This document shows positions 1 to 64,000 of a stretch of DNA of 64,000 nt, piece by piece. The DNA comes from Caldithrix abyssi DSM 13497 (GTDB taxonomy: Bacteria; Calditrichota; Calditrichia; Calditrichales; Calditrichaceae). The first letter of the stretch is position 1. Each line of letters starts with the position of its first letter. The notes under the pieces are model-generated. The model ran no database searches, had not been told where the DNA came from, and was given only the letters and a program-made list of their open reading frames with translations. The stretch covers positions 558,001 through 622,000 of the forward strand of contig NZ_CP018099.1 in assembly GCF_001886815.1 (NCBI RefSeq). Reading direction: 5' to 3'. A program made the translations under genes and the position numbers.

Positions 1-735
1 GACCGCGGCGCTTCCGACTTTCTGAAAAAGCCCTTTAATTTAAAAAACTTGCCGTCCATTATCGAACGGAATTTAGAAAGAAGACGTCTGGAGCAAAAGA
101 AAAATTCTCCTCAAAAGGCAACGGTTCTGCTTAAAACGATTAAGGCCCTGATTGCCGCGCTGGAGGCCAAAGATCCTTACACATCCGGCCATTCCTTGCG
201 CGTGGCGCGCCATGCCCGCATGATGGCTATTGCGCTGGACCTCTCGGAAGAGGAACAATTTACCCTGGAGCTGGCGGCCATTTTGCACGACATCGGCAAG
301 ATCGGCATGCCAGACTATATTTTAAACAAAGCGTCGCATCTGCATGAGCTGGAGTACCGAATCGCCAAAGAACATCCGATTGTGGGCAGCAACATCGTGG
401 GCAAAATTGACGAGCTGAAAGAAGTGGCCGCCATCATTCGCCATCATCACGAGCGATTTGACGGCAGCGGCTATCCGGACGGCCTGCAGGGCGAGGTCAT
501 TCCACGGCTTGCGCGCATCCTGACCATTGTAGATGCTTACGAGTCCATCGTGTCGCGCCGCGTGTACCGCGACGCGAAATCATCCGAAGAAGCGCTGCAT
601 GAATTGGCCAAATCCGCAGGTACGCAGTTCGACCCGGAGCTGGTGAAAGTGTTTAACGCGGTAATGCATTCTGAGCTGGCTGGCAAAAAGATGCGTTTAA
701 AAATTGAAGATTTTACGGATATTTCGGATACGTAA
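1..735 (+). CDS. Response regulator with HD-GYP domain (5' truncated by window edge)
   Basis: The reading frame is open from base 1. The first residues (DRGASDFLKKPFN) look like the end of a receiver domain, with the conserved Lys-Pro of its beta5-alpha5 region, so the gene begins before the window. The rest is an HD-GYP domain: HDIGK encoded from base 286, a later HHHE motif, and GSGYPDGL near bases 463-486. HD-GYP proteins are metal-dependent phosphodiesterases of cyclic di-GMP, so the likely role is phosphorylation-controlled c-di-GMP breakdown in the cytoplasm. All expected metal-binding motifs are present. The first internal Met (base 49) is probably not the true start. A stop codon ends the gene at 735. 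Confidence 0.9.
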   Translation, partial: DRGASDFLKKPFNLKNLPSIIERNLERRRLEQKKNSPQKATVLLKTIKALIAALEAKDPYTSGHSLRVARHARMMAIALDLSEEEQFTLELAAILHDIGKIGMPDYILNKASHLHELEYRIAKEHPIVGSNIVGKIDELKEVAAIIRHHHERFDGSGYPDGLQGEVIPRLARILTIVDAYESIVSRRVYRDAKSSEEALHELAKSAGTQFDPELVKVFNAVMHSELAGKKMRLKIEDFTDISDT

Positions 736-1164
736 AAAACCTTGACTTATTGGAACGCTACCCCTACTTTGAACGAGCGTTTGTCGAACAACTGTCGCCG
801 GTTTTGAAAAACGATTTTAATTTTGCTTATGGAGGCGCTGAACGGAAATTTTTTGCCGGCAAGGTTCGTTTTATTGATGTTGAATTCATGCAAAATAAAG
901 TTCATCGCTTTGGTATTCGAAACGGGCGCTCTCCTTATTTAAAGTAGAGCGTAAAGTTGTGGTTTAATCGTTCTTTGATAGATTTAGTCTAAGATTTCTC
1001 CGGTTTTGGAAGCCCAGTCCATTGACCTTCATCCTGTTTTAATCGAATCCCTTCGTCTTTCCGAAACCTGCTGTTTGAATTTTGTGCAATTTGATCTGAC
1101 GGTGAGCATAAATCCGTAATCATAAATTTCACTAAACTTCAACTAACCGGGAGGAGGACCCCCT
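736..1164. other. Intergenic stretch, no supported gene
   Basis: A 65-codon frame opens with TTG at 750, but it lacks a ribosome-binding site and resembles nothing I know. The stretch is AT-rich towards its end and must contain the promoter of the downstream protease, but I cannot place it. A strong SD sequence (GGAGGA) lies just before the ATG at 1165. Confidence 0.5.
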
Positions 1165-4107
1165 ATGAAGTATTTTATTCGTTTTTTTGTCCTGAGTATT
1201 TTCATGTTTAGCCTTGCTGCCGCGCAGCAGGCGCAAATTGCTCAGGTGCAAAAACCAGACAAACAGGCTCCGCGTTTTGTCGGATTTAAAGAGCGCGAAA
1301 TCGTGCTTAAAGTGAGTTCGGCGTTTCTGGAGCGCATGGATAAAGAGCAAGCTAAGCGTCTGGGCATTACCGGCATTGCGTCGTTAGACCGCCTTAGCCG
1401 GCAGTTTGACGTGAGCTCCATCATTCAAAAATATCCCCACCTGCAATCTCGTTTTTATCAGGGACGCTCCATCGATCCGCGGCAGTGGTTTAAGGTAAAG
1501 TTTAAGGCGGATGTGGACGCGGAACAGGTGGCCCGCGCCTATCGTCGTCTTTCCGGCGTTGTGGACGCCCAGCCCATTGGCATTCATTCGGTAGATGCCG
1601 CACTGCCCAACGACCCTGATTTTGGCCAGCAATGGCATCTGAACCAGAGCAACGATCACGACATGGACGCCCCCGAAGCCTGGGAAATTGAAGACGGCAA
1701 CGAAAACATCATCGTGGCCATTCTCGATACGGGCGTTCGCTATTACCACAAAGACCTGGGCGGCGCCAATGCCTCTTCGTCCAATCCCGAAGCGGCCAGG
1801 GGCAACATGTGGATTAACTGGGCCGAAAAGAATGGCGTAAGCGGCGTGGATGACGATGGCAACGGTTTTGTGGATGACTGGATTGGCTGGGATTTTGTGG
1901 ACGGCGTAAACGGTTACCCGGGCGAAGACGATACCACGCCAGACAATGATCCGCGCGATTTTAACGGTCACGGCACCCATACTTCCGGCATTGTGGGCGC
2001 CATTAACAACAACGGCTACGCGGTGGCTTCTGCGGCAGGCGGTTACTTGAACGGCAATCAGGCAGAAACCGGCAACGGCGTTAAAGTGATGGCCCTGCGC
2101 ATCGGTTACTCGGGCACCTTTTTCATCTGGGAGCAAGGCTATGTGAGCATGGATTTTGCCGCGGACGCTTTTTATTACGCGGCTGACAACGGAGCAAAAA
2201 TCGCGTCCTGCAGCTGGGGTTCCTCTAATACCGGCGGCCTTGGCGACGCCATCGATTACTTTCTGGCCGGCGATCAGCGTTTGATTTTTAAATCCGCCGG
2301 CAATAGCGACAACGAAGAAACCGATTACATGACCGGACGCAGCGATATTATTTCCGTTGCCGCCACCGATGCCAACGACCAAAAGGCCAGCTTTTCCAGC
2401 TACGGCACGTGGGTGGATATCTCGGCGCCGGGAGACAACATTTATTCTACCTATCACGACCATGACAATCCCGACACCGATTATGTGGCTTCTTTAAGCG
2501 GCACCTCAATGGCGGCGCCCAACGCGGCTGCCGTGGCTGCTTTAATCTGGTCCAGGCATCCGGACTGGTCTGCCTCGCAGGTTAAACAACGCCTGTACGA
2601 CACGGCCGATCCCATCGATGATTTAAATACGACCTATGCCGGCAAACTGGGCGCAGGACGCGTTAACGCCTACAACGCAGTAAACGACGGGGTGACTCCG
2701 GCTCCCACGGCCGCCTTTACTGCCGACCCCACAAGCGGCTGCGCGCCGTTAAGCGTACAGTTTACCGATCAGTCCAGCGGCGACATCACCAGCTACAGCT
2801 GGGATTTTGGCGATGGAACAACTTCTACCGCACAAAATCCGCAACACACCTACAACAATCCCGGCACCTACACGGTTTCGCTGACGGTTAGCGGCCCGGG
2901 CGGCTCAGATACGGAAACCAAAGTGGATTACATTACCGTTTACGAACCGATCACGGCCGATTTTAGCGGAACGCCCACATCCGGCGACGCGCCGCTGAGC
3001 GTTAGTTTTACCGACCAGTCCACCGGCACGGTAACGGCCTGGAGCTGGGACTTTGGCGACGGCGCTACTTCCACCGAACAGAATCCAACGCACACCTACA
3101 ACACCGCGGGAACCTACACCGTTACGCTAACCGCCTCTAATTCCTGCGATTCGGACACGCAAACCAAAGTGGATTACATCACGGTTACCGAACCGACGGG
3201 CAATCCGCCGGTGGCCGATTTTAGCGGTACGCCCACATCCGGCGACGCCCCGTTAACGGTAAACTTTACCGATCTCTCCAGCAATAATCCTACTTCCTGG
3301 AGCTGGGATTTCGGCGATGGCGGCACATCCACGCAGCAAAATCCTACTTACACTTACAATGCGCCGGGTACGTACACGGTTTCGCTTACCGCCACCAACG
3401 CCTACGGTTCGGATACCAACACCAAAACCAATTACATTACCGTTACCGAAGCCAGCCAGCCAACCATGCACGTCAATCAGGTTAATGTAACCAAAGAGAC
3501 CTTCTGGATTATTACGCGTGGCAAAGCGGAAATTCAGATCGTTGATGCCAGCGGCGTCGGCGTGGACAATGCCACCGTTGACGGCACATGGAGCGGCGGA
3601 ACCAGCGGATCAAGCTCGGTTACCACCAATGCCGACGGCTGGGCCACCTCCTATTCGTCCTGGGTACTGGGAGATGCGGAGTTCACGTTTTGTGTGGATA
3701 ACGTGAGCAAATCGGGCTGGCAGTACGATGCCGCCGCCAATGTGGAAGAGTGCGGAAGCACCACCGATGCGACGGCTAAAGTGGTTCAACTTACAAACAT
3801 CAAGCTGGAAGATATCGAATTACAGTCCGATATCCAGTTTGCCTCTAACGCGCCCAATCCATTTAATCCTACAACCACCATTACCTTCTTTGTGCCCGAA
3901 GTAAGTAACGTTAGCGTGGATGTGTACAATCTGCTGGGCCAAAAGGTGAACACGTTGTTTAATGGACCCGCTTCAGTAGGGTTGCAGCAGGTTAAATGGA
4001 ACGCTACTAATTTTAGCGGTAATAAGGTGCCCTCGGGCGTCTATTTTTATCAGATTACTTATGATCAAAAATTCAAGATCCGGAAAAAGATTTTACTGAT
4101 TAAATAA
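1165..4107 (+). CDS. Secreted S8 subtilisin-like protease with three PKD domains and T9SS sorting domain
   Basis: A 980-residue exported serine protease. Residues 1-21 form a signal peptide ending in AAAQ, followed by a propeptide-like region to about residue 150. The peptidase S8 domain shows the full triad: Asp188 (in ILDTG), His269 (in GHGTH) and Ser448 (in GTSMAAP). Three PKD domains follow at about 512-596, 597-685 and 690-770, each with a WDFGDG core. A beta-sandwich-like region comes next, then a C-terminal type A sorting domain (about 890-980) beginning [10 protein letters not shown] and ending in KILLIK. The expected route is Sec export, then T9SS delivery to the cell surface or medium, with cleavage of the last domain. 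The start is fixed by the GGAGGA SD site. It is probably transcribed alone, since a terminator follows at 4140. Confidence 0.93.
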
Positions 4108-4139
4108 CAGAAAATTTCTTTAAAAGCACCAATTGGAAA

Positions 4140-4170
4140 GGGGAGTCTTTAAACAGGCTTCCCTTTTTTT
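4140..4170 (+). terminator. Rho-independent terminator after the subtilase
   Basis: GGGGAGTCT (4140-4148) pairs with AGGCTTCCC (4155-4163) with two G-T wobbles, and seven T residues follow directly. It lies 33 bases after the stop codon. Confidence 0.75.
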
Positions 4171-4403
4171 ATGTTTGGAGATTTCTCATAGCGCAATGGC
4201 TGGGTGAAAAATGACAGGGTGCGCATTTTGCCCGTAAGGGCGGTATGAAACATGACATTTTGCTAAATAGCCAGCTTGCCATTTAAAAGTTTTTCGCAAG
4301 ATTCAAAATGACTGATAGGGAGCAGAACGCCTGATTTTTAAGCCTGATTTTGATTGAGTTGTAAAATTTTTTATTTTTAACAAAACAAACAGGAGACCAA
4401 ACC

Positions 4404-5537
4404 ATGCGCCGGCTCGTTTTTATTTTCAGCTTACTAAGCGCCCTGGCCATTGCGCAGGCGGGGGATTTTGACGCGCAGAAATATCTGCAACAAATTCACA
4501 AGCCCGCAAATAAGGCAAAATTTCACGTTTTAGCCCATCTTTCTCCCCTTAATCAGGATACCACCTCGGCTTGCTGGGCATTTGCCACCACCTCGTTTAT
4601 CGAAAGCGAAATGCAGCGTCTGGGGCTGGATACCGTCCGCCTTTCCATGATGTTTCCCTTTTTTCACGTTTATATCGAAAAAGCGCGCCGTTTTGTGCAA
4701 ACCAGAGGGCAGTCGCATTTTGCGCCGGGAGATTTATTTACCGGCGTTTGGGACATGATTCAGCAATATGGCATGGTGCCCTATCAGGCGTACAGCGGCT
4801 TGCCCGAAGGTAAAAACACTTACAACCAGCAGCTCATGTACGCTCAACTGGATTCGCTCATGCAAAAGGTGAAGGCCTTGCGGTTGTGGGACGAAGACCT
4901 GGTGCTGTACAAAGTGCGGCAGATTTTGTACAAACACATGGGCGTGCCGCCGCAGGTCTTTGAATACAAAGGGAAAACTTACGATCCCAAATCGTTTTTG
5001 AGAAAAGTAGTCCGTTTGCCCTGGGACGATTACCTGATGGTGACCTCCTTTCAATACGCGCCTTTTTATCAATTTGTGGAGCTGAAGGTGCCGGACAACT
5101 GGGCGCATCATGACGACTATTTTAATGTGCCGCTGGAGGAGTTTTACCGGGGGATTAAAAACGCTTTGAAACGCGGATACACCGTTGCCTTTGACAGCGA
5201 CATCGGCGAGCCGGGTAGAATGGGGCGGTACGACGCCGCCTTTGTGGTGCCCTACGACATCCCCGGTGAGTACATCGATCAGGATGCCCGCGAACTGCGT
5301 TTTAAAACCGGCGTCACCACCGACGATCATTTAATGCACATGGTGGGCTACCGAAGGGTAAAAGGAGACGACTGGTTTCTGGTTAAAGATTCCTGGCGCA
5401 CCGCCTGGGATGGCTCGCCCGATTTAGACGGCTATTATCTGTTTCACGGAGATTATGTGAAGTTAAAAGTGCTGGCCTTTATGGCGCACAAAGAGGCCAT
5501 CCCCGAAATCGTTAAAAAGATCAAAGCGCAGAAATAA
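4404..5537 (+). CDS. Secreted C1 family (papain/bleomycin hydrolase-like) cysteine peptidase
   Basis: A 377-residue protein with an N-terminal signal peptide (hydrophobic residues 4-17, AQA cleavage-like site). Papain-clan signatures are present: Gln51 and Cys57 in NQDTTSACWAF, His312 in HLMHMVGY, and a final KDSW motif. The last motif has Asp329 where papain-type enzymes usually have the catalytic Asn of NSWG. The overall plan resembles the aminopeptidase C/bleomycin hydrolase-like C1 proteins of Bacteroidota. AGGAGA precedes the ATG. The next gene starts 5 bases after the stop, and the run continues into an ABC permease and ATPase, suggesting co-transcription. The likely site of action is periplasm or surface; the substrate is unknown. 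Activity is uncertain because of the Asn-to-Asp change. Confidence 0.82.
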   Translation: MRRLVFIFSLLSALAIAQAGDFDAQKYLQQIHKPANKAKFHVLAHLSPLNQDTTSACWAFATTSFIESEMQRLGLDTVRLSMMFPFFHVYIEKARRFVQTRGQSHFAPGDLFTGVWDMIQQYGMVPYQAYSGLPEGKNTYNQQLMYAQLDSLMQKVKALRLWDEDLVLYKVRQILYKHMGVPPQVFEYKGKTYDPKSFLRKVVRLPWDDYLMVTSFQYAPFYQFVELKVPDNWAHHDDYFNVPLEEFYRGIKNALKRGYTVAFDSDIGEPGRMGRYDAAFVVPYDIPGEYIDQDARELRFKTGVTTDDHLMHMVGYRRVKGDDWFLVKDSWRTAWDGSPDLDGYYLFHGDYVKLKVLAFMAHKEAIPEIVKKIKAQK

Positions 5538-5542
5538 AACAG

Positions 5543-6865
5543 GTGGCGATGTTACGTCTTTTATGTCGGCAAACCGTAAACGCCTTAAAGGAGCCTGGCT
5601 TCTGGCATCTAACGCAAAATGCGCTGCTGTGGGGCTTTATTCTCCTTTTTGGCTCTCACTATTTTAAACCTTTTTTACAGCACTGGCAACATGACAATCC
5701 GCCTGTTTCGCTTTTGCTATTGAACGGTTTGCTGCTTTACCTGTTGGTGGCCTTTCCCGTTTTTCTGTCCCGTTCGATAGCCCGGCAGCTGCCCCTGTCG
5801 TTGCTGCGCCCCCTGCCGCTGGCGAGCAGCGATTTGCTGAAGTTGTTGTTTTATTACTTGCACAAAAACTGGCTCTGGGGCTGGATTATTTTTACTCTTT
5901 ATTGGTTCACGGAATGGCGGATTGATAGATGGCGGGCCATGTTTTTGATCGGCCTGTTTGCCGTTCTTGTCCTCGGTTTTACCATCTTTAGCCTGGAGGC
6001 CTTTCTGAAACTGCGCCGCCGCCAGAAGGTCTTTTTCTTTTTGCAGGGCGTAATGGCGGCGACGCTGATTATCGGCAGCATTCTGTGGCGCCACTCGTTT
6101 AACGCGCTTTTGCTGTTTGACCTTTTACTGGCCGGCCTGCCTTTAGGGCTGAGTTTAACGTGGAGGGTGTTTCTGGGCAGAAAGGCGGGAGCGGCATTGG
6201 ATGAATTGTACCCGCTTGCTAAAGAACATGCACAAAAAAAGAAAGGGCGCGCTCGTCTGCAAAAAAACGGCGGATTGTGGCGACAGCTTGTCAGACGGGA
6301 GTTTTTAAATCTCTGGCGAAATCCGGCCTTTCGGCGCAGCAAACGGTGGATGTTGCTGGCCACTCCGCTGGTGGGATTTTTATTGTTCCACCTTTACCCA
6401 CAGCAGGCGCTCAATTTTTTTACACTGACGGTGTTTTTGCTGATCTGGCGCCATTACGGTCAGTTTTTTTCAACGCAGTTTGCCCAACGAGAGCCGGAAT
6501 GGTTTTTTAAAGGGCTGAATCTGCCTTTTTTTTCGTATGCGTCGGCCCGCTTTGCGGTGGAGTTTTTGTTCGTGCTTCTTTTATTGGCTCTTTTCAGTTT
6601 TACGCTGCATTTTAACCACATTCCGCTGAGCGAGCACTGGCAGCTGTTGCTTTTTTTGCTGTTTGCTGCGGCCATGATTCTCGTTTCGCTGATCAGCTTT
6701 CAAATAATCTTTTTTGATAATCCGCGAACGGCCGGCTACGCCTTCCATTTTTCGCTGTTGTTTTTCACCATCCTGACATTGTGGGATCGCTTTTTAGGCC
6801 CGCTGATAACGGTTTTCTTTTTAACGTTGTATGTATTCAAAAGCTATCGATTTTTAAGGAGTTAA
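5543..6865 (+). CDS. ABC transporter permease (ABC-2-like, multi-spanning)
   Basis: A 440-residue, very hydrophobic protein with about 10-12 predicted membrane segments and a basic cytoplasmic stretch (KEHAQKKKGRARLQK) near the middle. No single signature identifies a family. The call rests on hydropathy and on the ATP-binding subunit encoded 7 bases downstream. The start may be GTG at 5543 or ATG at 5549; both follow AGGTGG-like sequence close to the stop of the peptidase gene. In context it is the membrane half of an ABC exporter of unknown cargo. Confidence 0.7.
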   Translation: MAMLRLLCRQTVNALKEPGFWHLTQNALLWGFILLFGSHYFKPFLQHWQHDNPPVSLLLLNGLLLYLLVAFPVFLSRSIARQLPLSLLRPLPLASSDLLKLLFYYLHKNWLWGWIIFTLYWFTEWRIDRWRAMFLIGLFAVLVLGFTIFSLEAFLKLRRRQKVFFFLQGVMAATLIIGSILWRHSFNALLLFDLLLAGLPLGLSLTWRVFLGRKAGAALDELYPLAKEHAQKKKGRARLQKNGGLWRQLVRREFLNLWRNPAFRRSKRWMLLATPLVGFLLFHLYPQQALNFFTLTVFLLIWRHYGQFFSTQFAQREPEWFFKGLNLPFFSYASARFAVEFLFVLLLLALFSFTLHFNHIPLSEHWQLLLFLLFAAAMILVSLISFQIIFFDNPRTAGYAFHFSLLFFTILTLWDRFLGPLITVFFLTLYVFKSYRFLRS

Positions 6866-6872
6866 AACAAGC

Positions 6873-7577
6873 ATGATCCAGGTTCAGAATCTTTCTCTTT
6901 TTTATGAAGAACTTCAGGTGTTGAATGCCGTTCATTTAACCATAAAACCGGGCGTTATCTGCGGTCTGGCCGGTATTAACGGCGCCGGCAAGTCTTCGCT
7001 GATCAATTGCCTGCTGGGCCTGATTAGTGAATTTGAGGGCCAAATTTTCATTAACGGCCACGATGTCCGTAAAGATCGTTCCTGGATTAAATCGCATTGC
7101 GGCTACGCGCCGGAAGAGACGGAACTGTTTGATTATTTAACGGGCCTGGAATTTTTGCAGTTGATTGCCAGCGTTAAACGCCTTTCGCAACCTCAAAAGG
7201 CAATCAAAAGCCTGAGCGAACTGTTTGATATGGCAGATTTTTTACCCATGCTGATTGCCGGTTATTCCCATGGCATGCGCCAGAAGATGCTGCTTTCTGC
7301 GGCTTTAATGGGCGAGCCGGATTTCATTTTTATCGACGAAGCCATAAACGGTCTGGACACGTTGTCTTTGTTGCGCCTGAAAAAATATTTGCAAACGCTA
7401 AAAGGGCAGGGCAAAACCGTTGTTATTGCCTCTCACGTGTTGCCCTTACTGGTCGATTGGTGCGATGAGATCCTTATCTTGCATCAGGGCCGGCTGCTAA
7501 AAACCCTGGTTCGAAATGAAATGCAAAACGACGATCGCTCCATCGAGCAAATTTTTATGGAAATAATCGGACAATAA
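6873..7577 (+). CDS. ABC transporter ATP-binding protein
   Basis: A 234-residue nucleotide-binding subunit. Walker A is GINGAGKS (about residues 34-41), the signature motif is YSHGMRQK, and Walker B is FIFIDEA followed by the GLD D-loop and an H-loop His in ASHVL. The degenerate signature (SHGMRQK for LSGGQ) is common in ABC-2 type exporters (CcmA/NatA-like). AAGGAG lies upstream of the ATG. It should power the permease encoded just before it; the whole set (peptidase, permease, ATPase) looks like one transcription unit. Confidence 0.9.
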   Translation: MIQVQNLSLFYEELQVLNAVHLTIKPGVICGLAGINGAGKSSLINCLLGLISEFEGQIFINGHDVRKDRSWIKSHCGYAPEETELFDYLTGLEFLQLIASVKRLSQPQKAIKSLSELFDMADFLPMLIAGYSHGMRQKMLLSAALMGEPDFIFIDEAINGLDTLSLLRLKKYLQTLKGQGKTVVIASHVLPLLVDWCDEILILHQGRLLKTLVRNEMQNDDRSIEQIFMEIIGQ

Positions 7578-7610
7578 GCGCGCTTAACGCCGGCGTGCTT
7601 TAGATGTTTT
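7576..7610 (+). terminator. Possible weak terminator after ABC ATPase gene
   Basis: AAGCGCG (7576-7582, overlapping the stop codon) can pair with CGTGCTT (7594-7600), and a short T run (GTTTTT) follows a few bases later. The stem is short and the T run is displaced, so this is tentative. Confidence 0.3.
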
Positions 7611-7720
7611 TCAATTATTATCTCCCGCAGATTAAAATTGGTTTCGTTCGAAATTTTGTCCTAATTTAAGAAAAAAAGAAGGCAGACAGATTGTTTTTAA
7701 ATAAAGAAAAGGGAAAACAG

Positions 7721-8899
7721 ATGGTACAAACAGGTCTGGATGTTTTAATCGCAGAAGATTTTGCCCTGTTAAAGAATAAAAAAGTGGGATTGCTGTGCAA
7801 TCAGGCTTCGATTGCTTCCGATTTTCGTCATGCCATCGAGCGCTTTAAAGAGGCCCATCAAAAAGGGCGCTTTGAACTTAAAGCTTTGTTCGGGCCGCAA
7901 CATGGATTGTTTGGCCATACGCAGGATAACATGATTGAATGGGAAGGTTACGTCGATCATTACAGTGGTGCGACAGTCTATTCCCTGTACGGCGAACATC
8001 GTAAACCCACGCCCCAGATGTTGGAAAATATAGATGTGCTGGCGGTTGATTTGCAGGATGTGGGTGCGCGCTATTACACCTTTATCTGGACCATGGCCCT
8101 GTGCATGGAAGCCTGCGCAGAAAACAATGTGCAAATGGTCGTGCTGGATCGTCCCAACCCCATTGGCGGTCGGCAGGTGGAGGGCCCCTGGTTAAATATG
8201 GATTTTAAGAGCTTTGTGGGCTGGCATCCATTGCCTGTGCGTCACGGATTAACCATTGGTGAAGTTGCCATTTACCTGAAAGAACGATTTTATCCCGCTG
8301 TACAATTAAAGGTTGTTCAGCTTAAAAACTGGCGGCGCTCTATGTATTTTGACGAAACCGGTCTGCCCTGGGGTATGCCTTCGCCCAATATGCCCACGGT
8401 GGACACGGCCGTTGTTTATCCCGGCATGTGCCTGCTGGAGGCGACCAATATTTCCGAGGGCCGGGGAACGACGCGGCCTTTCGAGATTTTTGGCGCGCCC
8501 TGGATGGACCACTGGCAATTTTCTGCAAGGATGAACGAACTTGGTTTGCCGGGCGTACATTTTCGGCCCCTGGAGTTTCAGCCAACGTTTAACAAATATC
8601 AGGGAGAGGTTTGCCGCGGCTGCTTTATCCATGTTTACGATCGCTCGCAATTTAAACCATTTTTGACAACCATCGCTCTATTGCGAGAAACCATTCAGTT
8701 GTACGGCTCTTTTTTTCAGTGGAAAAACCCTCCTTATGAATACGAGTACCATAAAATGCCGTTTGATATTCTGGTCGGCAACGACTGGTTGCGTCCCATG
8801 CTGGAGCAGGGTGCGCCGCTTTCAGAAATGGAAGTTAAATGGCAAAATGAACGGGCGCCCCATTCTTCTGAAATAGAAGAGGCCCGTCTTTATGAATGA
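7721..8899 (+). CDS. NamZ-like exo-beta-N-acetylmuramidase (DUF1343)
   Basis: A protein of about 392 residues of the DUF1343 family, whose Bacillus member NamZ removes terminal MurNAc from peptidoglycan fragments (GH171). Family landmarks: TGLDVL at the start, GLLCNQAS, FGPQHGLFG, VDLQDVGARYYTFIW, DRPNPIGG, and NISEGRGTTRPFE in the C-terminal half. A TTG-initiated extension from 7691 is possible, but ATG at 7721 follows a purine-rich AAGGGAAAA stretch and matches the usual family start. No signal peptide is visible, so a cytoplasmic recycling role is possible. It stands alone between the ABC operon and an intergenic repeat. Confidence 0.88.
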   Translation: MVQTGLDVLIAEDFALLKNKKVGLLCNQASIASDFRHAIERFKEAHQKGRFELKALFGPQHGLFGHTQDNMIEWEGYVDHYSGATVYSLYGEHRKPTPQMLENIDVLAVDLQDVGARYYTFIWTMALCMEACAENNVQMVVLDRPNPIGGRQVEGPWLNMDFKSFVGWHPLPVRHGLTIGEVAIYLKERFYPAVQLKVVQLKNWRRSMYFDETGLPWGMPSPNMPTVDTAVVYPGMCLLEATNISEGRGTTRPFEIFGAPWMDHWQFSARMNELGLPGVHFRPLEFQPTFNKYQGEVCRGCFIHVYDRSQFKPFLTTIALLRETIQLYGSFFQWKNPPYEYEYHKMPFDILVGNDWLRPMLEQGAPLSEMEVKWQNERAPHSSEIEEARLYE

Positions 8900-9056
8900 T
8901 CCGCTAGGCGAAATCATTTTGTATTAAAAAAGGTGTTTCGCCCGACCTGCTGACCAGAAATGTGGTCTGGCGCAAGGCGAACTTAAATGAGGATGAACGC
9001 TTAGTTTAGAATGCTTTCTGCTTAGCGTATTAGCGGTTGAAAATTTTAGTGCCGCT

Positions 9057-9138
9057 GGAGTGGTTGATTAGTTGAATGGTAAAATGGTTGAATGGTAAAA
9101 TAGTTGAATGGTTGAATAGTTGAATGGTTAAATAGTTA
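9057..9138. repeat. Octamer microsatellite-like tract (GGTTGAAT/AGTTGAAT)
   Basis: Runs of GGTTGAAT and AGTTGAAT in degenerate tandem. The same motif, in either orientation, borders the intergenic repeats near 19.9, 24.8, 29.6 and 53.9 kb, so it is part of a recurrent module rather than local slippage alone. The preceding 8900-9056 holds no gene I can support. Confidence 0.75.
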
Positions 9139-9500
9139 GTCTGTCATTTCAAAAATGTTTCTCCAAATGTGATGAATTCCTACCACCGTTTATGTAGGGG
9201 CGAAGGATTTCCAAGAACAATTCAGCGCCGGCAAGCATTACTCTTTAGTCATAAAAAAAAAGCATTCTGGATAAAGGGGGATGGAAATCCTTCGCCCTTA
9301 CAAGTACGGTCATTCCTAATCTTTTGTCTGAGAGTAAGAGTACAGTGCGTGAGGGCAATTCAAACTATTTTTAATTTAAAATAGTTTTTTCGCCTTTGTG
9401 ACTTATCTGAGCTATCAGTGGTCGCTCAAAATAATTTGTTTAATCTTTTTTGCGATGATTGGCGTAATCTGCAAGAAAATTATTTAGCGCGCATTGCCGC
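9139..9500 (+). repeat. Dispersed intergenic element, module A (hairpin) plus B, copy 1
   Basis: Nearly identical to the reverse complement of 19515-19890 and similar to 53930-54160. Its core is a 20-bp inverted repeat, TGTAGGGGCGAAGGATTTCC (9193-9212) against 9283-9302, with one wobble and a 70-base spacer. After about 9420 it runs into module B, which contains a GGCGTAATCTGC motif. A 71-codon frame covers the core in two copies, but an in-frame stop breaks it in the third, so I read it as non-coding. Confidence 0.85.
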
Positions 9501-9534
9501 TTTGCTGCCTTAAACAAAAATAGTGCGTGTTTGC

Positions 9535-10839
9535 CTATGACGGAGCGATGCCCTTATGCCTAATTTTTCTATTCGTAAATCTTCTGTAAGCGTATTCAAG
9601 TAACCCGGCCCCCAAAAATGCGAAAATACTGATGAAGAAAGCCGCCTTGTTGGTTTGCCATTGATAGTTCATGAGCGCGCCGAAAACAATCAACAGAACG
9701 ATGAGATTGAAGCCAATGATAAACCTGTTACCGCCGAATTGCTTGTACAATTTTAAGTGGGAATACAGGACAAAAATATAAATGACGGTAAAAATGGTGC
9801 TGGTGATGGAAGCAATGGCTCCTAAATCCAGAAAAAGCGCTGCAGTAAGGGCAAGGCCAGAAGTAAAATATAGACCTTCCGTCGATTGGAACCATACCTT
9901 GCGCTCAAAACTTTTAGGCAACTCACCGCTTTTGGCCAGCGCATAGGCAATGTTAGCCCCACCGAAGATGGAGGCGTTTAATGCGGATGAAATGGAAAAC
10001 AATGCTCCGATTGATATGAGAATAAAACCAAAATTTCCTAAAAAGGGTCTGGCAGCCACGGCCAGGGCGTTTTCCTGCGCTTTGATAATGTCTGGTAGGG
10101 GTAAGTTACCGATGGTTACAATCGATATGAAAACATAAATAAACATGACAATAAATATGCTGATATAAATAGCCAGCGGAACATTTCGTTCAGGATTTTT
10201 AATATTTTCGGAGGCATTGGTGATTAAGCCAAAGCCCATGTAGGAAAGGAAAAAAATAATTGAAGCATTGATCATTCCGCTAACATGCACGGTATCTAAC
10301 AGGGGTTGAACTCTTAGCCAGTTAATAGTCAAAAAGCCGCCGAAGATAAAAATTAACAGAATAGAGACTTTAATAAGCACAATGTAAAATTCGGCTTTTC
10401 CCACCGCCTTACTGCCAAAGAAGTTTAAAGACGTAAAAAATGAAATTACAAAAATTTCGACGATGGCCATGGATACGGGGGTAACGGTTATATGAAAAAA
10501 GGGCAAAAAATAACCGGCAAATCCTTTTACAAAAAGAGCAATGGATACGATATAGGTCAGCCACATCAAAATACTTAATGCGCCCGTAATGATGTTATCG
10601 CCGATGCCTTTCAAAATGAAGGCAATGGGGCCGGCATTGGATATTATTTTAGACCCTAAAATCGCATACGAATAGGCAACGATCAGGGCATAAAAGGCAG
10701 AGAGCATGAAAGCTTCCGGTAAATTTTGTCCGGCAATTTTGGCGCCCAACCCGAAAATAGAAAAAATACTGGCGCCGATCATGGTACCCACCGCCATGGA
10801 GATTACTTCTAATAAACTGAGCTTTTTAGATGGTTTCAT
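9535..10839 (-). CDS. APC superfamily amino acid permease
   Basis: A protein of about 434 residues with about 12 membrane segments. The N-terminus carries the APC hallmark of TM1 (SMAVGTMIGASIFSIFG), which contributes backbone contacts to substrate in this superfamily. The C-terminal tail is short and basic. The start is set at ATG 10839, preceded on the minus strand by GGAAGGAA about 8 bases upstream; a TTG two codons earlier is less likely. It should import amino acids or amines across the inner membrane; the substrate cannot be read from sequence. It is monocistronic, with a terminator of the neighbouring efflux operon lying upstream at 11052-11086. Confidence 0.88.
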   Translation of the reverse strand: MKPSKKLSLLEVISMAVGTMIGASIFSIFGLGAKIAGQNLPEAFMLSAFYALIVAYSYAILGSKIISNAGPIAFILKGIGDNIITGALSILMWLTYIVSIALFVKGFAGYFLPFFHITVTPVSMAIVEIFVISFFTSLNFFGSKAVGKAEFYIVLIKVSILLIFIFGGFLTINWLRVQPLLDTVHVSGMINASIIFFLSYMGFGLITNASENIKNPERNVPLAIYISIFIVMFIYVFISIVTIGNLPLPDIIKAQENALAVAARPFLGNFGFILISIGALFSISSALNASIFGGANIAYALAKSGELPKSFERKVWFQSTEGLYFTSGLALTAALFLDLGAIASITSTIFTVIYIFVLYSHLKLYKQFGGNRFIIGFNLIVLLIVFGALMNYQWQTNKAAFFISIFAFLGAGLLEYAYRRFTNRKIRHKGIAPS

Positions 10840-11051
10840 GAGCAAATTCCTTCCGTGAGGGGTGTTGACCTTTCCTATCCGCCATTTCTTTGTTTTTTAT
10901 ATTATAAAAGTTTTACAATAGTTGTCAAAATAATTTATGAATTTTTACGCCTTTAAGGAGGGGGAAATATCAGCGGACACATAAGAAAATAAGCGACTTC
11001 AATCAACCGAAACGTCGATAGAAACAAAATAATGGATAACTCTGGTCAGGA
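10840..11051. other. Intergenic stretch upstream of the APC permease gene
   Basis: AT-rich around 10890-10950, where the permease promoter probably lies. I see no reliable -35/-10 pair, RNA gene or repeat. Confidence 0.4.
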
Positions 11052-11086
11052 TATAAAAACGGACGGCCTTTGTAAGGACCGTCCGT
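11052..11086 (-). terminator. Rho-independent terminator of the metal efflux operon
   Basis: On the minus strand ACGGACGG pairs with CCGTCCGT, with four further pairs past one bulged base, and TTTTTAT follows. It lies about 125 bases after the stop of the adaptor gene and before the promoter region of the permease gene. Confidence 0.8.
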
Positions 11087-11209
11087 ATATGAAGGGAAAA
11101 GTAGCGTCGTCTAACCGTCCTTTCAAATAGTTGGCGGTCAAGGTTGCCCAGGATGTAATTTCTTCCATTGGCGCTGGAATGACGCTATGCAAGATTCACT
11201 TAAAACTCG

Positions 11210-12343
11210 CTAATGGATCAAATTAAAAGCGCCTTTAATCAATATCTCGGCGTCGCCAAATCGATCGGCGTTAAGAATTTGTGTGTAACCGTCGTTGGAT
11301 TTGCCAATTTTAACCGCTTCTTGCACAAAGATGTATTGGTTGTTGGTAAAAGATTTTTTGACCAGAATATAATTTCCACTTTCTACATTAACCACAGCGT
11401 CTGTAGGCAGCGCCGGATATTGCTCCTCGTTCACTAAAATTTCCGCTTCGATGTACATGCCGGGGATGAATTGTGAGCTCAGGGCTTCGTTTTTTAAATG
11501 GCCGTGAATATTGATGGTCCGTTCAGGCGAATACACGGCCTGCCCAACAAGAAAGACCAGGCCTTCGTAATAGTCGGTATCGTTGTCCGGTAAACGAAAG
11601 CGGATGGACTGTCCTTTTTTAATTTTGGTGATGTCCTTTTCAAAAACCTTTAATTCCAGGTGCAGGTGCTCTGTGTTAACGATGGAGACAGCCACCTCGT
11701 TGGGACTTAAAAACTGCCCGCGGGTAATATTGACCTGTGTAACATACCCGCCGATGGGCGCTTTGATCTCGGTAAAGGTGGCGACCCTGTTGTAATCCAG
11801 ATTTTCCGGATCGATGTTCAGCAAGCGCAGTTTTTGCCCCAGCGCTTTAAAGTCGGAGAGAACGGTAAAGTAATCGGATTCGGCTTTCAGATATTTTTTC
11901 TGCGAGGCGACATTTTCTGCAAACAGTTTCTTCTGCCGTTCGTACTCTGCGCGCAGGTAGTTTAAGCGACTTTTGGCGGTTAAATAATCCTGCTGCATTT
12001 GCACATAATCGGGGTTTTCCAGCGTAAACAAGGTGGCGCCTTTTTTAACGCTTTGTCCTGCTAACAGGCGCACATCTTTCACCGTTCCGCCGTAGTAAAC
12101 GCTCACGTCGGCTTTGTATTGCGGTGGAACGTCAATCATGCCCGTGGCCCGGATTCTTTCCGAAAAATATTGCAACGTAATTTTGCCCAGCTCCATATTT
12201 GAAGAAGTAAACTGTTCGGCAGTAATAATAATTTGATTTTCAGCTGGAGCGTTTTCTGCTTCTTGTTGATTCTCGGTAGTTGTGCAGGCTGCAAACAGCG
12301 CTAACAGTACCGTTACAATGGAGATCATTTTTAAAGCTTTCAT
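11210..12343 (-). CDS. RND efflux adaptor (membrane fusion) lipoprotein, CzcB/CusB-like
   Basis: A 377-residue periplasmic adaptor. The N-terminus is a lipoprotein signal with lipobox LFAAC (Cys20). An HlyD-type organisation follows: a barrel-sandwich half around DVSVYYGGTVKDVRLLAGQSVKKGA, a coiled-coil hairpin at about residues 115-170 (YLTAKSRLNYLRAEYERQKKLF and after), then the second lipoyl half (IKAPIGGYVTQVNI) and beta-barrel. There is no His-rich metal chaperone extension. The ATG has AGGAAG upstream. It is the last gene of an operon, 11 bases after the RND-pump gene, and should link the inner-membrane pump to the fused outer-membrane factor. Confidence 0.9.
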   Translation of the reverse strand: MKALKMISIVTVLLALFAACTTTENQQEAENAPAENQIIITAEQFTSSNMELGKITLQYFSERIRATGMIDVPPQYKADVSVYYGGTVKDVRLLAGQSVKKGATLFTLENPDYVQMQQDYLTAKSRLNYLRAEYERQKKLFAENVASQKKYLKAESDYFTVLSDFKALGQKLRLLNIDPENLDYNRVATFTEIKAPIGGYVTQVNITRGQFLSPNEVAVSIVNTEHLHLELKVFEKDITKIKKGQSIRFRLPDNDTDYYEGLVFLVGQAVYSPERTINIHGHLKNEALSSQFIPGMYIEAEILVNEEQYPALPTDAVVNVESGNYILVKKSFTNNQYIFVQEAVKIGKSNDGYTQILNADRFGDAEILIKGAFNLIH

Positions 12344-12354
12344 TTTATCTTCCT

Positions 12355-15300
12355 TTATTTTTCATTTAATACCAGATAATTTAACGACAGAACCGTCTGG
12401 TTGTACTGATTCAAATTGTTTAAGTAGTCCATCTCAATCGAAAGGGAATTGCGCACTAACTGGATGTATTGCAAAAAATCAATTTCGCCGTTCTGGTAGG
12501 CCTTGTTGGCGTTTTGCAAAAGCTCCTTTGCCAGTTCCCGGCCGGTAGTCTGGTAGTAATCTACCGATTTTTTGTAACTGTGTAACATGGCCATTAACGA
12601 TTGGATGTGGGCTTTAAGTTTGGCGTCGTAGTCTTTGTAGTTTTGACGGATAATCTGGCGTTGAATTTTAGCGCGCTGGATATTGGAACGTTGTTCGAAG
12701 AAGAGAATGGGAACAGAGATGCCCACGTCAAAGCCGTAATATTTTTTGGCGTTGGCGCCGTTGTTGCTGCCCACAAAAACACCTACATTGATCTCTGGCA
12801 GAAAGCTTTGTCTTTGCAGACTGACATCCAGATTGGCCGCGCGCAACATCTGTCGGTAGTAATTAAGCCCCGGATTGGATGAATCGATCGAAGTAAGGGG
12901 CAGTTGCGTTAATTTCAGGGGCGGCAGAACGTAAGCGCTGTCGCTTTGCAGCCAGGCGTTCAGTTCGGCGTAAGCGCTCTTTATTTTTTGTCGTGTCTGG
13001 GCCAGCATTACTTCCGCTTCTTTCTTTTTAGCTAATGCGGTTAAGTATTCCAGCTTATTGGTCTCCCCCACATCGTAACGCATTTTAGCGGCCTGAGCAA
13101 AGCGCGTTAGCAGGCTGTCCAGAAAACGGTATTTTGCCTCCACATTATTCAGGTAAATGATGGTGTAATACGCTCTGGAAACTTCTCGCTTTAGCGCGGT
13201 TTCGCTTAGCGCATATTTTTGCTTTTGGGCCATGATATGCGCCTTGTTTTTACTTCTTTGTGTGAGATAAAGGGTGGGGAATTTAAATGACTGGTTAGCT
13301 CCCCAAACATCCAGCGGCAGGTTGTTTTCCGCAATATTGTTTTCATCGTAACTGTAATAGAAATCGGTTTTCGGAATATCCAGCGACGTCTTGCTGGCCG
13401 CTTCTTTCACCATAAGGTGTTTGGCGTTTAAGCCGGCGTTATTTTTAACGGCGATGGCAATGGCCCGATCAATGGTGAGGTATTGGTCGTTGCCCGCAGG
13501 GTTTTGCGCTTTAACAAAGAAGGGCGCCATTACCAGCAACAGGAGCGTAAGCAGGCTAATGGATTTACCTTTTCCCACGGGAATTTTGACCTTTAAATTG
13601 TCCATTACTGAGTAGAGAACGGGCAGGACAATCATGGTTAGTAAAGTGGCGCTAATCAGTCCGCCGATGACTACAGTAGCCAGCGGGCGTTGAACCTCTG
13701 CGCCGGCGTTGGTAGAAATCGCCATGGGCAAAAATCCCAGCGCTGCCGCGCCGGCTGTTAGCAATACAGGCCGCAAACGGTTTTTAGTGCCTGTAAGGAT
13801 TCTTTCGTACATATCCTTAACACCTTCTTCTTTTAATTCTTTAAAATGCTCGATCAATACAATGCCGTTTAAAACCGCAATGCCAAACAGAGCGATGAAG
13901 CCCACGCCAGCCGAAATGCTAAAGGGCATGCCGCGCAAATAGAGCGACAACACGCCGCCCACGGCGGCAAACGGAATGGCGCTGTAAATCATCAGGGCTT
14001 CTTTAAACGTGCCAAAAGCGAAATGCAGCATGACAAAAATCAGGAACAAGGCAACGGGCACGGCAATCATCAATCGCCTTTTGGCGTTTTCCAGGTTTTC
14101 GAACTGGCCGCCGTAAGTAACCGTGTAACCGACCGGAAGTTTAATTTGCTGGTCGATTATTTTTTTTACATCATCCACCACGGATGCCAGATCGCGATTA
14201 CGCACATTTACGCCGATTACAATACGCCGGCGCGTGTTATCGCGTGAAATTTTGGCCGGACTTTTTACAACCTTAATTTCCGCAAATTCGCTCAGCGGTA
14301 AAGTCTGGCCGTTGGGCAATGCGATGGAGGCGTTCTTTAAATGCTCAATGCTCTGGCGATGTTCTTTGTCAAAACGGACAACCAGATCGAATTGTTTTTC
14401 GCCTTCAAAAACCACGCCTGCTTTGGCGCCGGCAAACCCCATGGAAATAATGTCGTTCAGTTCCTGAACATTCAAGCCGTACTTGGCGATTTTTTGTCGG
14501 TTGTAGCGCACGCTCATCTGTGGAAGCCCGGCCACTTTTTCCACCGTAATGTCAGAGGCGCCTGGCACGCCCTGGATAGCCGCTTCGATTTCTTTGGCTT
14601 TGCGGTACAGAATATCCAGATCTTCCCCGAAAATCTTAATGGCCAGGTCTGACCGCACGCCGGTGATCAGTTCGTTAAATCGCATTTCGATGGGTTGAGT
14701 GAATTCATAATCAACGCCGGGAATCACAGAAAGAGCTTCTTTAAATCGGTCGGCCAGTTCATCTTTGCTTTTGGCGGTGACCCATTCATTCTTTGGCTTT
14801 AAAGTGATGATGACGTCGGTCTCTTCCATAGACATGGGGTCGGTCGGCACTTCGGCGGCGCCAATTCGACTGACCACGTTTTTAACTTCTGGGAATTGTT
14901 TCAAGATTTTTTCCATGCGCGTCATGGTTTCGATGGTTTTGCTCAGAGAGGTGCCCGTTTTAAGCACCGGCTGAATCACGAAGTCCCCTTCGTCCAGCGT
15001 GGGCACAAACTCCGCGCCCATTCTGGAGAAAATGACGGCCGAGCCGATCAATATGAACACGGCCATGCCCATTACTTTTTTCTTGTTTTTCATGGCCCAG
15101 CCGATGGATGGTTTGTACATCTTCATGATAAAAGCCATTAAGCGTTTGGAAATATTGTTTTTTTCGGGATCGTCCGGGCGCAGAAAAAGGGCGGAGACTA
15201 CCGGCACATAGGTAAAGCCTAAAATCATGGTGCCAATAAGGGCAAAGGTGAATACCAGCGCCATGGGTCTGAACATCTTCCCTTCTACGCCGGTTAAGGA

Positions 15301-16704
15301 CAGAATGGGAATAAACACAATAATAATGATAATCTGGCCAAAGACCGCAGAGCTGGTCATTTTAACCGTGCTATCCCGCGAAATTTTGTCGCGCAGGTTC
15401 TGTTGCTCTGGGCCTTTAAGCTTCAGTAAATCGTTCCGTCGAGCAGTGATGCGGAAGGCAATGAACTCCACAATAATCACCGCCCCATCTATGATAATTC
15501 CAAAGTCAATGGCGCCCAGACTCATCAGGTTAGCATCCACTCCAAAGATGTGCATCATCGAAAGGGCGAACAGCAAACTGAGGGGGATGACCGATGCAAC
15601 CACCAGGCCAGAACGAAGATTTCCCAGCAAGAGAACCACTACAAAAACCACGATTAAAAATCCCAGAACAATGTTTTCTGTGATGGTGAAAGTAGTTCTG
15701 CCGATTAATTCGCTACGATCCAGAAAGCCATTAATGACGATGCCCTCTGGCAGAGTTTTTTGAATTTCTGCCACGCGTTCTTTTACGCGGTCGATGGTCG
15801 CTTTGGAATCGGCGTCTTTAAGCATCATTACCTGACCCAGCACCTTTTCGCCCTCGCCGTTGGCGGTAATGGCGCCAAAGCGGGTGGCGTGCCCAAAACC
15901 AACTTTGGCCACATCCCGAATATAAATGGGCGTGCCGTTAACATTTTTGATGACGATGTTGCGGATATCGTCAAGCGTTCTGGTTAAACCCTCGCCGCGG
16001 ATGAAGTAGCTCTGGTTGGTCTTTTCGATATATCCGCCGCCGGCCACGCTGTTGTTCTTTTCCAGCGCGGTGTATACTTCCGAAATAGAAATACCCATCG
16101 AACGGATGCGCTCCGGATTGACCGCCACCTCGTATTGCTTCAGGTAGCCGCCCCAGGTGTTGACTTCTACAACGCCCTTAATGCCGGAAAGCTGGCGGCG
16201 CACGATCCAATCCTGAATGGTGCGCAGGTCGGTAATGGAATAGGCGTCCTTATGCGCTTCGTCGGTATCGATAATGTACTGGTAAATTTCACCGAGTCCC
16301 GTGGTGATGGGCCCCATGAAAGGCGTACCGAATCCTTTAGGAATGTTTTCCTGCGCGTTTTTGATCTTTTCGGCGATGAGCTGTCGTGGTAGATAGGTGC
16401 CCATGTCGTCTTCGAACACAATGGTAACCACCGAAAGGCCAAACTTAGAAATAGAGCGAATTTCAAGAACGCCCGGAAGATTGGCCATTTCCAGCTCTAC
16501 CGGATAGGTCAGATACTTTTCAACGTCCTCGGTGGATAGGTTCCTTGAGGTGGTAATCACCTGCACCTGATTGTTGGTTACATCCGGCACCGCGCCGATC
16601 GGAATCTGAGACAGAGAGTAAAGCCCAAAAAAGACCAGGGCCAGCGTCGCCAGAATAATGATCAGCTTATGGTCGATGCTGTAGTTAATAATTCGTTCAA
16701 TCAT
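12355..16704 (-). CDS. CzcA-type heavy-metal RND pump fused to a TolC-like outer-membrane factor
   Basis: One open frame of 1449 residues. Residues 1 to about 1035 are a full heavy-metal efflux RND pump (12 TM segments, two periplasmic loops). TM4 carries D400, D406 and E413 in DFGIIIDGAVIIVE, the pattern of divalent-cation (Zn/Co/Cd) pumps rather than Cu/Ag pumps. After the last TM (VLPVLYSVMD) comes a new hydrophobic, signal-like segment at about 1046-1068 ending in VKAQ, then a coiled-coil outer-membrane factor domain (about 1070-1449; for example YYTIIYLNNVEAKYRFLD and SYKKSVDYYQTTGRELAKEL). Normally this channel is a separate gene; no separate one is present here. AAGGAA precedes the ATG. 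The gene lies downstream of a two-component system and starts the pump operon. Whether the tail is cleaved off after export cannot be seen. Confidence 0.92.
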   Translation of the reverse strand: MIERIINYSIDHKLIIILATLALVFFGLYSLSQIPIGAVPDVTNNQVQVITTSRNLSTEDVEKYLTYPVELEMANLPGVLEIRSISKFGLSVVTIVFEDDMGTYLPRQLIAEKIKNAQENIPKGFGTPFMGPITTGLGEIYQYIIDTDEAHKDAYSITDLRTIQDWIVRRQLSGIKGVVEVNTWGGYLKQYEVAVNPERIRSMGISISEVYTALEKNNSVAGGGYIEKTNQSYFIRGEGLTRTLDDIRNIVIKNVNGTPIYIRDVAKVGFGHATRFGAITANGEGEKVLGQVMMLKDADSKATIDRVKERVAEIQKTLPEGIVINGFLDRSELIGRTTFTITENIVLGFLIVVFVVVLLLGNLRSGLVVASVIPLSLLFALSMMHIFGVDANLMSLGAIDFGIIIDGAVIIVEFIAFRITARRNDLLKLKGPEQQNLRDKISRDSTVKMTSSAVFGQIIIIIVFIPILSLTGVEGKMFRPMALVFTFALIGTMILGFTYVPVVSALFLRPDDPEKNNISKRLMAFIMKMYKPSIGWAMKNKKKVMGMAVFILIGSAVIFSRMGAEFVPTLDEGDFVIQPVLKTGTSLSKTIETMTRMEKILKQFPEVKNVVSRIGAAEVPTDPMSMEETDVIITLKPKNEWVTAKSKDELADRFKEALSVIPGVDYEFTQPIEMRFNELITGVRSDLAIKIFGEDLDILYRKAKEIEAAIQGVPGASDITVEKVAGLPQMSVRYNRQKIAKYGLNVQELNDIISMGFAGAKAGVVFEGEKQFDLVVRFDKEHRQSIEHLKNASIALPNGQTLPLSEFAEIKVVKSPAKISRDNTRRRIVIGVNVRNRDLASVVDDVKKIIDQQIKLPVGYTVTYGGQFENLENAKRRLMIAVPVALFLIFVMLHFAFGTFKEALMIYSAIPFAAVGGVLSLYLRGMPFSISAGVGFIALFGIAVLNGIVLIEHFKELKEEGVKDMYERILTGTKNRLRPVLLTAGAAALGFLPMAISTNAGAEVQRPLATVVIGGLISATLLTMIVLPVLYSVMDNLKVKIPVGKGKSISLLTLLLLVMAPFFVKAQNPAGNDQYLTIDRAIAIAVKNNAGLNAKHLMVKEAASKTSLDIPKTDFYYSYDENNIAENNLPLDVWGANQSFKFPTLYLTQRSKNKAHIMAQKQKYALSETALKREVSRAYYTIIYLNNVEAKYRFLDSLLTRFAQAAKMRYDVGETNKLEYLTALAKKKEAEVMLAQTRQKIKSAYAELNAWLQSDSAYVLPPLKLTQLPLTSIDSSNPGLNYYRQMLRAANLDVSLQRQSFLPEINVGVFVGSNNGANAKKYYGFDVGISVPILFFEQRSNIQRAKIQRQIIRQNYKDYDAKLKAHIQSLMAMLHSYKKSVDYYQTTGRELAKELLQNANKAYQNGEIDFLQYIQLVRNSLSIEMDYLNNLNQYNQTVLSLNYLVLNEK

Positions 16705-16754
16705 TGTAACTTCCTTTATGAATTACTTTAATAACAAGATTTTTGAAAAAACGA

Positions 16755-16795
16755 AATATTTCGCATCTGCTCTTTCGTACTGAATGCGAAATATT
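16755..16795 (-). promoter_or_regulatory. 12-bp perfect inverted repeat in the pump leader
   Basis: AATATTTCGCAT (16755-16766) and ATGCGAAATATT (16784-16795) are perfect inverse complements, 17 bases apart, 51-91 bases upstream of the pump ATG and downstream of the inferred promoter. It could be an mRNA hairpin or a repressor site; no T run follows on the minus strand, so it is not a simple terminator. Confidence 0.5.
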
Positions 16796-16885
16796 ATGTT
16801 TATTAATGAGAACTTTCTGCCTTCGTGCATCCATTCTGGCAGAAAAACATTTTCAATTTTCTTTATCAAACGTCCCTCTCAATAT

Positions 16886-16935
16886 ATTTTACTCTGCTTA
16901 GCGCTGACTTAAATAAATCTTAAAAGAATCTTAAA
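16886..16935 (-). promoter_or_regulatory. Predicted promoter and response-regulator operator of the pump operon
   Basis: On the plus strand CTTAAA occurs at 16908, 16919 and 16930, each exactly 11 bp apart (TTTAAG read in the direction of transcription). A TAAAAT -10-like box lies at 16891-16886, 16 bases from the last repeat. Three helically phased direct repeats overlapping the -35 region are typical of OmpR/PhoB-type activators; the encoded regulator is of that type. Confidence 0.6.
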
Positions 16936-17194
16936 AAATAGATTTTTTTCTCCAGAGCGGGAGTTTTAAACGGGTTTTTAAATAAAGGGTCACTGTCAAA
17001 TTCCTTTCTTACGAGAAAATTGGCTACAGTGAAAAGTAAAGAATAACCTTTTCTTTTTTGGAGTGGCCGAAATTGGATTTTTTGCCTGCATGGGCGATAA
17101 ACTATTTTAAAAACATTTTAATTTTGTTGCATGGCATCTGGAGCCAAACTATTTACTGTTTAGCGGGGCGAAAATAAGCGCTCGGTGAAACAAA

Positions 17195-18571
17195 TCAACC
17201 GACCGGAAAAATTATTTGCGCCTTCAATCCTTTAGGCGGATGGTTCTGGAGTTTTACCTCCACGCCTAAAATTTCGCTGGCCTTTTTAACAATGGAAAGA
17301 CCCAGGCCGCTACCATTAATGTGTTTGTGATTTAGCGAATCAGAGCGAAAGAAAGGATTGAAAACAGAATTTAGATCTTCTTCTTTAATGCCCTCGCCGT
17401 AATCAACGACTTCTATGATTATTTTATCGTCTTCTTTGTGAGCCTGGATTTCTATTGTGCCGCCCGCAGGAGAGTATTTGATAGCGTTGGAAATGATGTT
17501 TTCCATAATCATATCCACATAGTAAGGGTCGGTTACTACCTCTGCAGCCAGATCGTCCTTCATGACGATGTTAATATTTTTTTCCTCAATGAGTTTTCGG
17601 TGACGGTAAATGGCATTGTCGATCAGCGAAATGGCGGGCAGAGATTCTTTCCGTAAAGAGATATTGGCTTTATCGAAGCGGGCCAGCAGCAAAAGCTGAT
17701 CCACGCGTTCAGACATAGAGTCGATTTCGGAGATGCAATACTTGATTTTTTCTTTGTACTCTTCTTCTTTACGCGGTTTGCGCACCAGAACTTCCAGCGT
17801 GCCTTTAATGACGGAGAGCGGCGTTCGCAGTTCGTGCGATGCGTCGTTGGTGAATTGCTTTTCGCGTTCAAAAGCGTTTTGCATTCGATCGAGCAACTCA
17901 TTGATGGCCTGCGATAGGGTGTACAGTTCGTCGCGCGTTTTGGGCAGTTTAACCCGTTCGCTTAAATTGTATTTGGTGATGCGGTTGGTGGTTTCGATAA
18001 TATTGACTATGGGTTTGATGTTTTTATCTGCCAGGTAGCGCGCCACAAAAAACAACAGGGCCAGCACTAACGGGAACAAAACCAGCAGCACATATCGCAG
18101 GTTTTTTACAACCAGGATGGTTCCTTCCAGCGAAACGGCGGTTAAAAGGTATCCCTTTAATTTCCCGTTTTGTTTAACGGGGATTTGAATCTGGCGAATG
18201 GCTTTGTCGCTCAATTCGGCATTAAAGCATTTGTGTGCGATAACATCGGGACGGAAAGTCAGGGTTTGTTTTTTTAAATTGGTGGACTTTGCCAGTACGT
18301 TGCCTGATGTATCCACAATTTGTAGAAAGAAAGGTAGGACTTCTGCTTCCTTGTGTTCGCGTTCGGCAATAATGGCATGGTTGTCGAAGTACAGGCTGTC
18401 TTGTTCTACGATTACGTCTTTTAAATGTTTACGCGCTTCATAGATAAGGGCGGAATCAAGATTGGAATACACGGTAGCGGAAACAATAAAATAGATGATT
18501 ACAAACACGGTGGCAATGATTGATGCGGCCGAAATCAAATAGTAAAAAGCGATTCTGTCTTTAAAGGTCAT
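17195..18571 (-). CDS. Sensor histidine kinase of the metal efflux locus (CusS/CzcS-like)
   Basis: A 458-residue membrane kinase. TM1 is at about residues 12-34, a periplasmic sensor domain runs to about 150, TM2 is at about 153-172, then a HAMP domain. The HisKA domain has phosphorylated His246 in ASHELRTPL. The ATPase domain shows an N box (NIISNAIKYSP), G1 (DYGEGIK) and G2 (GSGLGLSIVKK). The periplasmic part has few His or Cys residues, so the sensed metal is not obvious. Its ATG overlaps the stop of the regulator gene by 4 bases (18568-18571), implying coupled translation. It sits directly upstream of the RND pump operon, which it should control through its partner. Confidence 0.92.
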   Translation of the reverse strand: MTFKDRIAFYYLISAASIIATVFVIIYFIVSATVYSNLDSALIYEARKHLKDVIVEQDSLYFDNHAIIAEREHKEAEVLPFFLQIVDTSGNVLAKSTNLKKQTLTFRPDVIAHKCFNAELSDKAIRQIQIPVKQNGKLKGYLLTAVSLEGTILVVKNLRYVLLVLFPLVLALLFFVARYLADKNIKPIVNIIETTNRITKYNLSERVKLPKTRDELYTLSQAINELLDRMQNAFEREKQFTNDASHELRTPLSVIKGTLEVLVRKPRKEEEYKEKIKYCISEIDSMSERVDQLLLLARFDKANISLRKESLPAISLIDNAIYRHRKLIEEKNINIVMKDDLAAEVVTDPYYVDMIMENIISNAIKYSPAGGTIEIQAHKEDDKIIIEVVDYGEGIKEEDLNSVFNPFFRSDSLNHKHINGSGLGLSIVKKASEILGVEVKLQNHPPKGLKAQIIFPVG

Positions 18572-19242
18572 GGTTGTGTTTCCCTGGCAATGTATCCCAC
18601 GCCGCGGATGGTCTTGATGTGCGGGCCGGGTTCTTCCAGGCGCAGCTTCTTCCGCAAAGCGTTGATGTAAACGTCGATGACCCCGGTGTTGTACTCAAAA
18701 TGGATATCCCATACACTTTCTATGATCTGCGTTCTGCGGCAAACCTTGCCTTTGTTTCGTAAAAGAAACTCCAGCAGGGCAAATTCTTTTTGCGTTAAAA
18801 ATATTTCTTCGTCGCCCTTAAACACACGGTGCGTCTGCGAATCAAGAACGATGTCGCCCAGGGTAAATTTTTCGTGCTCGGCTGATTTTGGACGAAGCTG
18901 CACGCGAATGCGTTCTAATAGTTCTTCAAAAGCAAAGGGCTTTTTAATGTAGTCATTAGCCCCGGCCTGTAAGCCGAAAATCGTATCTTGAACCGTATCT
19001 TTAGCTGTTAAAAAAATAATCGGCGTTTCTCCGTCCGTCTTGCGTAAGGTGCGGCATACTTCAATGCCGCTGATGCCAGGCAACATCCAATCGATTAAAA
19101 TCAGATCATACTCGCCGGACAGGGCGTTTTCAAGACCTGTATTGCCATCGTAAGCCACGTCAACGGCAAAAGATTCTTCTTCCAGCCCTTGCTTGATAAA
19201 ATTGGCTATGCCGGGCTCGTCTTCTATTATCAATATTCTCAT
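18568..19242 (-). CDS. OmpR/PhoB-family response regulator of the metal efflux locus
   Basis: A 224-residue regulator. The receiver domain has the acidic pair E7/D8, the phospho-acceptor Asp51 in LILIDWMLPG, and the conserved Lys of KKPF. A C-terminal winged-helix DNA-binding domain (about 125-222) has the OmpR-type recognition helix region (TGVIDVYINALRKKL) and wing (IKTIRGVGYIA). It is the first gene of the two-gene kinase/regulator unit. Its own promoter contains the same 11-bp-phased repeats as the pump promoter, which suggests autoregulation. The ATG is preceded by GAGG close by. Confidence 0.93.
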   Translation of the reverse strand: MRILIIEDEPGIANFIKQGLEEESFAVDVAYDGNTGLENALSGEYDLILIDWMLPGISGIEVCRTLRKTDGETPIIFLTAKDTVQDTIFGLQAGANDYIKKPFAFEELLERIRVQLRPKSAEHEKFTLGDIVLDSQTHRVFKGDEEIFLTQKEFALLEFLLRNKGKVCRRTQIIESVWDIHFEYNTGVIDVYINALRKKLRLEEPGPHIKTIRGVGYIARETQP

Positions 19243-19251
19243 GGCCTCAAT

Positions 19252-19302
19252 GTATTACGCAATCATTAAATTCGTCTTAACGAATTCTTAAGATTTTCTT
19301 AA
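19252..19302 (-). promoter_or_regulatory. Predicted autoregulated promoter of the two-component operon
   Basis: On the plus strand TCTTAA occurs at 19275, 19286 and 19297, exactly 11 bp apart. Read on the minus strand, TTAAGA is followed after 17 bases by TAATAC (19257-19252), a plausible -10. The inferred transcript would start only a few bases before the ATG at 19242, so it may be nearly leaderless. The repeat sequence and phase match those at 16908-16935. Confidence 0.6.
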
Positions 19303-19498
19303 AAGCGTTAAAAATATCCTCTGATAGCAGAATATATCTTATTTTTAATCGTAATTCAAAAAGAATGTCGGCCGGAAAAAGAAAAGACGAGTAGATGGGA
19401 TTGGCGCGAAATGAATGATTAGACTCTGATTGGCAGGGATATTCTTGCGCGTAGATTGCACAGAAATTCGCAGAAAAATATTAAATGTGTTCACTCTA

Positions 19499-19990
19499 AG
19501 GCAGCAGAGCCGCAGCCAAAATCAAGCGCAACGGCCGCAAAGTAATGTTCTCACAGATTACGCCAATTATCGCAGAAAAAGATCAAACAAATTATTTTAA
19601 GCGACCACTGATAGCTCAGATAAGTCACAAAGGCGAAAAAACTATTTTAAATTAAAAATAGTTTCAATTGCCCTCACGCACTGTACTCTTACTCTCAGAC
19701 AAAAGATTAGGAATGACCGTACTTGTAAGGGCGAAGGATTTCCATCCCCCTTTATCCAGAATGCTTTTTTTATATGACTAAAGAGTAATGCTTGCCAGCG
19801 CTGAATTGTTCTTGGAAATCCTTCGCCCCTACATAAACGGTGGTAGGAATTCATCACATTTGCAGAAACATTTTTGAAATGACAGACTAACTATTCAACC
19901 ATTCAACTAATCAACTATTCAACCAATCCAGCAGCACAAAAATTTTCAAATCCCGCCCGGGCGGTATTGATTTTCCAGAGGAAGTATCCT
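19499..19990 (-). repeat. Composite intergenic element (modules B, A, octamers, D), copy 2
   Basis: Reading rightwards: module B at about 19499-19600 (CGCAGATTACGCCAATTATCG-like), module A at 19640-19870 with the inverted ends at 19724-19743 and 19814-19833, octamer tract at 19885-19925, and module D at 19937-19990 (CCCGCCCGGGCGG followed by GAGGAAGTAT). Module A is in reverse orientation to the copy at 9.2 kb. The rest of the 806-base gap (19243-20048) holds only the two-component promoter. Confidence 0.85.
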
Positions 19991-20048
19991 ACTCAACCAT
20001 TAAACCATGTCGGCCCGTTAAAGCGCCAGTTCTTTCGATGAAAATTTT

Positions 20049-22295
20049 CTAAGATGGTTTCTTATTTTGTAAAACCTGTTGTACTTTACTGGCGAAGTCA
20101 TTAATCGTAAAAGGTTTCTGGATAAAGTGGACGCCCGCATCAAGCACCCCATGATGAACAATGGCATTGTCCGTATAGCCAGACATGTAAAGCACCTTAA
20201 GATGCGGATGATTCTCCCGCAGTATTTCCACCAATTCTTTGCCGCTCATGTTGGGCATAATAACATCCGTAATAAGCAGGTCCGGTTTTAGACCTTTTTT
20301 TTCTATCAGCAGCAGCGCTTCGCCGCCGTTGGCCGCCACGGTGACCCGGTACCCCAGTCTTTTAAGGATTTCACCGGCCAGATTTCGCAAAGCTTCTTCA
20401 TCTTCGACCACCAGAATATGTTCGCCTGCGGAAGATTCAATGGGCGCCGCCTTCTCTTTTTCTTCCTGGGGTTGGGCTTTTGTTTCCGGAAGGTAAATTT
20501 TAAATGTGGTTCCCTTTTCCGGTTCTGAGTAAACCAGAATATTGCCTCCGCTTTGTTTGACAATTCCGTAAACCGTGGAAAGTCCCAGCCCGGTGCCTTT
20601 GCCCTTTTCTTTAGTGGTGAAGAAGGGATCGAAAATCTTTGAAAGGGTATCTTTATCCATGCCATGACCGGTGTCGCTAATGGCAAGCATCACATATTTA
20701 CCCGGCTTAACGCCCATGTGGTTGCGCGCGTACAGTTCATCCAGCTCCACGTTTGAAGTTTCGATAGTTATTTTACCGCCGCCGGGCATGGCGTCCCGGG
20801 CGTTGACCACCAGATTCATGATCACCTGCTCCATCTGTCCCGGATCGGCCATCACACGGTAAAGATCATCGGCAAGTTCCAGTTTCAGGTCAATATCTTC
20901 GCCAATCAGCCGTCCCAGCATCTTTTCCAGATTGCGGATCAAAACATTGAGGTCCAGCGCTTTCGGCTGAAGAGTTTGCTGACGGCTAAAGGCCAGTAAC
21001 TGTCTGGTCAGGGCAGCCGACCGTTTGCCCGCCTCGACAATCTGCTTGACTTTGTCCGTAAGAGGGTCTTCCGGACGAAGCTGACGCAAAATGATGTCGC
21101 TGTAGCCGAGAATGACGCTCAGCATGTTGTTGAAATCGTGCGCCACACCGCCGGCCAGCCGCCCAATGGCTTCCATCTTCTGGGCCTGGAGCAATTGTTG
21201 TTCCAGCTCTTCTTCACGCGTCACATCGCGTTTTACGGCCACATAATGCGTAATTTTTCCACTGGCGTCAAAAATCGGTGAAATGGAGGCTTCTTCTATA
21301 AATAAGCTTCCGTCTTTACGTCGGTTGATAAATTTCCCATACCAGGTGCGACCGCTGGTGATGGTTTCCCACAAATTTTTATAAAATGATGCGTCGTGTT
21401 GTCCGCTTTTTAAGATACGTGGATTTTTGCCCAGCGCTTCATTGCGGGAATAGCCGGTTACGCGTTCAAAAGCAGGGTTGACATATTCAATGTTACCTTC
21501 CGTATCGGTGATGATCACTGCTCCGGCTGCGTGGTGAATGGCGGCGCTCAATCGTTCATGGGCCGCTTCGGCTTCTTTTTGGGCCGTAATGTCTATCATA
21601 GAAACGATGCTTTGTTTGCCGCCGGGCATCATGCTTACGGATAGCAGGGTGTGGATTACTTTACCGTTCTTGTTGATTAATCTGGCTTCGTATTGTTCGG
21701 GCGGTTTTGCCGGGTCTTCCAATCGGGCTTTATGATAGCTTAGCACCAGGTCTCGATCTTCCGGCGCAATATAATCGATTCCCCTGGTGCCGATAAGCTC
21801 TTGCGGGGCGTAGCCAGTAAGGCGTAAACATTGACGATTGGCCATCAAAATCGTCGTATCTTCATCCACCAGCAAAGTAGCGGTGCCGGTGGCTTCAAAA
21901 ATGGCCCGGTACTTTATTTCGCCCTTTTGTTTTAAGTGGAGAGTGCGCTGGCGCAATCGTAAAAGAATCTGGAGATTAGCCCTGAGTTCGGATCTGGAGA
22001 GAGGCATGCGCAGCACATCGTCGAATCCCGCTTCCAGCCAGGGATCAGCGGCATCCCGCTTGCCCAGCACCACTACCGCTGGCAGAAAAATCCCGGACTT
22101 CTTTTTCTGTGTGAGTACGGCGTGGCCATGCCTGCGCGCCGACGGGACATCCAGGAGAAAAAGATCTGCCCTGGCGATATTTTTTTCTATTAACTCAACG
22201 ATGTCATAACCCAGAGATGAAAGGTAATCGGTCACCAGCTTACGGTCAATCGGATTGCCGAATCCCACGGCAATGAGCGGGCGACTAACCTTCAT
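20049..22295 (-). CDS. Hybrid sensor histidine kinase (REC-PAS-PAS-HisKA-HATPase-REC)
   Basis: A 748-residue cytoplasmic protein. An N-terminal receiver-like domain (about 1-120) has Asp49 in LFLLDVPS and probably lacks some usual receiver residues. Two PAS/PAC domains follow (about 128-240 and 245-365; [10 protein letters not shown] ends the second). The HisKA domain has His386 in GGVAHDFNN, the ATPase domain has DTGHGMD and [18 protein letters not shown], and a C-terminal receiver has Asp677 in [13 protein letters not shown]. No membrane segment is seen, so it senses an internal signal. Its start lies inside the end of the upstream KaiC-like gene (11-base overlap), so the two are translationally linked and probably act together. 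No separate output protein is nearby. Confidence 0.92.
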
Positions 22296-23784
22296 GCCCG
22301 TCCTCCCTGTCCGGATTTTTCGGCAAATGGATAGTATCAGTTGTTGGCACCCCTGTTAACAGGCCATGGAGCTGATGGAGTTTTTTACCGACCTTTAAAC
22401 CTTGCGACGTAATGATCAATTCTCTCAAGTCGGGCTGAAAATTTCCAATCCGTTTTTTGAGGCAGCTTATCACCTTAATTACGCGTCCTTCTACTTCCGC
22501 ATAGCGAATTAAAAGAACATTGTCGGCCACGTAGCTCACGCCCATGTCGGTGATCTGCAAGTTGCCGGTAATCATTTCCTGCTCATTCACAATAAATAGG
22601 CTGGCCATATTGCGGCGCGTATAGTTGATGATGTTCTGCATATTGGCAATGACGCTGCCAAAGGTTTCCATGGCCATGTTATAGCCGCGCAAACTATCCA
22701 GCACAAACATGTTGACGCCGTTTATCTCCATGTCATGTCGCAACATCTCCAGAAATTCATCCGGATATTGTTCCAGGGGATTGATTTCTCGAAAGGTGAT
22801 CAGGCCGTCTTCGATATGTTTTTGGAAGGGGATGCCAATGGCGTTGCAGCGTTCAAGCATGGAGGCCAGACCTTCTTCAAAAGAGTAATAAACGCCCTTT
22901 TGTCCTTCTTTTGCTGCTGTGGTAAGAAACTGGAGCGCAAGGGTGCTTTTCCCTGCGCCTGCCGGCCCAGAAATCAACGTGCAGGTACCCGAAGAAAGAC
23001 CGCCCATGAGCAATTCATCCAGCCCTTCAATGCCAGATTGAACCATTTTTCGTTCATATGTGTATTCCTTTAGCTTTTCAATCCTGTGCGGCCAGACAAC
23101 TATACCCCGGTTCGTAATGCGCAAGGGGTGCCTGCCGGTCATAAATGAAAAACTGCGCATTTTATTGACTTCTATGGTGCGGATCTCGGTCAGCCGGTTT
23201 TCTGAGGTCTCGTTCCGTAAGGTGAGAATACCGTCCACAGCCATGGCCAGCGAAACGTCTTTCTCCAGCTCAAGGGGTTCAAAGAGCAGTAGAGTCAGGC
23301 ACTTTTTTGCAGAAAGGCGATTGACCATCCCCTGGATGTGCTTGCGGAACTGATATTCGTCTGTTGAAAGATAGCGCAGAAAGGTGGCCGAATCAATGAC
23401 CAGGCGTTGCGGGGAGTGTGTTTCAATGGCATCGTTAATTTGCTTCCAGATGGGTTCGCCTTCCACTTCTGCCGGAGAGAACACACTGTATTCTCCTTCC
23501 GGAAGATCTTCCTCGAAGGCTTCTGACAGATCGACCATGACGATGTCTTTCAGATCAAAATCAAAAACAGAGGCGTTACGACGCAGCGATTCTTCTGGCT
23601 CTGCGAGCGTGATATACAAACAGGAGGCGCCCTTTTTGGCGCTTTCGGTTAAAAATTGAAGGGCGAGAACGGTTTTGCCCGTTCCGGGCGCGCCAACAAT
23701 GAGATAACTTGACGCAGGAACGAATCCTCCGTTTAATATTTCATCCAATCCTTTGATGCCCGTTGGTACGCGTACATTCATCAT
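22285..23784 (-). CDS. KaiC-like double RecA-fold ATPase
   Basis: A 499-residue protein with two KaiC domains. The first has Walker A GAPGTGKT at residues 31-38; the second has GPAGAGKS near residue 270. In KaiC, paired glutamates after strand 2 activate water; here the second domain keeps them (SFEEG) but the first has LAEPEE, with Ala61 in place of the first Glu. Aligning by eye with cyanobacterial KaiC (sequence recalled from memory), its Thr426, Ser431 and Thr432 correspond to Thr412, Ser417 and Tyr418. Thus one of the two clock phosphosites is replaced by Tyr. GGAGGAG lies before the ATG. KaiA and KaiB are not in the window, so this is a KaiC homologue in a signalling role with the overlapping hybrid kinase, not evidence of a clock. 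Confidence 0.9.
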   Translation of the reverse strand: MMNVRVPTGIKGLDEILNGGFVPASSYLIVGAPGTGKTVLALQFLTESAKKGASCLYITLAEPEESLRRNASVFDFDLKDIVMVDLSEAFEEDLPEGEYSVFSPAEVEGEPIWKQINDAIETHSPQRLVIDSATFLRYLSTDEYQFRKHIQGMVNRLSAKKCLTLLLFEPLELEKDVSLAMAVDGILTLRNETSENRLTEIRTIEVNKMRSFSFMTGRHPLRITNRGIVVWPHRIEKLKEYTYERKMVQSGIEGLDELLMGGLSSGTCTLISGPAGAGKSTLALQFLTTAAKEGQKGVYYSFEEGLASMLERCNAIGIPFQKHIEDGLITFREINPLEQYPDEFLEMLRHDMEINGVNMFVLDSLRGYNMAMETFGSVIANMQNIINYTRRNMASLFIVNEQEMITGNLQITDMGVSYVADNVLLIRYAEVEGRVIKVISCLKKRIGNFQPDLRELIITSQGLKVGKKLHQLHGLLTGVPTTDTIHLPKNPDREDGHEG

Positions 23785-24414
23785 GGTTACTCCTCCTCAC
23801 TTCTGGCCGGGGAAAATCTCTCACTCCCTTTTTGAGCTTAAGTCGGTTTAGATAAGGTCCAGAAGTCTGCTCTTACATTCTTTTTTACGTTTCTTCACCG
23901 TTCAGCATGCAGATTATTATTACCGTTTTTCGTTAAATCAGCAGGATCTTGGTTTCACTTCTGACATAGAATTGAAAGATGTTTTTTGAGATGCATTTTC
24001 TTTTCAGGACTCCTTCAGAAAAGGCCGGACGCCCCGGCAAAAGTTTTTTAATATGACATTTTATCCCATACGCCATGCCATCCAATAATTTACTTAATTA
24101 AAGGACGCGATTAATTTTTAACTCATTTTTTACTTTTGAAGCGCAACGATATTTTTTCATCTATAGACGTTTTTCGAAAGCGAAGTCATGCAATTTTTTA
24201 AGCCGCACAGCATGTAATTTGAGCAATCATACAGGAAAGCGGTTTCTCGTCCCTGAGCTAATAGAGTAAATTTACAAGTTCAATGATTTATAAGCAAAAA
24301 TTATTAAGGCATCTAAAAGATGGTCACAAAGGGTTAAAGTTTTTTTGGTTAGGAACGCCCGATTTTTTAAAGGCGGCGCATGCCGCTTATTGAGAGCGCG
24401 GGCAGTTAAAACTA
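23785..24414. other. Intergenic stretch, AT-rich, nothing recognised
   Basis: I found no credible frame, tRNA or repeat here. It should contain the promoter of the KaiC/kinase operon in its first 200 bases. Confidence 0.5.
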
Positions 24415-24900
24415 ATGCAGCACAGCCGCAACCAAAATCAACCGCAACGTGCGCAAAGTAATTTTCCCGCAGATTACGCCAATAATCGCAGAAAATTATT
24501 TAACATTTAAGACGCAAGCTAAGCAAACCGGTACTCTACTATTCGTAATTCGTAATTTTTAATTCAAGTACAGCATAGCAGCAAACAAAAACATTCCCGC
24601 AGGAATTTAAGCAACCACAGAGAGATTAGAGAAGTCACAAAGGGCGCCAAGAATGTTTTAAGTTTTGAATTGCTCTCACCCCTCCAATTCCCGGCTCTCA
24701 GAATAAAATTCTGGGAGGGGGAAGATTTGCTGGTGAGAATTTTCTCCGACGGTGTGCTGGGCGCCAACGCCGACTAATTTCTATTTAACCATTCAACGGT
24801 ATAGATTCTTCACTCCGTCCCGATTCCTCGAGACTGAAGCTGGCGCTCCGTTCAGAATAACAGGCCGGCAACCATTCAACCAATCTTGCAGGATACATGC
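24415..24900. repeat. Intergenic repeat modules B and C with octamers
   Basis: 24415-24510 matches module B (CGCAGATTACGCCAATAATCG). 24570-24670 matches module C (AACATTCCCGCAGGAATT, then AACCACAGAGAGATTAGAG), shared with 29300-29400. Octamer-like CAACCATT motifs occur near 24785 and 24870. The sequences are diverged and do not code. Confidence 0.7.
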
Positions 24901-24921
24901 TACGAAGGAAGCAGTCTAAAA

Positions 24922-24954
24922 TCACTGGAGCCGACAAAAATCTGGCTCCAGCGA
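24922..24954 (-). terminator. Likely terminator after the aeRF1-like gene
   Basis: CTGGAGCC (24925-24932) and GGCTCCAG (24944-24951) form a perfect 8-bp stem. On the minus strand the stem is followed by TGATTTTAG. It lies about 50 bases downstream of the stop at 25003. Confidence 0.5.
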
Positions 24955-25002
24955 TCGCCAATCTGAGGGACGCTCTGCATTTATCTTGAAAAAAAACGCA
25001 AG

Positions 25003-26220
25003 TTACCAGCGCAGTAGCGCTGCAGCGCCTGCAAATTCCTTTAGTACACGTTCTTCGGCAGCGCCGCGGACGAATTCCAGGCGAGCGCCATATTCCTGGG
25101 CCAGGAGCCACACATAATCGCGCAGCGCAACCTGCTGAGGTTCGTCACAGAAAATACGCGCCATTTCCTCAGAGCAGGCAACAACGCCTTCTTTAGGGCA
25201 ACGCCAGATTTTAGCCTCAAGCTTCCATGGCAGAACAAGAACATCCACGCGCCCCATTTGCAAGGCGTCCAGTGCTTCATCCAGTCCCCGGGCTCCGGGT
25301 TGTTTGGCAATGCGATCCAGGAGTTCCATTTCGGCGGCGCGCTCAGCCGCTTCCAGAACGGGTTGAATGCGTTCCATGATATCGCGGGAGGACTGAGCCT
25401 TGCGGTTTGCAGGATGTGCAACATGGGCAACCACGCGATTACGCAGTCCGCGGCTCAGGTATCCTTCAAAGTGCCTGGTCTGCCAATCTTCCCCCATGAA
25501 AACAAGTCGTTGTATGTTTAGCCGCATCACCGCTTTTTCCAGGGCTACTGCCAGACGCATGTACAGCCGGTGCATCCAGGCGCTTATTTTGGCTGATTCG
25601 CGTTCTTTTGGCGAAAGCCTGTCAAAGCCTTTTCCGCCCATTGCCTTGCGCAGCGATGTGGCATTGTCAATGCGTGCCGTCAATTCTTCGAGTTCTTTCC
25701 AATCCTCGATTGTGATCTCTTTAAAGATTTCGCTGTCTTCCGAAACTTCGCCAAGAAACACCTCATAAAAGCGCCATCCGGAGCCTTCCAGATGAAGTAC
25801 GCCTGTGGGCTCGTATTCATCTGCGGCAAAAAATAGGGGCGTTAAATAGGGCTCGCCCCAGCGGGCATCGACCCTTCCGTGAGCCAGATCGACCACCGGC
25901 AACTCCACCTGCAGGTCCAGGCGTTTAGTGAGAAGTCGACCATGCCGGCCGCGCGTGGCAAACAGCGCCAGCGTGCGAGCCTGGGGGCGTTCCTGGTCAA
26001 TTAATTCCAGAACAGCATCGTAAAGAGGCGTATCGCGTTTGCCCTGCGCATTGTGTATTTCCGGTAGAGTTTTGAGCGCATTTTTGATGCGCTTTGCCCA
26101 CGCCCGTCCCGCATTTTCTGGCTTAGCCGGGTTAATATCGGCATAGATGGAAAGGACGGGGGAATCCGTTTCAAAGAAAGTTTCTTTTAACTCGAGAATT
26201 TCTTTTTGAATGGGAATCAT
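25003..26220 (-). CDS. Bacterial aeRF1-type (VLRF1/baeRF-like) factor
   Basis: A 405-residue soluble protein that I match to the bacterial relatives of archaeo-eukaryotic release factor aeRF1. The N-terminal domain starts VLSIYADINPA. The central RNase H-like domain contains WMHRLYMRLAVALEKAV and LVFMGEDW. The C-terminal part (VDVLVLPWKL, CDEPQQVALRDYVWLLAQEYGARLEFV) resembles the L7Ae-like domain 3. At the place where aeRF1 has the GGQ loop there is MGGKGF (G195-G196-K197), so the catalytic Gln is apparently Lys. Members are thought to act in ribosome rescue or peptide release; the function here is inferred. It follows an HdeD-like gene by 45 bases, perhaps as one stress-related operon. Confidence 0.7.
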   Translation of the reverse strand: MIPIQKEILELKETFFETDSPVLSIYADINPAKPENAGRAWAKRIKNALKTLPEIHNAQGKRDTPLYDAVLELIDQERPQARTLALFATRGRHGRLLTKRLDLQVELPVVDLAHGRVDARWGEPYLTPLFFAADEYEPTGVLHLEGSGWRFYEVFLGEVSEDSEIFKEITIEDWKELEELTARIDNATSLRKAMGGKGFDRLSPKERESAKISAWMHRLYMRLAVALEKAVMRLNIQRLVFMGEDWQTRHFEGYLSRGLRNRVVAHVAHPANRKAQSSRDIMERIQPVLEAAERAAEMELLDRIAKQPGARGLDEALDALQMGRVDVLVLPWKLEAKIWRCPKEGVVACSEEMARIFCDEPQQVALRDYVWLLAQEYGARLEFVRGAAEERVLKEFAGAAALLRW

Positions 26221-26265
26221 TATTCTGTCCTCATTTTTTTAATTGCAATCCGTATTTTTGTGCCG

Positions 26266-26838
26266 TTACATGTTCTTTTCTAACTTTTTAGTCTTTAACG
26301 CAACGATGATCATCTGCCAGCCATTAAGGATCATTTCCACGGAAATAAGTAAGCCAATAACCCACAGACTGCTAATTGGCCAGTTAATTAAGATGTAGAT
26401 ACCTAAAACAAGCGCCAGTATGCCGCCTATGGCATGTTGCAGCCAGCGCCATCCGTGAATGGCCAGCAATGTGGAAAGTCCAAGACGTAAAGCCCCGATT
26501 AAGATAAACACCACGGCAAGCATAATGGTTAGCGCGGAAGCGCCGCTAAGCGGATCAATAAATATCACTACGCCTCCCGCCAGATAGAGAAGGGCGAAAA
26601 TTAAATGTGGAATTCTACCACTCCAGGAAGCGTCTTTTTCCTTAAACCAGTGGTAGGTCTGTAATACACCGGAAATAAACATCAGGATTCCGAATAAAAT
26701 GGTTGTTGTGATAGTTACCAGACCTGCAATGCTAATGCCAATGGCGCCAAATAACAGGTTTAAAACGCCAAGAATCAATAACCATTTCCAGCTGGCCGGT
26801 AACTCTTTAACCTCGATTAGTATTTCTTTAGATTTCAT
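26266..26838 (-). CDS. HdeD/DUF308 family membrane protein
   Basis: A 190-residue inner-membrane protein with six predicted TM segments arranged as repeated pairs, a short charged N-terminus and a KTKKLEK tail. The pattern (VLNLLFGAIGI, FGILMFISGVLQ, HAIGGILALVLGIYIL) matches the DUF308/HdeD family, known in enterobacteria for acid-resistance association. A purine-rich GGGAGG-type SD lies upstream of the ATG. It precedes the aeRF1-like gene on the same strand by 45 bases. Its molecular role is unknown. Confidence 0.8.
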   Translation of the reverse strand: MKSKEILIEVKELPASWKWLLILGVLNLLFGAIGISIAGLVTITTTILFGILMFISGVLQTYHWFKEKDASWSGRIPHLIFALLYLAGGVVIFIDPLSGASALTIMLAVVFILIGALRLGLSTLLAIHGWRWLQHAIGGILALVLGIYILINWPISSLWVIGLLISVEMILNGWQMIIVALKTKKLEKNM

Positions 26839-27356
26839 CTTTTCCTCCCTTTAAAATTTTGATAGTACTCAATCGTCGTGAAGAGAAATACAACTTGCGT
26901 GCCAGCCGTTCATTAAATTCATTAAATGTAAAATTTATTAGTACTTAAGATGTGTGATTGCCTTTTCCCTTTCAGCCATTCATTTGCCATGAGTCGTTAA
27001 TGTTGACAGTGGCGTTTGTCATATTTTCAGATTGAATTACGTCGTGGCAAGCTTCTCGAAATAACACGAAAAATTTTTGCGTTTGCTCTAAGGCAGCGAA
27101 GCCGCAACCAAAAAAAGAACCACCATGAGCGCAAAAAAAGCCACAAAGCGCGCAAAGATTTTTTCACTCAAACCCTTCTGTCTGGCTTCAGCTGAAAAGT
27201 GAACGCCAGGATCGAAAAGAAAAAATAGAACGGTATCTCAACATGTAAGACGAAAACTAAGCAAATCGGCACAATTTACGCCCCTTCTCTTTTTTAAAGA
27301 GAAGGGGCTGGGGGATGAGTTTTAAAAACAGCACAAAAATTTTCAAATCCCGCCCG
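26839..27356. repeat. Intergenic region with fragments of modules B and D
   Basis: 26839-27080 shows nothing recognisable beyond promoter-like AT-rich sequence. 27091-27150 holds a short piece related to module B (AGCGAAGCCGCAACCAAAA). 27337-27356 is the left half of module D (AAATTTTCAAATCCCGCCC), whose right half resumes after the insertion sequence at 29066. Confidence 0.65.
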
Positions 27357-29065
27357 GGAGGCTGTTGCATGGGGGGGAGGAATTAATGCTTATATTCTCC
27401 GATATTGATAATTTTTTCTCATTCTTAAGCGTTGGGCAAAATATAGAATTAAAAACGCCAAAATATTCTTTGAAAATAAAATTAATAGATCATCTTTTTC
27501 TTGTGATGCTGTTATAAACGCTGCTAAACGTTTCCCTAACATATTTTTAAATAGAACATTAATATTATGCCCAATACACATTAACGTAAATTCACTACGA
27601 ACATTATTAAGACCAGATAAGGAAAATCCACGATAGCCTAAATTATGCTTCAAGTTACCAAAAACAGGTTCAACTGTCACCGAACGCTTTTTTAGTCGTT
27701 CCTGCGCCGCTGAAGTTTGTAACTTTTTCGCCATACGTTCGCAATAACTCTCATTAACTGAACGATGGATTTGCTTAACTTTCTTTTTACTGGAAATGCA
27801 TAAATTAATTAAGGGACAGTCCTGACAATCATTGGAACGATATACGATCCGTTCGCTATTCCTCTCAACTGGAAAAAGCTTCTTACCCGCCGGACATTCA
27901 TAGTAATCTCCCTGTTCATGATACACAAAATCACTTCGTTTTAGTTTTCTTTCTTCTTTTTGCAATTCTTCCTTGGAGGTTGGTGTCTCCTTTATCGAAC
28001 GATTGGATAACTGGGGATCGGCTATTACGGCATCAATCTGCTTTTCTTCCAATTCTTTTAGGTCTGTGCTATTGTGATAACCGGAATCGGCCGTGTAAGA
28101 TCGCTTATCATCTGAACCAAGATTCTTCTCTACTTGTTCTTGAATCGGTATGAATTGACCCTGGTCGTTGGGCTGGCTTACGACTTCATGAGCTACTATT
28201 AAATGACTGGACATATCTACGCCTAATTGTGCGTTATAGCCCGGTCCATCCACCGAAGGCATCATGCGGGCATCCGGCTCTTTTACATTTATTTGATGTC
28301 TTGAACGATGTTCTGATTTGAGCTGTTTCTTACGCTCTTTCAATTGGGCTTTACGTTCTAATATCTCTTTCTCTAAGCGCTCAAGCCGTTCTTTCTCCGC
28401 TCGAAGAGTTTCTAAATCTAATTCATCCGTGGCCCCCTGTTCTACAAAATTACAGCGCTGCATGTATTGCTTGATCTCTGCTCTTAACTTCTCTATACGT
28501 TTGTCTAATTGATCCTCAGTGTAGCCATGACGCTTACTGCTGTGCGCTTTGATTTTCGTGCCATCTATGGCTATCTGGTTGAAACTACTTATGCCTTCGG
28601 CCTGGGCAATTAAAAGTATCTCTACAAAATATTGGTCTAATAAATCCAAATGTGCCTTGCGAAAACGACTTAATGTACTATGATCCGGATGCTGATTCCC
28701 AGTGATATAAATGTAGCGCGTATCAAATTTACACAATTCCTCCAGCTTACGGGTGCTGGTAATGCCGTTACTATAAGCATAAAACCATAAGGCAAGCATC
28801 ATGTCTGGGGCATAAGAATCACCGCCTTGCGAACTATAACGGGAATAAAGTGCACTTAAATCAAGGCGCGAAACCAACTCCACTACAAATCGACTCTTTG
28901 GATCGTCTCTGGCAAAATCTTCCACACTATAGCCAAAGAGATTCATTTGTGAGCGATTATAAGTAATAAAACTCATGGAATTCCTTTGTTATTACTTGTT
29001 TTATCTGTCGCCCAGAATTTACAAATTTTTTGAATTTTACTCAAACTGAATTTGCAACAGCCTCC
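27357..29065 (-). mobile_element. IS1182-family insertion sequence, 1709 bp
   Basis: Terminal inverted repeats are perfect over 13 bp: GGAGGCTGTTGCA at 27357-27369 and TGCAACAGCCTCC at 29053-29065. Pairing continues outward as TCCCGCCC/GGGCGGGA after one mismatch, because the element landed in the palindromic CCCGCCCGGGCGG core of module D. The single transposase gene is intact. No clean short target duplication is visible. Confidence 0.85.
27390..28976 (-). CDS. IS1182-family DDE transposase
   Basis: A 528-residue transposase. The N-terminal domain (YAPDMMLALWFYAYSNGI, HSTLSRFRK) is the DUF772 region typical of IS1182/IS5 relatives. Candidate catalytic residues lie in IAIDGTKIKA (Asp), YTADSGYHN (Asp) and VEPVFGNLKHNLGYRGF (Glu). 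A coiled-coil, charged insertion lies at about residues 170-235, and a four-Cys zinc-like region (YECPAGKK to CQDCPLINLC) precedes the last motif. The frame is uninterrupted and fills the element between its inverted repeats, so it may be active. Its base composition is more AT-rich than most neighbours. Confidence 0.93.
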   Translation of the reverse strand: MSFITYNRSQMNLFGYSVEDFARDDPKSRFVVELVSRLDLSALYSRYSSQGGDSYAPDMMLALWFYAYSNGITSTRKLEELCKFDTRYIYITGNQHPDHSTLSRFRKAHLDLLDQYFVEILLIAQAEGISSFNQIAIDGTKIKAHSSKRHGYTEDQLDKRIEKLRAEIKQYMQRCNFVEQGATDELDLETLRAEKERLERLEKEILERKAQLKERKKQLKSEHRSRHQINVKEPDARMMPSVDGPGYNAQLGVDMSSHLIVAHEVVSQPNDQGQFIPIQEQVEKNLGSDDKRSYTADSGYHNSTDLKELEEKQIDAVIADPQLSNRSIKETPTSKEELQKEERKLKRSDFVYHEQGDYYECPAGKKLFPVERNSERIVYRSNDCQDCPLINLCISSKKKVKQIHRSVNESYCERMAKKLQTSAAQERLKKRSVTVEPVFGNLKHNLGYRGFSLSGLNNVRSEFTLMCIGHNINVLFKNMLGKRLAAFITASQEKDDLLILFSKNILAFLILYFAQRLRMRKNYQYRRI

Positions 29066-29700
29066 AGGGCGGGACTAGATCTTTCAGAGGAAGTATTCCA
29101 AGGCAGTATAGCCGCAACCAAAATCAAGCGCAACGCGCGCCAAGTTATTTTCTCGCAGATTACGCCAATAATCGCAGAAAAAGAACAAATTATTTTGAGA
29201 GCAAAGTTAAGCAAATCGGCACTCTAATTCGGGCACAGCCTCCCGCTCCGCATGATAATTCGTAATTCGTAATTTTTAATTTGTAATTTTTAATTCAAGT
29301 ACAGCAAAGCCGCAACCAAAAACATTCCCGCAGGAATTTACGCAACCACAGAGGGATTAGAGAGGTCACAGAGGGCGCAAAGAATGTTTTAAATTAATAG
29401 TTTCAATTGTCCTCACTCCCTTTCCCAGAATAAAAGTCCGGCTGAAGGGAACACCCTGAACGTGAACATTATTTCCCTATAGTGTAATGGATACCTACGT
29501 TCTAATGAATGACACGTTTTTGTGTCAGGAATTTTCCGGTCGGACCTCTTAGCCTACAGAGTGGAATGAGGAATGACATTTCGGCGCCGATTCAACCATT
29601 CAACCAAAATCAACTATTCAACTAATCAACCATTAAACCAATCCCGCCCGGGCAGGGTAGATGTTTTTAAGGAAGTATGCTATCTCCGAAATCCATCTTT
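29066..29700. repeat. Intergenic repeats: module D right half, B, C, octamers, second D
   Basis: 29066-29100 is the right half of the module D copy split by the IS. 29095-29190 is module B. 29300-29400 is module C. 29588-29640 is the octamer tract, and 29640-29690 is another, uninterrupted module D (CCCGCCCGGGCAGG, then AAGGAAGTATGC). 29700-29869 is AT-rich and probably holds the promoter of the next gene. Confidence 0.75.
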
Positions 29701-29869
29701 TATTTGACTGGCCATATAATCGTTTATTATTTTCTGTAAGCGTATGAAATCGTCTTTCTAACTTATTAGAGCGGAATTAAAAGCAATCCTCTTTTCTTTT
29801 CCATCGCCGGAGTAATGCATTTAAAATAATAAATTTTTTTGCTTTTTACTTTATCAGGGGGAAAAGAAC

Positions 29870-31225
29870 ATGAAGAGCGTTATGTTAAGCGGATTTGTGT
29901 TCATTGTATTTTTACTGAGCGTTCCGGATCTGGTAAAGGGGCAAACGCTAACCTGGTTGCAGGGAGTGGTTAACAACGAATGCCAGGCATGGGCGGTTTC
30001 AGCGGATGGAAACATTGTGGTTGGCGAAGCGGAGGTGGCGGGGGGCAGCCATCACGCCGTCCGTTGGGTAAACGGAAGCGTGGAGGATATTGGGACATTG
30101 GGAGGCGTGTGGAGCAGGGCCAATTGTGTGACCGGTGATGGTCAGCTTGTTGTGGGGTACGCCAGCCAGGCCAATAACGATCACAGGGCCTTTCGCTGGA
30201 CCTCTTCCGGCGGGTTGGAAAGTCTGGGTACGCTGGGCGGAGCGCACTCCGAGGCTTTTGGCGTTTCAGACGATGGCGCTGTGGTTGTTGGACAGTCTAA
30301 AAGTCCCGATAACTCTTCACTGGCTTTTCGATGGGAAAACGGAGTGATACAAAATCTTGGTACTCTGGGCGGCCTTCATAGTCATGCGTATGGCGCCTCG
30401 GCCGATGGCAACATTGTGGTGGGCTGGGCGCGTGATAGTTCCAACAACTGGAGAGCTTTTCGCTGGGAAAATGGCCACATGCAGGACCTGGGCACCCTGG
30501 GCGGAGCAAACGCCACTGCGCTAAATATTTCTCCCGATGGCAGCGTGATTGTTGGTTATGCAGATACATCCTTCTTTTCCGCACGATACCACGCATTCCG
30601 CTGGCAGGATGGAATAATGGAAGACCTGGGAACCCTGGGCGGCCATTACAGCGAAGCGTACGCCGCTTCTATGAACGGCGAGGTAATTGTGGGCTGGGCA
30701 GAAGATTCATTGTTTAGGTGGCGCGCTTTTCGCTGGTACAATGGACAGATGGAAGACCTTAATGAAACTTACGCCGATTTGCTGAACGATGGCTCGACGC
30801 TCCATTTTGCCGTGGATGTCTCTCCGGACGGGCGATATATTTGTGGCTGGGGATGGCATGCCGGCAGTTACGCCAGTAAAACCGCTTTTTTGCTGGACAC
30901 CGGCGTTTCTGTAAAGATCGATCCGAAAGACGATAGGCCGTCGCCCATTGCTTTTAAATTATTGCCTAACTACCCCAATCCCTTTAACCCGGCAACGGTT
31001 ATTTCATTCCAGCTTGAACAGGCTTCGCCGGTAACGCTGGAAATTTTCGATGGACAGGGAAAAAGGATCAAAACGCTGCTAAATAAAGTGATGCTGCCGG
31101 GGAAGCATGTGGTACGCTGGAACGGCTCCAACCACGCAGGACAACCGGTTGCCGCTGGCGTGTACTGGTATCGCTTGCGAGCCGGAGATTTTTCTGCTAC
31201 GCGCAAGATGGTGCTGGTGAAATAG
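29870..31225 (+). CDS. HAF-repeat surface protein with T9SS sorting domain
   Basis: A 451-residue secreted protein. A signal peptide covers residues 1-25 (ends KGQT). Five consecutive units of about 47 residues follow, each with the HAF-type pattern HRAFRW..G....LGTLGG...A, and a degenerate sixth. Such repeats are found in extracellular proteins of unknown function and probably form a beta-propeller-like fold. The last 85 or so residues are a type A sorting domain (NYPNPFNPAT to KMVLVK). GGGGGA stands before the ATG. The gene is isolated between an intergenic repeat and a convergent importer operon. Confidence 0.85.
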   Translation: MKSVMLSGFVFIVFLLSVPDLVKGQTLTWLQGVVNNECQAWAVSADGNIVVGEAEVAGGSHHAVRWVNGSVEDIGTLGGVWSRANCVTGDGQLVVGYASQANNDHRAFRWTSSGGLESLGTLGGAHSEAFGVSDDGAVVVGQSKSPDNSSLAFRWENGVIQNLGTLGGLHSHAYGASADGNIVVGWARDSSNNWRAFRWENGHMQDLGTLGGANATALNISPDGSVIVGYADTSFFSARYHAFRWQDGIMEDLGTLGGHYSEAYAASMNGEVIVGWAEDSLFRWRAFRWYNGQMEDLNETYADLLNDGSTLHFAVDVSPDGRYICGWGWHAGSYASKTAFLLDTGVSVKIDPKDDRPSPIAFKLLPNYPNPFNPATVISFQLEQASPVTLEIFDGQGKRIKTLLNKVMLPGKHVVRWNGSNHAGQPVAAGVYWYRLRAGDFSATRKMVLVK

Positions 31226-31326
31226 AAAAACGACCCGATAGCGTTTTTTCAGAGAAGCTATTGAAACTTTCAGTCCGGTAAAGAAATGGGATGGGGACGT
31301 ACGTTGATTAACGCCGACATTCAGTA

Positions 31327-32433
31327 TTAACGGGTTAACGAGCTTTCAGCCTTTTTGCGTCCCTTTTCGGTCAGTTTAAGGAAGGCGCCGGCCCTTTGCA
31401 GCAGTTTTTCTCGTTCCCCTTTTTTAATCACGCGTTCGATAAGCTGCCCTTCCCAGTGTAAATGGTCTGGTAGGTGCGCAATGCGACATTCCTGTTCTTC
31501 TTCGGGCATGCCTTCGTGATTCAAAAGGTGAACCAGCAGCATTTCCAGCGAAAAATCGATCTGTTGTTTTTTGCGGCGTCGGGCCAGGGCGATAAGGCCG
31601 CGTTGGGGCGCTAAAAGCAAAGTAAGGAAAAAGATAATTCCCACCATGGTGGCCATGGAACCGGCAATGGAAACATCGAACAGGTGAGCGCTCCAGTAGC
31701 CGCTGATGGCCGCCAGCAGGCCGACGCCGCTGCTGAGGAGCAACATGCCCAAAACGCTGTCCACAAGCAGATAGGCCGTGGCCGGCGGTCCGATCACTAA
31801 AGCCACCACCAGAATGGAACCAACCGCTTCAAATGCGCCCACAGCCGTAACCGAAACCAGGGTCATCAAACTGTAATGGATCACTCCGGGGGCAAAACCC
31901 AGCGAGGCGGCTAACTGCGCGTCAAATGTGGCTAATTTCAATTCTTTAAAGAACAGGACGATAAACAATAAATTGAGCGCCAGAATGCCGCCCATGACGT
32001 ACAATGCTTTGGGACCGATATCCACTCCGAAAAGCACCAGACGGTCGAAGGGGGCAAAGGCTAACTCGCCCAGCAACACCGCGTCCGTATCCAGATGCAC
32101 CTTTCCGGCGTAGCGGGCAATCAGAATAACGCCGATGCTGAACAGCAGCGGAAAAACCAGCCCGATGGCTGTATCTTCTTTTACCAGACGTGTGCGATTT
32201 AACATTTCCACCATTGTAACCGTTAATACGCCTGTGAGCGTGGCGGCGAGCACCAGAAAGGGCGAAGACAAATCTTGCGTAATAAAAAAAGCCAGCACAA
32301 TGCCCAGCAAAATGGCGTGACTGATGGCGTCGCTGAGCATGGCCATGCGGCGTAGCACTAAAAATACGCCTGGCAGGGCGCAGGCAACAGCCACAACAAC
32401 GGCAATAAGCTGGATTTCGATTTGCGGACTCAT
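31327..32433 (-). CDS. Zn/Mn-type ABC importer permease 2, with C-terminal winged-helix-like extension
   Basis: A 368-residue member of the ZnuB/MntB/TroCD (ABC-3) permease family, with about eight TM segments to residue 275 and the family motif region MLSDAISHAILLGIV near the start. The last 80 or so residues are soluble; they contain FSLEMLLVHLLNHEG and end in FLKLTEKGRKKAE, which reads like the wing end of a winged-helix domain. Its start overlaps the stop of permease 1 by 4 bases. It is the last gene of the importer operon. Fusion of a regulator-like domain to the cytoplasmic end is unusual but also present in its partner. Confidence 0.88.
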   Translation of the reverse strand: MSPQIEIQLIAVVVAVACALPGVFLVLRRMAMLSDAISHAILLGIVLAFFITQDLSSPFLVLAATLTGVLTVTMVEMLNRTRLVKEDTAIGLVFPLLFSIGVILIARYAGKVHLDTDAVLLGELAFAPFDRLVLFGVDIGPKALYVMGGILALNLLFIVLFFKELKLATFDAQLAASLGFAPGVIHYSLMTLVSVTAVGAFEAVGSILVVALVIGPPATAYLLVDSVLGMLLLSSGVGLLAAISGYWSAHLFDVSIAGSMATMVGIIFFLTLLLAPQRGLIALARRRKKQQIDFSLEMLLVHLLNHEGMPEEEQECRIAHLPDHLHWEGQLIERVIKKGEREKLLQRAGAFLKLTEKGRKKAESSLTR

Positions 32434-33572
32434 TGGGCGACCTCTCTTCCTTGCTCCACAACCTTTTTAGCGGCCTGATAGCCAATTTCCGTCAAGCGCC
32501 AGGCGCCATCGGGCGTTTGCTCCACCCAACCCCGGGCGCGTAGTTCTTTAAGGCTGCGGTCAACCCCGCCGTGTCCAATGCTCATGGTGCGCAGAACCTG
32601 AATCGGATGGGCATGGTAGTGATCCGCATGCTGATCGGCCAGGGCATACAGGTCGCTTAGCACGGCGTTTAATTCCAGACGGCGACGATTGCGCCGTTCC
32701 TGCAGCCAGCGCCAAAAAATACCCCGATTGGCGGCAAACATCAACGAAAAGGCTACGATAAAGCTCATGCAGACCACGATGGTCGGACCGGTGGGCAGTT
32801 TAGCAAACATGCTGCTGATGATGGCGCCGCTAATACCGGCCAGCGCGCCGAAAAAGCCAGCCAGTAAGGTCATCAGGCTTAAACGATCCGTCCACTGTCG
32901 CGCTGCAGCAGCCGGCGCCACGACCATGGCGCTCATCAGCACCACGCCCACGGTCTGCAGTCCCACCACAATGGCTACCACCAGCAGACTGGTCAACAGC
33001 ACATCGAACAGGCGCACCGGAACGCCCAGACTCTGTCCGAACTCTGGGTCAAAACTGATCAGTTTAAATTCTTTCCAGAAGATTCCCAGGATGGTCAGGG
33101 TGATAAGGCTTAAAACGGCCATGGTGATCACGTCTCGTGCCAGCAATGCCGCCGCCTGGCCGAACAGAAAGGTCTCCAGTCCCGCCTGGTTGGCGTAGGG
33201 TTGTTTCTGGATGAAGGTCAATAACACCAGGCCAAAACCAAAAAAAGAAGCCAGCACCAGGCCCAGGGCGCTGTCGTCTTTGATGCGCGTGTTGCGCACA
33301 ATGGCCAGAATAAGCAGGGTGGCCAGCCAGCCGGCCAGCGCGGCGCCCAGCAGCAAAACCAGCGGCGCTTTGGAACGCGTCAGCAAAAAAGCCAGCGCTA
33401 TGCCCGGTAAGGCGGCGTGCGAGATGGCGTCGCCTAACAAACTTTGTCGGCGGAGAACGGCAAAACTGCCCAGCGCCCCGCTTAAAATTCCCAGCACGCC
33501 GGAGCCCATAGCAACCGTGCGAAAGGTATAGTCGCTTATAAAACTTTGAATCAAATCAAACATCTCTGGCAA
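32430..33572 (-). CDS. Zn/Mn-type ABC importer permease 1, with C-terminal winged-helix-like extension
   Basis: A 380-residue ABC-3 family permease. The signature region SLLGDAISHAALPGIALAF is near residue 45 and about eight TM segments extend to residue 290. The C-terminal 90 residues are cytoplasmic in prediction and contain a helix-turn-helix-like stretch (PIQVLRTMSIGHGGVDRSLKELRARGWV) followed by WRLTEIGYQAAKK, as in DtxR-like or other winged-helix proteins. The domain has a His-rich entry (ADQHADHYHAH) that could bind metal. It starts 20 bases after the ATPase gene and overlaps permease 2 by 4 bases. Confidence 0.88.
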   Translation of the reverse strand: MPEMFDLIQSFISDYTFRTVAMGSGVLGILSGALGSFAVLRRQSLLGDAISHAALPGIALAFLLTRSKAPLVLLLGAALAGWLATLLILAIVRNTRIKDDSALGLVLASFFGFGLVLLTFIQKQPYANQAGLETFLFGQAAALLARDVITMAVLSLITLTILGIFWKEFKLISFDPEFGQSLGVPVRLFDVLLTSLLVVAIVVGLQTVGVVLMSAMVVAPAAAARQWTDRLSLMTLLAGFFGALAGISGAIISSMFAKLPTGPTIVVCMSFIVAFSLMFAANRGIFWRWLQERRNRRRLELNAVLSDLYALADQHADHYHAHPIQVLRTMSIGHGGVDRSLKELRARGWVEQTPDGAWRLTEIGYQAAKKVVEQGREVAQ

Positions 33573-33591
33573 AGGTCTTTTTAATGGTTAG

Positions 33592-34362
33592 TTATTCTGT
33601 CTTCTCTTTATGAACATGGTGGGTCAAAAACGCCACCTTTCCACCATAGGCTGTGCGTAAATTTTGTTCGGTAAACGCTTCGGCAACCGGCCCAAAGGCA
33701 ATCTGACGAACATTGAGCAGCATCACCCAGTCGAAATATTCGCGCACGGTTTGCAAATCGTGATGAACCACAACCACCGTTTTGCCCTTGTTGCGCAATT
33801 CTTGCAGCAATTTGACAATGGTCTTTTCGGTGGTGGCGTCCACTCCCTGGAAGGGCTCATCCATAAAGTAAATATCCGCTTCCTGCACCAGAGCGCGCGC
33901 CAGAAAAACGCGTTGCTGCTGACCGCCCGAAAGCTGACTGATCTGTCGGTTGCTGAACTCGCGCATGCCCACTTTATCCAGCGCTTCCAGCGCTAACCGT
34001 CGTTCTTTTTTACCGGGACGACGAATCCAGCCCAGAGCGCCGTAGCGGCCCATCATTACCACATCCAGCACACTGGTGGGGAAGTCCCAGTCCACGCTGC
34101 CTCGTTGCGGTACGTACCCCACCCGTTGCCGTTGCGTTTCGTAAGGCTGGCCAAAAATCAGTACTTTACCGGCAGCCGGTTTTACCAGGCCTAAAATCGC
34201 TTTAATGAGGGTGGTTTTGCCGGCGCCGTTGGGCCCCACAATGGCCATCAACACGCCTTGCGGAACAACCATGTCCACATCCCAAAGCACGGGGCTTTCG
34301 CGGTAGGCGACGGTTAAATCTTCCACATGAATCGCCGCCGTTTCTACGTTTTCTTTTTTCAT
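33592..34362 (-). CDS. Zn/Mn-type ABC importer ATP-binding protein
   Basis: A 256-residue ATPase of the ZnuC/MntA/TroB family. Walker A is GPNGAGKT, the Q-loop is in VGYVPQRG, the signature is LSGGQQQRV, Walker B is [12 protein letters not shown], and the H-loop is VVHHD. Family position is supported by [19 protein letters not shown], the conserved block after the Q-loop in this group. It lies between the binding-protein gene (88-base gap) and the two permease genes, and should energise metal uptake across the inner membrane. Confidence 0.93.
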
Positions 34363-34450
34363 CTTATTCTCGAATTAATGGTTGTTTTTAATTTTTAACC
34401 GTCTTTGCGATTATTTTATTTCTGTGCGCATCGTTGATCTTGCTTTGCTC

Positions 34451-35386
34451 TTAATTTTTCAGCAGAGCAGAAACGATGATGTCGATATTGTGTTTTACCA
34501 TGCCCAGATATTCGCCTTCGGGCGTTCCCGGCTGGCCCATGGCATCGGAAAACAGACTGCCGCCGATCTTCACATCGAATCCGCGGGAGCGTACGGCCGC
34601 CTGCAAAGCTTCGATGTAGCGTTGCGGAACCGATGTTTCCACAAACACGGCCGGAATCTGCCGTTCTTTAATGAAATCGGCCAGACGCTGGATGTCGGCT
34701 GTACCGGCTTCGGAAGCCGTACTGATACCCTGCAAGCCGCGCACCTCAAAATGATAGCGTCGGCCAAAATAATTGAAGGCGTCATGGGCGGTGATCAACA
34801 CACGTTGTGTTTTGGGTACGCGCAATGCCTGCCGCAAAACATAGCGATCCAGTGAATCCAGCCTGGCCAGGTAGTTTTTTGCTCGCTCCTGATATTCCTG
34901 AGCGTGCGTAGAATCCATCTCAACCAGCGCGTCGCGAATGCGCGTTACGACGATCTTCCACAATCGCACGTCAAACCAGACATGCGGATCGTGCGCGCCT
35001 TTGAATTGAGGCGGGGCGAGTAAAGAGTCTTTCGGAATGGCTTCGGCAACGGCCACGGTTTTAATACGCTGTTGCATGCGCGCAAAGATGTCGGTCATCT
35101 TTCCTTCCAGATGCAGGCCGTTGTACAAAATCAGATCGGCGCCGGCCATGCGAGAAACATCGCCTTCTGAAGCTTTGTAAAGGTGGGGATCGACGCCAGG
35201 GCCCATCAACGGAGTTACGCTAACCCGTTCGCCGCCCACGTTTTTTGCCGCGTCGGCGATCATACCGGTAGTGGTTATAATCTTAATTTTGTGTTTGCTA
35301 AAGTCCCTGGTAGAATCCTTCTGGCCGCCGCAGCCCCAGAAAAGGAACAATACAATGGCAGAAAACAGCGATAAATATATCTTCAT
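34451..35386 (-). CDS. Zn/Mn-type ABC importer substrate-binding lipoprotein (TroA/ZnuA-like)
   Basis: About 311 residues from ATG 35386, chosen because AAAGGA lies 10 bases upstream; a TTG start eight codons earlier is less likely. The lipobox is LFWGC (Cys19). Metal ligands typical of cluster A-I proteins are visible: His in VDPHLY, His in HDPHVWFD, His in TAHDAFNYF, and Asp in GGSLFSDAMG. A His at the third position fits TroA/ZnuA rather than the Glu of PsaA/MntC. There is no His-rich loop. It is the first gene of the operon, encoding the periplasmic capture protein for Zn or Mn. Confidence 0.9.
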   Translation of the reverse strand: MKIYLSLFSAIVLFLFWGCGGQKDSTRDFSKHKIKIITTTGMIADAAKNVGGERVSVTPLMGPGVDPHLYKASEGDVSRMAGADLILYNGLHLEGKMTDIFARMQQRIKTVAVAEAIPKDSLLAPPQFKGAHDPHVWFDVRLWKIVVTRIRDALVEMDSTHAQEYQERAKNYLARLDSLDRYVLRQALRVPKTQRVLITAHDAFNYFGRRYHFEVRGLQGISTASEAGTADIQRLADFIKERQIPAVFVETSVPQRYIEALQAAVRSRGFDVKIGGSLFSDAMGQPGTPEGEYLGMVKHNIDIIVSALLKN

Positions 35387-35418
35387 CAGAAGTGATCCTT
35401 TTAAATTCAACTATTTTA

Positions 35419-35447
35419 ATATAATAAATCCCTTTTAAATTGTACAA
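35419..35447 (-). promoter_or_regulatory. Predicted promoter of the metal importer operon
   Basis: On the minus strand TTGTAC (35447-35442) and TTATAT (35424-35419) are separated by 17 bases, upstream of the binding-protein ATG. No clear Fur, Zur or MntR operator is recognisable around it. Confidence 0.35.
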
Positions 35448-35517
35448 AAAATTATGTCATTTAAGATTAAAGGCTATTGCCGCCCAGCTTTTCAGGGATT
35501 CAGGCTGCGTGTCCTGG

Positions 35518-35636
35518 GTCATTCCTGCGCAAGCAGGAATCCCCCCACACCAGCCACACGTCATTCCTGCGTAAGCAGGAATCCCCTCCCCCTTCCTGCG
35601 CCAATAGTGCCTCCTCCCTGCGCAAGCAGGAATCTA
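35518..35636. repeat. Cluster of short palindromic repeats (ATTCCTGC-GCAA-GCAGGAAT)
   Basis: Copies at 35521-35540, 35563-35582 (GTAA loop) and 35616-35633 (left end varied), with a fragment near 35591. Each can form an 8-bp stem with a GNRA-like GCAA loop and is followed by CCCC or CTAC. They sit downstream of the barrel-protein operon and upstream of the importer promoter, as REP-like extragenic palindromes do. Confidence 0.8.
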
Positions 35637-35659
35637 CGCCCTCTTTCAGCGCCCGCCGC

Positions 35660-36301
35660 CTAAAACATCCATTGAAATTCCATCTCAAAACGCATTATTT
35701 GTAAGCCGCTTACATTTTCCAGGTGCAGGGCCAGGGCCGGCCACAGTTCGGCCACCACTAATTGATAACCGCCACTGACGTTAAACTTCAAAAAGCGAGT
35801 AACGTGGAACGCCATGCCCAGCCCGCCATAAGCGGCAAAGCTCCAGGCCTGCTGAAAGCGTTGCGGAACCAGACGGTCTGCGGTTTGATAGGCGCCCCGG
35901 ACCGCTTCCCAGCGAAATAGAGTAACGGCGCCTTTCCAGAACGGTTGCAAACGCCAGCGCGGAACGCTCAGGTAAGAAACGTAAGCCACGCCTGCGCCGT
36001 AAAGTTTTAAATCCAGTTGCAGGTCTTTGTAGTATAACTTTTCTTTATTGGGCTGATCGAAGTGGGCGGCCGTGGCAAAAAACTGCCATTGGGCCTCAGC
36101 CGTACGATTAAAGATAAACGAAACCTGTGGGGCTTTTGATGTGCCTTTAAACCAGTTTTGCAGGGAACCGACCGGTTGAAGGTAAGAATTGCCCAGGCCA
36201 ACGCCAAAGTGGTTTTGGGCCGATGCCTGTCCACATAATAAAAGAAAGACGACTAAAAGCCATTGATAATATCCGATATTTTTTACAGCGCTTTTCATCA
36301 T
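35660..36301 (-). CDS. Predicted outer-membrane beta-barrel protein
   Basis: About 213 residues from ATG 36301 (AGGA about 10 bases upstream). A signal peptide runs to about residue 28 (GQASAQ). The rest alternates polar and aromatic residues (WQFFATAAHF, LFRWEAVRG, RFLKFNVSGGYQLVV) and ends in FQWMF, with a terminal Phe as in outer-membrane barrels. I recognise no named family. It is the last of five same-strand genes encoding envelope proteins, 18 bases after a second barrel-like gene. Confidence 0.6.
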   Translation of the reverse strand: MMKSAVKNIGYYQWLLVVFLLLCGQASAQNHFGVGLGNSYLQPVGSLQNWFKGTSKAPQVSFIFNRTAEAQWQFFATAAHFDQPNKEKLYYKDLQLDLKLYGAGVAYVSYLSVPRWRLQPFWKGAVTLFRWEAVRGAYQTADRLVPQRFQQAWSFAAYGGLGMAFHVTRFLKFNVSGGYQLVVAELWPALALHLENVSGLQIMRFEMEFQWMF

Positions 36302-36319
36302 GACCAACCATTCCTGTTT

Positions 36320-37072
36320 TTAATGCACAAATTGCAAACCAATTTGTAATTGTAAAAGTTGTTCAAAGGGAAAGTAAGTTTTTTTCTCAGTTTGGAAAAA
36401 GTAGTGGTAATTCAGCCCAAAATTAAAATGGAGGTATTGCTTAAAATGATAGATGGCTTCCAATCCCAGAACGGCTGCCGGAATATTGCCGGAATGGGGC
36501 GGAGCGTGGTTGTCAAAGGCGTAGGTAAACGAATAGTTCTTTTCCGGAAAATGTTTGGTCCATTTTTCATGCACGGCCAGCGTTCTTTTGAAGAGATAGA
36601 GGCCGCCGCCCAGTTGCACATCAAGGGCAAAGCGTTTGCCGATGGGCTGATGGTAACCGATGCGCAACACAGCGGGGATTAAAGACAGCTTTTGCCGGTA
36701 AGTGAGATCGGCCACGTAATTGCTGTCCCGTTGCAAGTCGCGAATGTAATTTCCGTAAAAACGATCCCAGAAGGCCCAGTTCCAGTGGGGGATGGGATCG
36801 GCTTGATCGATATTTAGATCGAGGTAGCCGCCGCTCAGCGTCACATTCCAGCGATCGCCCGCGGCAAAACGAATGTGGGCGCCGGCACCCGGGCCCGCAA
36901 CGGATTTTAATCCCTGCTCTTCTTTCAAGTTTAAACCCAGATTAAAAAAGGCCAGCGGCGTAATGGAGTGCAAACGGAAGCTGGCAGCCAGGGCCTGCGT
37001 TCCGCCCCAGAGCGCAAACAGATAAAAGAAGAGACCTATCATAAATAGTTGCAGACGTTTATGGCGAATCAT
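36320..37072 (-). CDS. Predicted outer-membrane beta-barrel protein
   Basis: A 250-residue protein with an N-terminal hydrophobic signal (residues 8-29, ending ALAAS) and alternating beta-strand character (RWNVTLSGGYLDLNI, YLHFNFGLNYHYFF). It ends LQIGLQFVH. CGAGG lies before the ATG. It is probably an 8-10 strand barrel of unknown function. It lies 12 bases after the PorV/PorQ-like gene and just before another barrel gene, so the three are likely one unit. Confidence 0.6.
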   Translation of the reverse strand: MIRHKRLQLFMIGLFFYLFALWGGTQALAASFRLHSITPLAFFNLGLNLKEEQGLKSVAGPGAGAHIRFAAGDRWNVTLSGGYLDLNIDQADPIPHWNWAFWDRFYGNYIRDLQRDSNYVADLTYRQKLSLIPAVLRIGYHQPIGKRFALDVQLGGGLYLFKRTLAVHEKWTKHFPEKNYSFTYAFDNHAPPHSGNIPAAVLGLEAIYHFKQYLHFNFGLNYHYFFQTEKKTYFPFEQLLQLQIGLQFVH

Positions 37073-37084
37073 TTTTTACCTCGC

Positions 37085-38086
37085 TTATTTGTTTGCTGAA
37101 ATGGCCAGGCCGAATCTTAAAACCGAGCCGAGTCGTCCAAAATCTGTGTAACCCACGTCCAGCGTAAAATCGTACTGTTTCCATTTTTGACGGAAACCGG
37201 CGCCAGCGGTGAAGCCTTCTTCGTCGTAGTTAAATTTGTACCCGGCTCGTAAAAGCAGCGCGCCGCGCAGCAGCCATTCCGCCCCCACATGTAACCGCTC
37301 GCTGTAGTCGCTGGGATGCAGGGCGTCCACAGCCAGAGTCAGGCGATCGGCAGAACGGGGGTTGCCCCACACCTCCATGGCGCAGCCCAGGCGGAAAATC
37401 ATGGGCATTTTAAACGAATCGCCAATGTATCGGGCGTCCACGCCAAAGTTCTGAATGTAGCCGCCCAGACGAAAGGTGCGGAAGCGCGTCTGATAAACCA
37501 TGCCCATGTCTAAAAGCACATTGTTCGAACTGTAGGTGTCGATGCGTTCGCGGACGTATTTGCCTTTAATGCCAAAAGCGAACGATTGCGTTAGCTTGCG
37601 GCTGAAGGTCAGACCAAGGGCGTACGCATCGGCGGTGTAGTTGCCCAGGATCAGGTAGCTGCCACCGGGGTTCTGGGGATCGGCGTTAACGGTGTGCGTC
37701 ATTTTACCGAAATCCATGTAATTTAAGCTAATCCCTAAAAAGCCGGCTGTGCCCAGCGAAAAACCAAACGCTGCGCATTGATGTTGAATATCGGCCAGGT
37801 AATTGGCCGAAGAAGCGTAAAGGTGAAAGCCCCTGGCGGAAAAGGCCAGCAAAGAGGGATTGGTCAATAACGATGCAGCCGCTTCATCGGTTAGCGCCAC
37901 GGTTGTTTCTCCCATGCCGCTGCTTCGGGCGGTGGCCGGGATTTCCAGAAAAACGTAGCCCGTGGTTCCGGCCTTGCGGAACTGAGCCTGTGCGCTTGCA
38001 GGCCAAAGGCCGCTAAACAACAGGGCCGCGATCAGGAAAGCGCCGTTCAATTTCATTAACCATTTCATCATTGCACTTGATTCCAT
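37085..38086 (-). CDS. PorV/PorQ family outer-membrane protein
   Basis: A 333-residue protein with signal peptide (cleavage after SAQAQ). The mature start, FRKAGTTGYVFLEIPATARSSGMGE, followed by ALTDEAAASLLTNPSLLAF, is characteristic of the PorV/PorQ (UPF0164) family of FadL-like barrels. PorV shuttles T9SS cargo and PorQ helps surface attachment; other members are of unknown role. Three bases separate it from the stop of the T9SS cargo gene upstream, so cargo and possible secretion helper are co-expressed. The start is ambiguous (an ATG-ATG pair five codons later is possible). Confidence 0.8.
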   Translation of the reverse strand: MESSAMMKWLMKLNGAFLIAALLFSGLWPASAQAQFRKAGTTGYVFLEIPATARSSGMGETTVALTDEAAASLLTNPSLLAFSARGFHLYASSANYLADIQHQCAAFGFSLGTAGFLGISLNYMDFGKMTHTVNADPQNPGGSYLILGNYTADAYALGLTFSRKLTQSFAFGIKGKYVRERIDTYSSNNVLLDMGMVYQTRFRTFRLGGYIQNFGVDARYIGDSFKMPMIFRLGCAMEVWGNPRSADRLTLAVDALHPSDYSERLHVGAEWLLRGALLLRAGYKFNYDEEGFTAGAGFRQKWKQYDFTLDVGYTDFGRLGSVLRFGLAISANK

Positions 38087-38089
38087 GTT

Positions 38090-40201
38090 TTAACGGACAA
38101 TTGAAAACTTGCCGGTGTACGTCTTGTTTTTGGTTGGGCCGGCATGCGATGTAATCTGAAAAATATAGATGCCGCTTTCGGCGTACTGGCCATAGTCGGT
38201 TATCTGATCCCACTGAGCGATGCCGGTGTCGATTTTATGTTCGATGGTTTTGACCAGATCGCCCCGCACGGTGTAAATGCGAATGGTGCAGGGACTGGGA
38301 ATATTGACAAAAGAGATCAGATCCTGTGCGCCGGGCGTGGTAAATCCGGAGCGCGTTACAAAGGGATTGGGCACCACCAGAATCTCATCCAGTGTTTCAT
38401 TTTGCGGGGCGAAGGCCGCGGCAAACGGCTCGGTGCTGTGGTTGGGATATTTTGAACTTTCCAGTGGCGGAACACGGTTGCTACCGGTCTCTTTAAATCG
38501 GGCCGAAAGATCAACCGGCCAGTATGCATGCCCGGTATCGTAGCTGGTAATGGCGTAGTAGTAGCTAAAACCTACATTAACCAGGGTATCCACGTATTGA
38601 TAGCTTTGCGTCTGTTCGTCGAAATGAGCCGGAGATTGCCGGGGAATATCGGCCAGTAATTTCCAGGGACCGAAAGGCATGTACTCGGAGCGGTAAATGC
38701 GATATCCGGCAAGATCAAAGGCTTCGGCGCCGGCGTAATCCGCATCGGGGATGGCTTCCGCTTCATTGCTCCAGGTGAGCACATTGCCCACAGTTTGTTC
38801 CTGCAAACGGGTTAACGTAAAAGAGAACGGCGGTTGGGGCGGATCCGGAACGTTGTATCCGTGATCGTAATTAAACTGCGCCCGGTCGGCCGTATTTTGC
38901 AGATCCAGCAGTCCCTGTTGTGCAATTTCCTGCTCGTTTAATTGTGGATCGGTAATGCGGCTTAAATCAATGCTGCCCACAACTTCGGCCATGACAATTT
39001 TAATGGAATCGCCCGGCTCCAATGTCCACGGACCCAGCGAAACCATGCTCCACATTCGGGCGTTTCCCCAGCGCGAGTCGGAAAGCCCCTGCGGAAAGAC
39101 AAGCGGATTGTAAACTTTATTCAGGTCCTTCATGGCTTCGTAGCGTTGCTCGGGCGTTTCCAGACCGGTGAAGGGATAAGAGTTTGCCGGTTCGCTGACC
39201 GACCAGCCCACACTGCTGGGATTGATAAAATTTTCAAGACCAAGATCGTTACGCGAAATGTGTAAAAATTTAATGCCGGCAAAGGCGGGCGCCAGCCACT
39301 CTTTACCGCCCGGCGGTCCGCCGCTTTCATAGATGTAAGGATCAAATTTCTGATTTCCCTCGGCCGCTGTGTAGTCATCGGCCCAGCCGTAAAGCATCAA
39401 CCGTCGCGGATCGTACAAAAAGCGATTGTTGCGCGCCCCGTCGCCCAGTTGCGGGAATAAAATGGACCAGCCGCGGTAGTTGATGGAAAAGGCGTAGGTA
39501 AACAGCAGATAGGCGTCCTGCAAGACGGAATCGGCTTTGAGAATGCGATACGCTTCTGGTGTACAGTTTTGTTCGTTAAAGATGTGCGCCTCGCGCGCGA
39601 TATTGGTGATCACATATTCTATGATGATGTATTTTTCATCAGCCGCCGAACCGCTCCAGGCGCGAACGGTACGTTTGACGCGCACCGGCAAAAAGCGGCC
39701 GGGGGTGTAAGGAAAACGATACGAAGGATTAAACTCCCATTCGGTTTCCACCACCTCTTCCGCCTCATAGGGATCGACCTGCATGCCGTAATTCTCGCCG
39801 TTTGGCCAGCGTAATCGATGTGTTTTCAGCAGGTAAGGACTGTTGGTCTCGGAAAGTCCTACCGAGGTGGCAAACATGGCCCAGTCCTGTACAGCCCACA
39901 CCGTATCCGGCGCCGATGGCCGTACGGCAGCCATCCAGAAACCGCCGCCGGCATGGTGCGTATTGGGGCCGCCGACCAGTTGCGGAACGTACTCCGGATC
40001 AAAGCCCGGGAAATCCATGCCATAGCCCTTGTGCTGCCAGCTTTGAAAAACGGGCCCCATCTTGGCCACGTTAACGGTTTCCCACAACATACCGCGTTTT
40101 AAAAAGATGGCGTTGGCCTCCACCTGCGCCGCACTCTGCGATGCAACCAGAAGAACGACGACAACGAAAAGAATGAAGTTCATGTTTAAGCGTAGCCTCA
40201 T
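38090..40201 (-). CDS. Large secreted protein with T9SS sorting domain
   Basis: A 703-residue protein with signal peptide (residues 1-25, ends QSAAQ). No enzyme family is recognised in the first 470 residues, which are rich in Trp, Tyr and Gly. A fibronectin III-like part (about 480-600) contains DLAGYRIYRSEYMPFGPWKLL and FSYYYAITSYD. The last 90 residues (ILVVPNPFVTRSG to GKFSIVR) are a variant type A sorting domain. AGGGTG lies upstream of the ATG. It leads a unit with the PorV/PorQ-like gene and two barrel genes. A repeat block separates it from the TonB-dependent receptor gene upstream on the same strand. Confidence 0.8.
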   Translation of the reverse strand: MRLRLNMNFILFVVVVLLVASQSAAQVEANAIFLKRGMLWETVNVAKMGPVFQSWQHKGYGMDFPGFDPEYVPQLVGGPNTHHAGGGFWMAAVRPSAPDTVWAVQDWAMFATSVGLSETNSPYLLKTHRLRWPNGENYGMQVDPYEAEEVVETEWEFNPSYRFPYTPGRFLPVRVKRTVRAWSGSAADEKYIIIEYVITNIAREAHIFNEQNCTPEAYRILKADSVLQDAYLLFTYAFSINYRGWSILFPQLGDGARNNRFLYDPRRLMLYGWADDYTAAEGNQKFDPYIYESGGPPGGKEWLAPAFAGIKFLHISRNDLGLENFINPSSVGWSVSEPANSYPFTGLETPEQRYEAMKDLNKVYNPLVFPQGLSDSRWGNARMWSMVSLGPWTLEPGDSIKIVMAEVVGSIDLSRITDPQLNEQEIAQQGLLDLQNTADRAQFNYDHGYNVPDPPQPPFSFTLTRLQEQTVGNVLTWSNEAEAIPDADYAGAEAFDLAGYRIYRSEYMPFGPWKLLADIPRQSPAHFDEQTQSYQYVDTLVNVGFSYYYAITSYDTGHAYWPVDLSARFKETGSNRVPPLESSKYPNHSTEPFAAAFAPQNETLDEILVVPNPFVTRSGFTTPGAQDLISFVNIPSPCTIRIYTVRGDLVKTIEHKIDTGIAQWDQITDYGQYAESGIYIFQITSHAGPTKNKTYTGKFSIVR

Positions 40202-40596
40202 GGTGTTTTCACCCTGATTAATGGTTTAAAGTTTTTTGCATTCTTTGTTTCAGCCTCTGTCTATCACTCGAAGGCACTCCTTAAACTGTCCTTTCGAGGA
40301 GTTCCCCTCCCACTGTCATTTCGAATCCCCGATTTATCGGGGTGAGAAATCTTTTCTGCCACGTTTGAGAAGATTTCTCCTCGCCCGCGGGCGGGCTCGT
40401 CGAAATGACAGGGGGTGTGCCCGCAGACGAGCTCGTCGAAATGACAGAGGGCGTGCCCGCGGTCGAATTCGTCGAAATGACAGGGGTGTGCCCGCGGTCG
40501 AATTCGTCGAAATGACATGGCACGTCCTGCAAAAAGAGCTCGTTGAAATGACAGTAAACATCGTGCAACGGTTATCGTTATTAAGACAGGGCAATT

Positions 40597-40893
40597 CTAC
40601 TCAAAATCCTCACTTAAATCTCTCCACTCAGGATTTTCTGTATTAACCAACTTATTTTTCTTTTCTCTTCTCCATTTTTTAATTTCCTTCTCGCGTTCAA
40701 TAGCAGCACGGACATCCTGAAAAGTCTCATAGTAAACCAGTTTGTTAATATTGTATTTTTTTGTAAAACCATCAATTAATTTATTTTTATGTTCATATAC
40801 CCGGCGCATAAGATTATTGGTGATTCCCACATACATTACCTTATTATTCCAGTTTGTCATGATGTAAACGAAATAATATTTAAAATCTTTCAT
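40597..40893 (-). CDS. GIY-YIG nuclease family protein, copy 1
   Basis: A 98-residue single-domain protein of the small GIY-YIG (UPF0213/YhbQ-like) type. Motifs: VYI (9-11) and YVG (21-23) for GIY-YIG, RRVYEHK with Arg30/Arg31, GFTKKYNI, LVYYE, and Glu68 in EREKEIKKWRR, the usual metal-binding Glu. The catalytic residues are all present. It is embedded between repeat runs inside the array, with about 100 bases of AT-rich sequence upstream. Compared with copy 2 it has Glu at two positions near the C-terminus (NTENPEW, LSEDFE). In context it may be the enzyme that maintains or spreads the repeats, but a house-keeping DNA role is not excluded. Confidence 0.9.
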   Translation of the reverse strand: MKDFKYYFVYIMTNWNNKVMYVGITNNLMRRVYEHKNKLIDGFTKKYNINKLVYYETFQDVRAAIEREKEIKKWRREKKNKLVNTENPEWRDLSEDFE

Positions 40894-41100
40894 TCTAAGA
40901 TTGTTTTTTTGTTTTACCTAATTAAATTAACACCACATTGTCGTACCTTTTCGCATCACTTTCTTTGGTGAATTTGAGCCACAATCCCTGTCCTTTCGAG
41001 GAGTTCCCCTCTCACTGTCATTTCGAATCCCCGATTTATCGGGGTGAGAAATCTTTTCTGACATGTTTGAGAAGATTTCTCCTCGCCCGCGGGCGGGCTC

Positions 41101-41524
41101 GTCGAAATGACAGGGGTGTGCCCGCGGTCGAATTAGTCGAAATGACATGGCACGTTCTGCATAAAGAGCTCGTTGAAATGACTGGGGCACGCCTGCGGGC
41201 GGGCTCGTCGAAATGACAGGGGTGTGCCCGCGGTCGAATTAGTCGAAATGACATGGCACGTTCTGCATAAAGAGCTCGTTGAAATGACTGGGGCACGCCT
41301 GCGGGCGGGCTCGTCGAAATGACAGGGGTGTGCCCGCGGTCGAATTAGTCGAAATGACATGGCACGTTCTGCATAAAGAGCTCGTTGAAATGACTGGGGC
41401 ACGCCTGCGGGCGGGCTCGTCGAAATGACAGGGGTGTGCCCGCGGTCGAATTAGTCGAAATGACATGGCACGTCCTGCAAAAAGAGCTCGTTGAAATGAC
41501 AGGGGCACGCCTGCGGGCGGGCTC
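41101..41524. repeat. 106-bp higher-order tandem repeat, four copies
   Basis: Copies start at 41101, 41207, 41313 and 41419. Each consists of three related monomers of 35, 36 and 35 bp that start GTCGAAATGAC, GTCGAAATGAC and GTTGAAATGAC. The first three copies look identical to me and the fourth has a few changes. Identity is higher between 106-bp units than between monomers, which indicates recent amplification of the trimer. Confidence 0.95.
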
Positions 41525-41675
41525 GTCGAAATGACAGAGGGCGTGCCCGTGGGCGAATTCGTCGAAATGACAGGGGTGTGCCCGTGGTCGAATTCGTCGA
41601 AATGACATGGCACGTCCTGCATGAATAGCTCGTTAAGCATCGTGCAACGGTTATCGTTATTAAGACAGGGCAATT

Positions 41676-41972
41676 CTACTCAAAATCCTTACTTAAATCT
41701 CTCCACTCAGGATTTTTTGTATTAACCAACTTATTTTTCTTTTCTCTTCTCCATTTTTTAATTTCCTTCTCGCGTTCAATAGCAGCACGGACATCCTGAA
41801 AAGTCTCATAGTAAACCAGTTTGTTAATATTGTATTTTTTTGTAAAACCATCAATTAATTTATTTTTATGTTCATATACCCGGCGCATAAGATTATTGGT
41901 GATTCCCACATACATTACCTTATTATTCCAGTTTGTCATGATGTAAACGAAATAATATTTAAAATCTTTCAT
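41676..41972 (-). CDS. GIY-YIG nuclease family protein, copy 2
   Basis: Same 98-residue protein as the gene at 40597, offset by 1079 bases. I count two base differences over the gene, both of which replace Glu by Lys (NTKNPEW, LSKDFE); the catalytic motifs VYI, YVG, Arg30/31 and Glu68 are unchanged. The upstream 100 bases are also duplicated. The pair arose by a recent tandem duplication of the gene with its flanking repeats, probably by recombination between header or monomer sequences. Confidence 0.9.
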   Translation of the reverse strand: MKDFKYYFVYIMTNWNNKVMYVGITNNLMRRVYEHKNKLIDGFTKKYNINKLVYYETFQDVRAAIEREKEIKKWRREKKNKLVNTKNPEWRDLSKDFE

Positions 41973-42419
41973 TCTAAGATTGTTTTTTTGTTTTACCTAA
42001 TTAAATTAACACCACATTGTCGTACCGTTTCGCATCACTTTCTTTGGTGATTTTGAGCCACAATCCCTGTCCTTTCGAGGAGCTCCCCTCTCACTGTCAT
42101 TTCGAATCCCCGATTTATCGGGGTGAGAAATCTTTTCTGACTAGTTTGAGAAGATTTCTCCTCGCCCGCGGGCGGGCTCGTCGAAATGACAGGGGCGTGC
42201 CCGCGGTCGAATTCGTCGAAATGACAGGGGTGTGCCTGTGGACGAATTCGTCGAAATGACATGGCACGTCCTGCATAAAGAGCTCGTTGAAATGACTGGG
42301 GCACGCCTGCGGGCGGGCTCGTCGAAATGACAGAGGGTGTGCCCGTGGTCGAATTCGTCGAAATGACAGGGCACGTTCTGCATAAAGAGCTCGCTGAAAT
42401 GACAGGGCAAACGATCATA

Positions 42420-45341
42420 TCAAAAACTCACCCCCAAACTCAAGTACAGCGCCGTGGGCATATTACGGTACGTCTGGTAGTAGCGAAACTTGTAAATGCG
42501 CGCCTGCGGATCGTTGGGGTCGTCCGAAGGCGGCGTATCGCGCGTAATGCCGTATTCCACCCAGTTCCTCAGCTCCGTGGCGTCCAGCAAAGGCGTTAGC
42601 CATTTATCGTTAAACAGATTTTCCACGCGTAAAGATAGCGCCGGACTGAGGCCCCACAGCTTGCTTTTTATGGTGATACTCAAATCGGTTTTCTGTTCCA
42701 GCGGATAACGCCGGTTGTTGATCACATCCGTAAACTGATCGTAGCTGGTTACATAGGTGAAGGGCGTTCCGCTTTTGGCCGAGTAGATCATGCTGGCGCT
42801 GGCTGTGTGTACACCTAAAAAGTCTGGCAGTAACTTTAAAAACTTTTGCGCCAGGCGGTAAGAGATCAGCGCCCGAAAGGTGTGCGTGCGGTCCTGGCTG
42901 GTTACAAAATCGTTGGCGCTGCGTCTTTCCAGGAATGAACGAGGATCATTGGGATCCGGATAGATATCCATGGCTCCGTATGCGCCAAAGGTGGTGCGCG
43001 CAAAACTGTAGCTCAAACGGTAATTCCAGTCGCCGGGCGCAATGCGGTTCAAAGATATTTCAATTCCTTTGGTGGCGCCGTAGCCGTTGTTTTCGTAAGA
43101 GATGTAATAGGGATTTTGCGGCGCAATTTGTTGCGAACCCTGCGGCGAATGGATGTTGACGCGCACGGTTTGCTGAACGCGGTCGTTGTAATAGGCGGCA
43201 ATATCCAGCCGGTGTCCTTTAATCCCTTTTTGCAAACCAATTTCGTAGCTGATGGTTTTCTTAAAACCCAGATCAGGATTGCCGTACATGCGCCATCCCT
43301 GCCAGGTGGATCGTGAGATGGTTTGCCGGAAGAGCGGCATGGAATAAAAATGCCCGTATTGTAAACGAAAGGCCATGTCTTCGCCAATAGGAAAGGAAAG
43401 CCCGAAGCGGGGCGAAACAGCCAGGTGCGTTTTGGGCTTACGCGTCCGTGGGTCGCCCGGATCGCCAATAAAGGGGCCGCCGCCCTGGCCTGTACCAAAA
43501 TAAAATGGACGAAAGCGGTCTGCCGGCGCGTCGCAGTTCATGTTAAAACCTTCAAAACGGAGGCCCACATTGGCCACAATCTCTTCCACCTCAATCTTAT
43601 CCTGAGCGTACAGGGCAAAGTAATAGGGATAGGCGTGGTAATATTCGGCAAAGCCGGAGTAGGAAATAAAGGCATTCAGCCGGGCGCCGGATTCTCCGTT
43701 GTAGCGCGTGTCCCAGTACTGCGCTTTGGCCCCGATTTTCAGCAGATGCCGATTGGTCACCTGGCTGGTTAAATCAACGGACGCGTTCCACACATCGGTG
43801 CGGTTGTCCAGCGCGTAAAGCGAAGTAAAGGCATAGACGATGCGTCGGAATTCCTCGTCCCAGGGGCCGGCCCGGATGAGCCACGGATCGGTAGCGGTAA
43901 TGATCGATCGATTGCGTTCAATGTACACCTCGCGCTGGTGCCAGACCATGGCTTCCAGGAAGGTTTTGCTGGAAAAGACATGCGTCCAGCTCAGGCTTTG
44001 CGTGGTGGTCGTCTCTTCTTTGGGGCTGTCGAAGATCAACACGTATTTGTACTGGGGCCATTGACCGATGATCGAAGCCCAGCGAATGTCGTCCGAGCCA
44101 GACCACACCGAGCCGCGGTAGCCCTGATATTGCATTAAAAATTTTAGTTTGTCGTTTTTCGTAAGCTGGTAGGTCAGGTTTAAGCTGTAATTCTGGTAGA
44201 TTTGACTGCGTTCCACGCTGGGAATGCGCGCCGGCGTGTTGCGGTACTCGGCAGAAAGGAAAAAGCGCAGTTTGCCGTCTTTGCTTAAAGGACCGCCAAA
44301 TCCGAACAGGTATCTTCGGTACATCAGCTTGCGGTAGTCGTACACGCCCAGGGGATTGGAGCGATTGCCTTCGGCGGGGGAGTGGTTGGCAATCCATTTC
44401 TGGTAGTAATGGGTGTAAAGCGAGTCATCCGGAATATTCGGCGCGTTCTCGTCGCGCCACCTTTGCCACTTATCGAACGAACCCCAGTTTTTCCACTCCA
44501 CGGTTTCCGGGCCGTAAAGATACGGACCGTAATGGTACTTGCCGGGCGGGCGCACTTCCACGCGAAAGTCGCCGTGAAATTCGGAACCGCCTTCTTTGGT
44601 TACCACCTTAACAATTCCCGACTGCGCGTTGCCGTACTCCGCGCTAAATCCGCCGGAAATGACCTCCATCTGTTCCACGCCCAGGGGATTGTAGTCGTAT
44701 TTCCAGCTGGTGTTGGATTTTTCGCCCATAAAATTGTAGCCGGGCACGCCCGTGTTAGAGCTGATCTGTTCGATGCCGTTAAACTGTACCTGCACGTCAA
44801 AGGCGCCGCCGCCGCGAATGGAAAAGGTGCCATTGGGGTTGCGCGTTACATTGGCGTTCAATTGCATCATTTCGCGCAGGCCCTGAATCGGCGCGCTTTC
44901 GATCTCTCTGGCATCCATAAAGTTGGAGGTGGCGGTCAAATCGCGCACAACGGCCGGTTTTTGGGCCACCACTTCCACCGGCTCGGTCTCTTCAATGGCT
45001 TCCGCCAGGCGGAAATCGACGCGCGTGGTGCGATCAACCACCACTTCCACCTGCGTTTTACGCACGGTTTGATAGCCCACCATCTGGCAAACCACGGTGT
45101 GCTTTCCGGCAGGTACATTCAAAATGTAGTAAAAACCTTCCAGGTCAGAGGCCGCGCCCAATGTCGCTCCCTCGATGTAAATGTTTGCGCCGGCCAATGG
45201 TTGCCCGCTTTTGGCGTCGGTTACCTGGCCCATTATTTTGCCTTTGGGCGACTGGGCGTGGAGTGAAAGGATGGAAAAGAAGAAAAACAGGAACAATACA
45301 ATAAATTTGACGAGACGTTTTGCGACCATTTGTCCACTCAT
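42420..45341 (-). CDS. TonB-dependent receptor with carboxypeptidase-regulatory-like domain
   Basis: A 973-residue outer-membrane receptor. A signal peptide (residues 9-30, ends LHAQS) is followed by a CarboxypepD-reg-like domain (GKIMGQVTDAKSGQPLAGANI to about residue 120), a plug domain with INGLREMMQLN-like region and SIRGGGAFDVQV, and a 22-strand barrel whose last residues are YLSLGVSF, with the terminal Phe needed for barrel assembly. Substrate is unknown; no SusD-like partner is adjacent. It is upstream of the T9SS cargo/PorV-like unit on the same strand, but the repeat block lies in between, so co-transcription is uncertain. Confidence 0.9.
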   Translation of the reverse strand: MSGQMVAKRLVKFIVLFLFFFFSILSLHAQSPKGKIMGQVTDAKSGQPLAGANIYIEGATLGAASDLEGFYYILNVPAGKHTVVCQMVGYQTVRKTQVEVVVDRTTRVDFRLAEAIEETEPVEVVAQKPAVVRDLTATSNFMDAREIESAPIQGLREMMQLNANVTRNPNGTFSIRGGGAFDVQVQFNGIEQISSNTGVPGYNFMGEKSNTSWKYDYNPLGVEQMEVISGGFSAEYGNAQSGIVKVVTKEGGSEFHGDFRVEVRPPGKYHYGPYLYGPETVEWKNWGSFDKWQRWRDENAPNIPDDSLYTHYYQKWIANHSPAEGNRSNPLGVYDYRKLMYRRYLFGFGGPLSKDGKLRFFLSAEYRNTPARIPSVERSQIYQNYSLNLTYQLTKNDKLKFLMQYQGYRGSVWSGSDDIRWASIIGQWPQYKYVLIFDSPKEETTTTQSLSWTHVFSSKTFLEAMVWHQREVYIERNRSIITATDPWLIRAGPWDEEFRRIVYAFTSLYALDNRTDVWNASVDLTSQVTNRHLLKIGAKAQYWDTRYNGESGARLNAFISYSGFAEYYHAYPYYFALYAQDKIEVEEIVANVGLRFEGFNMNCDAPADRFRPFYFGTGQGGGPFIGDPGDPRTRKPKTHLAVSPRFGLSFPIGEDMAFRLQYGHFYSMPLFRQTISRSTWQGWRMYGNPDLGFKKTISYEIGLQKGIKGHRLDIAAYYNDRVQQTVRVNIHSPQGSQQIAPQNPYYISYENNGYGATKGIEISLNRIAPGDWNYRLSYSFARTTFGAYGAMDIYPDPNDPRSFLERRSANDFVTSQDRTHTFRALISYRLAQKFLKLLPDFLGVHTASASMIYSAKSGTPFTYVTSYDQFTDVINNRRYPLEQKTDLSITIKSKLWGLSPALSLRVENLFNDKWLTPLLDATELRNWVEYGITRDTPPSDDPNDPQARIYKFRYYQTYRNMPTALYLSLGVSF

Positions 45342-45437
45342 TTTTATTGATTTTATTTTTTGATGAGCCCTTAATCTTCCGGGCCTGAAACTCGTTCCTG
45401 CCCGAGGGAACTTTCTCAGCGCCCGGCGGACTCTTTT

Positions 45438-47939
45438 CTATTTTAAAACCATCACTTTCCCATAATGCGCTTTTTGCCGGTGATCGGCCGTTCTAAAACG
45501 CACCACGAAAAAATAAATCCCGCTGCTTAATTGTTCAGCTTTCAAAGTCAATCGGTGTTCGCCGGCGTGAAACACCCGTTCTGCAGACGAAAACACGCGC
45601 CGACCGCGAACGTCGAAAAGCTCCAGCCTGACCTTTGCCGGCAGAGTTAGATGAAGCGGAATGAGCGTTTGATTGTTAAAGGGATTGGGGTAATTTGCGC
45701 CCACCGTAAAATCGTCCGGCAGCGGTCTATTGCTCAGCGGTAAAGCGGTGGGATTTAGTGTGCGTTTAAAGCGCAGCGCATCGGCGGCGATTACGCCGGC
45801 GCTGGCCTCGTCGCTCAGTTTTACGCTGGCTGTTTGCCCCGCTTTAAGGTAGTAAGTTCCAAGGTCGGCCCAATTGCCTACGGCCTGTTGCTGACTGAGG
45901 ATGACCGAACTGGAGCCGAAGTTGTGCAAAATGGCGTAGTGCGCGTCGCTGGTCAGCGTCAGATCGGAACAGGGAATAAAAACCTGCACGCGATAGTAGC
46001 CGTCTTGCTGGATGGGCGACCACCATTGGGCAAAGCGCGCGCCTGATCCCGCCTGAATGTATAACCAGTCGCCGTTAATGGCGCAGGAGTCTGCTACCGT
46101 TTGCCACTGGCCGTATGTGGTAAAGGTGTCGGAAGCGTTATCGATTACAATTTCACTTAATTGGGGATCAAAGGTAAAGCTCAGCGTAAGATCGTTTAAT
46201 GGAATACCGACGTAATCCTTAAGCGCGCTGATCTGCAGTTGATAGTTTTGTCCCGGCGTTAAAGGCGCGGTTTGCAGGTTGACCGCAGAACGATCTTGCC
46301 CGACAAAAGCGACGTTTATTACTTCCACCTGCGGCTGAATGTTGTAATTGGCTGGCGACAGCGCCGCGGCGCTATCGATCCACTGGTTGAATTTTAAGTT
46401 GAGATGCACGGAGTCGGGCGCAAAATAATCGATGGCTTTTAGCGGTTTTTGTCTTAAAAGGCGCACGGCGTCGGCGGCTAACTTACCGTTTGCGCTGTTG
46501 GTCAATTGCAGACGAACGGTCGAGCCGTAAGAAAAGGAATCGGCATGTAAAAATACCCAGCGGTTGGCATCCTTTTGTTGGTTGATGGTTACCGAATGGG
46601 CAGAATCGTTGGCTTCGATGCGCCAGAGGGCCTGTTCCGTTAGGTCGGATTGAGCGGGCCAGCGGGCAAAGAGGGCGTAATGGCCGCTTAGCCAGACGGG
46701 CGCGTCGAAAACGGCCTGAGCCGCCGGATCGGCGCTTAGCAAATACGAATCATTGAATCCGCCCGAGTATTTATCCCATGCGCCGGTAGCGGTAAAGAAA
46801 CGCGAGGCGCCATCGTCAATAATTAAATCCTGATGCGGCAGGGCCGCTTTAGTTTTGAATACTTCGTCGCGCAGTGTTTGCAAAACCTCGTCGTTCAGGT
46901 CTTTGTAGTACCAGATGGTTACGCCGTCGGCCTGATGCGTCAGGGCGTAATTGATTTGAAACAGCGCAGATTGCAGGGTGTTAAAATCGATTCCGGCGTA
47001 CAACAACACGTGCGGATTGGTTTTTTGCCTGGCCAGTTCAAACTGATTGGGAAAATCGCTGTCGTTCAAATAGAGCATGTGCTCCAGGGCGTCCACATAG
47101 CCGCTGTCGCTCCACACATCCCAGCGCTGCAACTTGGAGCCGCTGAGCAACATGTAGGGCGGAGCCACGGCGGCGGAAACGAGCATATCGGGTTGAAGCG
47201 CTTTCACCGCCTGGTAAATGCGCCGGGCGATCTGGTTGATCTGGCTTTCGCGCCAGGCGGTCCACTGCGCCCACTCGGCATGCCCCGGGTAGATGTACAG
47301 AGGATCCGTGCCGCCCGTTTGCTGCTGGTAGCGCTGGCGCGAAACGGCCGAGTAAGAAAAATCGGTAGAGGGGTAGCGAATGCGATCGGTTTCGACGCCG
47401 TCCAGTTGCGGGTAGCGGGCGGCGATTTCTGCAAACAGGTCCTCCATAAATTGTTTAACTTCAGGATGTGCGGCGTCCATCCAGTGGAAAACGCCCCACT
47501 GGTTTTGCTGGTAATGCCGGCTCTGATTGTCCACGGCTTCCCAGTCCGGATGAGCGGTTAAAATCGGGCCGCTGTCGCTGGTGTCGTTGCCGCTGTAGTG
47601 GCTCATCAAGCCGTACTCAAACCAGGCGATGACTTCCAGGTTCCAGCGGTGGGCGATTTCGATGGTCTCGGCCAGAGGGTCTCTTCCTGCAAATTGAATG
47701 TGTTGCCGCGGCCCGCCGGCCTGTTGCAGCACATCGCTGGGATAAATGGTGGCGCCCAGATAGTAAACATTCACAAAGATGCGGTTAAAATTAGCCTGCG
47801 CCAGTTTGTGGCAGGTGGATTCGATTAAATCAACGCCGCCTTCGATGACGTCGCGGCTTAGCCACACGCCGCGCGCCTGCGGCATTTGCGCGCCGATCAA
47901 TTGACTAAAAATTAACAGAATAAACAATGTTTTTTTCAT
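45438..47939 (-). CDS. GH10-like hydrolase (GHL10/DUF187) with golvesin-like domains and T9SS sorting domain
   Basis: An 833-residue secreted protein. Signal peptide 1-17, then a TIM-barrel domain (about 20-360) starting ARGVWLSRDVIEGGV with NRIFVNVYYLG, EVIAWFEYGLM, MDAAHPEV and LDGVETDRIRYPS, as in the GHL10 (PF02638) family. Two golvesin/Xly-type beta-sandwich domains follow (about 370-500 and 590-720), separated by an Ig-like piece. The C-terminus is a type A sorting domain (NYPNPFNNQT to KVMVLK). Its ATG lies inside the 3' end of the deacetylase-like gene (35-base overlap). It probably acts on a cell-surface or exopolysaccharide substrate; specificity is unknown. Confidence 0.85.
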   Translation of the reverse strand: MKKTLFILLIFSQLIGAQMPQARGVWLSRDVIEGGVDLIESTCHKLAQANFNRIFVNVYYLGATIYPSDVLQQAGGPRQHIQFAGRDPLAETIEIAHRWNLEVIAWFEYGLMSHYSGNDTSDSGPILTAHPDWEAVDNQSRHYQQNQWGVFHWMDAAHPEVKQFMEDLFAEIAARYPQLDGVETDRIRYPSTDFSYSAVSRQRYQQQTGGTDPLYIYPGHAEWAQWTAWRESQINQIARRIYQAVKALQPDMLVSAAVAPPYMLLSGSKLQRWDVWSDSGYVDALEHMLYLNDSDFPNQFELARQKTNPHVLLYAGIDFNTLQSALFQINYALTHQADGVTIWYYKDLNDEVLQTLRDEVFKTKAALPHQDLIIDDGASRFFTATGAWDKYSGGFNDSYLLSADPAAQAVFDAPVWLSGHYALFARWPAQSDLTEQALWRIEANDSAHSVTINQQKDANRWVFLHADSFSYGSTVRLQLTNSANGKLAADAVRLLRQKPLKAIDYFAPDSVHLNLKFNQWIDSAAALSPANYNIQPQVEVINVAFVGQDRSAVNLQTAPLTPGQNYQLQISALKDYVGIPLNDLTLSFTFDPQLSEIVIDNASDTFTTYGQWQTVADSCAINGDWLYIQAGSGARFAQWWSPIQQDGYYRVQVFIPCSDLTLTSDAHYAILHNFGSSSVILSQQQAVGNWADLGTYYLKAGQTASVKLSDEASAGVIAADALRFKRTLNPTALPLSNRPLPDDFTVGANYPNPFNNQTLIPLHLTLPAKVRLELFDVRGRRVFSSAERVFHAGEHRLTLKAEQLSSGIYFFVVRFRTADHRQKAHYGKVMVLK

Positions 47940-49092
47940 AAACGCTCTGTTTTAAAATGGTACAAAATTTACTTTTCCGCGCCACCCTTCCATCGTTAAA
48001 ACGCACTTCAAAAATATAGCCGTAAAAGCCGCTGGCCAGATTGACCGGATTCCATGGCAGCCAGTAATTGCCAGCCAGATGCTGACCGAGGTTTATGGCT
48101 TCAATGAGTCTGCCGTTCGCGTCAAAAAAACGAACGGAAACATTGCGAGCGGCCTGTCCCAGATAATAATGAATGCGCGTTTGTCCGTTAAAAGGATTGG
48201 GGAAGTTCTGGCTTAATTCAAAACTTTTTAAAATTAACTTTTGCCTGTGCGCAAGTTGTGTGCTGTTATTTAAAAGCATGTCCCGCGCCTGGCTAAGAGT
48301 AACAAATTTAAGGCGTGTCCCATAAATGGAAACGAGCGAGTCTAACAACTCGGCCGTCCACTGCAAAACCAGGCCATTTTCGTAGCCCTGACGGATAAAC
48401 GGATCGTGAAAGAGCAGTGTGTAAATGCCCTGCTCGGATAATACGCTTTCAATCTCGGCAAGGGCTTCCTGCTTTCTGGCGTTATACTGCTCAGAGGTCA
48501 GCTCCCATGTGTAATCCCTTCCCGGAGGGATGTTGAACAGCCCCTCCCTGAGCTCGCTAAGGTTATATCCGGACGTGGATATGAGATTAAAGCCCTGATC
48601 GACCAGCGCGTTGTAAGTGGTGCGGTCGGCCACATGAGAAGGGGGCACAAACGAAATCGGTGTAATACCGACGCTGTCTTGTAAAATTTGCCGACCTGTG
48701 GAAATCCATGCGCTTTGCTGCTCATAAGTGAAGGCCTGTTGATAGGTGGTGCAATAAAACTCATGATATTGTCCGCAGAGCGTGCAAATATGCATATAGC
48801 CATGCTGCGCCACTTCGTGCCCTTGCTGTACGGTTGCCGCTAATTCCGCGCGAAGCTGGCCGTCGTTGTTTTCTGCTTCCTGCAGGCGATGAGGAATGAC
48901 CGACCATGACACTTTAGCGCCGACGGCTTCAACGGTTTGCTGGAAGGGCGTAATGCTGCGCGGCTGCAACGAAATGTTGCGGCTTAAAATATCATCGACG
49001 CGGATGACAAATAGCAGCGTGTCCTGCGCAAAAGAGCAAGTGGCCGCAAAAAGTAAAATCAACCATAAAACAATCAGATGAGTTTTACGCAT
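47905..49092 (-). CDS. Polysaccharide deacetylase-like protein (DUF2334-type) with T9SS-like C-terminus
   Basis: A 395-residue secreted protein with signal peptide (ends CSFAQ). The catalytic-like domain has VIRVDD (a metal-binding Asp pair as in NodB-type deacetylases), HEVAQHGYMH (HxxxxxH metal ligands), PPSHVADR and LLFHDPFI. A type A-like sorting domain starts at NFPNPFNGQT. Unusually the frame runs about 12 residues past the expected end (after TILK), into the start of the next gene. AAAGG lies before the ATG, next to the stop of the upstream gene. It forms an operon with two GH10-like hydrolases, like the deacetylase/hydrolase pairings in exopolysaccharide systems. Confidence 0.75.
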   Translation of the reverse strand: MRKTHLIVLWLILLFAATCSFAQDTLLFVIRVDDILSRNISLQPRSITPFQQTVEAVGAKVSWSVIPHRLQEAENNDGQLRAELAATVQQGHEVAQHGYMHICTLCGQYHEFYCTTYQQAFTYEQQSAWISTGRQILQDSVGITPISFVPPSHVADRTTYNALVDQGFNLISTSGYNLSELREGLFNIPPGRDYTWELTSEQYNARKQEALAEIESVLSEQGIYTLLFHDPFIRQGYENGLVLQWTAELLDSLVSIYGTRLKFVTLSQARDMLLNNSTQLAHRQKLILKSFELSQNFPNPFNGQTRIHYYLGQAARNVSVRFFDANGRLIEAINLGQHLAGNYWLPWNPVNLASGFYGYIFEVRFNDGRVARKSKFCTILKQSVYEKNIVYSVNF

Positions 49093-49100
49093 ACTTGCCT

Positions 49101-50405
49101 TTAATCAGAAAAAGTTTCTTGCAAAAGATCCCACCAGTCATATTCATTAATATAAACCAGATCGAAGAGCATTAACCCGTCTGTTTTTTTCAAAACCATT
49201 TGCATGGCGCGTTTAAACTGCTGCGGATGATTTTTGTATTGTAATATGAACAGACTGCCGTACACGGTTGTGGCCTGCTGAATGACCTGATTGGTTATGT
49301 CGCAGGCGCCTTCCACACTATACCAGAATTGTTTACCATCTTTCATGGCCGCTTCCTGCCGCAAATCAATCCGCACATCGGGTAAATTAAGTTCGTCGAT
49401 GGTTACTTCAAAATAATAACAGCCGGACATGAAAAAATCCAGCAATTCGGCGTAACCGGTTACATGGTAGTCCGGATCGGCCCACCAGTAGGGGGGATGG
49501 TAATGTTGACTGGCCCAATTGACGCCCACTTCGTAATAGGTGGGGTACCAAGATCCGGCATAGTCGCCAAACGCCAGTTGAGGGTTAAGCGTTTTTACGG
49601 TGTCTCGCGCTTTTACAAAAAAATGGAAAATACACTTTGCGCGCCAGAAAAGCCACCGCTTGAATAATGGGCCTGGCGTTACTTCGGGCTCGGCGTCCGG
49701 CGTTTGTTTTTGCCAAGTAAAAATGTCTTCTGGCCAGTGTTTAACTTTTTTATTTAAGAACTTTTCAAACGCCGCCCTGGATTCCGGGCTAAAATCGGAA
49801 GCAATGCCGTCAAAGCGAGCGCGATCCAGAATGATGCCGGTCAGTTGCGGGTAGTTGCGCGCCACTTCGGCGATGATGGAAAGTTCGTAGCGTTGCACGT
49901 CTTCTCTGATGGGATTCACAAACAGGGATTGTTTGCTTTCCACTTCTGTAATGGGTTTTAAGCCCTTCGGCGTGTACAGAATGGTTTGCCAGTGGGGACG
50001 CGTTTCGTAAACAAGCCCCAGCCCGGCGGGGCGGCTACCCTCGGAAAAAATGTTGAGGGCGGCGTGTACTTTTAAACCGTACCGTTTGCCGAGCGTCAGG
50101 GCATGGGCCAGGTAGTCGTAATACGCCGGACGTTCCACGCCCTTCCATTTTAACAGACGGGGCGCAATTTTACTGGGGTACAACACATAGCCCGAATTGG
50201 GCTTGATGTCAATCACCAGGTCGGTAAAGCCGACAGACGCCGCCTTTTGGGCCATCGCCTCCATGGCGGAAGAGTCGCTTAGCTGCGCCCAGTTGGCGCT
50301 GGCGTCCACCCACAAAAAGAGGCGTTTGGTTTGCGGTTGGGTAAAACCGACATCATAAAAAAAGAGAATGAGGCATAATAAAAAAATGTTCATTTTAAAA
50401 TTCAT
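49101..50405 (-). CDS. GH10-like secreted glycoside hydrolase-family protein
   Basis: A 434-residue protein with a signal peptide (to about residue 22, ends VGFTQ) and one TIM-barrel-like domain resembling GHL10/alpha-amylase-like proteins of Bacteroidota: LFLWVDASANWAQL, FTDLVIDIKPNSGYVLYPS, GLKVHAALNIFSEG, FVNPIREDVQRYEL and LTGIILDRARFDG. No sorting domain is present, unlike its two operon partners, so it may stay in the periplasm. It is the first gene of a three-gene operon, 8 bases before the deacetylase-like gene. I see no strong SD. The repeat array at 50.4-51.8 kb lies upstream. Confidence 0.75.
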   Translation of the reverse strand: MNFKMNIFLLCLILFFYDVGFTQPQTKRLFLWVDASANWAQLSDSSAMEAMAQKAASVGFTDLVIDIKPNSGYVLYPSKIAPRLLKWKGVERPAYYDYLAHALTLGKRYGLKVHAALNIFSEGSRPAGLGLVYETRPHWQTILYTPKGLKPITEVESKQSLFVNPIREDVQRYELSIIAEVARNYPQLTGIILDRARFDGIASDFSPESRAAFEKFLNKKVKHWPEDIFTWQKQTPDAEPEVTPGPLFKRWLFWRAKCIFHFFVKARDTVKTLNPQLAFGDYAGSWYPTYYEVGVNWASQHYHPPYWWADPDYHVTGYAELLDFFMSGCYYFEVTIDELNLPDVRIDLRQEAAMKDGKQFWYSVEGACDITNQVIQQATTVYGSLFILQYKNHPQQFKRAMQMVLKKTDGLMLFDLVYINEYDWWDLLQETFSD

Positions 50406-50439
50406 GTATTTGTTTTCCGTTTTGAATGAAACAATGAAA

Positions 50440-51800
50440 ATTTCTCTTTCAGGGTTATTAATTTGTTTGGGAATTTGTTTTCTATAATCATTTCAATCCT
50501 TCGGATTTGGGTTATTTCGTCACCAATTTTATTTCGGATTTCATGTTCAGAGTTTCCGGCACATGCAATTAGTTTTTGGGATTTGCTTCATTTACAAAAT
50601 GGTGCTGTTCCGTTCATTTTAAACCATCTTTACATTTTGGCGCTAATTTAATCCCGAAAGATGAAACGGTTGCCACCAATATGACACCCTTTCAGGGTTA
50701 ATAATTTGGTTTGGGGTCTGGTTTTCTATAATCATTTCAATCCTTCGGATTTGGGTTTTTTCGTCACCAATTTTATTTCGGATTTCATGTTCAAAATTTA
50801 CGGCACATAAAATTGTTTTTTGTAATTCGCTTCATTTACAAAATGGTGCTGTTCCGTTCATTTTAAACCATCTTTACATTTTGGCACCATTCCAATCCCG
50901 AAGGGATGAAACGATTGCCACCATTATGGCACCCTTTCAGGGTTAATGATTTGATTGGGGCTTCACTTTCCTATAATCATTTCAATCCTTCGGATTTGGG
51001 TTTTTCCGTCACCAATTTTATTTCGGATTTTATGTTCAGAATTTCCGGCTCCTGGGGTTATTTTTTTGAATTCATTTCCTTTACAAAATTTTACTATTCG
51101 GACTATTTTAAAATCGCCCTTACATTTTGGCGCTAATTCAATCCCGAAGGGATGAAACGATTATAGCCAAAATGCCACAGGCCATTATTTAAACCTCGAA
51201 GAGGTGACATTATTATTTAATCCCTTCAGACAAAAATCACCTTTACGTATTGACGCCGTTTTAATCCCGAAAGATGAAACGATTGCCGCCAATATTTCAC
51301 CCTTTCAGGGTTATTAATTTGTTTTCTATAATCATTTCAATCCTTCGGATTTGGGTTTTCCCGTCACCAATTTTATTTCGTATTTCATGCCCAGAATTTC
51401 CGGCACATAAAATTGTTTTGTGATTCGCTTTATTTACAAAATGGTGCTGTTCCGTTCATTTTAAACCATCTTTACATTTTGGCGCTAATTCAATCCCGAA
51501 AGATGAAACGGTTGCCACCAATATGACACCCTTTCAGGGTTAATAATTTGGTTTGGGGTCTGGTTTTCTATAATCATTTCAATCCTTCGGATTTGGGTTA
51601 TTTCGTCACCAATTTTATTTCGTATTTCATGTTCAAAATTTCCGGCACATGCAATTGTTTTTTGGGATTCGCTTCATTTACAAAATGGTGCTGTTCCGTT
51701 CATTTTAAACCATCTTTACATTTTGGCGCCATTCCAATCCCGAAGGGATGAAACGATTATAGCCAAAATCCCGGCCCTCATTTAAACCTCGAAGAGGTGA
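50440..51800. repeat. Array of five ~245-bp hairpin-rich units beside a Y1 transposase gene
   Basis: Units recognised by CAATCCTTCGGATTTGGG at 50494, 50738, 50983, 51338 and 51580 (spacings 244, 245, 355, 242). Each unit holds three triloop hairpins: AATCC-TTC-GGATT, AATCCC-GAA-GGGAT (or decayed) and ACCCT-TTC-AGGGT. The third interval contains an extra 110 bases with ACCTCGAAGAGGT, a palindrome that recurs at 51784-51796 right beside the transposase gene. No coding frame is conserved across units. Confidence 0.9.
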
Positions 51801-51802
51801 CA

Positions 51803-52264
51803 TTATTCAATCCATTCAAACAAATATTCATCCTTAAATTCAATTTCAAACTTTTTTAAAAAATTATAATATTCCTCCCTGAACGTTTTTTTCTTATGAT
51901 GCGCTTCCTGATTTAAAATATACTTATAAACCGTATCCAATTGAGAATGCGCGTAAGAAAAAGCCCCATATCCAGCCTGCCATTCAAACTTACCTTGCAC
52001 AAATCCTCTGTCGTTAATAAAATTAGAAGAATTATTTTTTATATCTCTAACCAAACCCGACAGGGCCATAAACGGTTTAAGACCAATAAAACAATGAACA
52101 TGATCTGATACGCCATTAATAATGATCGATTTATGGCCTTTATTCTTAATAATTCCCGTCATGTATTTAAATACTTCATTGCGCCAGGATTTTTGTAAAA
52201 GATTTTGCCTCCCCTTTACGGCAAAGATCACCTGGATATAAATTTTTGAATAAGTACCTGCCAT
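51803..52264 (-). CDS. IS200/IS605-like Y1 (HUH) transposase
   Basis: A 153-residue protein starting MAGTYSKIYIQVIFAVKGR, typical of Bacteroidota Y1 transposases. The HUH motif is His55-Val-His57 in SDHVHCFIGL, and the candidate nucleophile is Tyr115 in YKYILNQEAHH. The fold and length fit single-strand-specific TnpA enzymes that recognise hairpins. No TnpB is present. It lies at one end of the hairpin-unit array and only 38 bases from the next gene, so it is either a single-copy domesticated (RAYT-like) enzyme or a minimal IS. All catalytic residues are intact. Confidence 0.9.
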   Translation of the reverse strand: MAGTYSKIYIQVIFAVKGRQNLLQKSWRNEVFKYMTGIIKNKGHKSIIINGVSDHVHCFIGLKPFMALSGLVRDIKNNSSNFINDRGFVQGKFEWQAGYGAFSYAHSQLDTVYKYILNQEAHHKKKTFREEYYNFLKKFEIEFKDEYLFEWIE

Positions 52265-52302
52265 AATGATAACCCTTAATTCAATGAACAGCAGGGAATC
52301 AC

Positions 52303-53688
52303 TTATTTAATCAATAGCATTTTTCTCGTTTGAACCACGTTCTCGCCGCGTAATTGGTAAAAATAAATTCCCGAAGCCCAATGATTGCCATTAATCTTAA
52401 TCTGATGTTTACCGGCGACCTGTTTACCAACATTAATTTCTTTAACCAATTGACCGGAATTACTAAAAATCAAAAATTGAACATTTTGCGTTTTACTTAA
52501 CTGATATTCAATGGTTGTCTGGGCATTAAACGGATTGGGGAAATTCCCTAAGAGCGCTGTTGTCTTAGGAAGCAGCGAGCCTGGCTCATCAAGCGCCTGC
52601 AATGGGCCGTAGGAAAAGACAAAGGCGCATTTAGCTTCCTGATCGATGACATAGGCAAAATTTTCGTCCGGGCTGAAGGCAATGTCCGAAGGGGTTAAGA
52701 AGGGAGCGCCCTGCGGATCGGGATTGACCGCGCTGTTAGCTGATGGCAACTCATCCAGTTCAATGGCGAAATTTCCGCTGATCATGAACGATTTTACCCA
52801 GCGCCGCGTGGTATCGGTGCCGCAGGCCCACAGATTCCCCTGGCTGTCGCAGGCAATGCCGTAAGGCGTCCAGGAAAGCCAGCCAAGGTAGGAAGACACA
52901 TCGCTTACGCGCTGGCCCACGTAATCTTTAGGCGAGGTTTGCGTTCCGCCGGTCCACACGGCAATACCGCCTGTGGAGCTCAGAGTATCGCTGTTGCGGC
53001 TGGAAAAGAAGGGCGTGTTGGGATCGCTGTAATCGGCGCCGGGAATGGTGGCCACATCGCGAATGATGGAAAATCCTGTGCCGTCATGTCCGCCCGGTTC
53101 GATGGGATGCAGGTCCAGGGGCTGAATGGGCACCCAGGTGCCCCGGGCCGAGGCGGTGTCCGTAAAATTGTACACGCGGATGGATGTGTGGTAGGAAAGC
53201 CCGGCGTACACAAATTTGTCCTTGTTGGCAGAAAGACCGAGCACCCACGTACCGTAACCGCCGGCGGTGTATTCCTTACGCTGAGCGGGATCGCCATCGG
53301 GATATTCGTACATGATGGAAAGCGAAGGCATGGGCGTACCCGGCTTACGACACACAACCAGAACGGTGTCGTCAATGGTGGTAATGCCGCGCGCCGATTC
53401 CACGTCCAGATTGGCGCTGTAGTCGTCGATCAGCGTAAAGACCGAGTCGCCTGGCGCTGCCATCCACAGGGCATTCATCCCACGGGCATCCACTGCGCTG
53501 GTGGTAATGACCCAAAGGCTGCCCTTGTTATCCGTGGCGCAGAGAAAGGGATAGGTGACGCTGTCGGGCGTGGGAAATTTAATGGTCATCTCTTCCTGAA
53601 AAAGCCAGGAATCCTGGGCGCTGAGCGTCGTCGGCAGGACGACAAAAAGCAATAATGCGACGGCGAAAAAAGCGACAAGTTTTTTCAT
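52303..53688 (-). CDS. Secreted beta-propeller-like protein with T9SS sorting domain
   Basis: A 461-residue protein with signal peptide (1-24, ends LSAQ). The body has repeated propeller-like segments (KGSLWVITTS, GNLWACGTDTTRRWV, SPDENFAYVIDQE), probably an NHL/SMP-30-like fold; I cannot assign an activity. The end is a type A sorting domain (NFPNPFNAQT to KMLLIK). GGGGTGAG lies 6 bases before the ATG. It is monocistronic as far as seen, with a TTAAGTTAACTTAA palindrome upstream. Confidence 0.75.
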   Translation of the reverse strand: MKKLVAFFAVALLLFVVLPTTLSAQDSWLFQEEMTIKFPTPDSVTYPFLCATDNKGSLWVITTSAVDARGMNALWMAAPGDSVFTLIDDYSANLDVESARGITTIDDTVLVVCRKPGTPMPSLSIMYEYPDGDPAQRKEYTAGGYGTWVLGLSANKDKFVYAGLSYHTSIRVYNFTDTASARGTWVPIQPLDLHPIEPGGHDGTGFSIIRDVATIPGADYSDPNTPFFSSRNSDTLSSTGGIAVWTGGTQTSPKDYVGQRVSDVSSYLGWLSWTPYGIACDSQGNLWACGTDTTRRWVKSFMISGNFAIELDELPSANSAVNPDPQGAPFLTPSDIAFSPDENFAYVIDQEAKCAFVFSYGPLQALDEPGSLLPKTTALLGNFPNPFNAQTTIEYQLSKTQNVQFLIFSNSGQLVKEINVGKQVAGKHQIKINGNHWASGIYFYQLRGENVVQTRKMLLIK

Positions 53689-53711
53689 AGCTCACCCCAA
53701 TCTTTTAATTA

Positions 53712-53725
53712 TTAAGTTAACTTAA
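53712..53725. promoter_or_regulatory. 14-bp palindrome TTAAGTTAACTTAA upstream of a T9SS cargo gene
   Basis: A perfect palindrome 24-37 bases before the ATG at 53688, in otherwise AT-rich sequence. It could be an operator; the cognate regulator is unknown. Confidence 0.35.
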
Positions 53726-53835
53726 CAAACTGAAATAATATACTAAATAAGAGAGGGAAAGAAAATAATTTTGAAATAAAATTTAAAAGTTTTTGTCGAT
53801 TATTTTGCGCTGATAGAAGAATTTTATTTTTAGAA

Positions 53836-54160
53836 TACTTCCTTCAAAACATCTGTATCGCCATGGCGGGATTGGTTTAATGGTTGATTAGTTGAATAGT
53901 TGATTGGTTGAATGGTTAGCCTGTCATTTCAAACCTGTTTCTGCAAATGTGGTGAATTCCTGCCACCGTTTATGTCGGGGCGAAGGATTTCCAAGAACAA
54001 TTCAGCGATGGTAAGCATTCATCTTTAGTCATATCAAAAAAGCGCTCTGGATAAAGTAGGGTTGGAAATCCTTCGCCCTTACAAGTGCGTTCATTCCTGA
54101 TCTTTTGTCTGGGAGTGAGGATCGAGCGAGCAATGGTAATTTAATTTAAAATATTCATTG
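53836..54160 (+). repeat. Composite intergenic element (modules D, octamers, A), copy 3
   Basis: Module D in reverse orientation at about 53836-53875 (ATACTTCCTTC, ATGGCGGGATTGG), octamer tract 53877-53920, and module A at 53930-54160 with inverted ends at 53973-53992 and 54064-54083 (one mismatch). Same orientation of A as at 9.2 kb. The 71-codon frame seen in the other copies is broken here. Confidence 0.85.
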
Positions 54161-54242
54161 CGCACGTTGCGGTTTTTTAAGAGTTGCGGCTGTGCTGCCC
54201 TGGAATAAACGCAGCGGTTTAAAGGATCGGCAACCACTTCTT

Positions 54243-56453
54243 TTAAATTCCTGTCTGCTGCGTGGGCTGCACCCTGATGAACGGATCCTTTTGAGCGGTG
54301 ATTTTTCCGATGATAGCGCATTGTCCGGGCAGTCGTTTGCAAAAATCGTCGGCCTGTTCTTGCGATAAACTGACCAGCAGGCCGCCGGAGGTCTGGGCGT
54401 CGTTCAGCAAAAGTCGTTCGTTGTCGCTTAAACTCCCATAATCGACAAACGGCGCGGTAAATTGCAGGTTGTCCCTGGTGCCGCCCGGGACAATGCCCAT
54501 TTGAATAAAATGCCTCGTTTCCGGCAAAAGCGGAACGCAGTCCAGATACAGCTGGGCCCCCGCCTCGCTGCCTTTTAACATTTCCAGCAGATGGCCAATC
54601 AGACCGAAGCCGGTTACGTCGGTGCAGGCGTGCACTTCAAAATCGCGCAATGCATCCGCCGCTTCGCGGTTCAAACGGGCCATGATTTCCACCAGATGTA
54701 TTTGCTGGTCTTTGTTTAGCAGTCCGCGTTTTAAAGCGGTGGACAGCACGCCCGTACCGATAGGTTTGGTCAAAACCAGGACATCGCCGGCTCTGGCGCC
54801 AATATTTTTCCAGATTTTTTCAGGATGGACCACTCCGCTGACGGCCAGACCAAACTTGGGCTCGGTGTCGTCAACCGTGTGGCCGCCCACAATGGAAATG
54901 CCGGCTTTTTGCGCCGTAAGCTGTGCGCCGGCCAGCATCTTTTCCAATGCCGAAAGCGGCAGACGGTTGGCGGGGAAGGCCACAATATTCAGGGCGAAAA
55001 TGGGTTCTGCGCCCATGGCGTAGATATCGCTCAGTGCGTTTGCGGCGGCAATGCGTCCAAAATCGAAGGGATCGTCAACGATCGGCGTAAAAAAATCTAC
55101 CGTTTGCACCAGCGCCAGGTCGTCGCGCAGGCGGTAAACGGCGGCATCGTCGGCCGTTTCTGTGCCCACCAGTAAGCGCGAATCGACAGGCGTCGGTAAT
55201 TTTTGCAAAACTTCTTCTAAAAGCTGCGGCCGCAGCTTGCAGGCGCAGCCCAGGCCATGTGTAAAATGCGTCAGCTTGATTTCGCTCAATTCCGCGTCCG
55301 ACGCTGGCAAATCCTGGCCGGGTTTTAACTTTTCAATGACATCGATTATCTGTTTAGCGGCCCGTTCGATCTCCTCTTCCGTTGTAAAGCGGCCCACCGA
55401 AAGGCGAACGGTGCCCATAGCAATGGACTCCGGAACGTGCATGGCCTGCAGAACGTGAGAGAGCGTCACTTCGTCACTGTGGCAGGCCGCGCCGGCCGAA
55501 AGAGCCACGCTTTCGCTCAACTGCGAAACAATGAGATTGGCTTCCACCCCGGGAAAGCTTAGGCTCAGCGTATTGGGCAGGCGCTTTTGCGGATGACCGT
55601 TGCGCTTTGCTTCGGGGAAGGCCGTTAACAGCAGTGTTTCGAGGCGATCGCGCAGTTTTTTTAAGCGCACCTGTTCCTGATCGACGCTTTCCTGCGCTAA
55701 CTGGCAGGCTTTGCCCAGACCGACGATCTCCAGCACATTTTCGGTTCCGGCCCGTCTGTTCTGTTCATGGTCGGCGCCGTGAATCAGCTTTTCCAGTCGC
55801 AGGCCGCGTTTAATGTACAGCGCTCCCACGCCCTTGGGCGCGTATAGTTTATGCCCGGCAACAGACAGCAAATCAACGCCCAGCTCGTCCACGCGCACTG
55901 CAATTTTGCCGATGGATTGCGCGGCGTCGGTGTGCATGATGATCCCATGGGCATGGGCCAGACGGCTGATCTCCGCAATGGGCTGGATGGTGCCCACTTC
56001 ATTGTTGGCGTGCATGATGGTAATGAGGATGGTTCGATCGGTGATGGCTTTCTGCACGGCTTGCGGATTGACCATGCCGTATTCATCAACCGGTAAATAG
56101 GTCACGCGAAAGCCCAGACTTTCCAGATAGCGGCACACTTCGAGCACAGCCGGATGTTCGATTTGCGAGGTGATGATGTGATTGCCGCGCTGGCGGTTGG
56201 CCAGGGTCGCGCCCTTGATGGCGTAGTTATTGGATTCGGATCCGCCGGAGGTGAAGATGATCTCGTCCGGCGCGCACCCCAGCATGCGGGCCACCTGCCG
56301 ACGGGCCTGCTCAACGGCCTGTCTGGTCTGAAAACCGTAATAATGAGCGCTGGAAGGATTGCCGAAATGCGCGTTCAGATAGGGCTTCATGGCTTCGGCG
56401 ACCAGCGGATCGATGGGCGTGGTGGCATTGTAATCCAGATAAATGGGTTGCAT
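54243..56453 (-). CDS. Cysteine desulfurase fused to selenophosphate synthetase (NifS/IscS-SelD)
   Basis: One intact 736-residue frame. Residues 1 to about 380 are a class-V PLP-dependent cysteine desulfurase: HFGNPSSAHYYG, TSGGSESNN, MHANNEVGTIQPI, Lys202 in AGHKLYAPKG (PLP Schiff base) and Cys324 in SAGAACHSDE (persulfide carrier). Residues about 390-736 are SelD: HGLGCACKL with Cys403 and Lys406 at the positions of E. coli Cys17 and Lys20, GTETADDAAVYRL, VGGHTVDD, CTDVTGFGLIGHL and NDAQTSGGLL. Cys, not selenocysteine, is used. The desulfurase half could release Se from selenocysteine and hand selenide to SelD for selenophosphate production. No selA, selB or tRNA-Sec lies in the window. Confidence 0.95.
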   Translation of the reverse strand: MQPIYLDYNATTPIDPLVAEAMKPYLNAHFGNPSSAHYYGFQTRQAVEQARRQVARMLGCAPDEIIFTSGGSESNNYAIKGATLANRQRGNHIITSQIEHPAVLEVCRYLESLGFRVTYLPVDEYGMVNPQAVQKAITDRTILITIMHANNEVGTIQPIAEISRLAHAHGIIMHTDAAQSIGKIAVRVDELGVDLLSVAGHKLYAPKGVGALYIKRGLRLEKLIHGADHEQNRRAGTENVLEIVGLGKACQLAQESVDQEQVRLKKLRDRLETLLLTAFPEAKRNGHPQKRLPNTLSLSFPGVEANLIVSQLSESVALSAGAACHSDEVTLSHVLQAMHVPESIAMGTVRLSVGRFTTEEEIERAAKQIIDVIEKLKPGQDLPASDAELSEIKLTHFTHGLGCACKLRPQLLEEVLQKLPTPVDSRLLVGTETADDAAVYRLRDDLALVQTVDFFTPIVDDPFDFGRIAAANALSDIYAMGAEPIFALNIVAFPANRLPLSALEKMLAGAQLTAQKAGISIVGGHTVDDTEPKFGLAVSGVVHPEKIWKNIGARAGDVLVLTKPIGTGVLSTALKRGLLNKDQQIHLVEIMARLNREAADALRDFEVHACTDVTGFGLIGHLLEMLKGSEAGAQLYLDCVPLLPETRHFIQMGIVPGGTRDNLQFTAPFVDYGSLSDNERLLLNDAQTSGGLLVSLSQEQADDFCKRLPGQCAIIGKITAQKDPFIRVQPTQQTGI

Positions 56454-56861
56454 TGTTATTTAACCTCATCATTTTGTTTCGCTGAATTTAAAAAACTTTG
56501 CTATGCAGTAAAAGAGGAAGGGGCGTTTTAAATGGCAAAGGTGTGAATTTATTGTAAAAAGAGCGTTAGGCTATGCGCGCAGCCCGACCTGTTTTCAAGG
56601 AATGATTTTTCAGGTTGTCAATTAACAGCTCAAACGACCTAAAGCAGCAAAGCCTCTACCCAAAACATTTCCGCATGGATATAAGAAAACACAGAGCGCG
56701 CAGAGAAGCCGCAAAGAACGGCAGGACTTGACAGCGTAACACGTAATGCATTTACAGAACTTTTAACACGCTAAATTCATACCTCTTTTGAAGCAAGTAT
56801 TTAAAAGGGAGTTGCGCGTTTTTCTGCAAAAGTAACAGCGTAGGTCGTACCCTGGTCAACA
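56454..56861. other. Intergenic stretch with a decayed module C-like fragment
   Basis: 56640-56740 resembles modules B/C (AGCAGCAAAGCC, AACATTTCCGCATGGAT, AACACAGAGCGCGCAGAG). The remainder shows no gene; the promoter for the desulfurase-SelD gene is expected near 56460-56540. Confidence 0.5.
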
Positions 56862-58565
56862 TCAGAAAATCCAGTTCAATTCCATTCCGTATTTAAGGCT
56901 GTTGTACGATTCAAAGCCGTTAAAATAAGTGGGCCCGTAATCGGGATCATTGATCACCAGGCGGGCCTGGTCCAGGCTGTAGCGCATATCGCGGAAATCG
57001 TTGCCCACAATAGCCTTCAGCGAAATCCGTGTATTAAAGAAGTACTCCAGCGAAAACGAAGAGGCGAGCTGGTTGTAATCGCTCAGCATGTCCTGGTAGC
57101 CGCCGTTGGCCGCGTCGTTGTAAATAAAGCTCAGGTTGAATTCGGCGCGCAAGCGTACAGGAATGACATCCCAGCGCCCGGATGTAAAGGTGTAGGAATT
57201 GATGTTTTGCTGGTCATTACTCAATTGAAGCCGACTGAAGACGCTCCCGCCGGAAATAAAGAGGCGGTTGTGCGGTCGAAGGTAAAAGTTGACGCTGCTG
57301 ATGAACTGTTTTGTGCCCAGTGGCGCCCCGGCCTGTAAGATGCTGCGATCGTCCAGGTCCAGGTAAATGGCGGACAGGGAGAGGCGATTGTTCATCGAGC
57401 CGAAAGAGATGCGGCCTTCCAGCCCCATGTACAGTTTATCGGTTTTGACCGAGTCCAGAACGGTATTGCTGCGGTCGTCGCGGTAGCGGAATTTTAAGGT
57501 AACCTCCGGAAAATGACTGTGCATGGAGGTAATGCCAACAATGGCGCTATTGGTGGTGGTGCGCGGCCGGTCTTTAAAATCTTTCAGATTGTCGAAATAG
57601 CGCTCGCCTTCCAGCGAAAGGGCGAATTTTTGCGGGAAATTGTACACCGCATTCAGCACAAAACCGTCGCGGTCGGTTTGTAAGTAGGGATAACCGGCGG
57701 AATAGTAGTCGTAACCCAGATATTGTTTGTAAAGAATCATTTTAAAGTGACCAAGACGCAAATCAAAACCCGCCCGGTAAGCCAGATCGGTTACATTTTG
57801 CGCGCTCAGCGTGTCCTTGCGGCTGAGATTGGCGTCAAAGAACCATTTGACGCGTTTTTTCCACAAATACAACTGACCGTCCAGGCCGAGCAGTTGATTG
57901 GTTAATGGTTCGCTAATGGCTTCTTCGATTGATTTTTCATTATCTTTGGCCCACAGGAATTTGAGGCCCACTTCAAATTTTTCCCATTTTCCCGTTTTGA
58001 CCTGAGCGGCTCCCAGATAGCGTTGAAACTGTCCCGACGTTTCGTATTGGCGATACTGCATGGGCAAACGGTCGCCGACGGCCAGCGGTTTTTGAGACTG
58101 GCCGCCAATCAGTTCCACTTTGTAATAATAGGTTTTACCGCTTTCGATGGCCAGTTTAAATCCGCGCATTTCCCGGCTTTGCACAAACAGATCCGAACCG
58201 CTCTGGAAAAAATCGCCCAGAATCATCTCGTTGCGTCCGCGGCGAATATTCAGCGTTAAGCGATCGACGCGTTGAAAGTTGTCGAGCCGATCCCACTGGT
58301 TGTTCTTCAGATCGCCGAGCAGGGTAATGTCGTAATGGCGGCTACGGGCAAACAGGGCAAGATTCAAACGCTGCTGCAAACCGGGAATAAGCGTGCTTTT
58401 GGCGTACTGGTCGTCGGGAATGGAGTCCGGTTTTAACGACGATTTTTCATCGTAACTGACATTCAAAGTCTGCAAAGAAACGCGGCCGGTGATGTTAAAG
58501 TTTCCCTGAGCCAGAAGCATCATCGGCACCACTAAAAAGATCAAACACATAAGGCTTGTTTTCAT
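56862..58565 (-). CDS. Predicted outer-membrane beta-barrel protein
   Basis: About 567 residues from ATG 58565, preferred because AGGGGA lies 7 bases upstream; an ATG six codons earlier overlaps the stop of the FecR-domain gene. A signal peptide (to LLAQG) is followed by long alternating strands (YDITLLGDLK, RLTLNIRRGRNEMILGDFF, YYYKVELIGGQ) and the protein ends YGMELNWIF, with a terminal aromatic as in outer-membrane barrels. It is probably a 20-strand or larger barrel; I recognise no family. It is co-transcribed with the FecR-domain protein, whose Ig-like repeats could be its periplasmic or surface partner. Confidence 0.65.
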   Translation of the reverse strand: MKTSLMCLIFLVVPMMLLAQGNFNITGRVSLQTLNVSYDEKSSLKPDSIPDDQYAKSTLIPGLQQRLNLALFARSRHYDITLLGDLKNNQWDRLDNFQRVDRLTLNIRRGRNEMILGDFFQSGSDLFVQSREMRGFKLAIESGKTYYYKVELIGGQSQKPLAVGDRLPMQYRQYETSGQFQRYLGAAQVKTGKWEKFEVGLKFLWAKDNEKSIEEAISEPLTNQLLGLDGQLYLWKKRVKWFFDANLSRKDTLSAQNVTDLAYRAGFDLRLGHFKMILYKQYLGYDYYSAGYPYLQTDRDGFVLNAVYNFPQKFALSLEGERYFDNLKDFKDRPRTTTNSAIVGITSMHSHFPEVTLKFRYRDDRSNTVLDSVKTDKLYMGLEGRISFGSMNNRLSLSAIYLDLDDRSILQAGAPLGTKQFISSVNFYLRPHNRLFISGGSVFSRLQLSNDQQNINSYTFTSGRWDVIPVRLRAEFNLSFIYNDAANGGYQDMLSDYNQLASSFSLEYFFNTRISLKAIVGNDFRDMRYSLDQARLVINDPDYGPTYFNGFESYNSLKYGMELNWIF

Positions 58566-58579
58566 GAGCGTTCCCCTTT

Positions 58580-60055
58580 TCATTGTACAATGATCACCCG
58601 GCTGTTGTCACGCAATATATTTTCGGCGACATCTTCCACAATAAACGACAGGCGGTTTTCACCCCTGCGTCCAACGGGCGTGCGTTTGAGCAGGATTTTG
58701 GCTTCGAAGCTGCCGTCGTTGTTGGGTTTGATCTCCTGACCATTGACAATGATGCGTTTAATCCCCGAAGAGGGCTCCGGATCGATGACCACTCCGCGGA
58801 TGATTTGCGTAAAACGTTCGTCCATGAATGAGACCTGTTGATCCGGCGGTTGCGGGGGCTTAAAAAGAACATAAACCGGCTGGGCGGGTTCGGTCACGGT
58901 CAGAATGGGTTTGACGGTATCCAGAAAGATCTGTTCCACCAGCTCGGTGCGGTTGCCGGAGACGTCTTCGGCAACAATGCGCATGGTGTTCTGTCCTTCG
59001 CTTAAAATGATGGTGCGGTTAAAGCTGCCCTGGCCGATTATTTCCGTAATAAATTCATCGTTAATGTACACTTTAACGCGGTCGCCGGGCGTCTGATCGA
59101 ATACGGCGCCGCTCAGGCTGTAATCGCGACGGTTGGTAAAGGCGGTGGTTAGCGGCCGGGCTAATTTGATTTGCGGTTTCTGAGTATTGACCAGCAGGCG
59201 GATGGTTTGCTGCTGGCGTTTTCCCTGAAATTCGGCCACCACATTCAGCACATTCAGGCCTTCCTGCACGGGAATGCGTCCTTTGAACAAGCCGTTGGCT
59301 CCCACGGTAAGCGGCAGACCATTGACCGTAATCCGGGCGCCGGGAACGGTGCGGCCGGTCAGCAGCAGGCCGCCGGCTACCAGCGCCGGCTCAGTGATCT
59401 GGAATTTTTTCAGATCCAGTTTAAGAAAGAACTGCCGGGCCTGGCCTGTTTCATCTTGCTGGTCGGGAGTAAAAACGCGAGGCGGCGTGGGCGGTTTACC
59501 GCGCTCCACCCTGGATTCCTGATTGCTGCCTACCACCACTTCGCCGGCTACTGTTTTGGACTTTAAGGTTACCCGGCCTTCGTAAACGCGCACCACGGTG
59601 GTCTGCTGGCGGTCCACTTCCAGGTCAAATTCCGTTCCGCGCACGGCCACCACAGCGCTGGGCGTTTCGATGACGCGCGTCTGGCGCTCTTCCACAATTT
59701 TCTTGAATTTGGCAAACAAACTGCCCACCCACAATGTAAATCCCATCCGATCGCTCTGATCGCGTTCGGGCGTTTTAATCTCCGTCACATCGAACATACT
59801 GTTTTCATTGATCTTTATGACCGAGCCATCGGGCATGGCCAGCTCAACGCGCGAGTTTAAGGCCGTACGAATGCGATCCCCTTCGTAAACACGCTGATGG
59901 AAACGTACCTTCTGCCAGTTGGTCTTCCCCTGGCGCATTAATTCAACCGTCCCCAGCACGAACTTTACTCTGGCTGAGGGCGGCTGGCTTTGCTGATTAA
60001 AGGATAAAAAAGTGAAAGACACGAGAAAAAGCAAAAAAATGTTCAGGATTTTCAT
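58580..60055 (-). CDS. FecR-domain protein with Ig-like repeats
   Basis: About 491 residues from ATG 60055 (GTG one codon earlier also possible; AAGGAG upstream). A signal-like hydrophobic start (residues 3-19) is followed by a FecR domain (about 28-185): VKFVLGTVELMRQG, GDRIRTALNSRVELAMPDGS, and VVAVRGTEFDLEV. Three Ig-like/glucodextranase-B-like repeats follow (about 215-300, 310-390, 400-490), each with GxNxxxxxxxD patterns (LSEGQNTMRIVAEDVSGN). No sigma factor gene is adjacent, so this is a structural FecR-like protein rather than an anti-sigma regulator. Its stop overlaps an upstream start option of the barrel gene. Confidence 0.8.
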   Translation of the reverse strand: MKILNIFLLFLVSFTFLSFNQQSQPPSARVKFVLGTVELMRQGKTNWQKVRFHQRVYEGDRIRTALNSRVELAMPDGSVIKINENSMFDVTEIKTPERDQSDRMGFTLWVGSLFAKFKKIVEERQTRVIETPSAVVAVRGTEFDLEVDRQQTTVVRVYEGRVTLKSKTVAGEVVVGSNQESRVERGKPPTPPRVFTPDQQDETGQARQFFLKLDLKKFQITEPALVAGGLLLTGRTVPGARITVNGLPLTVGANGLFKGRIPVQEGLNVLNVVAEFQGKRQQQTIRLLVNTQKPQIKLARPLTTAFTNRRDYSLSGAVFDQTPGDRVKVYINDEFITEIIGQGSFNRTIILSEGQNTMRIVAEDVSGNRTELVEQIFLDTVKPILTVTEPAQPVYVLFKPPQPPDQQVSFMDERFTQIIRGVVIDPEPSSGIKRIIVNGQEIKPNNDGSFEAKILLKRTPVGRRGENRLSFIVEDVAENILRDNSRVIIVQ

Positions 60056-60238
60056 CACGGTTTTTTCTCCTTCTCAAATTTAGGAGTTGCTTATGTACTT
60101 ATCGTCTCTTTTTTAATCATACTTTAAATTAAGCTGCCCAAGATACAGCGATAATTTACGATGCGAACCCTGAAATTCAAGAATTTTTATTACATGCGGC
60201 AGGGGAGAATAGAAAAAGGCCGGGGAAGACAGCACCCC

Positions 60239-60988
60239 TCAGAGAATTTTGCGATATATCTGATACATGGACCAGATATTGTCCACGTAGCTAATCGTTT
60301 CGTCATAACCGTAAAAATAGCCATGAGGCGGACGGCCCTTAGGCCAGACCTGTAGATGCAACTGCCAGTCCGATTCTTTAAGCATGGCCAGATAGGGCTT
60401 AACGCTTTCCCATTTATTGGCCGGCTGTTTAAAGTGGCGCGCGATGTCCTGAGCGTCAAACACGCGGCCTGCTCCGGAGTTGTAACTGGCCAGCGCCAGC
60501 TTCAGACGATCTTCAAAAGAGGCGTCCGGAAAATACTGAGTTTGTTTGTAGAGATGATAGATACCGGCGGTGATGTTTTCTCTGGGACGCAGTAAAATGT
60601 ATTCAATGTCCAGCTCGCGGCTCAGTTCACGGGCTGTGCCGGGCATAATCTGCATCAACCCTCTGGCGCCCACCCGGCTGCGGGCGTGCATCTTAAATCC
60701 GGATTCCTGAACAATCTGGGCGATGATCAGGCGGTAGTCGAAACCGTAGCGCTTGGAGTATTTTTTAATCAGGGGTAAGTAACGATCGATATGCAGCATC
60801 AGGTTGGAGCGCTCCAGATACAAACGGACTTTTTCCAGCGCCTTTTTTTCTTCGATTCGATGTTCCACCATTTTCAACAACGCGCTGTCTGCGGCGTTCA
60901 TGCGCACTCTGGGCGCATCGGCGTGTTGCCCACAAGCCGTCAAAAATAACAACGCCCCGCCTATGAGCAATAAAATCTTTGCTTTCAA
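60239..60988 (-). CDS. Membrane-bound lytic transglycosylase (SLT domain lipoprotein)
   Basis: A 249-residue lipoprotein with lipobox LTAC (Cys19) and an SLT (GH23) domain: catalytic Glu95 in IVQESGF, GARGLMQIMPGTA, ENITAGIYHL, and LALASYNSGAGRV. It cleaves the MurNAc-GlcNAc bond of peptidoglycan at the envelope. The start is TTG at 60988, which overlaps the stop of the DUF350 gene by 4 bases; the next Met is after the signal peptide, so TTG is the only sensible choice. Possibly MltF/MltC-like; no second domain is present. Confidence 0.88.
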   Translation of the reverse strand: MKAKILLLIGGALLFLTACGQHADAPRVRMNAADSALLKMVEHRIEEKKALEKVRLYLERSNLMLHIDRYLPLIKKYSKRYGFDYRLIIAQIVQESGFKMHARSRVGARGLMQIMPGTARELSRELDIEYILLRPRENITAGIYHLYKQTQYFPDASFEDRLKLALASYNSGAGRVFDAQDIARHFKQPANKWESVKPYLAMLKESDWQLHLQVWPKGRPPHGYFYGYDETISYVDNIWSMYQIYRKIL

Positions 60989-61221
60989 TTCAAACTCATC
61001 CCAATAATTAATCCAACGATCAAACCAATCATTATAAAAATCCCCGCAACGACCATTCCAACCGCTAAATTGCCTTTTTCCAATTCGTTGGGAATGTCGA
61101 AACGCGTGCTTTTATTGACCAATTTATAGGTAACTATAGAAGAAACCATGCCCACCATCACACCTACCACGGCATAAATAAAATTACGCACCATAATCGG
61201 GTCGAACCAGTTAAATTCCAT
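60985..61221 (-). CDS. Small DUF350-like membrane protein
   Basis: A 78-residue protein with two TM segments (about 12-32 and 51-75) around a loop with FDIPNELEKGNLAVGMVVAG, the typical DUF350 core (N-E-L-x-x-G-N-x-A). Most DUF350 proteins have two such units; this has one. Function is unknown. GGAG lies upstream of the ATG. It is the first gene of a pair with the lytic transglycosylase, by a 4-base overlap. Confidence 0.75.
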   Translation of the reverse strand: MEFNWFDPIMVRNFIYAVVGVMVGMVSSIVTYKLVNKSTRFDIPNELEKGNLAVGMVVAGIFIMIGLIVGLIIGMSLN

Positions 61222-61310
61222 GTTTTCTCCTTTCGGATTAAAATGTATCAGGGATTAAAAGTTATCATACTTATCGGAAGAAATACTTTACAAGTTTAAT
61301 TAAAATCGTT

Positions 61311-62606
61311 TCATTTGTCAAGGGTATGAGCCAGAGGGCAGAGCGCGCAACGGTTGAGCTGACAGTGCTGGTTGTTTAATTGAATGAAAGCCTGCATTAA
61401 AGCCTGACATGGAAAACGGCGCCGATAGAGAGCCAGCCAGGGGAAACGCCTGCTGAATGTCCGGTAAACATTGTTCAGCGGCAGCCACAGGTAAAAAGAT
61501 TGCAGGTATTCAAAAAAGCCGTGGGAGCCATTTAACAGGGCCCGGGCGGCAAAAAGCGGAATAATCAGGTTAATGATGAGCTCCGTCACACGCGCTTTAC
61601 CCAAAAAGTTTTGATTGCTTCTGGCAAGGGCATTGGAAGCGAGCATGTGGTGTTTTTTCCAGTAACCCTGCGGCCGCAGTTTAAAGAGGCGCTGCAGCTC
61701 GCCCCATAATTGATCGAGCGGTAAACGGGCCTTTAAAAGCCGGCTTAAGGGGCGGATGGGCAGGCCGGGGTGTTGAACCAGCAGCGACACCCAGGCCGCC
61801 AGCCGAAAATGGGGATGATTGCAGGGCCGTTGCCCGGCAAACTGCCAGTGCTCCCGACCCAGACCGGCGGCGGGCAGAAGATGGCGCAGCTCGCCATGGA
61901 GAAAGATGAGTTTTTGTAAATACGGATCAGAGGACGCGGCGGGCAAAAAACCGGCCATCCCGGCATAAAGGGCGTAAAAAGGGTCAAAACCGCGCCCCAT
62001 GGCCGAACAGCTGCGCTCCAGCCAGCGCCACGGAAGACGCCGCGCCAGCAGTTGAAAGGGCCAGCTATTGGACGGGTAGCCTAAAGAACGCAACAAGTGC
62101 TCGTAAAAGGCCTGTTCAAAGGTCTCGCTTTCCAGAAAGTGCTGAAAATAGCGGATTTTTAGATGTAAGCGTTCGAGGGCAAGGCTCTGCACAGCCTCTT
62201 TGTTTAAAACGGCGGGCGGGCGGCACAAAACCCGCGCGCTTTGCAAAGCAGAAGGGAAGTCTTCCGGCGCCAGACGAATGGTGGGAATGGCCCGGCCGCT
62301 TAAGGGAGCTGCCACCGTAGCCCGGCTGGATGGCGCGGGCTGTAAAACCACGTGCAGGCAGACGTTCTTAAAAAACGGATCCAGATGGTGGTGGTGAGCG
62401 TACCAGTCCTGCAGCCGCAGGTGCATCTCCACATCGCCGCTGATGCGGACATCGTCCAGCTCAAACAAAGCGGAAACAAAATCAGGACCGCGCTGTAAAT
62501 TAAGCCGGCCGGCATCCAGCACGCGTAACCGATGGGGCCCCGCCGTAACCGCCTGCCCCGTTCGCGCCAGATTTTGCCACAGAGCGTACAGTTGCGCTTC
62601 TTGCAT
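61311..62606 (-). CDS. DUF2851 family protein
   Basis: A 431-residue soluble protein. The family block GPDFVSALFELDDVRISGDVEMHLRLQDWYAHHHHLDPFFKNVCLHVV near residues 39-88 is diagnostic of DUF2851, common in Bacteroidota and relatives. A C-terminal Cys cluster (HCQLNRCALCPLAH) could bind metal. Function is unknown. It is divergent from the XRE regulator gene at 62687, with an 80-base shared promoter region. Confidence 0.85.
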   Translation of the reverse strand: MQEAQLYALWQNLARTGQAVTAGPHRLRVLDAGRLNLQRGPDFVSALFELDDVRISGDVEMHLRLQDWYAHHHHLDPFFKNVCLHVVLQPAPSSRATVAAPLSGRAIPTIRLAPEDFPSALQSARVLCRPPAVLNKEAVQSLALERLHLKIRYFQHFLESETFEQAFYEHLLRSLGYPSNSWPFQLLARRLPWRWLERSCSAMGRGFDPFYALYAGMAGFLPAASSDPYLQKLIFLHGELRHLLPAAGLGREHWQFAGQRPCNHPHFRLAAWVSLLVQHPGLPIRPLSRLLKARLPLDQLWGELQRLFKLRPQGYWKKHHMLASNALARSNQNFLGKARVTELIINLIIPLFAARALLNGSHGFFEYLQSFYLWLPLNNVYRTFSRRFPWLALYRRRFPCQALMQAFIQLNNQHCQLNRCALCPLAHTLDK

Positions 62607-62686
62607 TTTTGAAATTTTCTTAATAACTTTACGAACGTAATTTAATATGACAATCGTGGTATTGCAAATATAATCGGATATAACGA

Positions 62687-63049
62687 ATGGAAATGATTCG
62701 TCAGGATGAAGTGGCGCGGCGCATTGAAATGATCCGTCGCCAGCAGGGTTTGACCCAGCTACAGCTGGCGCGCGCCTTGCATGTCAGTCAGGCGGCGATC
62801 AGCAAGTATTTAAAAGAGCGCATTCCGCCGGCCGAGGTTCTGTACCGTCTGGCCCGCCTGGGGCAGACCACCGTGGAGTGGATTCTGACGGGGGAAAAGA
62901 CTTACTGGTTTGGCCGACAGGAGGGGCAGGTGCAGGAAACGGGCGCAACGTACGATGCCGATCTGGCGCTGGCCAAAAAAATTTCGGCCCTGCCGGCAGA
63001 GGCGCGGCAGGCGGTTATTGTCTTGATTGATTTGCTGAAAAAGGATTAA
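62687..63049 (+). CDS. XRE-family helix-turn-helix regulator
   Basis: A 120-residue protein. An HTH domain (about 8-66) has QLQLARALHVSQAAISKYLK as the helix-turn-helix and VEWILTGE at its end, as in XRE repressors. A C-terminal helix (DADLALAKKISALPAEARQAVIVLIDLL) may dimerise. It is divergently transcribed from the DUF2851 gene and overlaps the convergent NlpC/P60 gene by 4 bases at its 3' end. Targets are unknown. Confidence 0.85.
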   Translation: MEMIRQDEVARRIEMIRRQQGLTQLQLARALHVSQAAISKYLKERIPPAEVLYRLARLGQTTVEWILTGEKTYWFGRQEGQVQETGATYDADLALAKKISALPAEARQAVIVLIDLLKKD

Positions 63050-63522
63050 CGCAGTACGCGTTTGATGACCACCACGTGTCGCCGGTAATACGGATCATCC
63101 AGGCGGTCGATCACCACACCGCGGCGTGTGGAGGCGTGGATAAATTCCCCCGCGCCCAGGTAAACGCCCACGTGTTCGATGCGCTCGTCGCCGGCGAAAC
63201 GAAAAAAGATTAAATCGCCGGCTTTTAAATACGGAGCGTGAACGGAGTAGCCCAGGCGGCGCTGGTCATTGGCCGCGCGCGGAAGCCGGTAAGAAAAAAC
63301 CTCTTCGTACAGGCGGCAGGCCAGGCCCGAGCAGTCGATGCCGCGCGCATCATTGCCTCCGTATTGATAGGGCGTTCCCAGCCACTTTTCAGCGGCTTTG
63401 CGCAGGCCTGCATTGCTGGCCGATGGGGCGGCGGGTAAGGAAATGTCCGAACGGTATTGCACGGCGCAGGCCGTCAGTAGAAAAAGACTCAATAAGAATG
63501 GGGGGAAGAAGGAGCGAAACAT
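63046..63522 (-). CDS. NlpC/P60 (C40) endopeptidase lipoprotein
   Basis: A 158-residue lipoprotein with lipobox LTAC (Cys19). The NlpC/P60 domain has catalytic Cys64 in GIDCSGL, His117 in EHVGVYLG and His129 in FIHAS, the same spacing as E. coli Spr/MepS (Cys68, His119, His131, from memory). It should cut peptide cross-links or stems in peptidoglycan. Three bases after the stop of the polyprenyl synthetase gene, so they are co-transcribed; envelope biogenesis is a common theme. Confidence 0.92.
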   Translation of the reverse strand: MFRSFFPPFLLSLFLLTACAVQYRSDISLPAAPSASNAGLRKAAEKWLGTPYQYGGNDARGIDCSGLACRLYEEVFSYRLPRAANDQRRLGYSVHAPYLKAGDLIFFRFAGDERIEHVGVYLGAGEFIHASTRRGVVIDRLDDPYYRRHVVVIKRVLR

Positions 63523-63525
63523 GGT

Positions 63526-64000
63526 TTACCAGCAGCGGTTTTGGATCAAATCCGTCAGTTCTTGCAGTTTTTGATTACTTTCGTTCTGCGGCAGTTCCTT
63601 TAAAGCCTGACGGGCTCTGTTGAAAAAATCACGATACATGTTTTGCACCTGGTTTAAAATTCCCGTTTCGTTCAGAGCGCGTTTAAATTCTTCGAAAGTC
63701 AGGTCGTCCACCTTTTGCCGCAGCTCGCGGCGCAGGCGGATGGATAAAACGGTTTGTTTGTGCATTTGCCAGTCGCTGCCCACCGTTTTGCCCAGCTTGG
63801 ACTCGTCGGCCATGATGTCCAGCACGTCGTCCTGGATTTGAAAAGCCATGCCCAGATTGTAGCCGAATTGTCGAAAGCGTTCAATGTTTTCCGCCGCGGC
63901 GCTGGCCGAAAGCGCGCCCAGCTCGCAGGAAAGTTCGATCAATACAGCGGTTTTTCTGCGGATCATTTCCAGATATTGCTCTTCGCTCACCTCGGATTGC
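63526..64000 (-). CDS. Polyprenyl (isoprenyl) diphosphate synthase, C-terminal part (cut by window edge)
   Basis: The frame is open to the end of the window, so only the last 158 or so residues are seen. The second Asp-rich motif is in GMAFQIQDDVLDI, followed by GKTVGSDWQMHKQTV, as in long-chain and medium-chain trans-prenyl synthases. RRKTAVLIELSCELGA upstream is the usual Lys-Thr helix of this family. It makes prenyl diphosphates for quinones or lipid carriers. A GTG at 63990 is internal to the domain and not a real start. Followed by the NlpC/P60 gene after 3 bases. Confidence 0.9.
   Translation of the reverse strand, partial: QSEVSEEQYLEMIRRKTAVLIELSCELGALSASAAAENIERFRQFGYNLGMAFQIQDDVLDIMADESKLGKTVGSDWQMHKQTVLSIRLRRELRQKVDDLTFEEFKRALNETGILNQVQNMYRDFFNRARQALKELPQNESNQKLQELTDLIQNRCW

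Follow-up and report, generated by a model that had tools for sequence, protein, structure and literature searches.

In RAYT/TnpA_REP REPtrons (class 2), the transposase gene is flanked by inverted short hairpins of a single family. These REPs, which bear a GTRG 5' foot, are extragenic, dispersed and multi-copy, form inverted pairs such as REPINs and BIMEs, and are specific to the transposase lineage. The IS200/IS605 insertion sequences, such as IS608 and ISDra2, are built around an HUH and tyrosine catalytic fold and possess two different subterminal ends. TnpA_Y1 subclass 1.2 is listed without REP and generally without terminal hairpins (Quentin et al. 2018; PMC6006769); its members are proteins of ~148-150 aa with DH[VI]H, WQ and Y---Q--HH motifs, occur at low copy number with low identity between copies, and are rich in Bacteroidetes. 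The RNAMotif search of that study accepted only hairpins with GTRG (GTAG or GTGG) at the foot and 7-20 nt in the basal stem. Finally, the CGTC palindromic repeats (PMC3733652), with loops of 4-5 and a CGTC tag, have been described without a dedicated transposase.

Here, we analyse a locus of Caldithrix abyssi DSM 13497 in which a Y1 transposase gene lies beside an array of short hairpins. The window is the whole 64,000-nucleotide stretch of the chromosome that was analysed (NZ_CP018099.1, 558,001 to 622,000). The protein resembles subclass 1.2 in its motifs (DHVH, WQ and YILNQEAHH), its size (153 aa), its low copy number and low inter-copy identity, and in the abundance of Bacteroidetes among its relatives. 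Unlike published subclass 1.2 members, its close relatives carry a conserved hairpin element. As in REPtrons, the gene is flanked in those relatives by inverted short hairpins of one family (in the window, on one side only), which are extragenic, dispersed, multi-copy, found as inverted pairs and specific to the transposase lineage; unlike class 2 enzymes, the protein lacks Y---NP (YILNQ here), and unlike REPs the element has no GTRG foot but a 5-bp stem, a triloop and a long conserved 3' tail. An element of this form was therefore excluded by construction from the RNAMotif search. The locus differs from IS200/IS605 in its single copy, the lack of tnpB and the inverted flanking elements, and by analogy with IS608 and ISDra2, whose catalytic fold it shares, hairpin-based DNA recognition would be expected. 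Its likeness to CGTC repeats, which are also small tagged palindromes with Bacteroidetes among their hosts, is drawn at the level of description; a triloop and an ATKTC-like foot take the place of the loops of 4-5 and the CGTC tag.

The Y1 gene and the adjoining hairpin array

The sequence-only reading had described an array of ~245-bp multi-hairpin units abutting an intact HUH transposase gene, and both parts of that description hold. The gene is intact, with a score of 83.7 bits against Pfam Y1_Tnp, and 4 nt separate its end from the nearest hairpin. Its product also matches NF033573 (IS200/IS605) above the cut-off, its profile matches the structures of the ISDra2 and IS608 transposases by HMM, and an AlphaFold model (pLDDT 94) retrieves ISDra2, IS608 and the RAYT-REP complex 4er8 with Foldseek. 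H55, W95, Q96, Y115 (the tyrosine of YILNQEAHH), Q119 and H123 are invariant in 40 aligned sequences, and a C-terminal region, TFREEYxxFLKKFEI, is conserved. By its motifs, size and low copy number the protein is assigned to a TnpA_Y1 subclass 1.2-like group. A search for further copies, proposed in the earlier reading against the possibility of many identical IS copies, found no near-identical copy in the genome; the other two Y1 genes (778 kb and 4862 kb) are 41% and 33% identical. No tnpB-like ORF adjoins the gene. The features of the locus are as follows.

50440..51800, no strand: hairpin array, five ~245-bp units, AATCC spacing 244/245/355/242
51803..52264, minus: Y1/HUH transposase gene, 153 aa (Pfam/NCBIfam, profile-to-structure HMM, AlphaFold and Foldseek, motifs)
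51786..51798, plus: gene-proximal hairpin ACCTCGAAGAGGT, tail GACATTATT directed at the gene
51737..51749, plus: second gene-proximal hairpin ATCCCGAAGGGAT, full tail GAAACGATTATAG, 49 nt from the first
51193..51205, plus: internal copy of ACCTCGAAGAGGT
51141..51153, plus: internal hairpin ATCCCGAAGGGAT, full tail; with the 51193 copy it repeats the gene-proximal pair
50895..50907, plus: hairpin ATCCCGAAGGGAT, tail decayed
50495..50507, minus: hairpin AATCCGAAGGATT, tail GAAATGATTATAG (full score)
50739..50751, minus: hairpin AATCCGAAGGATT, full tail
50984..50996, minus: hairpin AATCCGAAGGATT, full tail
51339..51351, minus: hairpin AATCCGAAGGATT, full tail
51581..51593, minus: hairpin AATCCGAAGGATT, full tail
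50686..50698, minus: hairpin ACCCTGAAAGGGT, partial tail
50931..50943, minus: hairpin ACCCTGAAAGGGT, partial tail
51299..51311, minus: hairpin ACCCTGAAAGGGT, partial tail
51528..51540, minus: hairpin ACCCTGAAAGGGT, partial tail
50406..52302, no strand: approximate segment with Y1 gene and array, not present at the corresponding intergenic site of two congeners

Both TRF and direct-repeat analysis recover five units of ~244-245 bp between 50440 and 51800, and the AATCC hairpins, starting at 50495, 50739, 50984, 51339 and 51581, are spaced by 244, 245, 355 and 242. The array contains 14 intact GC-containing 13-mer triloop hairpins (five AATCC, four ACCCT, three ATCCC and two ACCTC), with elements in both orientations. 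Three triloop hairpins per unit, as first proposed, is the ideal pattern; several ATCCC hairpins have decayed (ATCCCGAAAGAT), and the third unit carries an insertion of ~110 bp with an additional ACCTC hairpin. The palindrome ACCTCGAAGAGGT does occur both beside the gene and inside the array, at 51786 and 51193, and these are its only two occurrences in the 4.98-Mb genome. The gene-proximal ATCCC and ACCTC pair is duplicated within the array at 51141-51205. A genome-wide search for the 245-bp unit yielded no locus other than the array, and an Rfam search of the array part of the window returned nothing at the gathering threshold. The whole 245-nt unit was considered as a folded substrate and rejected, its stability as DNA being ordinary (z = -0.64); the signal in the array is that of individual short hairpins and their tails, not of a whole-unit fold.

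Synteny in relatives, also suggested by the earlier reading, revealed an empty site. In two congeneric sister species the orthologues of 49101-50405 and 52303-53688 are adjacent across a short intergenic gap, and neither the Y1 gene nor the hairpin array is present at the corresponding site; one of the two has its Y1 orthologue, 77% identical, on a different contig. The gene and array segment was thus gained here or lost in both of the others. A second nuclease-repeat pairing, claimed to lie 8 kb away, was not found, since 40.3-42.4 kb holds a 35-bp repeat array with no plausible nuclease gene. These 35-bp repeats (40383-42407; core TCGTCGAAATGACA) lie between two genes and show higher-order duplications of 106 bp and ~1.08 kb.

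A hairpin-and-tail element that accompanies the gene in relatives

Each element is ~28 nt long and consists of a hairpin with a 5-bp stem and a 3-nt loop, mostly GNA, followed by a conserved 3' tail: A[RYCCC GWA GGGRY]GAMATNATTRTAG. The aligned hairpins of relatives give the consensus A[RYCCC GWA GGGRY]GAMATNATTRTAGAA; in the position profile a lone A stands at the 5' foot and TTRTAG lies 3' of the hairpin. Read on the opposite strand, the element has CTAYAATNATKTC at the 5' foot of the hairpin, a foot that is ATKTC-like. Elements recur at intervals of ~50 nt (47-54 nt in tandem), and in the flanks of Calditrichota relatives the hairpins are likewise paired ~50 nt apart with a linker motif in common. 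Because hairpin orientation was picked by the match to the tail, tail scores were controlled with random positions and far hairpins: scores of at least 9 were found for 39% of the hairpins near the gene, 6% of those far from it and 0.5% of random flank positions. Stem covariation was kept out of the evidence, as the hairpins had been selected for perfect pairing. The ~28-nt hairpin and tail, rather than the 245-bp unit, is the biologically meaningful unit.

We compared the nearest 80 of at least 583 related loci, which is not a random sample; most are from Bacteroidota, and the others include Ignavibacteria, Neomarinimicrobiota and two Anaerolineales MAGs. In 77 of these 80 close relatives the element is found no farther than 400 bp from the Y1 gene; of the control stretches, taken at 1.6-2 kb, 4 of 59 contain it. 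Triloop 5-bp hairpins reach 9.8 per kb downstream and 7.4 per kb upstream within 200 bp of the gene, whereas their density is 0.7-0.85 per kb between 1 and 4 kb away, with 0.3-0.7 per kb in shuffles, an enrichment of ~10-14-fold over the 1-4 kb region and ~20-fold over shuffles; stems longer than 5 bp are only mildly enriched near the gene. The innermost elements mostly point inward (40/49 forward upstream, 56/66 reverse downstream), and the hairpins closest to the gene are often found 7-35 nt ahead of the start codon or 3-24 nt beyond the stop codon.

Element type follows the protein. Distances between element profiles and between proteins are correlated (Mantel r = 0.595, n = 74, 0 of 2000 permutations), and in one Flavobacterium genome, that of Flavobacterium hungaricum, two Y1 genes have different elements, each closest to those of the nearest Y1 in other species. 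Other Y1 groups in Calditrichota have flanking palindromes of their own, many of them 20 nt long with a stem of 8 bp and a tetraloop, at 6-7 per kb within 300 bp versus ~1 per kb farther away; these lack the tail, which in our sample is therefore specific to the clade of the window's gene. On two contigs of Anaerolineales (Chloroflexota) MAGs, the Y1 protein is 72-73% identical and is accompanied by the same elements, which reflects either horizontal transfer or misbinning.

Dispersed copies of the element

Genome copies were located with a 33-position model (R1), whose E-values are rough and whose copy numbers are lower bounds. In the C. abyssi genome it found at least 35 copies, 11 in the array and at least 24 outside it. 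Of the latter, nine stand in tandem at 754.8-755.2 kb, others cluster at 1218-1228 kb, and the rest are single sites. All the dispersed sites that were examined proved intergenic but for one in a doubtful antisense ORF. At 754.8-755.2 kb the nine hairpin-and-tail copies have a 53-54-nt period, and no Y1 gene is adjacent. An exact-pattern scan of Calditrichota found few copies beyond this genome, because stems and tails vary between genomes. All 26 Bacteroidota genomes tested carry the element, the richest with at least 78 copies. The sequence-only reading had held that its proposal would suffer if units were common far from any Y1 gene: the ~28-nt element is found in such places, as is expected of a REP family, and the 245-bp unit is not.

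The presence of copies correlates with that of the gene. Among 121 Flavobacterium genomes, which are phylogenetically non-independent, at least one copy was found in 36 of 58 with the gene and 6 of 63 without it (p = 8e-10), and at least six copies in 24 of 58 versus 0 of 63; the six genomes that have copies although no gene was detected in them carry 1-5 each. Of 100 sites in four Flavobacterium genomes assembled as single contigs, 97 are over 3 kb away from a related Y1 gene, and inward-facing '+-' pairs are mostly 108-138 bp apart and REPIN-like. A replication-strand bias is not claimed: 11 of 12 sites in the C. abyssi genome share one polarity relative to the likely ori and ter (p = 0.006, post hoc), and the four Flavobacterium genomes are inconsistent.

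Half of the dispersed copies in C. abyssi (12 of 24) have a second palindrome, AACCGTTGAAACGGTT, no more than 100 bp away, against an expectation of 0.16% per site, so that which enzyme moved them is uncertain. This palindrome is similar to a hairpin beside another Y1 gene, and hairpin-tail-palindrome mosaics occur at 929, 1218-1228, 1700, 2352, 3454, 3890 and 3962 kb. The genome paper of C. abyssi (PMC5317091) reported this strand-biased palindrome in an 18-nt form, aAACCGTTgaAACGGTTt, and named no transposase for it; since a close variant, AAACCGTTTAAACGGTTT, stands 72 nt before the third Y1 gene (4862 kb), that gene may encode its cognate transposase. A ~300-bp intergenic stretch of the window (~53880-54180; GATTGGTTGAATGGTT repeats, then GGGGCGAAGGATTTCC...) recurs in near-identical form upstream of the third Y1 gene, and 8/16-bp repeats like those of this stretch are also present at 9061, 19889 and 29592.

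A probable atypical REPtron and its alternatives

We consider it likely that the locus is an atypical REPtron, in which a single-copy, subclass 1.2-like TnpA_Y1 gene is joined by REP-like elements that its enzyme probably recognises. The comparative sequence evidence gives good support to a cognate relation between the transposase and the hairpins near its gene. The original suggestion that they may be substrates or products of the enzyme is retained as a cognate relation, with the ~28-nt element in place of the 245-bp unit.

The elements might instead be insertion targets, a Y1 element having entered pre-existing repeat arrays as IS elements enter REPs. Elements do occur away from Y1 genes, and ISPpu9 of Pseudomonas is described as inserted in REPs (PMC8450116). 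This explanation is nevertheless improbable, because the congeneric empty sites contain no hairpin array, no gene-less Flavobacterium genome (0/63) has six or more copies, and even inside a single genome the element type goes with the Y1 lineage. A regulatory function, with the hairpins acting as attenuators or mRNA-stability structures that control transposase expression, would fit the placement of the innermost hairpins close to start and stop codons, and regulation of the Y1 gene may be a secondary role. As a full account it seems a little less probable again, given the many intergenic copies far from any related Y1 gene, the tandem arrays of multiple copies and the conservation of a tail outside the hairpin.

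We give the lowest probability, a very small one, to an ordinary IS200/IS605 insertion sequence beside an unrelated satellite array. The NF033573 match and the empty site, which suggests gain of a segment, are what such an element would produce, but the gene lacks near-identical copies and a neighbouring tnpB-like ORF, and the same hairpin class stands beside the gene in most relatives. A simple reading of the hairpins as IS605-style left and right ends was dropped because the conserved tails are on the gene side of the hairpins and not on their outer side.

For the atypical REPtron, we infer from the comparative evidence how binding, strand use, cleavage and mobilisation would proceed. On single-stranded DNA, a dimeric HUH/Tyr enzyme would bind the folded hairpin, the conserved bases adjoining it would serve as guide and cleavage signal, and the tyrosine would cut near TTRTAG. 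The enzyme would then move or multiply the elements, and copies would spread to intergenic DNA; in Flavobacterium these are often inverted pairs separated by ~110-140 bp. In C. abyssi the gene-side copies would have been further amplified in tandem to give the 245-bp units, presumably by slippage or recombination.

Since the element brackets the gene in most relatives and is dispersed in genomes, a group reported as REP-less appears to have a REP-like family. With less assurance than for the locus itself, although we think it rather better supported than not, we suggest that an unrecognised REP-like superfamily, built as hairpin plus 3' tail and not as GTRG followed by a hairpin, serves as substrate for TnpA_Y1 subclass 1.2 in Bacteroidota and neighbouring phyla, and that REP/RAYT systems with a guide logic of their own arose or persisted outside class 2. 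We found no later work on subclass 1.2 repeats in the literature searched, within which the element is, as far as we can tell, previously undescribed.

Subclass 1.2 transposases have been published without a known DNA partner, and the ~28-nt element with its conserved tail is a candidate substrate. With at least 583 related loci, cognate pairs within one genome and a correlation with gene presence, recognition and cleavage are directly testable by existing single-stranded DNA cleavage assays. These observations suggest that searches based on the GTRG rule overlook such systems, and that many of the dispersed short palindromes of Flavobacterium and its relatives are members of a transposase-linked family.
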